Positions 1-35,664 of a stretch of DNA of 35,664 nt are shown here, piece by piece; within the stretch, counting starts at the first letter, position 1, and the number at the start of each line of letters is the position of its first letter. The DNA comes from an uncultured delta proteobacterium (GTDB taxonomy: Bacteria; Desulfobacterota; WTBG01; CAIYCZ01; CAIRTM01). The notes under the pieces were generated by a model that saw nothing but the letters and a program-made list of their open reading frames with translations, searched no databases and was not told where the DNA came from. The position numbers were made by a program, and so were the translations under genes. The stretch covers positions 1 to 35,664 of the forward strand of contig CAIRTM010000114.1 in the NCBI GenBank assembly GCA_903881505.1. The letters run 5' to 3'.

Positions 1-1533
1 CTTGAGCAGGCTGACGATGTATTTTGGGTAGTTCTGCCACCAGTTGACCGAGCTGGCGACTTTTGTCATGGGGGTATTGGTCTTGAGATAGTCGGCAAGG
101 GCAGCCTGTGAAGCCCGCGGGGCGGCCATATATCCCGGCAGGTAGTGATAGAGCAGGGCAAAGTCGGTTGAACCCTGCACGTTGGGCTCGCCGCGCAGCG
201 CATTGACGCCGCCGCCGCATATGCCGATATTGCCCAGCAGCAGCTGAACGATGGCCATGGTGCGGATGTTCTGCACCGCGGTCGTGTGCTGCGTCTGGCC
301 GAGGGCATACATGATCGTGCCGGCACGGTTCCTGACGCCTGTTGAGGCAAACGTTTCATACACGCTCAGCAGGTCCTTGCGGGGCGTGCCGGTAATGTCG
401 GAAACCTTCTCCAGCGTGTAGCGGGAATAATGTTGTTTGAGCAGCTGGAACACGCAGCGGGGGTCCTGCAGCGTGGGGTCTGTTTTCGGCGTGCCGTCGT
501 CATTAAACTGGAAGGCCCATTTCGATTTGTCGTATTTGCGGGTTGCGGCATCGTAGCCCGAAAACAGGCCGTCATTGAAATCGAATGCATCCCCGACAAG
601 GTAGGGCGCATTGGTGTAGCTGACGACATACTCTTTAAAATACTTTTCGTTTTCGAGGATGTACTTGATCATGCCGCCCAGAAAGGCGATGTCGGTTCCC
701 GGCCGCAGGCGGGCGTAAATGTCGGCCTTGGCCGATGTGCGGGTAAACCGGGGGTCGACATTGATTATCTTGGCCCCGCGAGCCTGCGCCCGCAGAACCC
801 ATTTGAATGAAATCGGGTGATGCTCGGCAGCATTGCTGCCCTGTATCAGAAAAACATCACTGTTCTTAAGGTCGATCCAGTGATTCGTCATTGCGCCGCG
901 TCCGAACGACTCTGCCAGAGCCGGTACAGTCGGACCGTGTCAGACACGCGCCTGGTGATCGATATACACCATGCCCAGGGCGCGCGCCATGGATACCATC
1001 ATGAAGCATTCTTCGCTGTTTACATTGGAGCTTCCATGAAACGCAATTGTATCAACGCGATTGACCGTCTGCCCCTGGCTGTTCTGCCTGATGAAACCGG
1101 CGTCGCGGTCCTTTTTAATGTTGCGTGCGATTTTGTCAACCGCCCACGTCCAGTCCTTCTTCTCCCATGTGTCGCTGTTGGGGGCGCGGTACAGCACGTC
1201 CCGCAGCCGGTGCTGGTTGGCCGCCGTGGTTTCCATGATATTGGCGCCCTTGGGGCACAGGGTGCCTTCGCTGACCGGATGGTCGGGGTCGCCCTCGATG
1301 TTGATAACGGTGCCGCTCTTGTCGGTGCTGCAGATCAGGCCGCAGCCGACCGAACAGTAGCAGCAGATCGAAGTCGTCTGGGTGGCCTCCCGCAGTTTTT
1401 TCATCCTGTCCATGTCGCCGACGTGCGCCATGGCAGGCTTGGTATCAAGGCCGAGAGCGGAGAGGGTCAGCCCCCCGGCCAGTGTAGCGCCCGAGCCTTT
1501 CAGGAACTGCCTGCGCGTTACGGATGTTGCCAT
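1..1533 (-). CDS. fdnG: Formate dehydrogenase alpha subunit, selenocysteine-containing, Tat-exported (partial, 3' end outside window)
   Basis: Oxidises formate to CO2 at a Mo- or W-bis-pterin site; family knowledge places it in the periplasm with beta and gamma partners, which would lie beyond the left edge. Translation starts at the ATG at 1533, which has GGAAAGGAG upstream, and gives a Tat signal (TRRQFLKGSG, residues 6-15). A [4Fe-4S] site follows (C57/58, C60, C64, C95). At codon 198 (940-942) the frame meets TGA and continues without interruption as HGPTVPALAESFG to position 1, so the TGA is read as Sec; the context ARV-U-HGPTV is that of FdnG/FdoG. E. coli FdnG has its Sec at residue 196. 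The visible part is 511 codons of a protein usually about 1000 residues long. The fdnG symbol rests on family resemblance; an Fdh-type two-subunit enzyme is also possible. Molybdenum versus tungsten cannot be decided from the sequence. Confidence 0.95.
900..942 (-). promoter_or_regulatory. Sec UGA codon and bacterial SECIS hairpin of formate dehydrogenase
   Basis: The UGA occupies 940-942 on the minus strand. The roughly 40 nt after it can fold: GTCCG just after the UGA pairs with CGGAC about 25 nt later, and ACT with AGT, leaving a G/U-rich apical part containing GGCTCTGG. This matches the position and layout of the SelB-binding hairpins of E. coli fdhF/fdnG, where the first bases after UGA are also CACGG. 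Folding was done by eye. Confidence 0.65.
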
Positions 1534-1586
1534 AGTGTGCTCCTTTCCTGTAGCATGCGTTATCGTATCACATGTTTCGATCGACG

Positions 1587-1604
1587 CCCGTACTGCCGTA
1601 CGGG
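1587..1604 (-). repeat. Perfect 7-bp hairpin in the formate dehydrogenase 5' UTR
   Basis: CCCGTAC and GTACGGG are separated by four bases, 54 nt upstream of the formate dehydrogenase start and downstream of the terminator-like hairpin. It could be an mRNA hairpin or a protein-binding palindrome; nothing in the sequence decides this. Confidence 0.5.
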
Positions 1605-1630
1605 ATGCAAGGATATTCGTGATGCTTTGA

Positions 1631-1674
1631 AAAAACAAAAAAAGCCATTTCCTTTATGAAAGGACAATAGCTTT
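1631..1674 (-). terminator. Intrinsic terminator or attenuator upstream of formate dehydrogenase
   Basis: On the minus strand AAAGCTATT pairs with AATGGCTTT (one G-U pair), then after a bulged G TCCTTT pairs with AAAGGA around a CAT loop. A T-rich run of seven T, G and five T follows directly. This is a classic Rho-independent terminator. It sits about 100 nt before the formate dehydrogenase start and reads in the same direction, so it must be bypassed for the gene to be expressed from any promoter further upstream. Confidence 0.8.
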
Positions 1675-1912
1675 TACATAACCTCGATGAGCATGCACGG
1701 CTGAGGGAAAACCCGTCAGCGCATGTGTCCGCCGATTGCCTGTCAGTGCAACAGCCGGGCTTTCGGGGAAACACCCATGTTTGTCTGCAAGCCATTCCCT
1801 TTCCAACTCCAAAAGGCAAAGCCCTTTCGGGTTTTGCCCTCTCGATCAGTTCTCCTGACAGTGTGCTGCTGTAGGGAGACTGGCTCGGGAACTCAAGTGT
1901 GCAACCGTGTAC
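1675..1912 (-). ncRNA. Structured leader RNA of formate dehydrogenase, class not recognised
   Basis: Between a TTGACT box (1930-1935) and the terminator, the minus strand holds several nested hairpins. CAGTCTCC pairs with GGAGAACTG, with ACAG/CTGT inside. GGCAAA/TTTGCC encloses CCC-GAAA-GGG, a GNRA tetraloop. GGCTT/AAGCC encloses AAACA/TGTTT. CATGC/GCATG encloses GCTGA/TCAGC and GGG/CCC. No convincing protein is encoded. The layout of hairpins, then terminator, then gene is that of a riboswitch or attenuator. I compared it from memory with cobalamin, c-di-GMP-I, SAM and TPP cores and saw no match; I could not exclude a divergent molybdenum-cofactor motif. Confidence 0.5.
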
Positions 1913-2088
1913 CACAGGGGTTTGCCCGCAGTCAAGTATTTATTGAAACACTGGAATGCACTATCGTTGCGGGGAAGCTGCGGTCGGCGCGTCAACCGGA
2001 AAGCGTGCCTGCGGCAGCGCAGCCGGCGCGGAAAAGTAATTGCTGGATAAGGTCCGCGTTAATGAGATGCAAAAGGCGGCAGTTTTTA

Positions 2089-2117
2089 TTGACACACCCG
2101 GCAATCCCTCCTATACT
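2089..2117 (+). promoter_or_regulatory. Near-consensus sigma-70 promoter of the xdhC-like operon
   Basis: TTGACA (2089-2094) and TATACT (2112-2117) are separated by exactly 17 bp, placing the transcript start near 2124, about 43 nt before the ATG at 2167. It is one of the best-matching promoters in the window. Confidence 0.85.
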
Positions 2118-2166
2118 TTGCGCAAACCTGAGAAGGCCTGCCAACAGCCCTTGCGGCGGAGTGAAT

Positions 2167-2934
2167 ATGTCGATTATACACACAACCGTTGAGCTTCTCG
2201 CCGCAGGCCGGACGTTCTGCCTTGCAACCGTTGCCTCATCCGGAGATGAGCGCGTAGCGGCCGGTACAAAAGCGCTTATCCTCGAGGACGGTACTGTCGA
2301 GCAGGCAACAGGGGTTGATGCCCTCGATGCAGCGCTCGGAGGCGCGGCCCTCGAGGTGCTTGCATCCCGCAGACGTCAGACGCGGGAAGTGCTGCCCGGC
2401 GTTCTTGTCTACTTCGATATTCTTTTCCAGAAAACCCGGCTGGTTGTCTGCGGCGCGGGCCATATCGCCATTCCGCTGGCCCGTTTCGCCCGGGAGGTCG
2501 GCTTTGAGGTAACGGTCATCGACGACCGCGAGGATTTCGCGAGTCCGGAGCGCTTTCCGGGCTGCGAGGTTATCGCCCGTGATTTTGTGCCCGCGCTCAG
2601 GGACCTTCCCATGAACCGGGCGACCTATGCCGTCGTGATCACGCGCGGCCATGAGCATGACGCCGAATGCCTTGCCGAAATCCTGAAGCGCGAAACCGGC
2701 TACGTGGGCCTTATCGGCAGCAGGCGGCGGGTGGCCTTCGTGCTTGAAATGCTCGGCCGGCAGGGCATACCCGGCAGCCGCCTCGAGGACGTGTTCACGC
2801 CGATCGGCATTCCGATCGGGGCCGAGTCCCCGGAGGAAATAGCCGTTTCAATCGCGGCGGAGCTGGTCTGCATGCGGCGCAAGGGGCCGCGGCAGGCCCG
2901 GGCGCTGAAAGATTCGATCAGGGGGCTGCGATGA
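2167..2934 (+). CDS. XdhC family protein with C-terminal Rossmann domain and degenerate CoxI domain
   Basis: A 255-residue XdhC/CoxI-family protein. Family members help sulfurate and insert the molybdenum cofactor of molybdoenzymes. The C-terminal part begins with a Rossmann motif (VVCGAGHIAIPLARF) followed by the typical VIDDRE acidic turn, VITRGHEHD and YVGLIGSRRR, all hallmarks of the XdhC C-terminal domain. The first ~95 residues resemble the CoxI domain (TVASSGDERVAAGTKALI) but lack its GGGC cysteine motif. The start at 2167 is chosen for GGAG at 2158-2161 and the position of the promoter; longer frames begin upstream of the promoter and are implausible. It overlaps the next gene by 4 bp (ATGA), so the two are translated together and probably form one functional unit. 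The usual target, a xanthine dehydrogenase-type hydroxylase, is not in this window. Confidence 0.9.
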   Translation: MSIIHTTVELLAAGRTFCLATVASSGDERVAAGTKALILEDGTVEQATGVDALDAALGGAALEVLASRRRQTREVLPGVLVYFDILFQKTRLVVCGAGHIAIPLARFAREVGFEVTVIDDREDFASPERFPGCEVIARDFVPALRDLPMNRATYAVVITRGHEHDAECLAEILKRETGYVGLIGSRRRVAFVLEMLGRQGIPGSRLEDVFTPIGIPIGAESPEEIAVSIAAELVCMRRKGPRQARALKDSIRGLR

Positions 2935-3257
2935 CCGACAGGGAATTTTTTGAAAAACTCGCTGAGTGTGAACGCGACAGGCTGCCGGTCTGCGCCGCGA
3001 CAATCGTGCGCACGTTCGGCTCGACGCCGCGCGAGACCGGCGCCAAGATGATCATCACCGCCGACGGTTCGACCTGGGGCTCGGTCGGCGGGGGCTGCGG
3101 TGAAAACCAGGTGCGCAGCGCATCCCTGAAATGCCTGCTGGTTACGAAGAAACCGCTTCTGCTTGACGTTGATCTCACCGATGATCTCGGGACAAAGGGC
3201 GGCGATGTGTGCGGGGGCAGAATGCACATCCTTGTAGAACCCTACATCTGGGCATAG
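2931..3257 (+). CDS. Stand-alone XdhC/CoxI N-terminal domain protein
   Basis: A 108-residue protein that corresponds to the whole N-terminal domain of XdhC/CoxI: TIVRTFGSTPRETGAKMII, then ADGSTWGSVGGGCGE and DVCGGRMHILVEP near the end. The GGGC cysteine and the later C-G-G cysteine, missing from the CoxI-like part of the preceding gene, are present here. The ATG overlaps the stop of the upstream gene (ATGA). In most bacteria the two domains are fused in the order CoxI then Rossmann; here they are separate genes in the opposite order. The likely role is binding molybdenum cofactor or carrying sulfur to it, together with the Rossmann protein; this is inference from the family. Confidence 0.88.
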   Translation: MTDREFFEKLAECERDRLPVCAATIVRTFGSTPRETGAKMIITADGSTWGSVGGGCGENQVRSASLKCLLVTKKPLLLDVDLTDDLGTKGGDVCGGRMHILVEPYIWA

Positions 3258-3585
3258 CAGGCTTTCATTGTGTAGCGGCTCTATGCTCTGTCCGGAAAAA
3301 CAATAGTATCGCTATCGGGATCGCTATCGCAATCGAAGGTTTTATAAAAGCCGATACCGATAGCGATCCTGATAGCGATAGCGATGCACCCCAAACGGCG
3401 CAATCTCAGAATGCCGGCGTCGCATGAGCTTCGATTCACAAACCGAAGCAAAGTTACTATGCACAGTACTGTTTTGGACATATGTGAAACATTCTCCGGA
3501 ATACTGCAGGGCCTAGCATGTGCCCTGCCGGGCGTGCCGGGATGCGGCACGCGTGTCTATGGTACATTCATCAAAGGAGGACGCC
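3258..3585 (+). other. Intergenic region before the molbindin gene
   Basis: Besides the large inverted repeat it holds a weak promoter candidate, TTCACA (3435-3440) and TATGCA (3458-3463) with a 17-bp spacer, about 120 nt before the molbindin ATG, and a short palindrome ACAGTACTGT. I see no gene. A ModE-type site was looked for and not recognised. Confidence 0.35.
3308..3379. repeat. Large imperfect inverted repeat built of ATCGCT units
   Basis: The left arm (3308-3329) and right arm (3358-3379) are 22 bp each and complementary with a single mismatch. Each arm is itself a short array of ATCGCT/GCTATCG units. The 28-bp middle continues the pairing (ATCG/CGAT, then TTTT/AAAA). As RNA or cruciform DNA it would be one hairpin about 72 nt long. 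It lies 50 bp after the second XdhC gene and may act as transcript end or be a dispersed palindromic repeat; there is no T-tract. Confidence 0.85.
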
Positions 3586-3795
3586 ATGAAACTCGGAGCA
3601 CGCAATCAGCTGAAGGGTACGGTACAGCAGATAAAGAAGGGCTCTATCATGTGCCAGATAACGGTTGAGCTCGACCCGAAGGGGCGCATGTCGTCGGTGT
3701 GCACCCTTGATTCGCTCAAGGAACTCGGCATCAAGAAGGGCGACAAGGTCCGCCTGATCGCCAAGGCCGTGAATGTGCTGGTGATCAAGGATTAG
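3586..3795 (+). CDS. Molbindin (single Mop/TOBE domain molybdate- or tungstate-binding protein)
   Basis: A 69-residue protein consisting of one Mop/TOBE fold: MKLGARNQLKGTVQQIKKGS, then CQITVEL, and the ending DKVRLIAKAVNVLVIKD. Family members bind molybdate or tungstate in oligomers in the cytoplasm and act as metal store or sensor. The start has a strong ribosome-binding site (AAAGGAGG, 3573-3580). It stands alone on the plus strand, converging on hypE with 52 bp between the stop codons. Its place between XdhC-like genes and a modABC transporter supports a role in Mo/W homeostasis. A short imperfect hairpin (GTGCC/GGCAC) lies in its leader. Confidence 0.93.
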   Translation: MKLGARNQLKGTVQQIKKGSIMCQITVELDPKGRMSSVCTLDSLKELGIKKGDKVRLIAKAVNVLVIKD

Positions 3796-3847
3796 CGGCC
3801 GCGACTGACTGCATGTAGAACACTGCTCTGGACGCCGCTGAATTGAT

Positions 3848-4864
3848 TTAACAGATACGCGGCAGCTGATCGGACACAAGGGCGTCGAGTATGCGCCTGC
3901 CGCGCGAAGGCGTCTGGAGGTAGACGCCGGCCGGCGCTTGCGCCGCTTCGAGGATTTCGCCGATCACGGCGGCGTTGCGCCCGAGCTGATGCGAGCGCAG
4001 GCGCCTGAGCACCGCGGGAGCGGCCTGTTTGTCGACGATCAGTACAATCGTACCCTCGTTGGCCAGATACCACGGGCTCAGCCCGAGCATCTCGCACAGC
4101 CCCTCGACCTGCGGCTTTACCGGTATGCGCTCCTCCTCCAGAAGCACCCGATGGCCTGATTTTGAAGCGATTTCATTGAGGACCGTTGCCGCGCCGCCGC
4201 GCGTGGCATCGCGCATGAACCTGACCGCGCCGGGGAACTGCGCCAGCAGCGGCAGCACCAGGTCATGCAGTGACGCGCAGTCACTGGCGATATCGGCCTG
4301 AATGTTGAGCTCTCCGCGCGCGAGCAGGATGGCGGCGCCGTGGTCCCCGATATCACCCGATACGATGACGGCGTCGCCTTCAGCGATACGGCCTGTGCCC
4401 AGATCGGCTCCGGCCTGCAGGCTGCCGATACCGGCAACGGTGATGAATACGCCGTCACCCTTGCCGCGCTCGACGACCTTGGTGTCCGCGGCAACCACCT
4501 CGACACGGGCATTGCGGCACTCGCGCGCGAAATTTTCGGCGATCAGCGCGAGTGTGTCCGTCTCGAATCCTTCCTCGATGATAAAGGCCGCGGTCAGGCA
4601 CTTCGGTACAGCCCCGCACACAACCAGGTCATTGACGGTTCCGCACACGGCGAGCTTGCCGATATCGCCGCCGGGGAAGAACAGGGGCCGCACGGTAAAG
4701 GCGTCGGTTGTGGCGACGAGCTGCCCGCTGCCGAGGCTGACACGTGCGGCATCGTCGGCCTCATCCAGCGCGGCGCTCTTCAGGTGCGGCATGAACACAT
4801 CTTCTATCAGGCGCTGTGTCAGCCTGCCGCCGGACCCGTGGCCGAGTGTGATTTTCGCGCTCAT
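3848..4864 (-). CDS. hypE: Hydrogenase maturation protein HypE (carbamoyl dehydratase)
   Basis: Makes the cyanide ligands of the [NiFe] site: the thiocarbamate carried on its C-terminal cysteine by HypF is dehydrated to thiocyanate with ATP. The 338-residue protein starts with the family motif KITLGHGSGGRLTQRLI and ends exactly in PRIC, so the essential terminal cysteine (C338) is intact. The PurM/AIRS-type fold is shown by LVATTDAFTVRPLFFPGG and FMRDATRGGAATVLNEIA. It is the last gene of the hydrogenase operon and overlaps hypC by 4 bp. Between it and the convergent molbindin gene there is only a long-looped AGCGGC/GCCGCT inverted repeat without a T-run, so I see no clear terminator. Confidence 0.98.
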   Translation of the reverse strand: MSAKITLGHGSGGRLTQRLIEDVFMPHLKSAALDEADDAARVSLGSGQLVATTDAFTVRPLFFPGGDIGKLAVCGTVNDLVVCGAVPKCLTAAFIIEEGFETDTLALIAENFARECRNARVEVVAADTKVVERGKGDGVFITVAGIGSLQAGADLGTGRIAEGDAVIVSGDIGDHGAAILLARGELNIQADIASDCASLHDLVLPLLAQFPGAVRFMRDATRGGAATVLNEIASKSGHRVLLEEERIPVKPQVEGLCEMLGLSPWYLANEGTIVLIVDKQAAPAVLRRLRSHQLGRNAAVIGEILEAAQAPAGVYLQTPSRGRRILDALVSDQLPRIC

Positions 4865-5088
4865 TGCAGCCTGCTCACCTCCTCGAGAATCTCGAGCGTA
4901 TCGCGCGCTGAATCTTCATCGAGCTTTGCGATCGCGGAACCCACATGAATCATCAGCCAGTCGCCGACCTTCAGATCCTCCTCCGCGACAAGGGCGATCG
5001 ATACGTCGCGCCGTACGCCCTTTGTCTCGACCAGGGCCCTGAACGGGGGCATGATCTCGACGATCCTCATCGGAATTCCCAGGCACAT
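4861..5088 (-). CDS. hypC: Hydrogenase assembly chaperone HypC
   Basis: A 75-residue chaperone that, with HypD, carries the Fe(CN)2CO unit to the large subunit. The N-terminal MCLGIPMRIVEI with Cys2 is the signature of the family, and the length is typical. It overlaps hypE by 4 bp and is followed 1 bp from the hypD stop, consistent with tight translational coupling. Confidence 0.98.
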   Translation of the reverse strand: MCLGIPMRIVEIMPPFRALVETKGVRRDVSIALVAEEDLKVGDWLMIHVGSAIAKLDEDSARDTLEILEEVSRLQ

Positions 5089-5089
5089 G

Positions 5090-6196
5090 CTAGAACCTCC
5101 TTTTCACTGCAGCACCGAACCGGCTCCAGATATGGCAGGCGCCTTCTTCGGAAACCATGCACGGCCCGAACGGATCCATGATGGTACATTTTTTTTCGAA
5201 CAGCGCGCATTCGTTTGGATAGCTCTGCCCCAGAACGACCCTGTGGCACAGGCATCCCTTCGGGATATCCTGATCAGCGCTGTCCTCGATGCAGACGCCG
5301 TACCGCAGCCGGGCATCATGGCGGCGGTATGCATCCTTTAAAAACAGCCCGGAGTTTTCAACACTGCCGACCGCCCGCCAGAAGGCCTGATCGACCCGGA
5401 ACACGTTCTCCATCAATGCCCGTGCCGACTTGTTGCCATCGGGTTTCACATAGCGGGCGTATTCATTGGCGAGCCCGGCCTTCTCCCCGCCGATCATCCT
5501 GAGAATCATCTCCAGCGCAGCCAGAACATCAACCGGTTCAAAGCCCGCGACGGCAACCGGCAGCGCATGCCGTGCCGGGAAACGCTCCCAGTCCTGCGCG
5601 CCCACGATCACGCAGACGTGGCCGGGAGCAAGCAGGCCGTCAAGGGCCTGGGTAGCCCGGCCGCCGAGCACAAGCGTCTCTACCGCCGGCGCGGTCAGCT
5701 TCAGGGCGGTCAGCAGGGAAAAATTATCCGGGACCTGCCGGGCGAAAAGCGCCGCCACCGGCGCGGCGGTCGTTTCAAACCCGGCGGCAAAAAGGACGAA
5801 CTCACGGCCGGGCTCTTTGCGCGCGGCTTCAAGCGCATCATCGGGGCTGTAGATGATCCTGACATCGGCCCCTTCGCCGTGCGCGTCCATCAGCGAACCG
5901 TAGCGCGTGCGCACCCTGAGCATGTCGCCGAAACTCAAAACCGTTACGCCCTGTTTTGCCAGTGCGATCGCCTCGCCGATATCATGCTCCGCGCACACGC
6001 ACACGGGGCAGCCGGGGCCGGGGATCAATTCAAGGCCTTCGGGCATCAGGCCGCGCAGGGCCCATTCGGCGATCGAGCGCTCGTGTGAGCCGCATACATT
6101 CATGATTTTCAGGCCGCGGCCGACGGCATCGAAGCGCCTGCGGATGGATGCGGCCAGCGCGTCAATGGTTTTCCGGTTCCGGTACCTGTTCTCCAT
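5090..6196 (-). CDS. hypD: Hydrogenase maturation factor HypD
   Basis: A 368-residue Fe-S protein that with HypC forms the scaffold on which the Fe(CN)2CO group is built. Conserved signatures are present: IMNVCGSHERSIAEWALRG, LIPGPGCPVCVCAE, FAAGFETTAAP and a C-terminal cysteine-rich region including KGCLCHRVVLG and KKCTIMDPFGPCMVSEEGAC for the [4Fe-4S] cluster. Length matches the family (about 370). It lies 4 bp after hypF and 1 bp before hypC. Confidence 0.98.
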   Translation of the reverse strand: MENRYRNRKTIDALAASIRRRFDAVGRGLKIMNVCGSHERSIAEWALRGLMPEGLELIPGPGCPVCVCAEHDIGEAIALAKQGVTVLSFGDMLRVRTRYGSLMDAHGEGADVRIIYSPDDALEAARKEPGREFVLFAAGFETTAAPVAALFARQVPDNFSLLTALKLTAPAVETLVLGGRATQALDGLLAPGHVCVIVGAQDWERFPARHALPVAVAGFEPVDVLAALEMILRMIGGEKAGLANEYARYVKPDGNKSARALMENVFRVDQAFWRAVGSVENSGLFLKDAYRRHDARLRYGVCIEDSADQDIPKGCLCHRVVLGQSYPNECALFEKKCTIMDPFGPCMVSEEGACHIWSRFGAAVKRRF

Positions 6197-6200
6197 CGCC

Positions 6201-8453
6201 TCAGCCCGCCTGTCTGTGCGCCGCCACGAGAATCTGCCCCAGCGCTATCCCGCCGTCATTGGTCGGAATCCACTGATGCGTATACACTTCGAAGCCGTCT
6301 TGCAGCAATGCCCGCCGCGTGCGCGCCAGCAGCAGCGCGTTCTGGAACACGCCGCCCGAGAGCACAACACGCGGCATCCCGGCGCTGCGCGCGGCCGAGC
6401 GGATCATCTCCACAAGTGTCGCGTGAAAACGCCGGGAAATCAAGCAGGCATCCCGCCCGGCCAGCATCGCCGCGACAGCGGGCCGCCAGTCGAGCACGCG
6501 CACACCGTCCTGTTCGTACAGCTCGAAAGGGTAGGGCTCGCCCAGTTCCCCGCGCGCGGCGAACTCAAGCATCATGGCGGCCTGGCCCTCGCAGGTGGAG
6601 CTGCGGCATATGCCGGCAATTGCCGAGACCGCGTCAAAAAGACGGCCCGCGCTCGTCGTGCGGGCGGTATTGAATCCCGTTGCGATCATCGAGCGCATGC
6701 CCGAAAGCTCATCCGGGCTGAACATCTCATCGAGGGGGCTCTGCGGGGCGCCGGCTTCCAGAAGGACGCCGAGTGCGCTGCGGCGCCCTTCCCGCACAGC
6801 GGCGTCAGCGCCGGCAAGCGTGAATGGATGCAGGTGCGCAACGCGCTTGAAGCTTTTGTACGAGCCTGCCAGAAATTCGCCCCCCCAGATCGTGCCGTCC
6901 GTTCCATAGCCGGTTCCGTCCCAGGTTACGGCGAGCACATCGCCTTCAAGGCCGTTTTCGAACATGCATGCCGCCATATGGGCATGGTGATGCTGCACCT
7001 CAAGGAGCGCAATACCTTCCTGCTGCGCAACGTCGCGGGCAAAGCGCGAAGAAAAGTAGCCCGGGTGCATGTCGGCGGCAACTACTGCAGGAGTCCAGGA
7101 AAAAAGTTTCCTGAAATCCGCTATGACGCGTTGAAAGGCGTCAAAGGCCTCGGCCGCCTCAAGATCGCCGATATGCTGGCTCATGACAATATCATCATGG
7201 CGCGAGATCGCGATCACATTTTTCAGGTCTCCCCCGGTCGCCAGAACGCGCGGCAGGCTGCGGCCCGCGGGCAGTGATCGCGGCGCATAGCCGCGCGCCC
7301 GGCGCAGCATCATGACCTGTGCGTCGACGACACGCGCCACGGAGTCATCGGCATGGCGCACGATGGGGCGGTCATGCAGGAGAAAAAAATCGGCAAACGG
7401 CAGACGGCTGAGCGCTTCGTGTTCGTCGATGCAGATCGGCTCATCGGCAAGGTTGCCGCTGGTTGCAACCACGGGGCCGCCGAGCCGCTCAAGCAGCAGC
7501 ACATGCAGCGGCGTATACGGGAGCATGCAGCCAAGCAGGGGATTGCCCGGCGCGATTATGTCCGGAAGGCCGGAGCCAGGCCGTTTTTTTAAAAGAACGA
7601 TGGGCGCCTCGGGCCCTGTCAGCAGCAGTTCTTCGAGCCCGTCGACGAAACAATGGAGCTTAACGGCCTCCATGTCCGGGAACATCAGCGCAAACGGCTT
7701 GTACTCGCGCGGCTTCTGCTGACGGAGGCGCGCTAGTGCGGCCAGGTTGCGGGCGTCCGCCATGACATGAAAACCGCCCAGGCCCTTCAGCGCCACGACC
7801 GCCCCGGAGCGGATGTCTTCCGCGGCGCGTCCCAGCACGTCCGGGCAGTCTATGGGCTCACCGCTGCGGCTGCAATAGGAGAGCCTCGGCCCGCAGGCAG
7901 GACATGCAAGCGGCTGCGCGTGGAAGCGCCGGTCGCGGGGGTTTTCATATTCAGCCGCACACGCCGGGCAGAGATCATAGGCGCGCATGGACGTATTGGG
8001 ACGGTCATAGGGAATGTCCGTCATGATGGTGAATCGCGGGCCGCACTGCGTGCAGTTCGTAAACGGATACGCGAAACGCCGCGTGGCCGGGTCATGGATT
8101 TCAGACAGGCACTGCGGGCAGGTCGCGATATCGGCCATGGGCATGGCTGTCTTTTCACCGCCGTCTTCGCTGGGGTCTATCCGGAAGTCCTGAAATCCCG
8201 CAGGCTGATGGAAGGAAAATTCAAAGGAAAGAATCCGGGCCGCCGGGGGCGCATCCGCCCGAAGCCGCTTCAGGAATTCATCGAGCGTGCGCCGGCCGGC
8301 TTCGGCCTCGACGTCTACGCCCGCGGTGCTGTTGGAAACACGGCCGCGGATGCCGAGCTCCGTTGCCAGGCGGTACACAAACGGGCGGAACCCCACTCCC
8401 TGCACGGCGCCGCCTATCCGGCATATGAGCCGGTTTGCCGCGTCCTTACTCAT
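6201..8453 (-). CDS. hypF: Carbamoyltransferase HypF
   Basis: Transfers the carbamoyl group of carbamoyl phosphate, through carbamoyl-AMP, to the C-terminal cysteine of HypE. The 750 residues show the full family order: acylphosphatase domain (GAVQGVGFRPFVYRLA, about 15-30), four CxxC zinc pairs (C112/115, C134/137, C162/165, C184/187), a YrdC-like domain (about 200-370, including ALKGLGGFHVMADA) and a Kae1-like C-terminal half (VQHHHAHMAACMFE, VLSGGVFQNALLL, TNDGGIALGQ). The start overlaps hypB by 8 bp. Nothing is missing or frameshifted. Confidence 0.98.
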   Translation of the reverse strand: MSKDAANRLICRIGGAVQGVGFRPFVYRLATELGIRGRVSNSTAGVDVEAEAGRRTLDEFLKRLRADAPPAARILSFEFSFHQPAGFQDFRIDPSEDGGEKTAMPMADIATCPQCLSEIHDPATRRFAYPFTNCTQCGPRFTIMTDIPYDRPNTSMRAYDLCPACAAEYENPRDRRFHAQPLACPACGPRLSYCSRSGEPIDCPDVLGRAAEDIRSGAVVALKGLGGFHVMADARNLAALARLRQQKPREYKPFALMFPDMEAVKLHCFVDGLEELLLTGPEAPIVLLKKRPGSGLPDIIAPGNPLLGCMLPYTPLHVLLLERLGGPVVATSGNLADEPICIDEHEALSRLPFADFFLLHDRPIVRHADDSVARVVDAQVMMLRRARGYAPRSLPAGRSLPRVLATGGDLKNVIAISRHDDIVMSQHIGDLEAAEAFDAFQRVIADFRKLFSWTPAVVAADMHPGYFSSRFARDVAQQEGIALLEVQHHHAHMAACMFENGLEGDVLAVTWDGTGYGTDGTIWGGEFLAGSYKSFKRVAHLHPFTLAGADAAVREGRRSALGVLLEAGAPQSPLDEMFSPDELSGMRSMIATGFNTARTTSAGRLFDAVSAIAGICRSSTCEGQAAMMLEFAARGELGEPYPFELYEQDGVRVLDWRPAVAAMLAGRDACLISRRFHATLVEMIRSAARSAGMPRVVLSGGVFQNALLLARTRRALLQDGFEVYTHQWIPTNDGGIALGQILVAAHRQAG

Positions 8454-9213
8454 GCCGCATCATCGCCTGCAGATACCGTATCCACGCGTCCATGCCTTCC
8501 CCGGTGCGCGCGCTGAGTTCAATGATGCGCGCCCGCGATCCGGACTTGCGGATACAGGCATGGCACTGCTCCCTGTTCCAGTCCAGATGCGGTATCAGGT
8601 CGGTTTTCGTGATCACCACCGCATCGGCGCTGCTGAACAGCACGGGATATTTGACCGGCTTGTCCTCGCCCTCGGTCACGGAAAGCACGGCCACGCGCAC
8701 ATGTTCTCCCAGGTCGAACGAGGCCGGGCACACGAGGTTGCCGACGTTTTCGATCAGCAGGAGATTGGCATGCTCGTCGACGAACGTTCCGAGTTCGCGC
8801 GCGATCATGGCCGCATCAAGGTGGCAGCTGCTGTAGGTGTTAATCTGTTTCACCCTTTCCCCGGCGGCCCGCAGCCGGCGCGCGTCCAGGTCGGTTTCCT
8901 GGTCGCCGACCAGAACAGCCGGATGCAGGCCGTGCGGCAGCATCGCAAGGGTTTTTTCAAGCAGCGCCGTTTTTCCCGCCCCGGGAGAGCTCATCAGGTT
9001 AAAGGCGGTTATGCGGCGGGCGTCCAGCCACTGGCGGTTGTCGCGCGCGATCGCGTCATTCCTGCTCAGTACGTCTTTTTCGACCACGATCGTGCGTCCG
9101 TGTTCATGCTCTTGATCGTGTTCATGGGTGTGCCAGTATTCCCGGCCTTCCGTATCGACATGCCGGTGGCCGTGCGCGTGATTGGCATCCCCGCAGCCGC
9201 AATCTTTACACAT
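8446..9213 (-). CDS. hypB: Hydrogenase nickel incorporation GTPase HypB
   Basis: A GTPase that delivers nickel to the hydrogenase large subunit with HypA. The 255-residue protein begins MCKDCGCG, the high-affinity CxxCGC nickel site, followed by a histidine-rich stretch (HAHGHRH, HTHEHDQEHEHG) that can store nickel. The G-domain shows SSPGAGKTALLE (P-loop), ENVGNLVCPA and VITKTDL. The ATG at 9213 is chosen because it gives the conserved N-terminus and has GGAGGTGGAG upstream; a longer frame would start inside hypA. It nearly abuts the hypA stop. Confidence 0.97.
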   Translation of the reverse strand: MCKDCGCGDANHAHGHRHVDTEGREYWHTHEHDQEHEHGRTIVVEKDVLSRNDAIARDNRQWLDARRITAFNLMSSPGAGKTALLEKTLAMLPHGLHPAVLVGDQETDLDARRLRAAGERVKQINTYSSCHLDAAMIARELGTFVDEHANLLLIENVGNLVCPASFDLGEHVRVAVLSVTEGEDKPVKYPVLFSSADAVVITKTDLIPHLDWNREQCHACIRKSGSRARIIELSARTGEGMDAWIRYLQAMMRHE

Positions 9214-9214
9214 C

Positions 9215-9556
9215 CTACTCCACCTCCAGACTGACAAGCTTGAACTCGCGCGCGTCCGAGAGTTCAAGATTCATTGAGCCGCAGTGCGGGCACTGGATCT
9301 CAAAGGGCTTCGGCCGGGATTCGATCCGGCAGTCGCGGCACATGGCCTTCAGCGGCACTTCCGTCACCCTCAGCTCAGCGCCCTCGAGCGCGGTTCCCCG
9401 CGCCGCTGCCGGAAAGCAGAATTCCAGCGCGTCGCGCATGACGCCGCTGAGCGCGCCGATACGCACGTCAACGCCAAGAACCCTGCTGCAGCCGTCCAGA
9501 CGGACCAGCTCGACAGCCTGATCGACAAGCGCCTGTGCAAGGCTCATTTCATGCAT
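9215..9556 (-). CDS. hypA: Hydrogenase nickel-insertion protein HypA
   Basis: A 113-residue zinc protein that passes nickel to the large subunit together with HypB. The N-terminal MHEMSLAQALVDQ (His2 is the nickel ligand) and the zinc knuckles CRDC and CPHCGS are intact. It stands directly before hypB, in the usual order. Confidence 0.98.
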   Translation of the reverse strand: MHEMSLAQALVDQAVELVRLDGCSRVLGVDVRIGALSGVMRDALEFCFPAAARGTALEGAELRVTEVPLKAMCRDCRIESRPKPFEIQCPHCGSMNLELSDAREFKLVSLEVE

Positions 9557-9565
9557 AGCGCGATC

Positions 9566-10066
9566 TCAGGCGTACTGTCCCTTCGGCACTGGCGTTGCTC
9601 CCGCAGCCTTCAGTTCATTATAAAGCAGCCCGACTATTTCGTCCAGTTTGCCCTGAACCGTCAGACTCATCTCCAGGCCGGTTTCAAGGGACTCGGGGAC
9701 AATGCCAAGCAGTACAATGTGCTCGGGAAGTTGGGATCCAACCGCCGTGCAGGCCAGCAGGTCGGACAGGCCGATTTGATGCGGTGAAATTCTCTCGCCG
9801 AGAAATCCCAGGACCCCGCTGCCGGAAAAGCGGGAAATCGTTCCCGGCGGCTCGCCGTTTCCCCGCACGGCATCCACGACAACGACGTGTGTTTTGCCCT
9901 CGAAGTACGGCATGAGGTCAAGGCCCATTGTGCCGCCGTCGATTATTTCCACCGATGCAGGCGCGCTGTAGAGCTCCCTGAAGCGGTTAACGGCGTGCAC
10001 TCCCACACCCTCGTCGCGGAGCAGGATATTGCCGATGCCCAGAACGAGGATGCGGGAACCGGGCAT
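9566..10066 (-). CDS. hybD: Hydrogenase large-subunit maturation endopeptidase (HybD/HyaD family)
   Basis: Cleaves the C-terminal extension from the large subunit after nickel insertion. The 166-residue protein has the family's LVLGIGNILLRDEGVGVHAV near the N-terminus, with the nickel-sensing Glu in the DEGVG motif, and VVVVDAVRGNGEPPG with the central acidic residue. The ATG at 10066 follows the large-subunit stop by 2 nt; a TTG 6 nt upstream, overlapping that stop, is an alternative start. Translation is probably coupled to the large subunit, its substrate. Confidence 0.95.
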   Translation of the reverse strand: MPGSRILVLGIGNILLRDEGVGVHAVNRFRELYSAPASVEIIDGGTMGLDLMPYFEGKTHVVVVDAVRGNGEPPGTISRFSGSGVLGFLGERISPHQIGLSDLLACTAVGSQLPEHIVLLGIVPESLETGLEMSLTVQGKLDEIVGLLYNELKAAGATPVPKGQYA

Positions 10067-10068
10067 GA

Positions 10069-11769
10069 TCAAAGCGCCTGAACCGTTACCCGTTGTCCCG
10101 TTTTAGGGTCATGCAGATGGATCGCGCATGCCAGGCAGGGATCGAACGAATGAATCGTGCGCACAACCTCCAGGGGGCGGTCGGGGTCAGCGACGGGGTT
10201 GCCGACCAGGGATGCTTCGTACGGGCCGAGCTCGTCCTGTGCGTTCCTCGGGCCGGCGTTCCACGTTGAGGGCACGACGCACTGGTAATTTTTGATCTTG
10301 CCGTCCTTGATCACGATCCAGTGGGACAGCACGCCGCGGGGGGCCTCATGCATGCCCACGCCGCTCTGTTCGCCTTTCGGAAATACGGGCGGATTGAACG
10401 TATCGGTATCGCCCCTGCCGATGTTTTCCATCAGCAGGTTCCACTGATTGTTCAGCGCTTCGTAGTACACGCCCGCCCGCACGGCTCTCGCGGCATGCCG
10501 CCCGATGGTCGAGTGCAGCGCGGTGAGCGGTATTTTTGATCCGGCAAGCCCTTCGACAATGCCCAGCAGGCGGCCGAGATGCTTTTTCGTGGGCTCATGC
10601 CCTGCGGCGCTCATGCACAGCACGTTCGCCAGCGGGCCGACCTGCGCGGGCTTGCCTTTGAACGTCGGCGCCTTGACCCATGAATATTTCCCGTTATCCT
10701 GGAAATCAGTGTACTTCGGCTCAGTCTCGCCTTCATACGGATGGCGGGTCGCATCGCCTTCATACCAGGCATGCTTGACGCTTTCGCTGACATTCTTTTC
10801 GAACTCGGCATCATGGAACCCGGCAAGGGGCTTGAACGTGCTGATGTCGCCGTTCGTGATGTATCCGCCGGGCAGCTCGAACTTTGTCCCCCTGGTGTCG
10901 AGCGGCAGCTCGGGCACGCACAGGTAGTTCGTGACACCGGCGCCGTACTGTGTCCAGTCTGCGTAGAAAGCCCCGATCGCGCCGACATCGACCATGTACA
11001 CCTCGTTGACGAACGTGCCGAGCTCGTCGATCAGCGTCTTGATATGGGTGAGCTCCGTGAGCGTCAGGGTGCTGGGCTCGTTCAAATTGATCGGATTGGC
11101 CACGCCGCCCACAGCCAGGTTCTGTATGTGCGGGGTCTTGCTTCCGAGTATGCTGACGATCTGGTTCGCCTTGCGCTGGATCTGCAGGGCCTGCAGGTAA
11201 TGCGCGGCCGCGAGCAGGTTCACCTCGGGCGAGAGCTTCATGGCCGGGTGCCCCCAGTAGCCGTTGGCGTAAATGCCGAGCTGGCCGCTGTCGACGAACG
11301 TTTTCAGGCGCGCCTGCACGGCCGCCATCTCCTTGCGGCTGTTGCCCGTCCAGTTAGAAAGGCTTTCCCCGATCTTTGAAGCCTCATTGGGATCGGCCTT
11401 CAGGGCCGACACCAGGTCGACCCAGTCAAGGGCGGACAGGTGGTAGAAATGCACGATATGGTCGTGCAGCGCATGGGCCGTGATGATCATGTTGCGGATG
11501 TACTGGGCGTTCAGCGGTATTTCCATGTCCAGTGCATTCTCCACTGCGCGCACCGAGGCCAGGGCATGCACCGTGGTGCACACGCCGCAGATGCGCTGGG
11601 TGAACAGCCACGCCTCGCGCGGGTCCCTGCCTTTCAGGATTACCTCAATGCCGCGCCACATCTGGCCGGATGACCATGCGTTCGTCACTTTGCCCTGGTC
11701 GATGTCGCAATCTACCCTCAGATGCCCTTCAATTCGCGTGACCGGATCAACGGTTATTCTTCTGGCCAT
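10069..11769 (-). CDS. hybC: [NiFe] hydrogenase large subunit (HybC/HynB type)
   Basis: Carries the NiFe(CN)2CO catalytic site of an uptake hydrogenase. The 566 residues contain the N-terminal motif RICGVC (59-64; ligands C61 and C64) and the C-terminal DPCLACAIH (C545, C548, H551). The last 15 residues after H551 would be removed by the adjacent protease. All four nickel/iron ligands are cysteine, so this is not a [NiFeSe] enzyme although the organism makes selenocysteine. The protein has no signal of its own and is expected to leave the cell together with the Tat-bearing small subunit. HybC-like resemblance and the neighbouring HybA/HybB genes support a Hyb (group 1) membrane-bound enzyme. 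Confidence 0.98.
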   Translation of the reverse strand: MARRITVDPVTRIEGHLRVDCDIDQGKVTNAWSSGQMWRGIEVILKGRDPREAWLFTQRICGVCTTVHALASVRAVENALDMEIPLNAQYIRNMIITAHALHDHIVHFYHLSALDWVDLVSALKADPNEASKIGESLSNWTGNSRKEMAAVQARLKTFVDSGQLGIYANGYWGHPAMKLSPEVNLLAAAHYLQALQIQRKANQIVSILGSKTPHIQNLAVGGVANPINLNEPSTLTLTELTHIKTLIDELGTFVNEVYMVDVGAIGAFYADWTQYGAGVTNYLCVPELPLDTRGTKFELPGGYITNGDISTFKPLAGFHDAEFEKNVSESVKHAWYEGDATRHPYEGETEPKYTDFQDNGKYSWVKAPTFKGKPAQVGPLANVLCMSAAGHEPTKKHLGRLLGIVEGLAGSKIPLTALHSTIGRHAARAVRAGVYYEALNNQWNLLMENIGRGDTDTFNPPVFPKGEQSGVGMHEAPRGVLSHWIVIKDGKIKNYQCVVPSTWNAGPRNAQDELGPYEASLVGNPVADPDRPLEVVRTIHSFDPCLACAIHLHDPKTGQRVTVQAL

Positions 11770-11798
11770 GAACGCCTCTCCTTTTCTGGTTTTTAAAT

Positions 11799-12941
11799 TC
11801 AGGCATGCTCCACTTTCGGAAGCACCGACAGTTGTTTTACGATGAAAAGATAACCCATGATTTCGAACGAAATTAAGCCGAACGTGATCAGCAGCTCCGA
11901 CGATGAGGGGAAATATCTCCAGCCGAAACCGGGGTACAGCCCGACAAGGTAGACATTAAACCGGTAGATGCTGCCGGCAAAAAGAGCGGACAGGGCGCTG
12001 AGAAAAAGCGTCCGCGGTTCGCCGCGGCGCTGTGCGGAGGCCAGCACCACGATCGGGATGATATACAGGATGTTCTCGATCCAGAACATGACGCCGCACA
12101 GGTTAAACTGAAACGCCAGGCCCAGTGCGCCGCGCGACGCCAGCTCGACGAAACGGCCGGCAAGGTAGATGCCGAGCAGCCACGGGATGATGCCGGCAAG
12201 CCGGGCCAGCATCGGCGTTTCAAGGGGACGGCCGAACCCGACCGATGACCACAGCGACTCGAACACGACCATGGCATAGCCCATGGCGATACAGGTGATG
12301 AGGAAGAACGCCGGAAGCCAGGTTGTCTGCCACAGCGGGGACAATTTATGCCCGGATATGATCATGAGGGAGCCCAGCGACGACTGGTGCATGGTGGGCA
12401 GCAGCATGCCCAGCGCAATGAACACGAACATCCAGCGGTTCACCACGGCTGCCCAGGCAGGCTTGAATTTTTCGATGATCGCCGGCGAGAACTCGACCCA
12501 CAGCACGGCGGTGTAGGCCATCACGCACATGGCGATTTCAAAAAGCGCCGAGTTGAAATTCATGCGCCAGGGCAGGAAAAGATTGTACGTGTTCCAGTAG
12601 CGCCCGAGATCGATCATCACGGAGGTGCCGGCAAGGGTGTAGCCGAAAGCGCCCGTGAGCAGGGCAGAGCGCACCAGCGGATGGTAGTGGCCGCGGTTGA
12701 AGGCGTATACCAGCAGGGCCACCGCGTAGCCGCCGCAGCCGATCGCGGTTCCGACAACCACGTCGTAGGCGATCCAGATGCCCAGCGCGAAGCCGTCGTT
12801 CATGCCGCTGACCGGCCCCAGGCCGACGAAGAAGCGCTTTAAAATAAGCACGGCAGCGAGCATAAAGATAACGGCCGCCGCAACGAAGGGGCGGGTCAGT
12901 ATTTTTCCGCCCATTGGCTCGAATGCATCATGATGGCTCAT
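11799..12941 (-). CDS. hybB: Hydrogenase integral membrane subunit HybB (NrfD/PsrC family)
   Basis: A 380-residue, very hydrophobic protein with about nine to ten transmembrane segments, of the NrfD/PsrC/HybB family. It anchors the hydrogenase and passes electrons from HybA to the quinone pool; HybB-type subunits contain no haem, and I see no conserved bis-histidine haem pattern. Motifs include SGMNDGFALGIWIAYDVVVG and GRYWNTYNLFLPWRMNFNSA. It overlaps hybA by 4 bp and is followed by 29 bp before the large subunit, whose ATG has an AGGAGAGG-like site. Confidence 0.95.
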   Translation of the reverse strand: MSHHDAFEPMGGKILTRPFVAAAVIFMLAAVLILKRFFVGLGPVSGMNDGFALGIWIAYDVVVGTAIGCGGYAVALLVYAFNRGHYHPLVRSALLTGAFGYTLAGTSVMIDLGRYWNTYNLFLPWRMNFNSALFEIAMCVMAYTAVLWVEFSPAIIEKFKPAWAAVVNRWMFVFIALGMLLPTMHQSSLGSLMIISGHKLSPLWQTTWLPAFFLITCIAMGYAMVVFESLWSSVGFGRPLETPMLARLAGIIPWLLGIYLAGRFVELASRGALGLAFQFNLCGVMFWIENILYIIPIVVLASAQRRGEPRTLFLSALSALFAGSIYRFNVYLVGLYPGFGWRYFPSSSELLITFGLISFEIMGYLFIVKQLSVLPKVEHA

Positions 12942-13915
12942 TGCTTGGTGCTCCTGTAGGCTGCCGCCAGCAGTCCCGCAAACAGGACCAGGGGCGCGAT
13001 CATTCCTTTGTACAGCGTATGCTGCAGACCCTCGCTGATCGCCGAATTCGGCACATCGCCCACCGCGGGAAGCCCGAGTTTTTCAAACGGCACGCTGCCC
13101 AGTATCATGACCTGCGTGCCGCCCAGCTCTTTTTCACCGTATATACGGGCGTTATATGCTTTGGCAACCTGCTTGGCAGAGGAGTGAGCGCCCTTGATAT
13201 GGCCGATCGGGTAGTCGTGCCAGGCGCCGGGTTTCAGCGCCAGGCGTTTGCGCCCTTCCTCGAGCAGCGCCTCGCGCGGGCCGAACAGGGCCGCCCCGGT
13301 CGGGCAGCTCTGGCAGCAGGCCGCGTAGCAGTCAAGGCCCGTATAGGTGGTTTTGCACAATTCGCATTTCGTGACCCGGGGGAAGGCCCTGTTCCACTCA
13401 AAACGGGGAACGACGAACGGGCAGGCGACAAAGCAGTAGCGGCAGCCGATGCATGCGTTTTTGTTCCAGGATACGATGCCGGTTTCCGGGTCCTTGGAGA
13501 AGGCCGACACCGGGCAGGCCGACATGCACGCCGGGTCAATGCAGTGCATGCACTGTTTTTTCATGAAGCCGAACCCGCCGGCCCCGTCAGTGTGCATTTG
13601 AATGACCGTGTAGTTTTCAGGCGAAAGGTCCTCCTGTTTGTCCCATATGCCGGGAATCGTTCCCGGGGGCTGTGCGGCGCCGGCCGGCGCCGCGGGGGCC
13701 GCCGTATCGGCCTGGATGCCGTTGCGCTGCTTGCAGGCGGCGCTGCAGGCCCGGCAGCCGATACAGATGGTTGAGTCATACAGGATACCGATGGCTTCTT
13801 CAGGCGTTTTTCTGGTTTCGCGGGGGCCGAAAGCGTGGGCGGGCGTTGCGCCGGCGGCAATCAGGGTGCCGCCCGCCACGACTTTCATGAACCCCCGTCG
13901 TGAGGTCTTATCCAT
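12938..13915 (-). CDS. hybA: Hydrogenase Fe-S electron-transfer subunit HybA, Tat-exported
   Basis: A 325-residue periplasmic ferredoxin linking the hydrogenase small subunit to HybB. A Tat signal (SRRGFMKVVAGG) opens the protein. Four cysteine clusters follow for [4Fe-4S] centres: CIGCRACSAACKQ, QCMHCIDPACMSACP, CIGCRYCFVACPF and the CELC...CYAACCQSCP pair. A C-terminal hydrophobic stretch (MIAPLVLFAGLLAAAY) would hold it to the membrane, as in E. coli HybA. An Ala/Pro-rich insert (about residues 70-85, TAAPAAPAGAAQPP) between the first two clusters is longer than I expect for the family. Confidence 0.96.
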   Translation of the reverse strand: MDKTSRRGFMKVVAGGTLIAAGATPAHAFGPRETRKTPEEAIGILYDSTICIGCRACSAACKQRNGIQADTAAPAAPAGAAQPPGTIPGIWDKQEDLSPENYTVIQMHTDGAGGFGFMKKQCMHCIDPACMSACPVSAFSKDPETGIVSWNKNACIGCRYCFVACPFVVPRFEWNRAFPRVTKCELCKTTYTGLDCYAACCQSCPTGAALFGPREALLEEGRKRLALKPGAWHDYPIGHIKGAHSSAKQVAKAYNARIYGEKELGGTQVMILGSVPFEKLGLPAVGDVPNSAISEGLQHTLYKGMIAPLVLFAGLLAAAYRSTKQ

Positions 13916-13936
13916 GAGACAGTCTCCTTAGCCCGG

Positions 13937-15049
13937 TCATTCGGGGTGCTTTTCAGTAGGCTGGTCAGCAGAAGCCTTCTTGAGGTTCTTCGCAACCACG
14001 GCGCTCGCGCCAAGGACCGCGCCCACGCCGGCGCCAAGAACCGCTGCCGCGCCGACGGTCACCGGGCTGCCCTTGGCGCTGTCGGCCGCGGGATATCCCG
14101 GGCCCGCCGTGGGCTGCTGCACTTTCGCCTGCGTGAACAGCGGGATATGGAAGCCGACATGCTGCTCGGAGCAGCCGAAGCAGGGATGTCCCGTGCCCAC
14201 GGGCCAGGTGTTCGATCCGGCGTCGCCGTAGAGCTGCGTCGGGCAGTTGTTGTAGGTCTCCGGCCCCTTGCAGCCGAGCTGGTACAGGCAGTAGCCCTTG
14301 CGGTGGCCCTCGTCGCCGAAGGCATAGGCGAAGCGCCCGGCGTCGAAATGCGGCCTGCGCTCGCAGTTCTCATGGATAAGGCGGCCGTAGGCGAATTTCG
14401 GACGCAGCTTGCCGTCGAGTTCCGGCAGTTTGTTGAAGGTCAGGTAATGCATGACGGTGGAAATGAAGTTATACGGGTTGGCCGGGCAGCCGGGCAGATT
14501 GACCACGGGAATCTTCATGCCCTCGAGGACCTTCCAGGCAGGGGTCGCGCCGGTTGGATTGGGCTCTGCCGATGCTACGCCGCCCCAGGAGGCGCACGAT
14601 CCGATGGCAATCACGGCAGCGGCGTGCTGCGCAGTGTCCTTGACGATATCAACGAAGGGCTTGCCGCCGATCTTGCAGTAAATGCCGCCGTCCTTCACGG
14701 GGACCGCGCCTTCGACCACCAGCAGGAACTTGCCTTTGTTTTCTTCGATAGCCTTCTGCATGGCCTCTTCGGCAAGATGGCCGGCGGGCGTGCTGAGCGT
14801 TTCGGAGTAATCAAGGGATATTTTTTCAAGGATCAGCGTTTCAAGCGTCGGGTGGTTCAGGCGCAGCAGCGACTCGACGCAGCCCGTGCATTCCTGGCCC
14901 GAGATCCATATCACGCTGGGGCGCTTTGCGGACATGGCCGCCTCCGCGATTTTTGTCCCCAGCGCGGCCGGAAGTCCCATGTACACGGCAAGCGCCGAAC
15001 AGTATTTCAAAAAATCCCTTCGGGTAATTCCTAATGCTTCAATATTCAC
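13937..15049 (-). CDS. hybO: [NiFe] hydrogenase small subunit, Tat-exported (HybO type)
   Basis: Holds the Fe-S relay that takes electrons from the active site. The 370-residue protein starts at GTG 15049, preceded by GAGGAGG six bases upstream; an upstream ATG would give a poor N-terminus. A Tat signal (ITRRDFLKY) is followed by the proximal-cluster motif GQECTGC (C54, C57), IGSCASWGG, NLPGCPANP, and distal cysteines including YCLYQLGCKGP and PCFGCSE. The C-terminal segment (TVGAAAVLGAGVGAVLGASA) is a membrane anchor, typical of membrane-bound group 1 enzymes. It is the first recognised gene of the operon; a possible 76-codon leader frame ends in an overlap with its GTG. Confidence 0.97.
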   Translation of the reverse strand: MNIEALGITRRDFLKYCSALAVYMGLPAALGTKIAEAAMSAKRPSVIWISGQECTGCVESLLRLNHPTLETLILEKISLDYSETLSTPAGHLAEEAMQKAIEENKGKFLLVVEGAVPVKDGGIYCKIGGKPFVDIVKDTAQHAAAVIAIGSCASWGGVASAEPNPTGATPAWKVLEGMKIPVVNLPGCPANPYNFISTVMHYLTFNKLPELDGKLRPKFAYGRLIHENCERRPHFDAGRFAYAFGDEGHRKGYCLYQLGCKGPETYNNCPTQLYGDAGSNTWPVGTGHPCFGCSEQHVGFHIPLFTQAKVQQPTAGPGYPAADSAKGSPVTVGAAAVLGAGVGAVLGASAVVAKNLKKASADQPTEKHPE

Positions 15050-15276
15050 GGTGTCCTCCTCGGGGTTGAATTGGTAAACACGTGTGCACACAATGCTGAC
15101 TGCGGTTCCGGGCTGACCCGGGATGTGGTGCGGCTTGCATGGCCTTGGAAACAGCGGTTGGGGCCGCCGATTATGGCGACGGGCTGTTTAACGTGGCCGG
15201 GATTTTTCCATGCGTATGATGGGACGCTTGCGTTGCGCGGACAGGCTTGTTGCGCAAAGGGATCGTTTTTTGCCAT
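15046..15276 (-). CDS. Possible 76-residue leader ORF translationally coupled to hybO (uncertain)
   Basis: An ATG at 15276 has AGGGAG eight bases upstream, and the frame ends in TGA overlapping the hybO GTG (GTGA). The product (MAKNDPFAQQACPRNAS...) has no recognised domain, signal or membrane segment, and its composition is not persuasive. The start signal and the coupling overlap are what make it worth listing. The ribosome-binding site lies inside the 3' arm of the leader hairpin, so folding would hide it. It could equally be chance. Confidence 0.25.
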   Translation of the reverse strand: MAKNDPFAQQACPRNASVPSYAWKNPGHVKQPVAIIGGPNRCFQGHASRTTSRVSPEPQSALCAHVFTNSTPRRTP

Positions 15277-15303
15277 AAAAAAGCTCCCTGACAAAAAGGG
15301 GGC
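15277..15303 (-). terminator. Terminator-like or ribosome-site-masking hairpin in the hydrogenase leader
   Basis: GCCCCCT and AGGGAGC pair on the minus strand (six pairs, one C-A mismatch, seven-base loop) and are followed by six T. As a terminator it is modest. The 3' arm is also the AGGGAG in front of a leader ATG, so the hairpin could act on either transcription or translation. Confidence 0.45.
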
Positions 15304-15452
15304 CGGTTTCGATACAATTTTTCAATTGCATTGTCGACCGTCTTTGTAACGCAGCGGGAGGCCTGTCTCTTTCGAGAACAGCCCTGTCGGTCATGGGCCC
15401 GCAGCAGAATGTCCTCAGGCGCGCATGACTCAGAAACGGTGTATCGCGAACA
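15304..15452 (-). ncRNA. Structured 5' leader of the hydrogenase operon, class not recognised
   Basis: Downstream of the promoter the minus strand shows three kinds of pairing. CTGTTCTC-GAAA-GAGACAG and TGCAATT-GAAA-AATTGTA are hairpins with GNRA tetraloops. GCGGG pairs with CCCGC and GACCG with CGGTC, in an interleaved order that would make a pseudoknot. The T-tract hairpin follows. With about 400 nt between promoter and hybO, this may be a regulated leader. No known riboswitch core was recognised by eye. Confidence 0.4.
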
Positions 15453-15481
15453 ATCCTAATAAAAAACCCGTAATTTGTCAA
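15453..15481 (-). promoter_or_regulatory. Sigma-70-type promoter of the hydrogenase operon
   Basis: On the minus strand TTGACA (15481-15476) and TAGGAT (15458-15453) are 17 bp apart. It is the best promoter in front of hybO and would give a leader of roughly 400 nt. I found no correctly spaced sigma-54 site. Confidence 0.6.
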
Positions 15482-15640
15482 TCACAATGCTCAATGCCCT
15501 GTTCCAGACCCTGCTGTCCGTGCCTGGCGTATATATGGGCCGTGCGCGGGCTATGCAGGCCGGCGTCGGCATGGGAGCGGGAAATCGCGCCGGGGGGCAG
15601 CGTGTTTGACAGGATCCTTCGGCTGCCGGGTGCAGCCATG

Positions 15641-16267
15641 CTAGTGCCCCAGCACGACCCACAGGCCGCCGTCATCGCAGATGCGGGCGCGGGGGGCGAG
15701 ACCGGAGCGCGCAAGCAGGCCGCGCACATCCTCAACGCGGTAGAGCCGGCGCCCGAGGGCATTGTTTTGCATGCGGGACTCATCCGCTATGGGCGCAATG
15801 ACGTGATCAGGGGTGTAGCAGCCGTATCCCCCGCCGAATACGGCGATTCCTTCCGCAGCGCGCACGCGGTCGAGCTCCTGCATGATTGCAGCCTGCTCAT
15901 CAAAGAAGAAAAACGCACCCCGGCAGAATACGAGGTCAAAGGACCTGTCAGGCACCTCGAGGCGCTCCAGGCCGGTGCGGATGATTGTCAAACGGTCGGC
16001 GCCGCAGCCGGGCCAGTCCTCGAAAAACGTGCCGGCAAGTTCAGGCATGTCAAGGGCAACGCTCAGGCGTGCTTCGGGAAACATGCGCAGCAGCTCGCTG
16101 CCGACTCCTCCTGAAAAACAGCCGACCTCGAGAATGCGCCCGGGCGGAGACGGGCAGAATTCCGCCACTTGGCGCGCAAGGAAGGGGTACACCGGTTTCC
16201 AGAGCCGGTTCACCTCGCGCACAAGGCCGGGCTGCGTGCGGTAGCTTGCTGCGAACGAAGCGTGCAT
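15641..16267 (-). CDS. Class I SAM-dependent methyltransferase downstream of modC
   Basis: A 208-residue protein with the SAM-binding motif ILEVGCFSGGVGSELLRMFP (motif I), an acidic end of strand 2 (SVALDMPE), and FDLVFCRGAFFFFD in the motif IV region. No substrate-specific domain is recognisable. It follows modC by 39 bp on the same strand and probably belongs to the modABC transcript. Its ATG (16267) has only a weak GGG upstream. The link to molybdate uptake is positional; the substrate is unknown. A second, unrelated-looking methyltransferase closes the TonB/ABC cluster. Confidence 0.8.
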   Translation of the reverse strand: MHASFAASYRTQPGLVREVNRLWKPVYPFLARQVAEFCPSPPGRILEVGCFSGGVGSELLRMFPEARLSVALDMPELAGTFFEDWPGCGADRLTIIRTGLERLEVPDRSFDLVFCRGAFFFFDEQAAIMQELDRVRAAEGIAVFGGGYGCYTPDHVIAPIADESRMQNNALGRRLYRVEDVRGLLARSGLAPRARICDDGGLWVVLGH

Positions 16268-16306
16268 ACAATGAGCCCTTGAGTTCTGCCGGCGTCCGGC
16301 GGTCTG

Positions 16307-17359
16307 CTAACCAAGGGGCCTGAAGGAAAGCGCCTTGATGGCGGCGTGCACTTCCGCGCCCTCGCGTATTTCCATTTGCCGGGCAGCCTTTTTCGTGACT
16401 TCCGCAATAAGACGTTCGGAGCAGCATTGCAGCTCCACGCCCTGCCTGACGCCCATGTCGAACGTCTTTACCACGGTCGCGCTGAAGACGTTGCGCGCGC
16501 TGATGACTTCGGGGTGTTTCTTGAAGAGAATTACATCACGCGCGGGCAGTTCAAAAAGTGTCGACGGGGGTTCCCCTGTATCGGCGATAAACAGGTGCCG
16601 GTCTCCCCATTGATATGCATGCACATCGCCGGCCCGGGCCGGCGAGGCAAGCCGCAGAAGGTTGATGTACCCGCCCGCATCCTTCGTGGCGCCCCGCGCC
16701 AGGTCTTCGGCCGTTACGAGTCTGCACGCGCAGCCGTCCTCCACCGTAAGCACCCGGTCCGCCATGACCCGCATCTCCAGCAGGGTGTGCGAGATAAAAA
16801 CGTAGGGGATGTTGAAAACCGCACAGGTGTCCTTCAGGTACGCAATGATCTGAAACTTGAGGCTCGCGTCGATCGCTGACAGGGGTTCATCCATCAGCAG
16901 CAGACGCGGGTTCGAAAGGATCGCCCTGCCGATCGCCACCCGCTGTTTTTCGCCCCCGGACAGGTTGGCGACCCCGCGCTTGAGCAGGTGCCCTATCTGC
17001 AGGACATCGATCACCGCATCCGGCCGTATCTTCCGGTGAGCAGGGTGGCACCGTTTGTAGCCGTAGTACAGGTTGCTGTGCACGCTGAGGTGCGGAAACA
17101 GCTGGGCGTGCTGGAATATCATGCCGATACGGCGGTGCTCGGGCGCAACGTGGACGCCGCTGCGGCTGTCAAAAAGCGTTTCACCGCCCAGGCTTATGCG
17201 GCCGCTGTCGGGAACGCCCAGCCCGGCTACAAGGTTGAGCAGGGTGGATTTGCCGCTGCCCGACGGGCCGAACACGCCTGTTCTGCTGCCGTCGACCGTG
17301 AAATCGGCCTCCAGGCGGAATGTGCCCAGCTGCTTGCGGGCCGAAACATGCAGTTCCAC
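16307..17359 (-). CDS. modC: Molybdate ABC transporter ATP-binding protein ModC
   Basis: The 350-residue ATPase of the molybdate importer. It shows the Walker A motif GPSGSGKS (31-38), a Q-loop (GMIFQHAQLFPHLSV), the signature LSGGEKQRVAIGRA, Walker B LLLMDEPLSAID and the H-loop ISHTLLEM. A C-terminal TOBE/Mop domain (ARNVFSATVVKTFDMGVRQG...) binds molybdate and can feed back on transport. Length and domain order match ModC. It lies directly after modB (1 bp). Confidence 0.97.
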   Translation of the reverse strand: MELHVSARKQLGTFRLEADFTVDGSRTGVFGPSGSGKSTLLNLVAGLGVPDSGRISLGGETLFDSRSGVHVAPEHRRIGMIFQHAQLFPHLSVHSNLYYGYKRCHPAHRKIRPDAVIDVLQIGHLLKRGVANLSGGEKQRVAIGRAILSNPRLLLMDEPLSAIDASLKFQIIAYLKDTCAVFNIPYVFISHTLLEMRVMADRVLTVEDGCACRLVTAEDLARGATKDAGGYINLLRLASPARAGDVHAYQWGDRHLFIADTGEPPSTLFELPARDVILFKKHPEVISARNVFSATVVKTFDMGVRQGVELQCCSERLIAEVTKKAARQMEIREGAEVHAAIKALSFRPLG

Positions 17360-17360
17360 C

Positions 17361-18050
17361 TCAGGCCCTCCTGCTGGTCATGCGCCGGCTGATCCACTCG
17401 TGCACGATAAGCACGGCCACGGAAAGAATTACCGAAATAAGGCACAGCGCCATCGCCATGGCATCGCCTTTCGGCGAACTGACATAGTCATAGATCGCGA
17501 GCGGGATGGTCCGGGTCACGCCCGGGATGTTGCCGGCCACGATGATCGTGGCGCCGAATTCACCAAGGCCGCGGGCAAACATGAGAATGGAGCCCGCGAT
17601 CAGGCCGCGTACGGAAAGCGGCACGATGACCGTGAAAATGCTGTCAAACCAGCCGGCACCGAGTGTGCGGGCCGCGTATACCAGGTTTCGGTCGATCATC
17701 TCCATGCTGGTCCTGATCGCGCGCACCATCAGGGGAAACCCCACGACCGCCGTCGCGATAACGGCAGCCTTCCACGTGAATATCAGCTGTATCCCGAGCG
17801 GCTGCAGCACCCATTTTCCCAGCCAGCCGTTCTGCCCCAGCAGCATCAGCAGGATGTAGCCGATCACGACGGGCGGCAGCGTCAGAGGCAGGTTGACGAG
17901 CACATCGAGCGCGAGCATCCCCCTGAAGCGTTTGAACGTCATGGCATAGGCGACGGCAAAGGCCGGCGGCAGCGAGACCAGGGTCGCCGACACGGCGACC
18001 CTGACTGACAGCAGGATTGCGGAGTAGTCCGAGGGGCTGAATTCAAGCAT
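17361..18050 (-). CDS. modB: Molybdate ABC transporter permease ModB
   Basis: A 229-residue inner-membrane permease with five to six transmembrane segments. The EAA loop (AARTLGAGWFDSIFTVIVPL) that docks to ModC and the conserved RGLGEFGATIIVAGN stretch are typical of ModB/TupB. Start at ATG 18050, 5 bp after modA. Molybdate or tungstate cannot be separated from this subunit alone. Confidence 0.97.
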   Translation of the reverse strand: MLEFSPSDYSAILLSVRVAVSATLVSLPPAFAVAYAMTFKRFRGMLALDVLVNLPLTLPPVVIGYILLMLLGQNGWLGKWVLQPLGIQLIFTWKAAVIATAVVGFPLMVRAIRTSMEMIDRNLVYAARTLGAGWFDSIFTVIVPLSVRGLIAGSILMFARGLGEFGATIIVAGNIPGVTRTIPLAIYDYVSSPKGDAMAMALCLISVILSVAVLIVHEWISRRMTSRRA

Positions 18051-18055
18051 TACCG

Positions 18056-18814
18056 TTATTTACCAATAAAACCATATCCGGCAAGCTTCTTTTGCGCTTC
18101 CGGGCTTTGCAGATACTGCAGGAACGCCGCCGCCTGTGCTTTCCGGCTGCCGGTCACGGTAGGCGCCATCGGATAGGTTACGCGCGAGTACAGCTCCTGC
18201 GCAACGGTGAACAGCACCCGTGTGTTTTTGCACAGCTGCCTGGCGTCCGTCATGTAGACAAAGGCGCCTGCCACCTCCGCCCGTTCGGCATACATCAAAC
18301 ATTCACGTACATCCCGGGCCATGACAAGCCTGTTTTCGAGCTTTTTGTCAAGCCCGGTTTTTTTCAGGGCTTCCATGGCGTACTGGCCCGCGGGCACGCT
18401 CATCGGGCTGCCGATGGCGATCCGCTCCAGGTCCGCCAGATCCGCCATCCCGGAAGCCTTCACCTCGGGCTTTCCCACGAAAACCAGCTCATTGTACGCG
18501 AGAACGGCAATCCCCGCAACATCGATGAGGTTCTTTTCTTTCAGATAGTCCATCCACTCCGTGCTGGCGGATATGAAGATGTCGGCCGGCGCGCCGTTCT
18601 CGATCTGCTTGGCAAGCGCGCCGGAAGCCCCGTAGTTTTTCTGGAACGTGACCCCCGGATTCTGTGCTGCAAAGGCGTCCGAGAGTTCGTTAATCGTGTC
18701 TTTCATGCTGGCGGCCGCGAAAATACTGATTTCTTCGGCCCGGGCGGGCAGAGCGGCAAGCGCAAGCCCGGCCAGGGCCATCAGCAGGCCTCTGAAAATG
18801 TGTCGTGTCTTCAT
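18056..18814 (-). CDS. modA: Molybdate-binding periplasmic protein ModA
   Basis: A 252-residue periplasmic oxyanion-binding protein. The ATG at 18814 has AAGGAG eight bases upstream and gives a clean Sec signal (GLLMALAGLALAALPARA). Mature motifs EISIFAAASMKDTINELS, NYGASGALAKQIENGAPADI, ASTEWMDYL and AVLAYNELVFVGK are those of ModA, including the serines that bind molybdate. First gene of modABC-methyltransferase, divergent from the TonB receptor. Confidence 0.97.
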   Translation of the reverse strand: MKTRHIFRGLLMALAGLALAALPARAEEISIFAAASMKDTINELSDAFAAQNPGVTFQKNYGASGALAKQIENGAPADIFISASTEWMDYLKEKNLIDVAGIAVLAYNELVFVGKPEVKASGMADLADLERIAIGSPMSVPAGQYAMEALKKTGLDKKLENRLVMARDVRECLMYAERAEVAGAFVYMTDARQLCKNTRVLFTVAQELYSRVTYPMAPTVTGSRKAQAAAFLQYLQSPEAQKKLAGYGFIGK

Positions 18815-19080
18815 GTGCGGTTTCTCCTTGTATGGGGGTTGTGTTGTGTACGGCCTTGAATTCACCTCTGCGCGTGAGCCTGTGAGCGGACGGCTGTGAT
18901 GGAAGCTGGCCGCGTAGCCGGCAGTACCCGGAAGCCCTCACGTACAGTTCAGGATTTAATGTTACTCAGCCCTTTGCACACGCAGGCATTTTCTCCGGGC
19001 AGTCGAACATGCCGTGCAGCAGCCAATGAGCGGGCATGTGGGCATGTGATTATTGTATGATCCTTGATAGTTAAATTTTA

Positions 19081-19110
19081 ATTATAAATATTGAATTTAT
19101 ACATTGTGAA
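19081..19110 (-). promoter_or_regulatory. Candidate promoter of modABC
   Basis: On the minus strand TTCACA (19110-19105) and a perfect TATAAT (19086-19081) are 18 bp apart, giving a leader of about 260 nt. An alternative, TTGACT (19155-19150) with TACCAT (19132-19127) at 17 bp, lies just upstream. Confidence 0.5.
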
Positions 19111-19195
19111 CTTTAAAAACGCCTTGATGGTAAGTAATAAATGCCTGCAAGTCAATTATTTTTCTGCTTTATTGCCTGCGCGGTGTTAAAAAAAC

Positions 19196-19224
19196 TTGAC
19201 AATGTATCATTTTATGACTACTAT
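19196..19224 (+). promoter_or_regulatory. Near-consensus promoter of the TonB-receptor leader
   Basis: TTGACA (19196-19201) and TACTAT (19219-19224) are 17 bp apart. The gene it serves starts 355 bp later, so the transcript has a long leader containing a terminator. Confidence 0.75.
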
Positions 19225-19234
19225 TGCTGAAAAT

Positions 19235-19293
19235 TTTGGCTTTATTACCCTATTTTTTTGGTAATTTTAACCAATAGTTGATTAATTATTACC
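19235..19293 (+). promoter_or_regulatory. Clustered ATTACC/GGTAAT inverted repeats near the transcript start
   Basis: ATTACC (19244-19249), GGTAAT (19260-19265) and ATTACC (19288-19293) follow the promoter. The first pair extends outward as TTGGCTTTATTACC against GGTAATTTTAACCAA around a T-rich centre. This could be a repressor operator or the first hairpin of the leader RNA. I do not recognise it as a Fur, NikR or ModE site. Confidence 0.45.
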
Positions 19294-19415
19294 ATAAAAT
19301 GATTTTAATATGTTTGGCGGGCTGCAACCCTGTGAACAGCCAGCCGCAGGCTCAGATGATGTGTCCGTCCAGCGAAAGCAACCAGAATGCATGGAGCCCT
19401 CCTTCTCCTGTGCGG

Positions 19416-19452
19416 CCGCGGCCTGCCATTGCTCAGGCAGGCTGCGGTTTTT
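19416..19452 (+). terminator. Intrinsic terminator in the TonB-receptor leader
   Basis: A 12-bp stem (CCGCGGCCTGCC with GGCAGGCTGCGG, one G-U pair) closes an 8-base loop and is followed by TTTTT. It reads in the direction of the receptor gene and ends about 130 bp before it, so it would stop a transcript of about 220 nt from the upstream promoter unless bypassed. Confidence 0.75.
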
Positions 19453-19579
19453 CACTGCCCGCTGGACGTGGCGCCGTACGAATGCGGCGCCTGCACGCTT
19501 GAGGCCCCGGCGCTGCACCGCCAGCCGATACCCCTGCTTCAGCAGGCAACGCAATTAATTTTCGAGAAAGGATGAGAGC

Positions 19580-21649
19580 ATGAAAAAAAAGACACCATCA
19601 CGACAGCGCGCCGCGCGGCTTTTCTGGGCGCCGGCCTGCCTTGCGGCCCTTGTCTGGACCGCGGCGGCCTGCGGCGCGGCTTGTGCCGCTGAGCCGGACA
19701 CGGCCCCGGAAGACAGCACCGCGGCGGTTGAAGAAACATCCAAACCCGCGGCCGCATCGGATGTGTTCAGCCTTGGGGAAATAGTGGTCGAGGCTGAAGA
19801 GGAGACCATCAGCAAGGTCGCCACCGTTGATACGATTTCGAAAGAGACCATGGATCTCAATTCGGCCCGCGATGTCGCCGATGCCATGAAAGCCATCCCG
19901 AGCGTGGTCCTTACCAACGGCACGCGCAATGAAAAAACGTTCAGCATCCGGGGTTTCAACCAGCGTTATATCCCGGTGCTCTACGACGGTATCCCCATGT
20001 ATGTTCCCTACGACGGCTACGTCGATGTCGGCAAGTTCTACACCGGCAACCTGTCGCAGGTAAGCGTCAGCAAGGGGATCAGCTCCGTGCTTTACGGGCC
20101 CAACACCATGGGCGGCGTGGTCAACCTTGTGTCCCGCAAGCCGGTGAAACCCTTTGAGTTTGATTTCGACGCGGGCTTGACGGAGGGCCCCCGCTATGAC
20201 GCCAACACGAACCTGGGCGCGCGCAAGGGGAAGTTCTATATCATGGGCGGTTTCGGCTACACCGACCAGCATGCCTTCGTGCTTTCCCACGACCACGACA
20301 AGAAGAAAAGCCAGCCCGGCCGCAGACGCGAAAACTCCTATATTGATGACTACACGAGCGCTTCGGGCAAGATCGGATTCGAGCCGGCCGACGGCCATGA
20401 GTACGCCATCGGCTATAACTTCATCACGGGCGACTGGGGCCTGCCGCCCGAGGAAAACACCGTGAAGTCTCCCAGATACTGGCAATTCAGCGAGTGGGAG
20501 AAGAACACCTATTATTTCGCCGGCGACACGAAAATAACTGAAGACCTGCGGCTCAAGACACGGCTGTACCGTGATGAATACTACAACGTGATGGATTCCT
20601 ATGATAATGACAAGTACAACAGCCAGACAGCCAAGTATGCCTTTCACAGCACCTATGACGACTACACACACGGCGCCTCGATGGTTCTCAGGACAACCTA
20701 TATCCCGAGCAACACGCTGAGCGGCTCATTCCATTTCAAGCAGGATGTGCACCGGGAGCAGGACAACCGGGGCATAAAATGGGAGCGCTATGAGACAGAA
20801 ACATATTCCTGGGGGCTTGAAGACGACATCGCCATTACGGACAGGCTTTCACTGCTGATCGGCGCGAGCTATGACAGGCAGCACCCCGAAGATGCCAACG
20901 GCGGCGATCTCAGGGACGACGAAGACAGCTTCAATCCTCAGGCCGGGCTCAGCTATGCCGCAACCGACAGCACGCTGCTGCATGCCTCGGTCGGGGAAAA
21001 AACACGATTTCCCTCCCTGAAGGAACTCTATTCCGGGCTCATGGGCAGCAATATTCCCAACCCCGAGCTCAAAACGGAGAAATCGATCAATTATGAGGCC
21101 GGCGTCACGCAGGCCCTTCCCCGCGACAGCGAAGTGCGCGCCGCCCTGTTCCTCAGCGATATCGACGACCTGATCGTCAACCGCCAGCTCACCTCCCAGC
21201 AGAGCCAGTACCAGAATATCGGCATGGCGCTCTTCAAGGGCCTGGAACTCAGCGCCAGGACCGGCTGGATCGAACATAATGAGTTGACCCTGAACTACAC
21301 CTTCCTGGACGCGCAAGACAGGTCGCATGACCGCACCAGCAGCAAGCTCGAATACCAGCCCAGGCACAACCTCTACATCAGCAACCTGTATACGTTCAAC
21401 AAGTACCTGCAGGCCTTCTGCGCCCTGAACATGTATTCGCAGCGCTATTTCCAGGATCCCGACAAGAACAGGGCCTGGCACAGGGTGGATGGTTTTTTCA
21501 CGCTCGATTTCAAGCTGATCGGCACCATAACGAAGAATCTTTCCGTTGAAGCCGGCGCGAAAAATCTGCTGGACGAACTCTACTACTACAATCACGGGTT
21601 CCCTCAGGCCGGCAGGACCTTTTTCACTGCTGTCAGGGGGAAATTTTAG
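19580..21649 (+). CDS. TonB-dependent outer-membrane receptor, substrate unknown
   Basis: A 689-residue receptor. A Sec signal ends near ACGAACAAEP, a TonB box-like LGEIVVEA (about residues 66-73) follows, then the plug domain (FSIRGFNQRYIPVLYDG, SVLYGPNTMGGVVNLVSRKP) and a barrel whose last strand ends in phenylalanine (VRGKF), the usual outer-membrane targeting signal. An AAAGGATGAGAG site precedes the ATG. Plug and barrel resemble siderophore/cobalamin-type receptors, but the ligand cannot be read from sequence. Position before FmdE, DUF364 and a FecCD-type importer, and divergent from modABC, suggests a metal or metal chelate. Energy would come from the tonB-exbB-exbD genes 6 kb downstream. 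Confidence 0.95.
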   Translation: MKKKTPSRQRAARLFWAPACLAALVWTAAACGAACAAEPDTAPEDSTAAVEETSKPAAASDVFSLGEIVVEAEEETISKVATVDTISKETMDLNSARDVADAMKAIPSVVLTNGTRNEKTFSIRGFNQRYIPVLYDGIPMYVPYDGYVDVGKFYTGNLSQVSVSKGISSVLYGPNTMGGVVNLVSRKPVKPFEFDFDAGLTEGPRYDANTNLGARKGKFYIMGGFGYTDQHAFVLSHDHDKKKSQPGRRRENSYIDDYTSASGKIGFEPADGHEYAIGYNFITGDWGLPPEENTVKSPRYWQFSEWEKNTYYFAGDTKITEDLRLKTRLYRDEYYNVMDSYDNDKYNSQTAKYAFHSTYDDYTHGASMVLRTTYIPSNTLSGSFHFKQDVHREQDNRGIKWERYETETYSWGLEDDIAITDRLSLLIGASYDRQHPEDANGGDLRDDEDSFNPQAGLSYAATDSTLLHASVGEKTRFPSLKELYSGLMGSNIPNPELKTEKSINYEAGVTQALPRDSEVRAALFLSDIDDLIVNRQLTSQQSQYQNIGMALFKGLELSARTGWIEHNELTLNYTFLDAQDRSHDRTSSKLEYQPRHNLYISNLYTFNKYLQAFCALNMYSQRYFQDPDKNRAWHRVDGFFTLDFKLIGTITKNLSVEAGAKNLLDELYYYNHGFPQAGRTFFTAVRGKF

Positions 21650-21704
21650 CAGCGCCGGTCGGAACCCGCGCCGGGGGACCGGTTCGGCCGGATCTGCCTC
21701 TTCA

Positions 21705-21740
21705 TGTTCCGCAGCGGGGCCTCCGCTGCGGAACAGTTTT
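21705..21740 (+). terminator. Strong hairpin between the receptor gene and fmdE-like gene
   Basis: TGTTCCGCAGCGG and CCGCTGCGGAACA form a perfect 13-bp stem with a 5-base loop, followed by GTTTTA. The T-run is short, so it may end part of the receptor transcript, or protect its 3' end, lowering expression of the downstream importer genes. Confidence 0.7.
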
Positions 21741-21776
21741 ACAATGACCGCAGCCGGAGAATGTACTCGCATGAAT

Positions 21777-21797
21777 AAAAAGCCGCCTCGCGGCTTT
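21777..21797 (-). terminator. Short perfect hairpin upstream of the fmdE-like gene
   Basis: AAAGCCGC and GCGGCTTT enclose CTC. The T-run lies on the minus-strand side (GGCTTTTTATTC), so as a terminator it works leftward. On the plus strand it sits at the start of a possible 28-codon leader frame. Confidence 0.4.
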
Positions 21798-21853
21798 GTC
21801 CGCAGGACGTTCATACCGTTGCAGGGTGATTACAGGAAAGGAGACGCTTGTAC

Positions 21854-22387
21854 ATGAGAACATTTGAACAGGATATGGAAGCGGCCGCGGCCTATCACGG
21901 CCATGTCTGCTCGGGCATCGTGCTCGGAGTCCGCATGGCCCGTTTCGGCTGCCGCCTGCTGGGGATCGACGATCCGCTCGATTACCGCGATCTTGTCGTC
22001 TATATCGAGATCGACCGCTGCGCGACCGATGCGATCTACGCGGTAACCGGCTGCACCATGGGCCGCAGGCGCCTGAAATGGATCGATAACGGAAAACTGG
22101 CGGCAACGTTCGTCGATCTGGCGACTTCAAAGGCGGTGCGCCTGGTCGTCATGAACGAGACGTTTCCGCCGGAGGACGCCGATCTCGCGCAGTTCTGGTC
22201 GGCCATTAGCGATGAAGATATCTTCGGCGTGCGGCATTTCGAAAAAGACGTGCCGCTTGAGGACCGCCCCGGCAGGCCCGTCCGGACGGCAACCTGCATG
22301 AAGTGCCGCGAAAAGGTCATGGACGGCAGGGATGTCACGGTCAACGCTCAGGTGCTGTGCAGGGACTGCGCGGGGGTGAACGCATGA
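21854..22387 (+). CDS. FmdE family protein with C-terminal zinc ribbon
   Basis: A 177-residue protein of the FmdE family, named after a subunit-encoding gene of methanogen formylmethanofuran dehydrogenase. The family hallmark HGHVCSGIVLGVRMA (H15, H17, C19) lies at the N-terminus, followed by EIDRCATDAIYAVTGCTMGR; these residues form a metal site in the family. A C-terminal CMKC...CRDC pair is a zinc ribbon. The ATG (21854) has GGAAAGGAG upstream; a TTG 6 nt earlier is possible. The stop overlaps the next ATG. With no formylmethanofuran pathway in view, a role in handling the imported metal is more likely than catalysis; this is inference. Confidence 0.9.
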   Translation: MRTFEQDMEAAAAYHGHVCSGIVLGVRMARFGCRLLGIDDPLDYRDLVVYIEIDRCATDAIYAVTGCTMGRRRLKWIDNGKLAATFVDLATSKAVRLVVMNETFPPEDADLAQFWSAISDEDIFGVRHFEKDVPLEDRPGRPVRTATCMKCREKVMDGRDVTVNAQVLCRDCAGVNA

Positions 22388-23142
22388 GCGATCAGGCCCG
22401 TATGTGGGAACTCTATACTGCGCTTATCGACCTTGTTCCGGCCGGCCTGCGGGTTGCGGACTGCCTTGTGGGCTATAACTGGACGCTCGTGCGCTCACAT
22501 GCAACCGGCGTCGCCCTCACGCCGCCCAAGGACGGCGGCGGCAAACGCTCATCCGGCCCGATCACGGGCATGCCGGTGCGCGCGCTTGCGCAGGGCATCA
22601 AATCCTGGAACAGCCTTGAGGCGACAATGGGGCTTGCGGCCGTCAACTCGGTTTTGAATTCCGCCGAGCAGGTCGAGCGACTGAGCGGCATTCCCGCCCG
22701 GCAGCACCGGTCCCTGGGCGCGTTCGAGCGTTTCCGGGAGGAAGTGCGCGGCAGGCGTGTTGCCGTTATCGGCCATTTCCCAGACCTTGAGCAGCTCGGT
22801 GAGGTGTGCGAACTCTCGATACTTGAGCGCAGGCCGCATGCGGGCGATTATCCCGACCCGGCCTGCGAATATATCCTGGCCGAGCAGGACTACGTGTTCA
22901 TGACCGCCACGGCCATCATCAACAAAACCCTGCCGCGCCTGCTGGAGCTCAGCCGGAACGCCGTGCGTGTGCTGGTGGGCCCGAGCACGCCGCTTGCCCC
23001 CGTGCTGTTTGAAGCCGGCATCGACGTGCTGGCCGGCATGGTGGTCACCGGCGAGCCGTCATTCTGGACCACCGTGCGGGAAGCGGGCAGCCTTGAAATA
23101 TTTGAAAACGGCGGCCAGATGGTTGAGATCAAAAAACACTGA
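22384..23142 (+). CDS. DUF364/DUF4213-type putative heavy-metal chelation protein
   Basis: A 252-residue protein with the two-part layout of the DUF4213-DUF364 family: an N-terminal enolase-N-like part (WTLVRSHATGVALTPPKDGG) and a C-terminal Rossmann-like part (VAVIGHFPDLEQL, MTATAIINKTLPRLLE, VLVGPSTPLAPVLFEAGID). A crystallised Desulfitobacterium member was proposed to bind heavy metals; the function is not proven. It overlaps the FmdE stop by 4 bp and precedes the permease, so it is an integral part of the uptake operon. Confidence 0.9.
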   Translation: MSDQARMWELYTALIDLVPAGLRVADCLVGYNWTLVRSHATGVALTPPKDGGGKRSSGPITGMPVRALAQGIKSWNSLEATMGLAAVNSVLNSAEQVERLSGIPARQHRSLGAFERFREEVRGRRVAVIGHFPDLEQLGEVCELSILERRPHAGDYPDPACEYILAEQDYVFMTATAIINKTLPRLLELSRNAVRVLVGPSTPLAPVLFEAGIDVLAGMVVTGEPSFWTTVREAGSLEIFENGGQMVEIKKH

Positions 23143-23158
23143 GCGTGCAGGGGTATAC

Positions 23159-24189
23159 ATGCAGGAGCCTGAACATAGTCGTCGTACAGCCCGGCCGGGA
23201 TTCAGGCTGATGATCCTTGCGTTCTCCACCGGCGCGGTCTTTCTCCTGTCGCTGCCGCTGGGGCGCTATTATATTCCGGTAGCCGAGGTGGTATCGGCCC
23301 TTGTTGGCACACTGCTGCCGGGGCAGCACAGCATACCTGAAACCCTGCAGACCGTTCTGTTCAATATCCGGCTGCCGAGGATAGTGGTCGGGATGCTGGT
23401 GGGGGCGGTCCTGTCCGCAGCCGGGGCCGTGTACCAGGGGATGTTCCGCAATCCGCTCGTCTCCCCCGATATCCTGGGCGCATCGGCCGGCGCGGGCTTC
23501 GGCGCCGCCCTGGCCATATGGTGCTCCTGGGGCATCATTGCTACGCAAATCTCGGCCTTCGCCTGCGGCCTTGCCGCAGTGCTGGCGGCCTGGAGCATCA
23601 GCTGCCGCATGCGCCACGCGCCCATGCTGGCGCTGGTGCTGTCGGGAATGCTCATCAGCACGCTGTTCTCGGCAGGCACGTCGGCCGTGAAGTATATCGC
23701 CGATCCGCTCGACAAGCTTCCGGCCATCACGTTCTGGCTTATGGGCAGCCTGGCCGCGTGCAGCACGCGTGACGCCGTGCTGCTTGCAGCCGGCGCCGTT
23801 GCCGGGCTCGTGCCCCTGCTGCTTGTGCGCTGGAGGCTCAATGTGCTGTCGCTGGGGGATGAGGAAGCGCAGGCGCTGGGGCTTGAAACCGGCAGGCTGC
23901 GCTTCATGGTGATCATCTGCGCAACGCTCATGACCACTGTTTCGGTATCAGTCTGCGGCATGGTCGGCTGGGTCGGGCTGATCGTGCCGCACCTGGCCCG
24001 CATGATCGTCGGCCCGAACTACGCGGTGCTGCTGCCGGCCTCTGTCCTGCTGGGAGGGGCGTACCTGCTGGTCGTCGATGACCTGGCGCGCATGATGGCG
24101 GCCGTTGAGGTGCCGCTGGGCATTCTGACGGCGCTTATCGGCGTGCCGTTTTTCCTTTTTCTGCTCAGATATAACAGGCGGGACTGGCA

Positions 24190-24193
<4 letters not shown>
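23159..24193 (+). CDS. FecCD/BtuC-type ABC importer permease
   Basis: A 344-residue membrane protein with about ten transmembrane segments, the size and layout of FecCD/BtuC/FhuB permeases. RLPRIVVGMLVGAVLSAAGA, QGMFRNPLVSPDILGASAGA and GWVGLIVPHLARMIVGPNY are family signatures. A single permease gene implies a homodimer. The ATG at 23159 lies 16 bp after the DUF364 stop. The stop overlaps the ATPase GTG start by 4 bp. Confidence 0.96.
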
Positions 24194-25016
<823 letters not shown>

Positions 25017-25020
<4 letters not shown>

Positions 25021-26090
25021 AGCTCACAGGGAAGCTGCTCTTGCGATGCATTATTGCTGTAACGTTTTTCTGCGCCGGCGCCCGCGCACAGGCCGCAGCG
25101 CAGGCAGCCGGCCGCAGCATTACCGACCATGCAGGCCGGACTGTACGGGTGCCCGACAGGATCACCAGGGTTGTCGGCACATCACCCGTGGGGACCATTC
25201 TCCTTTATACCCTGTGCCCGGACATGCTGGCAGGCTGGAACCATGCGCTGCGCTCCGGCGAGCGGGAGTTTATTCCGGAGCCCTACCGCTCGCTTCCCAA
25301 CCTCGGCGGCTGGTATGCAAAAAATACCGGGAGCCTTGAGGAACTTGTCAGGTTACGGCCCGATGTGCTCATCGGAGCCGGCAAGCTCGGGCCTGCCGAG
25401 ATCGAGCAGGCCGACCGGATACAGCAGCAGATCAATATTCCCGTGATCATGCTGGACGGATCGCTTGAAGGGCTCGAGAAGGCCTATCTGTTCCTGGGTG
25501 AACTGACCGGCGAGCGGCAGCGGGCGGGGATCCTGGCGGCGTACTGCAGGGAGAAGCTCGCGGCAGTTGATACAGCGCTGGCGGGCCTGCCCGCTGAAGG
25601 CAGCACGCGTATCTACTATGCCGAAGGCGCGGCCGGGCTTGAGACCGAACCGGGCGGCTCGGACCATACGGGATTGCTCTCGCGGGTGGGCGGCAGCAAT
25701 GTGGCCCAGGTGCCGGCGCGCGAGGGCATCGGCATGACGCCCGTATCCATGGAACAGGTCATAGCCTGGAACCCCGAGGCCCTGCTGGTGTGGAACCGCG
25801 GCCAGGGCGGTGCCTACGACCACATCATGTCCGACCCGCTCTGGGCGAAGCTGCTGGCGGTGAAAAACCGCCGCGTGTATGAAATACCCGCCGCGCCCTT
25901 CAACTGGTTCGACCGGCCGCCGGCGGTGAACCGCGTTATCGGCCTGCTCTGGCTTACCCGGTTGCTGCATCCCGACAGGTTCGCCTGCGACATAGCGGCG
26001 GAGGCACAGCGATTCTGCCGGCTGTTTTACCATATTGATCTTTCCGATGACCAGATACGCGGCCTGCTTGAACGCTCCGGAGGAGCCTGA
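25017..26090 (+). CDS. Periplasmic metal-chelate-binding protein of the FecCD-type importer
   Basis: A 357-residue binding protein of the BtuF/FecB class (helical backbone, class III). A signal peptide (LLLRCIIAVTFFCAGARA) is followed by ITDHAGRTVRVPDRITRVV and LEELVRLRPDVLIGAG, typical of the family. The C-terminal lobe includes AWNPEALLVWN and VYEIPAAPFNWFDRPPAVNR; the last phrase is reminiscent of family members that bind tungstate, molybdate chelates or nickel chelates, but this is not diagnostic. It overlaps the ATPase stop (ATGA). Confidence 0.95.
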
Positions 26091-26091
26091 G

Positions 26092-26991
26092 ATGAAAACA
26101 GACCCCTCTCTTTTGTATGATGCAGTACCGCCTTCCATCTGGCACGATGCGGGCCTGCTCGAGCAGCTCTGGCAGGCCGAACGCAGCCGGTCCCTGTTCG
26201 GCCGCCAGAACCCCGAGCGCGCGGGCGCGGGCTGGTGGAGCGTGCGCGCATCGAGCTTCGCCCGCCGCACAGGCGGTTCGCGAGGACGGCGCAGGCAGGA
26301 AAAACTCATGGCCATGCTGGAGAAGGCCGGCCTGCTGGGCGGGCGGCATGAGGCCCTTGACATCGGCTGCGGGCCGGGCAACGTGGCCCTGCCGCTGGCC
26401 CGGCGGATGAAGCGGGTCGTCGCGCTTGATCCCTCGGAGGACATGCTGGCGATACTTGAGCGCCGCGCGGCCCGGGCCGGCATCAAGAACATCGAAACCG
26501 TACACATGCGCTGGGAGGACGTCGATCTGGACCGGCTGGGGTGGCGCGGCCGCTTCCGCGTGGCGATCGCCTCCATGAGCCCCGGCATCCGCGATGTCGC
26601 CACGCTGCAGAAGATGCAGGCGGCCTCCTGCCGCGGGTGCTACCTCAGCGGGTTCACCCGGCGCTTTGACCGTGCGCAGGACGAGCTGTGGCGGCTGTTT
26701 TTTCATGAACCCATGCCGGACCTGCCCGCGGATGTGTTCTGTATTTTTCACCTGCTGCATGCCTGGGGCTGCTGCCCGTCGCTGGAGCTCTCCAGCGAAA
26801 AGACCCGGCAGCGCTGCTCGATGCAGGCGGCCCTTGAAGAAATGAACCTGCTCATGATGCCCTATGTCGAGCAGTCGGAGAAAACGCGCTCCATCATCGA
26901 AAACTACGTGCGCTCGGCGAGCCCCCAGGGGGTGTTTACCAGAGAGCGCTCGTTCGTCGAGGCCAGGATGATCTGGCCGGTGCGGCGATAG
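26092..26991 (+). CDS. Class I SAM-dependent methyltransferase at the end of the uptake operon
   Basis: A 299-residue protein with SAM motif LDIGCGPGNVALPLARRM, the acidic VVALDPSEDML and FRVAIASMSPGIRDV. The ATG at 26092 has AGGAG seven bases upstream and lies 1 bp after the binding-protein stop, so it is co-transcribed. A cysteine pair, CRGCYLSGF, lies in the middle and CC in HAWGCCPS. Methyltransferases recur beside FecCD-type metal importers, but the substrate is unknown; it might modify a metal chelator, or detoxify an imported metalloid. It resembles the methyltransferase next to modC only in the SAM fold. Confidence 0.88.
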   Translation: MKTDPSLLYDAVPPSIWHDAGLLEQLWQAERSRSLFGRQNPERAGAGWWSVRASSFARRTGGSRGRRRQEKLMAMLEKAGLLGGRHEALDIGCGPGNVALPLARRMKRVVALDPSEDMLAILERRAARAGIKNIETVHMRWEDVDLDRLGWRGRFRVAIASMSPGIRDVATLQKMQAASCRGCYLSGFTRRFDRAQDELWRLFFHEPMPDLPADVFCIFHLLHAWGCCPSLELSSEKTRQRCSMQAALEEMNLLMMPYVEQSEKTRSIIENYVRSASPQGVFTRERSFVEARMIWPVRR

Positions 26992-27111
26992 GCGCAGCTG
27001 CCGGCATGACCACACACGTACGCTATCGCGCCATGTCCATTGCCGTGAGGGCTGCATCGTGCGCACTGCCGGTGCTGCGCGTGCTAAGCGAGGCCGGAGG
27101 CACGAAGTTTT

Positions 27112-27711
27112 TTATCGCTTCGGCACGGAAAGTGAATCGTATGCTTGATGCCGGACGGCGAGCTGCGGCCGCAGCAGGGAGGCGATGAGCTCAGGCAGGC
27201 TGTCGCGGTTGCCTTCGTTCAGCTCGATTACCGTGGTTTTGGCATGGGACCGAACGGCATCCAGCAGCGGCGAGCGCAGCGGCTTAATCACGCCCAGCAC
27301 CGGGATGCCGCCCTCCAGCAGGGCAAGCACCGCGGCGCAGAACCTCCGGGCCTGCTGCTCCATCACGCCCAGCTCATCCATCAGGATAAGGTCGGCAGTG
27401 CAGGGCACTGCTTCGAGTATGGCGCATCCGCCCGCCTCAAAGGCCCCGGGAAAAGCGCTGAACGCTCCATCCCCCCAGCGTATGCCTACAAGATGATCGC
27501 GGTCCAGTGCGGCTGCGCCATCAGAGGGGACGATGTAGACCTCGCCGATGGCCTGAGGGATAGCGCTCGGCTCCTTGACCGTCCGGAACCCGGAGATCCG
27601 CTGCGGCTTCAGCAGTGACAGGGCTGCGTTAAGGGCTGTTGTCTTGCCGGTGCGCACGACACCGGTCAGAAAAATATTGAGACGCTGTTCATCGTGTTCG
27701 CGCTGTATCAC
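27112..27711 (-). CDS. THEP1-like P-loop nucleoside-triphosphatase
   Basis: A 199-residue P-loop NTPase. FLTGVVRTGKTTALNAAL is Walker A and ADLILMDELGVMEQQARRF is Walker B with the E-x-G pattern of the THEP1/NTPase family (PF03266). The GTG start at 27709-27711 has AGGGAG eight bases upstream. Family members hydrolyse NTPs with unknown biological role; in several anaerobes they lie near metal-cofactor or transport genes. It is convergent with the uptake operon (120 bp apart, no clear terminator) and divergent from tonB. Confidence 0.85.
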   Translation of the reverse strand: MIQREHDEQRLNIFLTGVVRTGKTTALNAALSLLKPQRISGFRTVKEPSAIPQAIGEVYIVPSDGAAALDRDHLVGIRWGDGAFSAFPGAFEAGGCAILEAVPCTADLILMDELGVMEQQARRFCAAVLALLEGGIPVLGVIKPLRSPLLDAVRSHAKTTVIELNEGNRDSLPELIASLLRPQLAVRHQAYDSLSVPKR

Positions 27712-28030
27712 TGCTGCTCCCTGCCGCTGCCCTGCGCGCCGGGCGATGGCTCCCCGCGCTGGCAGACGTTTAAAAGACCCGGACGCCGAGTTCAGGCGCA
27801 GGCTGCCGAGATCTGGAAATATATTGACAAATTAATTATATTTTGATTATATATTATCCAAATTAAGCCAATATCTGTCCTTTTTCTCAGTTAGGTAATT
27901 ATATGTTGATTTCTATATATCATAAAATCACTGCTGAAAAAACATTTTTATCGAGTGCGGCTATGCGGACCGCGCGTATGCTTATGCAGCGTGCAGGCAA
28001 TGAAGCGCGGCCGCGCAACGGCGGTTTGCG
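27712..28030. other. Intergenic region between the NTPase and tonB
   Basis: 319 bp, GC-rich on the left and strongly AT-rich from about 27830 to 27960, then about 70 bp of GC-rich sequence up to the tonB ATG. It carries the tonB promoter candidate. The rest shows no gene and no further structure I can name. Confidence 0.5.
27824..27858 (+). promoter_or_regulatory. Promoter and near-palindromic operator candidate upstream of tonB
   Basis: TTGACA (27824-27829) is followed at 17-18 bp by an AT-rich -10 (TTATAT/TATATA, about 27847-27853). Overlapping it, GATTATATATTATC (27845-27858) is palindromic at 12 of 14 positions, the size and composition of a metal-dependent repressor site. Confidence 0.45.
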
Positions 28031-28768
28031 ATGAGCAGTGCGTCATCCCCCCGGAGAGGTTTTGATGCGCTGAACGACACGCGGCTGTGCGTCAGTGTCG
28101 CCGGTGCGGTCCTGCTCCATGCGCTGGTTTTGAGCCTGCCTGTTTCCCTGAAACAGATGCGGCCGGCCGAGACGTTAGCGCTCTGTTGCCTGGGCATAGA
28201 ATCGCGGCCGGCCTGCCGCCTGCCGGCACCGGAGCCCCTGCCGCAGGCTGCGACCGCGGCACAGCCTCAGCCTGCGCCGCCCGTACAGGCGGTCCGGCAG
28301 AAGCGTCCGTTGCCCAGACCTGTGCGGAAACCGGTTCCCGAACCGCTGCCTGCACAGCCGCTTGAGCCGTCGCTCGTGAGCGAGGCAACCGCGCCGCCTG
28401 AACCGTCTTCTGCGCCCGCGGCAGCGGCTGCAGGGAAAGTCTCGGACGCGGTCGCCGGGGGCGGCGCGCAGGGTCCTTTTCAAGCAGTATTCGGCGCACT
28501 GGACGGACCGCAGTTCCTTAAGCGGGTCGAGCCGCAGTACCCGCTGGCGGCACGAAGGCTGGGCCAGCAGGGCCGGGTCGTGCTGTGTTTGACGATCGAT
28601 GAGCGCGGCATCCTGCGCGACGTTCAGGTTGTCGAGGCACATTCTGACATGTTTGCACGGGCCGCGGAGCGGGCTGTACGGCAATCGACATTCCGCCCGG
28701 CGCACAAGGGCGGCGGAGCGGTGGCCTGCAGGGCGCTGCTGCCGTTTACATTTAAATTGAGGAGTTAA
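28031..28768 (+). CDS. tonB: TonB energy-transducing protein
   Basis: A 245-residue inner-membrane protein spanning the periplasm. One N-terminal membrane segment (VAGAVLLHALVLSLPVSL) is followed by a long Pro/Ala-rich linker (about residues 55-140) and a C-terminal TonB domain (VEPQYPLAARRLGQQGRVVL, then DVQVVEAHSDMFARAAERAV). The YP motif of the domain is intact. The ATG lacks a good ribosome-binding site, so the exact start is less certain. It is 2 bp before exbB and forms tonB-exbB-exbD, which would drive the TonB receptor at 19580. Confidence 0.93.
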   Translation: MSSASSPRRGFDALNDTRLCVSVAGAVLLHALVLSLPVSLKQMRPAETLALCCLGIESRPACRLPAPEPLPQAATAAQPQPAPPVQAVRQKRPLPRPVRKPVPEPLPAQPLEPSLVSEATAPPEPSSAPAAAAAGKVSDAVAGGGAQGPFQAVFGALDGPQFLKRVEPQYPLAARRLGQQGRVVLCLTIDERGILRDVQVVEAHSDMFARAAERAVRQSTFRPAHKGGGAVACRALLPFTFKLRS

Positions 28769-28770
28769 TC

Positions 28771-29313
28771 ATGCTGGAGTGGTTTTTCAAGGGCGGTCTT
28801 CTGATGTACCCGATTCTGCTGTGTTCCGTCGCCGGGGTCGCCATTTTTACCTATAAGTTCTTCCAGTTCCGTTCGATACTGCGCTGTATCGAACGCCCCC
28901 TTGCGCTTCTCAAGACCCAGAAACCGAAAATCCTGCAGCCGATCTTTGAAGCCCTAGCATCAGGGGGCCGCGAACAGGAGCTTTCGATCGCCGGAACCGG
29001 CCTGGTCCGCGCACTCGAAAAGGGCCTGAGCTGGCTGTCCCTGATGACAACCATTGCCCCGCTGCTTGGGCTGACCGGCACCGTGCAGGGCATGATCACC
29101 ACATTTTATGCTATCGAGAAAACGCAGAATGCGCACCCGGCTGTCCTTGCGGGCGGTATTTATGTCGCCCTCATCACGACGATCGCCGGGCTTCTGGTCG
29201 CTGTTCCCCTGCACGTCGGGCACCATTACCTCGAACGTGAGGCTGATGAAATGGCGTTTATCATCAAGGAAATCATAATCGGGCTTGCGGGCAATGATGC
29301 AGATCGAAATTGA
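28771..29313 (+). CDS. exbB: ExbB/TolQ/MotA-family proton channel protein
   Basis: A 180-residue inner-membrane protein with three membrane segments (about 10-28, 92-115 and 125-150). SWLSLMTTIAPLLGLTGTVQ and the GIYVALITTIAGLLVAVP stretch are the conserved pore helices of ExbB. A GAGGAG site precedes the ATG. The coding end overlaps exbD by 20 bp. Confidence 0.96.
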   Translation: MLEWFFKGGLLMYPILLCSVAGVAIFTYKFFQFRSILRCIERPLALLKTQKPKILQPIFEALASGGREQELSIAGTGLVRALEKGLSWLSLMTTIAPLLGLTGTVQGMITTFYAIEKTQNAHPAVLAGGIYVALITTIAGLLVAVPLHVGHHYLEREADEMAFIIKEIIIGLAGNDADRN

Positions 29314-29707
29314 GCGCAGAAAATACACCAGGCCCTTCCTGGACATGACACCCATGATCGATGTGGTGTTCCAGCTGGTGCTTTTTTTCGTGCTCACGTC
29401 CCATGCTATCAACGAGCCCGTTATTAAGATCGTCCTGCCTGAATCGAAAACGGCGGTGGATATCGACGGCGCCACCCTGACAATAAGCGTCAGCAGCAGC
29501 GCCGTTTTCCTGGAGGACCGGGAGGTGGCTGTTGAGGGCCTGGGCGCGGCCCTGAAGAGCCGGGCGGCACAGGAGCATGCCACCGAGGTCAGGATCAAGG
29601 CCGACCGGCGGGCTGACATCGGCAGGCTGGTGCAGGTCATTGACCAGGTGCGGATGGCGGACATGAAAAACTTTGCCATCGTGACCGAAGAGGCTGCGGG
29701 GCCCTGA
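29294..29707 (+). CDS. exbD: ExbD/TolR-family biopolymer transport protein
   Basis: A 137-residue protein with one N-terminal membrane segment. FLDMTPMIDVVFQLVLFFVL carries the proton-translocating Asp of the family (DVVFQLL-type motif), and VEVRIKADRRADIGRLVQV-like sequence forms the periplasmic domain. Two adjacent ATGs (29294, 29297) and an upstream TTG (29285) are possible starts; translation is probably coupled to exbB. Confidence 0.94.
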   Translation: MMQIEIERRKYTRPFLDMTPMIDVVFQLVLFFVLTSHAINEPVIKIVLPESKTAVDIDGATLTISVSSSAVFLEDREVAVEGLGAALKSRAAQEHATEVRIKADRRADIGRLVQVIDQVRMADMKNFAIVTEEAAGP

Positions 29708-29825
29708 GGCCCGCAAGGGCTGCAGCCGGGTCAACGCATAACCGGTATTACCATCCCAACAGCATCGTGAGTATCATCGGAGGCAGGCCTCGCCCGTCCG
29801 GAACGGCACACGCCGTACGCCGGTC

Positions 29826-29854
29826 TTGACAAACATCGTTTTTAACTGCATTAT
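29826..29854 (+). promoter_or_regulatory. Promoter of the HTH regulator
   Basis: TTGACA (29826-29831) and CATTAT (29849-29854) are 17 bp apart, about 66 bp before the ATG at 29920. Confidence 0.6.
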
Positions 29855-29855
29855 G

Positions 29856-29876
29856 ATCAATAATTAATCATTGATA
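29856..29876 (+). promoter_or_regulatory. Inverted repeat at the regulator's transcript start
   Basis: ATCAAT and ATTGAT are separated by eight AT-rich bases directly downstream of the -10 box. This is a likely operator, and autoregulation by the HTH protein that follows is a natural guess. Confidence 0.45.
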
Positions 29877-29919
29877 GTCAGTACCTGTCATAATGTCACC
29901 TGTTGGGAGAGTCCGGCGC

Positions 29920-30369
29920 ATGAAATCAATCAGGGAAACGCTCACTACCATCAAGCAGATCAGGGGTTTTCAGACCGATGCCGAACTGGCCGCGGACATG
30001 GCCATATCGCTGCACACGATGCGCAGCTGGATACGCAACGAATCCATCACGCGGCAGCTCATCAGCTACTGCGCCGGCCATGTGATCAGCCTTGACGAGG
30101 CCCTGCTCGGCAGGCGCAGTTTCGACAAGGAGCGCTGCGCCCTGTGCGCCATGCGCCTGCAGTGCGACGAATACCGCCGCGCAACCAGCTCCGCCATGGT
30201 GGTGAACGAAGATATGTTCAGCCCGAAAACCATCGTTTTCAATACGCATCTGGCCGAGACCGTCTCGTGGCGGATGTTCCGGCAGGACGTGCTGAAAGCG
30301 CAGAGTTCCTTTGATCTTGAGGGCATCGACCGGATCGTGGTCGAGCTGCAGAATGCGAACATGGGGTGA
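29920..30369 (+). CDS. Small HTH regulator with a cysteine-rich C-terminal segment
   Basis: A 149-residue protein. Residues 17-45 (FQTDAELAADMAISLHTMRS) look like the helix-turn-helix of the phage CI-repressor family (PF07022-like). C51 and then C73-x2-C76-x5-C82 follow, a spacing that could hold a Fe-S cluster or zinc. The C-terminus resembles no domain I know. The ATG at 29920 is chosen for GGGAGAG upstream; an ATG 27 nt earlier has no ribosome-binding site. It follows exbD by about 210 bp with its own promoter, so it is a separate unit and may control nearby genes. Confidence 0.8.
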   Translation: MKSIRETLTTIKQIRGFQTDAELAADMAISLHTMRSWIRNESITRQLISYCAGHVISLDEALLGRRSFDKERCALCAMRLQCDEYRRATSSAMVVNEDMFSPKTIVFNTHLAETVSWRMFRQDVLKAQSSFDLEGIDRIVVELQNANMG

Positions 30370-30511
30370 ATGGAGGTAGGGAGAGGGTCGCCCTTAAATA
30401 AGTAAATAAGTTTTTTGTAAAAAGATAGCGCCCGTCGAAAGTCACAGCAGGCCGCTGCGCCTCACCCATCTAAAGCATTTATTTTTTTCTGTATACAATT
30501 TTGAAGTGTCC

Positions 30512-30548
30512 GTCAAACCGGGGGGGCGGGGCAGTTTGACTCCATTCT
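30512..30548. repeat. REP-like inverted pair, GTCAAAC...GTTTGAC
   Basis: GTCAAACCGGGG on the plus strand is followed after a G-rich spacer by CAGTTTGACTCCATTC, whose complement GAATGGAGTCAAACTG nearly equals GAATGGGGTCAAACCG at 31198-31213. The arrangement resembles the paired REP palindromes associated with RAYT transposases in other bacteria; no RAYT gene is in the window. Confidence 0.6.
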
Positions 30549-30645
30549 TTGCCCCTTGCCAGCACTAATGTTAATGTATGTTGACAATGCTAACGTGCAC
30601 TGACATGCCTCTGACCTGCCCCCGATGATGGTGCAGGTCAAGCTC

Positions 30646-30702
30646 TTGAGTTTCAGCATGCAGAAAGGTACAATGATGCTCTGAGCAGGTTGAGCATCAT
30701 TG
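30646..30702 (+). promoter_or_regulatory. Promoter with 11-bp perfect inverted repeat upstream of the PNPOx-like gene
   Basis: TTGAGT (30646-30651) and TACAAT (30669-30674) are 17 bp apart. CAATGATGCTC (30671-30681) and GAGCATCATTG (30692-30702) form a perfect 11-bp inverted repeat that overlaps the -10 and the start point, as expected for a repressor operator; as RNA it would be a hairpin at the very 5' end. Confidence 0.65.
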
Positions 30703-30742
30703 AAGAATACAACCATATACCACATTCAATTCAGCATGAGGC

Positions 30743-31186
30743 ATGGCAATGGGAAAACCGATATCTGAAGATGAAATACGCAAACTGATGGACGACCAGA
30801 TCTGGGGCACGCTGATCGGCATTGACGGGGAACAGCCCTATGCGGTGGAAACCTCTTTTGCCACCGATGAAAACTATCTGTACACGGGCTCAAAGCTTGA
30901 TGGCCGCATGCACCGCTGCCTTGCCCGCAACCCGGCGGCGACCTTCAAGATCTGCGACGGCAATCACCGCGGCCATACTTATCGCGCGGCTATTGTTGAA
31001 TCAAGCGCCGAGATACTGACCGGCCGGGATGAGCTTCTCTACTGCCTGAACATCATTTACACCAAGCTCGGCATGGGCACTGAGAAGCTTGAGGACACAG
31101 CCGATGCCTATGCCGCGGGCAAGGGCCCTCTGGCCCTCTATCGCCTGCCGCTACGCACGCTCGGGGGTATCCGCTCGGGGCGCTAA
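30743..31186 (+). CDS. Pyridoxamine 5'-phosphate oxidase-like flavin-binding protein (NimA-type)
   Basis: A 147-residue protein of the split-barrel FMN-binding superfamily. The pattern WGTLIGIDGEQPYAVETSFA, then YLYTGSKLDGRMHRCLARNP and YRAAIVESSAEIL, is typical of PNPOx-like/NimA-related small flavoproteins. The ATG at 30743 has ATGAGG just upstream; the second ATG at 30749 is possible. It stands alone with its own promoter and operator-like repeat, and REP-like sequences face outward on both sides. The reaction is unknown. Confidence 0.88.
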   Translation: MAMGKPISEDEIRKLMDDQIWGTLIGIDGEQPYAVETSFATDENYLYTGSKLDGRMHRCLARNPAATFKICDGNHRGHTYRAAIVESSAEILTGRDELLYCLNIIYTKLGMGTEKLEDTADAYAAGKGPLALYRLPLRTLGGIRSGR

Positions 31187-31196
31187 ACGCACAGGG

Positions 31197-31217
31197 AGAA
31201 TGGGGTCAAACCGGGGG
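31197..31217 (+). repeat. Right REP-like copy after the PNPOx-like gene
   Basis: GAATGGGGTCAAACCGGGGG shares 12 bases (GTCAAACCGGGG) with the plus-strand copy at 30512 and matches 14 of 16 positions with the inverted copy at 30533-30548. Together they bracket the gene in a unit of about 680 bp. Confidence 0.6.
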
Positions 31218-31289
31218 AGGTTCAGCCTTAACTACGTTTTGTGCGCGCAAGATGGCGAGATGGACGCCTGGCGATGAGGCCGCGCACGT

Positions 31290-31901
31290 TCAGAATGTAA
31301 TGACCTTGGCGGCCCCGGTCATGGCCTGCATAATTTCAAGGGCGTTGGAAATGGTGCCGATTGCCACCTCGCCGCGTATCTTGAAAAAATCAAGGCAGGT
31401 GCCGCAGATCAGGATCCGGTGCCCCTGTGCCGCAAGTCTTTCCAGCACGTCAAGCGCATAGGAGCCTTTCGTCGCCAGGCGCACGCCGTTGCTGATCAGG
31501 ATGAGCGTACAGCGCGTGTTCGGCAGGGCAAGGGCCGCGTTCAGGAACCCGTTGGTCAGCACCTTGCCCAGGTCACGGTTTGAGCCGATATAGTCGGAGT
31601 CGAACAGGCAGGCGATCTCGCCGCTTCCGGGACCGGCCGTTGTTTCGCACGCCGGGCATTGCCCTTCGGCGGGCCGGGCGCCGGCCTGCCTGCTGATCAC
31701 CACCCTGAATCCGGCGCCGTCAGGCTCAGCGTGCGCGGCGCAGCCCCGGGCCGCGGCAAGGCGCATGACGTTGTCGCGCGGGGTTTCGGAATCGACCAAC
31801 ACGATGATCTCGCCCGCGCCGGTTTCATCAATGGCTTTGCCGGCCAGCACCACCGGCTGGGGGCAGGCCAGCCCGCGGGTGTCTATTTGTTTTTTCTCCA
31901 T
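31290..31901 (-). CDS. yedF: Selenium metabolism protein YedF (SirA-like plus DsrE-like)
   Basis: A 203-residue two-domain protein. The N-terminal SirA/TusA-like part has QIDTRGLACPQPVVLAGKA with the CPxP motif that carries persulfide or perselenide. After a short linker with CPACET, a DsrE-like part follows (ACLFDSDYIGSNRD, LILISNGVRLATKG, ICGTCLDFFKIRGE). This fusion is the one annotated as selenium metabolism protein YedF, which tends to occur in selenium-using organisms next to selD. The ATG at 31901 has GGAAGGGAT upstream. It lies downstream of the double-cubane genes, from which a MITE-like repeat separates it. Confidence 0.92.
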   Translation of the reverse strand: MEKKQIDTRGLACPQPVVLAGKAIDETGAGEIIVLVDSETPRDNVMRLAAARGCAAHAEPDGAGFRVVISRQAGARPAEGQCPACETTAGPGSGEIACLFDSDYIGSNRDLGKVLTNGFLNAALALPNTRCTLILISNGVRLATKGSYALDVLERLAAQGHRILICGTCLDFFKIRGEVAIGTISNALEIMQAMTGAAKVITF

Positions 31902-31925
31902 GATGTTATCCCTTCCATTGATTGT

Positions 31926-32038
31926 CAGGCTGTTCAAAAATATCCGTACGCAAGGCGCGCAATTGCATGTTTTGCAGGGGCACGGCATGCCGTGCCCCTA
32001 CCGTACGCCGGGGCAGATGGGTGCGTTTGAGGAGCCTG
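31926..32038. mobile_element. MITE-like element with terminal inverted repeats
   Basis: CAGGCTGTTCAAA (31926-31938) and TTTGAGGAGCCTG (32026-32038) are inverted repeats matching at 11 of 13 positions. They bound 113 bp that contain no gene and a perfect palindrome near the middle (31976-31999). The element ends 1 bp before the stop codon of the double-cubane protein, so it may have inserted at the end of that gene. No target-site duplication is obvious. Confidence 0.55.
31976..31999. repeat. 24-bp perfect palindrome
   Basis: AGGGGCACGGCA is followed immediately by its exact reverse complement. It is the core of the MITE-like element. Palindromes built on GGGGCACGGCATGCC recur in many bacterial genomes as dispersed repeats (general knowledge, not checked here). 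Confidence 0.85.
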
Positions 32039-33190
32039 TTAATGCAGCATTTCCAGAAACGCGCTGATGCGCGTCCTCAACTGCCCCTCGTCAGCCTGCG
32101 AATAATCGGTCTCGATGCTCAGATAGCTTTTGCCTTTCTGTTTCTGCGCAAGCTCCCGGATGCGCCGGGTTTCGATGCTGTAGGTGTGGCAGGCCTGCAG
32201 CACGACATCTATTATCCCGTCAGCGGCGTATTCGTCAATAAGCCGCGACAGCAGCTCGCAACGGGCATCATTGGGACTCATGCAGGAGCAGGCCAGGCGG
32301 ACATACTTCTGCGCGAGCGCGTCCCAGGGATCGATCGTCTCATCAACCGGGTATTCGCGGTCCTTGGCGCCTCCGCAGTTTTCGTAGCAGACGATGGTTC
32401 CGCCGCTTTTCTCGATGATGCGGATGATTTTTTCGGTTGCCCCACCGATCGGGCACCCGGTGATCAGTATGCGCGGCCTGCCGGCCGGCGCGCTTTTTTC
32501 TCCGCGTGCATAGGCGTCCTGCACCGCGTCGATCAGGGCGCGCAGCTGCGCATTGTGCCGCGGCCGGTCGAAGGCAAACCCTGAGCCGTGCAGCACGCGG
32601 TGCAGTTCAATGCCGGAGAGCGGCGGCGGGTCAAGCCGTGAAAGTCCGTAGAGCTCGCGGCACAGGCTGCGCTGGGCGTTGCGCTGCCTGATCTGTTCGC
32701 GCAGGGCGCTGTCGGTGATCACGACGCCGAACTGCCGTTCAAGCCGTTGCCTGAGCAGGAGGATCTCATGCTTCCAGTATGCGATATCCTCGGGCCGGTT
32801 GTTTGACTGGGGCAGGCGCATGACATGCACGGGCGCGATTTTTTCCAGCAGTTCGAACATTTTTTTCTTGCCGTCGCAGGTGGTTTCGCCCACGACCAGG
32901 TCGGAATAGAAAAAATAGGGGCAGGTGCCGGTAACCGCATAGCCGTAGCTCGACTTGATCAGGGGGCAGAGGTTGCGCGGCAGGTGTTTTTCCGCGTGGG
33001 CGATCGGCTCTTCGCTGGTGCCGCACAGCGAAACCGGCACGGCCCCCGCGGCGGCGATGAGCTCATAGGGCGCAAACAGGCAGTAGGCGCCGACGATCTT
33101 TGTTCCGCTTTCCTTCAGGCGCTGCAGCTCATTGACCGCATTGTCGCGGGTCCGCGCAAGCGCGCAGATCATTTCGTCAATTGTCGCCAT
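32039..33190 (-). CDS. Double-cubane cluster protein (2-hydroxyacyl-CoA dehydratase D-component family)
   Basis: A 383-residue protein of the HgdB/BcrC/YjiM family. Cysteines are spread as in double-cubane cluster proteins: KHLPRNLCPLIKSSYGYAV, TGTCPYFFYSDLVVGETTCD, ITGCPIGGATEKI, CYENCGGAKD and LACSCMSPND. Such proteins hold an [8Fe-9S] cluster charged to low potential by an ATPase partner, and one member reduces small molecules such as acetylene or azide; the natural reaction is unknown. The partner gene lies directly upstream with a 14-bp overlap. A single D-component gene without an HgdA-type partner argues for the double-cubane class rather than a true acyl-CoA dehydratase. ATG at 33190 preferred over GTG at 33196. 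Confidence 0.9.
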   Translation of the reverse strand: MATIDEMICALARTRDNAVNELQRLKESGTKIVGAYCLFAPYELIAAAGAVPVSLCGTSEEPIAHAEKHLPRNLCPLIKSSYGYAVTGTCPYFFYSDLVVGETTCDGKKKMFELLEKIAPVHVMRLPQSNNRPEDIAYWKHEILLLRQRLERQFGVVITDSALREQIRQRNAQRSLCRELYGLSRLDPPPLSGIELHRVLHGSGFAFDRPRHNAQLRALIDAVQDAYARGEKSAPAGRPRILITGCPIGGATEKIIRIIEKSGGTIVCYENCGGAKDREYPVDETIDPWDALAQKYVRLACSCMSPNDARCELLSRLIDEYAADGIIDVVLQACHTYSIETRRIRELAQKQKGKSYLSIETDYSQADEGQLRTRISAFLEMLH

Positions 33191-33962
33191 GTGCACCCGC
33201 GTTTCCGCCCCAGCCGATCACGGCGCCGCCCAGCGCCCCCGCAAGCTGCGAGGCAGGGGAGATGAACAGGGGTTCTCCGATGCGCTCTTCCATCAGGGTG
33301 CGCAGCACGCTGCTGTGCGACAGGCCGCCGGTAAAAGCGATGGCGCCTTCGGCGGGGAGCCTGCCAAGCAGGGCCGCGGCACGGGAGGCGATCGAATCAA
33401 GCACGCCGCGGGCGATTGATTCGCGCGGCACGCCCCGGGCGAGCAGGCTGACGACCTCGGACTCGGCAAACACGGTGCACATGCTCGAGATCGCGGCAGG
33501 CTCGGCATGGGCGGCCAGGGCGTCGAACTGCCCGACCTCGGTTCCCAGGATGCGCGCCATCACCTCCATGAACCTGCCGGTTCCGGCGGCGCACTTGTCG
33601 TTCATGATGAAATCCGTGACAAGTCCGTTTTCATCAAGCCGGATGATTTTGCTGTCCTGACCGCCGATATCGATAACGGTCCTGATCCCGGCGTTGAGGC
33701 TGTGGGCGCCGCGGGCATGGCAGGTGATCTCGGTTACCGCCCGGTCGGCGAAATCGGCTGAAACGCGGCCGTAGCCGGTGGCGACGATGGCCTTGAGGCT
33801 GTCGCGTGAGGCCCCGCACCGGTCCAGGGCCATCCGCAGCGCCTGCCGGGATGACTCGGCCGGGCTCCACCCCGTCGGTATGATCACGCTTGCGGCAATG
33901 CCGCCGTTATAGACCACGCATTTTGTCGCTACTGATCCGATGTCGATGCCGATTGAGTGCAT
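33177..33962 (-). CDS. ATP-dependent activator/reductase of the double-cubane protein (ASKHA family)
   Basis: A 261-residue BadF/HgdC/YjiL-type ATPase. The ASKHA fold is shown by IGIDIGSVATKCVVYNGG, VIDIGGQDSKII and FTGGLSHSSVLRTL. Two cysteines, in NDKCAAGTGRFMEV and MCTVFAESEVVSLL, would bridge one [4Fe-4S] cluster between two subunits. ATP hydrolysis would push an electron onto the cluster of the downstream partner. The ATG at 33962 has AAGGA upstream. It is the first gene of the unit and divergent from selD. Confidence 0.93.
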   Translation of the reverse strand: MHSIGIDIGSVATKCVVYNGGIAASVIIPTGWSPAESSRQALRMALDRCGASRDSLKAIVATGYGRVSADFADRAVTEITCHARGAHSLNAGIRTVIDIGGQDSKIIRLDENGLVTDFIMNDKCAAGTGRFMEVMARILGTEVGQFDALAAHAEPAAISSMCTVFAESEVVSLLARGVPRESIARGVLDSIASRAAALLGRLPAEGAIAFTGGLSHSSVLRTLMEERIGEPLFISPASQLAGALGGAVIGWGGNAGAHGDN

Positions 33963-34007
33963 TGCCGTCCTTCCCGGTAGTCACACGATTTATTCCGTGT
34001 CATCTTT

Positions 34008-34036
34008 ATTGTGAAGCCTGAAAAGCGACATTTCAA
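34008..34036 (-). promoter_or_regulatory. Candidate promoter of the double-cubane operon
   Basis: On the minus strand TTGAAA (34036-34031) and CACAAT (34013-34008) are 17 bp apart, about 45 bp before the ATG at 33962. Confidence 0.45.
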
Positions 34037-34104
34037 TTTGATAAAATCAATTCCCGCAATCAGGCATATAGGTTTTATCTATGGCGGGCCGCGCAGGTAT
34101 TTTC

Positions 34105-34133
34105 TTGACACGCGCGCGCTGTCGGGTCAAGAT
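34105..34133 (+). promoter_or_regulatory. Candidate promoter of selD
   Basis: TTGACA (34105-34110) is perfect, but the -10 at 17 bp (CAAGAT, 34128-34133) is poor. It would give a leader of about 45 nt before the ATG at 34186. Confidence 0.35.
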
Positions 34134-34185
34134 TGCCGGAGTCCTAGCCACGCAGGAACATGCCTGCATTCAAGGAGTGCGCTGT

Positions 34186-35232
34186 ATGGAACCCATCGAA
34201 CTCGTCAAGACCGTTGCAGCCGCGGGCTGAGCGGCTAAAATCTCTCCAGGGGACCTGGAGGACGTTTTGTCGGAATTCAGCGCGCTGCGCGACGACCGGC
34301 TCCTGACCGGAGCCGGCGACAACGAGGACGCGGCCGTGGTGCGCTTTCCCGCCGGGATGGCGCTCGTGCAGACGGTTGACTTTCTCACGCCGATTGTCAA
34401 CAACCCCTACTGGTTCGGCCAGATCGCGGCGGCCAATTCCCTTTCCGATGTCTATGCCATGGGCGGCGAGCCCTACACGGCCATGAACATCGTCTGTTTC
34501 CCGATCAAGACGATGGAGAAGGAAATCCTGCGCCGGATCCTTGAAGGCGGGTTTGAAAAAATCAGGGAAGCAGGCGCGGTGCTTGCCGGCGGCCACAGCG
34601 TGAAGGACACCGAGCTCAAGTACGGCCTGTCTGTGACGGGCATCGTTGACCCGGCCTCATTTGCCTCCAACCGCGGCCTGCGTCCGGGCGATCAGCTGCT
34701 GCTCACGAAACCGGTCGGAACGGGCGTGCTTTCAACCGCGCTCAAGGGCGGGTTCGGCGACAGTGCGCACATCGAGGAACTGATCTTCAGATGGGCCGGC
34801 CGCCTCAACCGTGCGGGCGGTGAGGTGATACGCGCCCTGGGCCTGAAGGCCGCAACCGACGTGACCGGTTTCGGCCTCGGCGGCCATGTGCTTGAACTGG
34901 CAAAGGCCTCGGGCGTTGCCGTTGAACTGTGGCTCGACAAGATTCCCTGCATACCTGAAGCGATCGAGTTCGCCGGCATGGGCCTGCTGCCGGGAGGCAG
35001 CGCGGCGAACAGGAACTTCTGCAGCTCTCTGGTCAGCCTGCCCCGGGATGCGGATCCCGTCCGAATCGACCTTGCCTTCGACGCCCAGACATCAGGCGGG
35101 CTCGTGCTGGCCGTGCCTGAAGCGCAGCTTGCGAAGGCGCGCGGGATGCTGCTTGCCGCGGGCGACCTGGCCGAACATATCGGGCAGGTGATGGCCCGCG
35201 ATCCTGCCCGGCCGTTTCTGAATATTATATAG
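34186..35232 (+). CDS. selD: Selenide, water dikinase SelD, itself selenocysteine-containing
   Basis: Makes selenophosphate from selenide and ATP for Sec-tRNA synthesis. The ATG at 34186 has AAGGAG nine bases upstream. Codon 15 (34228-34230) is TGA in the context AAAG-U-AAKISPGDLEDVL, aligning with the catalytic Cys17 of E. coli SelD (GAGCGCKISP), so it is read as Sec. The full product is 348 residues, the normal size. Later motifs include GAGDNEDAAVVRFPAG, VDFLTPIVNNPYWFGQIAAA, SDVYAMGGEPYTAMN and TDVTGFGLGGHV. A TTG 81 nt downstream would avoid the TGA but would remove the catalytic residue. Needing SelD to make SelD implies feedback on selenium supply. Confidence 0.97.
34228..34260 (+). 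promoter_or_regulatory. Sec UGA and SECIS hairpin of selD
   Basis: Thirteen bases after the UGA (34228-34230), CTCCAGG (34244-34250) pairs perfectly with CCTGGAG (34254-34260) around a GGA loop. Position, stem length and a G-containing apical loop fit a bacterial SECIS element. Confidence 0.7.
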
Positions 35233-35527
35233 CCGTTTTTTTTACGCGCGCGTCCGGCCGGTCTTCTCCTCAGCCGGGGGATGCGCGGCAGGAGCCCCGG
35301 GGTGCGCCTTCCGCGTGGAGCCCGCAGGAAGACGAGTCAGCCGGAGCGGTGATTGTACCGATCACCGCAGCCTTTGCTCCCGGATTGTGCATGCGTGCGG
35401 GTGGTCATTACCAAAAGCCTGTTCAATCAAGCTCATGTACTTTATCGATTGTCTGATGCTTGGGCCCTTGCGGTGGCCGCCTGGCGGGGAGGCATTGCAG
35501 CCATGCAAGGCTTTTTTCTGCCCCGTG
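35233..35527. other. Intergenic region after selD
   Basis: 295 bp without a supported gene. The selD stop is followed by GCCG and eight T, with only a 4-bp, long-looped stem (CGGC/GCCG), a poor terminator. GCGGTGAT (35346-35353) and ATCACCGC (35361-35368) form a perfect 8-bp inverted repeat of unknown role. Confidence 0.4.
35491..35517 (+). terminator. Candidate intrinsic terminator
   Basis: GCATTGCA and TGCAAGGC pair (one A-G mismatch) around GCCA and are followed by six T. It reads rightward and could end the selD transcript about 260 bp after the gene. Confidence 0.5.
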
Positions 35528-35664
35528 TCAGATACCCGGCGTGTGCGTGACGTCGAAGTAGTGCATCTGGCTTTGCCGGCGGCCGCCCTCGGCTTCGCGC
35601 AGGAAGCGGGCGGCGTCCTCGGGCGGGGTCGGGTTTATGTAGAAGCCGGTGCCCCACTCAAAGC
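35528..35664 (-). CDS. C-terminal end of an unidentified protein (partial, 5' end outside window)
   Basis: Reading leftward from the window edge, one frame is open for 44 codons and ends at the TGA at 35528-35530. It reads [20 protein letters not shown] and ends in [12 protein letters not shown]. Codon use is GC-rich in the third position and the sequence looks like real protein, but I do not recognise the family. Its stop lies about 10 bp from the selD-side terminator, so the two genes converge. Confidence 0.55.

Follow-up and report, generated by a model that had tools for sequence, protein, structure and literature searches.

A divergent Moco/Tuco-family riboswitch with a predicted OFF-type termination platform upstream of a formate dehydrogenase gene in an uncultured delta proteobacterium

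In the 35,664-nucleotide stretch of DNA analysed here (the window), the formate dehydrogenase gene fdhA is preceded on the minus strand by an RNA leader (1902-1637) that, judged from its sequence, is almost certainly a divergent member of the Moco/Tuco riboswitch family, RF01055, whose presumed ligand is the molybdenum/tungsten cofactor. The leader is best explained as a P3-less Moco-family riboswitch with an OFF-type termination platform, a reading to which we give a probability of about 0.75. The riboswitch class itself is known; what is worked out here is a four-segment antiterminator in front of fdh. Computation shows that it belongs to the family, that its pairings compete and that relatives share the arrangement. 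The parts of the leader and the gene are as follows:

1906-1935 (-): promoter-like sequence TTGACT, 18 nt, TACACG, predicted from sequence with 8/12 consensus matches
1780-1902 (-): Moco/Tuco riboswitch aptamer, P3-less
1887-1891 (-): P1 5' strand UUCCC (segment 1), pairing with GGGAA at 1799-1795
1844-1884 (-), about: P2 with a degenerate tetraloop receptor, from the Rfam alignment
1814-1839 (-): P4 with a GAAA tetraloop at 1828-1825, from sequence and the Rfam alignment
1803-1813 (-): P5, UU/GG
1789-1804 (-): P1 3' strand and junction GGAAAGGGAAUGGCUU (segment 2; antiterminator strand)
1676-1779 (-): linker with hairpins, without an Rfam match, folding inside the antiterminator loop
1659-1674 (-): terminator 5' arm (segment 3), pairing with segment 2 or 4
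1641-1655 (-): terminator 3' arm (segment 4), 13/15 identical to segment 2
1630-1640 (-): T-rich tail TTTTGTTTTTT, from sequence
1-1533 (-): fdhA, Tat-exported formate dehydrogenase alpha subunit (Pfam Molybdopterin; TIGR01553, 755 bits, under the full-length cut-off, as the window edge truncates the gene)

RF01055 is the sole Rfam match in the whole window: an Infernal scan places it at 1780-1902 (-) with 37.2 bits, barely over the curated cut-off of 36 bits, at E 1.8e-5, and the match spans the full length of the family (alignment 1-135). A permissive Rfam scan of 1480-2120 returned this same single match (E 3.2e-7 for the 641-nt stretch) and no second family up to E 10, the linker included, and a second known RNA there was rejected. 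By both E-values the feature exceeds chance; the predicted folding energy of 1910-1625 is -102.2 kcal/mol (z -2.86), matched by 3 of 200 shuffles. The copy has the multistem core of P1, P2 and P4 with conserved junction sequences, and with fdhA it lies, as is typical of the family, upstream of a gene for Mo/W cofactor synthesis, transport or enzymes. The first-pass annotation had matched the leader to no riboswitch class, a statement overturned by the single Infernal/Rfam match, which makes the class one already known; its suggestion of Mo/W cofactor sensing and of the Moco motif proved apt. It had also read the leader as non-coding, and indeed the 115-aa open frame that crosses it (1568-1915, minus strand) has no Pfam match, so that a protein-coding leader was rejected.

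The hairpins described earlier, one with a GAAA loop, fold as P2, P4 and the linker hairpins (1779-1676). P1 of the window copy is UUCCC/GGGAA, compared with UCUCC/GGAGA in most relatives, which amounts to two compensatory double changes. Of 59 aligned rows, 42 have the consensus CC/GG at P5; UU/GG occurs in the window copy only. The GAAA loop on P4 is intact and its receptor in P2 is degenerate; with both P5 and the receptor off consensus, ligand binding by this copy may be weak or lost. Across the 59 rows, 93.2% of cells in the modelled helices are paired, whereas slid controls do not exceed 54%; both sides vary in 15 of 19 helix pairs. These counts lean towards the model, since the alignment was fitted to it. 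P3 is absent (a gap in the RF01055 alignment), as in the Tuco subtype and in the other three RF01055 copies of the same genome. P3 was likewise missing from 58 of the 176 Moco RNAs of Regulski et al. (2008, PMC2408646); these accompany tungsten cofactor genes, a correlation, and direct ligand binding could not be demonstrated for Moco RNAs in that study. The missing P3 makes the tungsten form of the cofactor rather likelier than the molybdenum form, and by analogy we lean towards Tuco as the ligand; a P3-less copy in the same genome also precedes a molybdopterin aldehyde oxidoreductase gene, and the link between P3 loss and Tuco is a correlation only.

The promoter-like sequence stops 3 nt ahead of the aptamer, and TTGACA-type boxes stand at the same place in most other copies; the functional unit probably begins at about 1905. 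At its other end, the 15-bp terminator stem and T-rich tail of the first-pass annotation are present at 1674-1641 and immediately beyond, with one bulged G, a 3-nt loop and arms at 1674-1659 and 1655-1641. The stem thus stands; calling it "strong" needs care, since its arms are A/U-rich and a simple terminator scan does not list the site. The fdhA ATG follows at 1533, at about the 100 nt originally given.

The predicted switching platform shows in a repeated sequence. The terminator 3' arm, AAAGGAAAUGGCUUU (1655-1641), is identical at 13 of 15 positions to AAAGGGAAUGGCUUG of the P1 3' strand region; when the aptamer was dinucleotide-shuffled 20,000 times, 9 shuffles attained this level. Because the 3' arm copies the P1 3' strand, the 5' arm is able to pair with either: its duplex with the P1 3' region has an energy of -18.0 kcal/mol, that with the terminator 3' arm -15.5 kcal/mol. 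For a transcript that stops after the 5' arm, the lowest-energy (MFE) structure is the antiterminator (-88.8 vs -85.6 kcal/mol with P1 forced), which gives it a head start without ligand; once the 3' arm is added, the terminator fold is preferred (-99.4 vs -95.1). Some 3 kcal/mol of extra P1 stability would, in these models, tip the leader to the terminated fold. P1 and the antiterminator are mutually exclusive and the terminator is separate from P1, which is the arrangement of an OFF attenuator. The pairing energy of the 5' arm with its own aptamer stands out only moderately, 119 of 2,000 aptamer shuffles being as low; the OFF argument is carried by the 13/15 identity and its position on P1, not by that energy. 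The terminator and P1 thus compete for overlapping partners, in keeping with the riboswitch or attenuator order proposed initially and with what a transcriptional riboswitch requires. On this modelling, a termination-based expression platform in the leader is very probable, and the OFF direction is probable.

The ligand bound, the sense of the response and termination in vivo are inferred as follows. RNA polymerase would begin shortly before the aptamer. As long as no ligand is bound, the terminator 5' arm would pair with the P1 3' strand and its neighbouring junction, giving an antiterminator that forms ahead of synthesis of the terminator 3' arm, and fdh would be transcribed. With ample cofactor, the aptamer would close P1, leaving the terminator arms to pair and transcription to stop about 100 nt short of fdhA.

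The same design recurs among relatives. For 34 full-length copies, among them that of the window, terminators were read off folds, in some cases manually; these copies precede moaA-, modA-, moeA-, porin- and XDH-FAD-like genes (assigned by reading how the first open frame begins). Pairing of the aptamer 3' region with the terminator 5' arm and loop averages -12.3 kcal/mol within a locus and -10.6 between loci, a within-locus strength equalled by 0 of 20,000 permutations; the antiterminator pairing is thus locus-specific, and the window's terminator has the best fit of all 34 to its own aptamer. In these models the window leader has the same OFF design as the full-length copies. Two further arrangements of Moco RNAs may be recorded. 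Moco riboswitches stand directly before porin-like genes at six loci (L002, L087, L106, L135, L136, L141), with Porin_O_P confirmed at L002 and the other five judged by eye; these genes may encode a channel for molybdate/tungstate in the outer membrane. At L098/L133, L092, L104 and L149, a single gene is preceded by full-length Moco RNAs in tandem, one after the other.

Conservation upstream of fdh homologues, which the first-pass annotation had looked to, is partial. For these searches we used a model built from the family's full-length copies (R1) and one of a compact subclass (R3), both with E-values that are rough owing to a short calibration. A compact relative precedes fdh in four of the six FDH homologues of the window's taxonomic family (L115, L116, L118, L119), and the R1 search of 80 FDH loci from named genomes gave an upstream match in two (L067 and, weakly, L072); the closest FDH homologues, 57-60% identical, have no riboswitch match upstream. 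The window's fdh may have gained riboswitch control in this lineage. The nearest FDH homologues belong to Desulfobulbaceae and other deltaproteobacterial assemblies.

The compact Moco-like subclass has a short P2 without a receptor, no GNRA loop and P5 GC/GC, and its RF01055 scores, where seen, are 23-33 bits, below the cut-off. It is found at loci for AOR-type ferredoxin (L088, L101, L110, L127, L128, L129), for fdhA (L164 in addition to the six fdh loci just named) and for AOR (L160, L166, L169). Where folds of compact copies were checked, one strand serves both as P1 3' strand and as terminator 5' arm, which is an ON layout. A search for the subclass at a rough E of up to 0.01 had matches in 30 of 395 phylum genomes, some of them ordinary full-length copies. 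The window copy, full-length and with GAAA, lies outside the subclass, without an R3 match at a rough E of 0.5.

Three further RF01055 copies in the genome are stronger than the window copy, at 71, 66 and 62 bits: two are a divergent pair between aldehyde ferredoxin oxidoreductase and molybdopterin aldehyde oxidoreductase genes, and the third precedes a Porin_O_P protein gene. Aldehyde ferredoxin oxidoreductase is a tungsten-type enzyme. The copies that precede it at L001 (1501-1626, minus strand), L100 and L109 have no terminator, and there the ribosome binding site AAAGGAGAG looks like the P1 3' strand, so that P1 5' could serve as an anti-Shine-Dalgarno strand without ligand.

The gene fdhA, which runs past the window edge, has an in-frame UGA (Sec) at 940-942, codon 198; a search of the genome gave one other protein that carries the Pfam Molybdopterin domain (C91:47337-48629). 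The window also holds modABC, a methyltransferase gene, a second Moco-like RNA, hydrogenase-2-type hybO, hybA, hybB and hybC, hyp genes, a gene for a TOBE-domain (Mop-like) protein and XdhC-like genes, with fdhA divergently placed; together these make up a formate/hydrogen and Mo/W uptake cluster. The second Moco-like RNA, also divergent (15326-15447, minus strand), scores 46.6 bits with R1 (rough E 1.6e-8) and only 17.9 bits with Rfam, below the cut-off. It lies about 230-280 nt upstream of the gene for a Tat-exported [NiFe] hydrogenase small subunit, in front of the hydrogenase operon, with P4 and the CCUCCCG core intact and the P5 3' strand degenerate.

For an enzyme that itself uses the cofactor, an OFF switch is unexpected, and the fdh genes of relatives carry the compact RNA of ON layout. 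An ON-type Moco-family riboswitch, in which cofactor binding blocks termination, would be the expected form for a cofactor-needing enzyme, and the compact relatives before fdh and AOR genes, with P1 inside the terminator arm, are built that way. In the window copy, however, P1 does not overlap the terminator and its formation frees the terminator 5' arm, and the clade's other full-length copies share this non-ON layout; on pairing geometry we rejected ON logic for the window copy, and consider an ON-type switch unlikely.

A decayed riboswitch, no longer binding ligand and causing constant partial termination, would accord with the lowest Rfam score among the genome's four above-cut-off copies, the unique P5 change and the degenerate receptor, but the compensatory P1 changes and the well-matched antiterminator suggest continued selection, and we hold decay to be improbable. 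The separate small RNA that the first-pass annotation offered as an alternative, ending at the terminator and without cis control of fdh, would explain why the RNA is bracketed by promoter-like sequence and terminator. Against it, the leader matches a cis-regulatory riboswitch family, relatives show the same arrangement before Mo/W genes, and a simple promoter scan lists no minus-strand site from the terminator to fdhA; such an RNA is very improbable.

The P3-less OFF switch that we favour resembles the RF01055 RNAs of Regulski et al. (2008, PMC2408646) in P1, P2, P4 with its GAAA loop and the P3-less subtype, and has, as in some published examples, a terminator downstream. It differs by P5 UU/GG, the degenerate receptor, a linker of about 100 nt before the terminator, the four-segment antiterminator and fdh as the gene. 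In the E. coli moaA Moco riboswitch, cofactor is thought to reduce expression, like the OFF response proposed here; that riboswitch works on translation via P1 and the ribosome binding site, whereas the window copy would act via a terminator (PMC2408646). Moco riboswitches are predicted before aor genes (tungsten-type enzymes) in Pelobacter carbinolicus (PMC3543383), and a Moco RNA precedes a hydrogenase cluster in Eubacterium limosum (PMC5651825); hosts and genes are different from ours, and the parts of these reports that concern the RNAs describe no switching mechanism. The collected copies provide test pairs for Moco versus Tuco selectivity, on which the 2008 paper is without direct binding data.

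These layouts suggest that one aptamer family is wired both ways, OFF and ON, by gene type. It is conceivable, if doubtful, that the window copy, with its altered P5, responds to tungsten cofactor as an OFF switch and closes one formate dehydrogenase when that cofactor is ample, relatives using the compact ON version for fdh; if true, this would give an RNA basis for metal-dependent formate dehydrogenase choice. Molybdenum and tungsten supply has been reported to govern which formate dehydrogenases some anaerobes produce, and an RNA sensor beside fdh whose OFF platform can be read would be a concrete, testable route for such Mo/W control.
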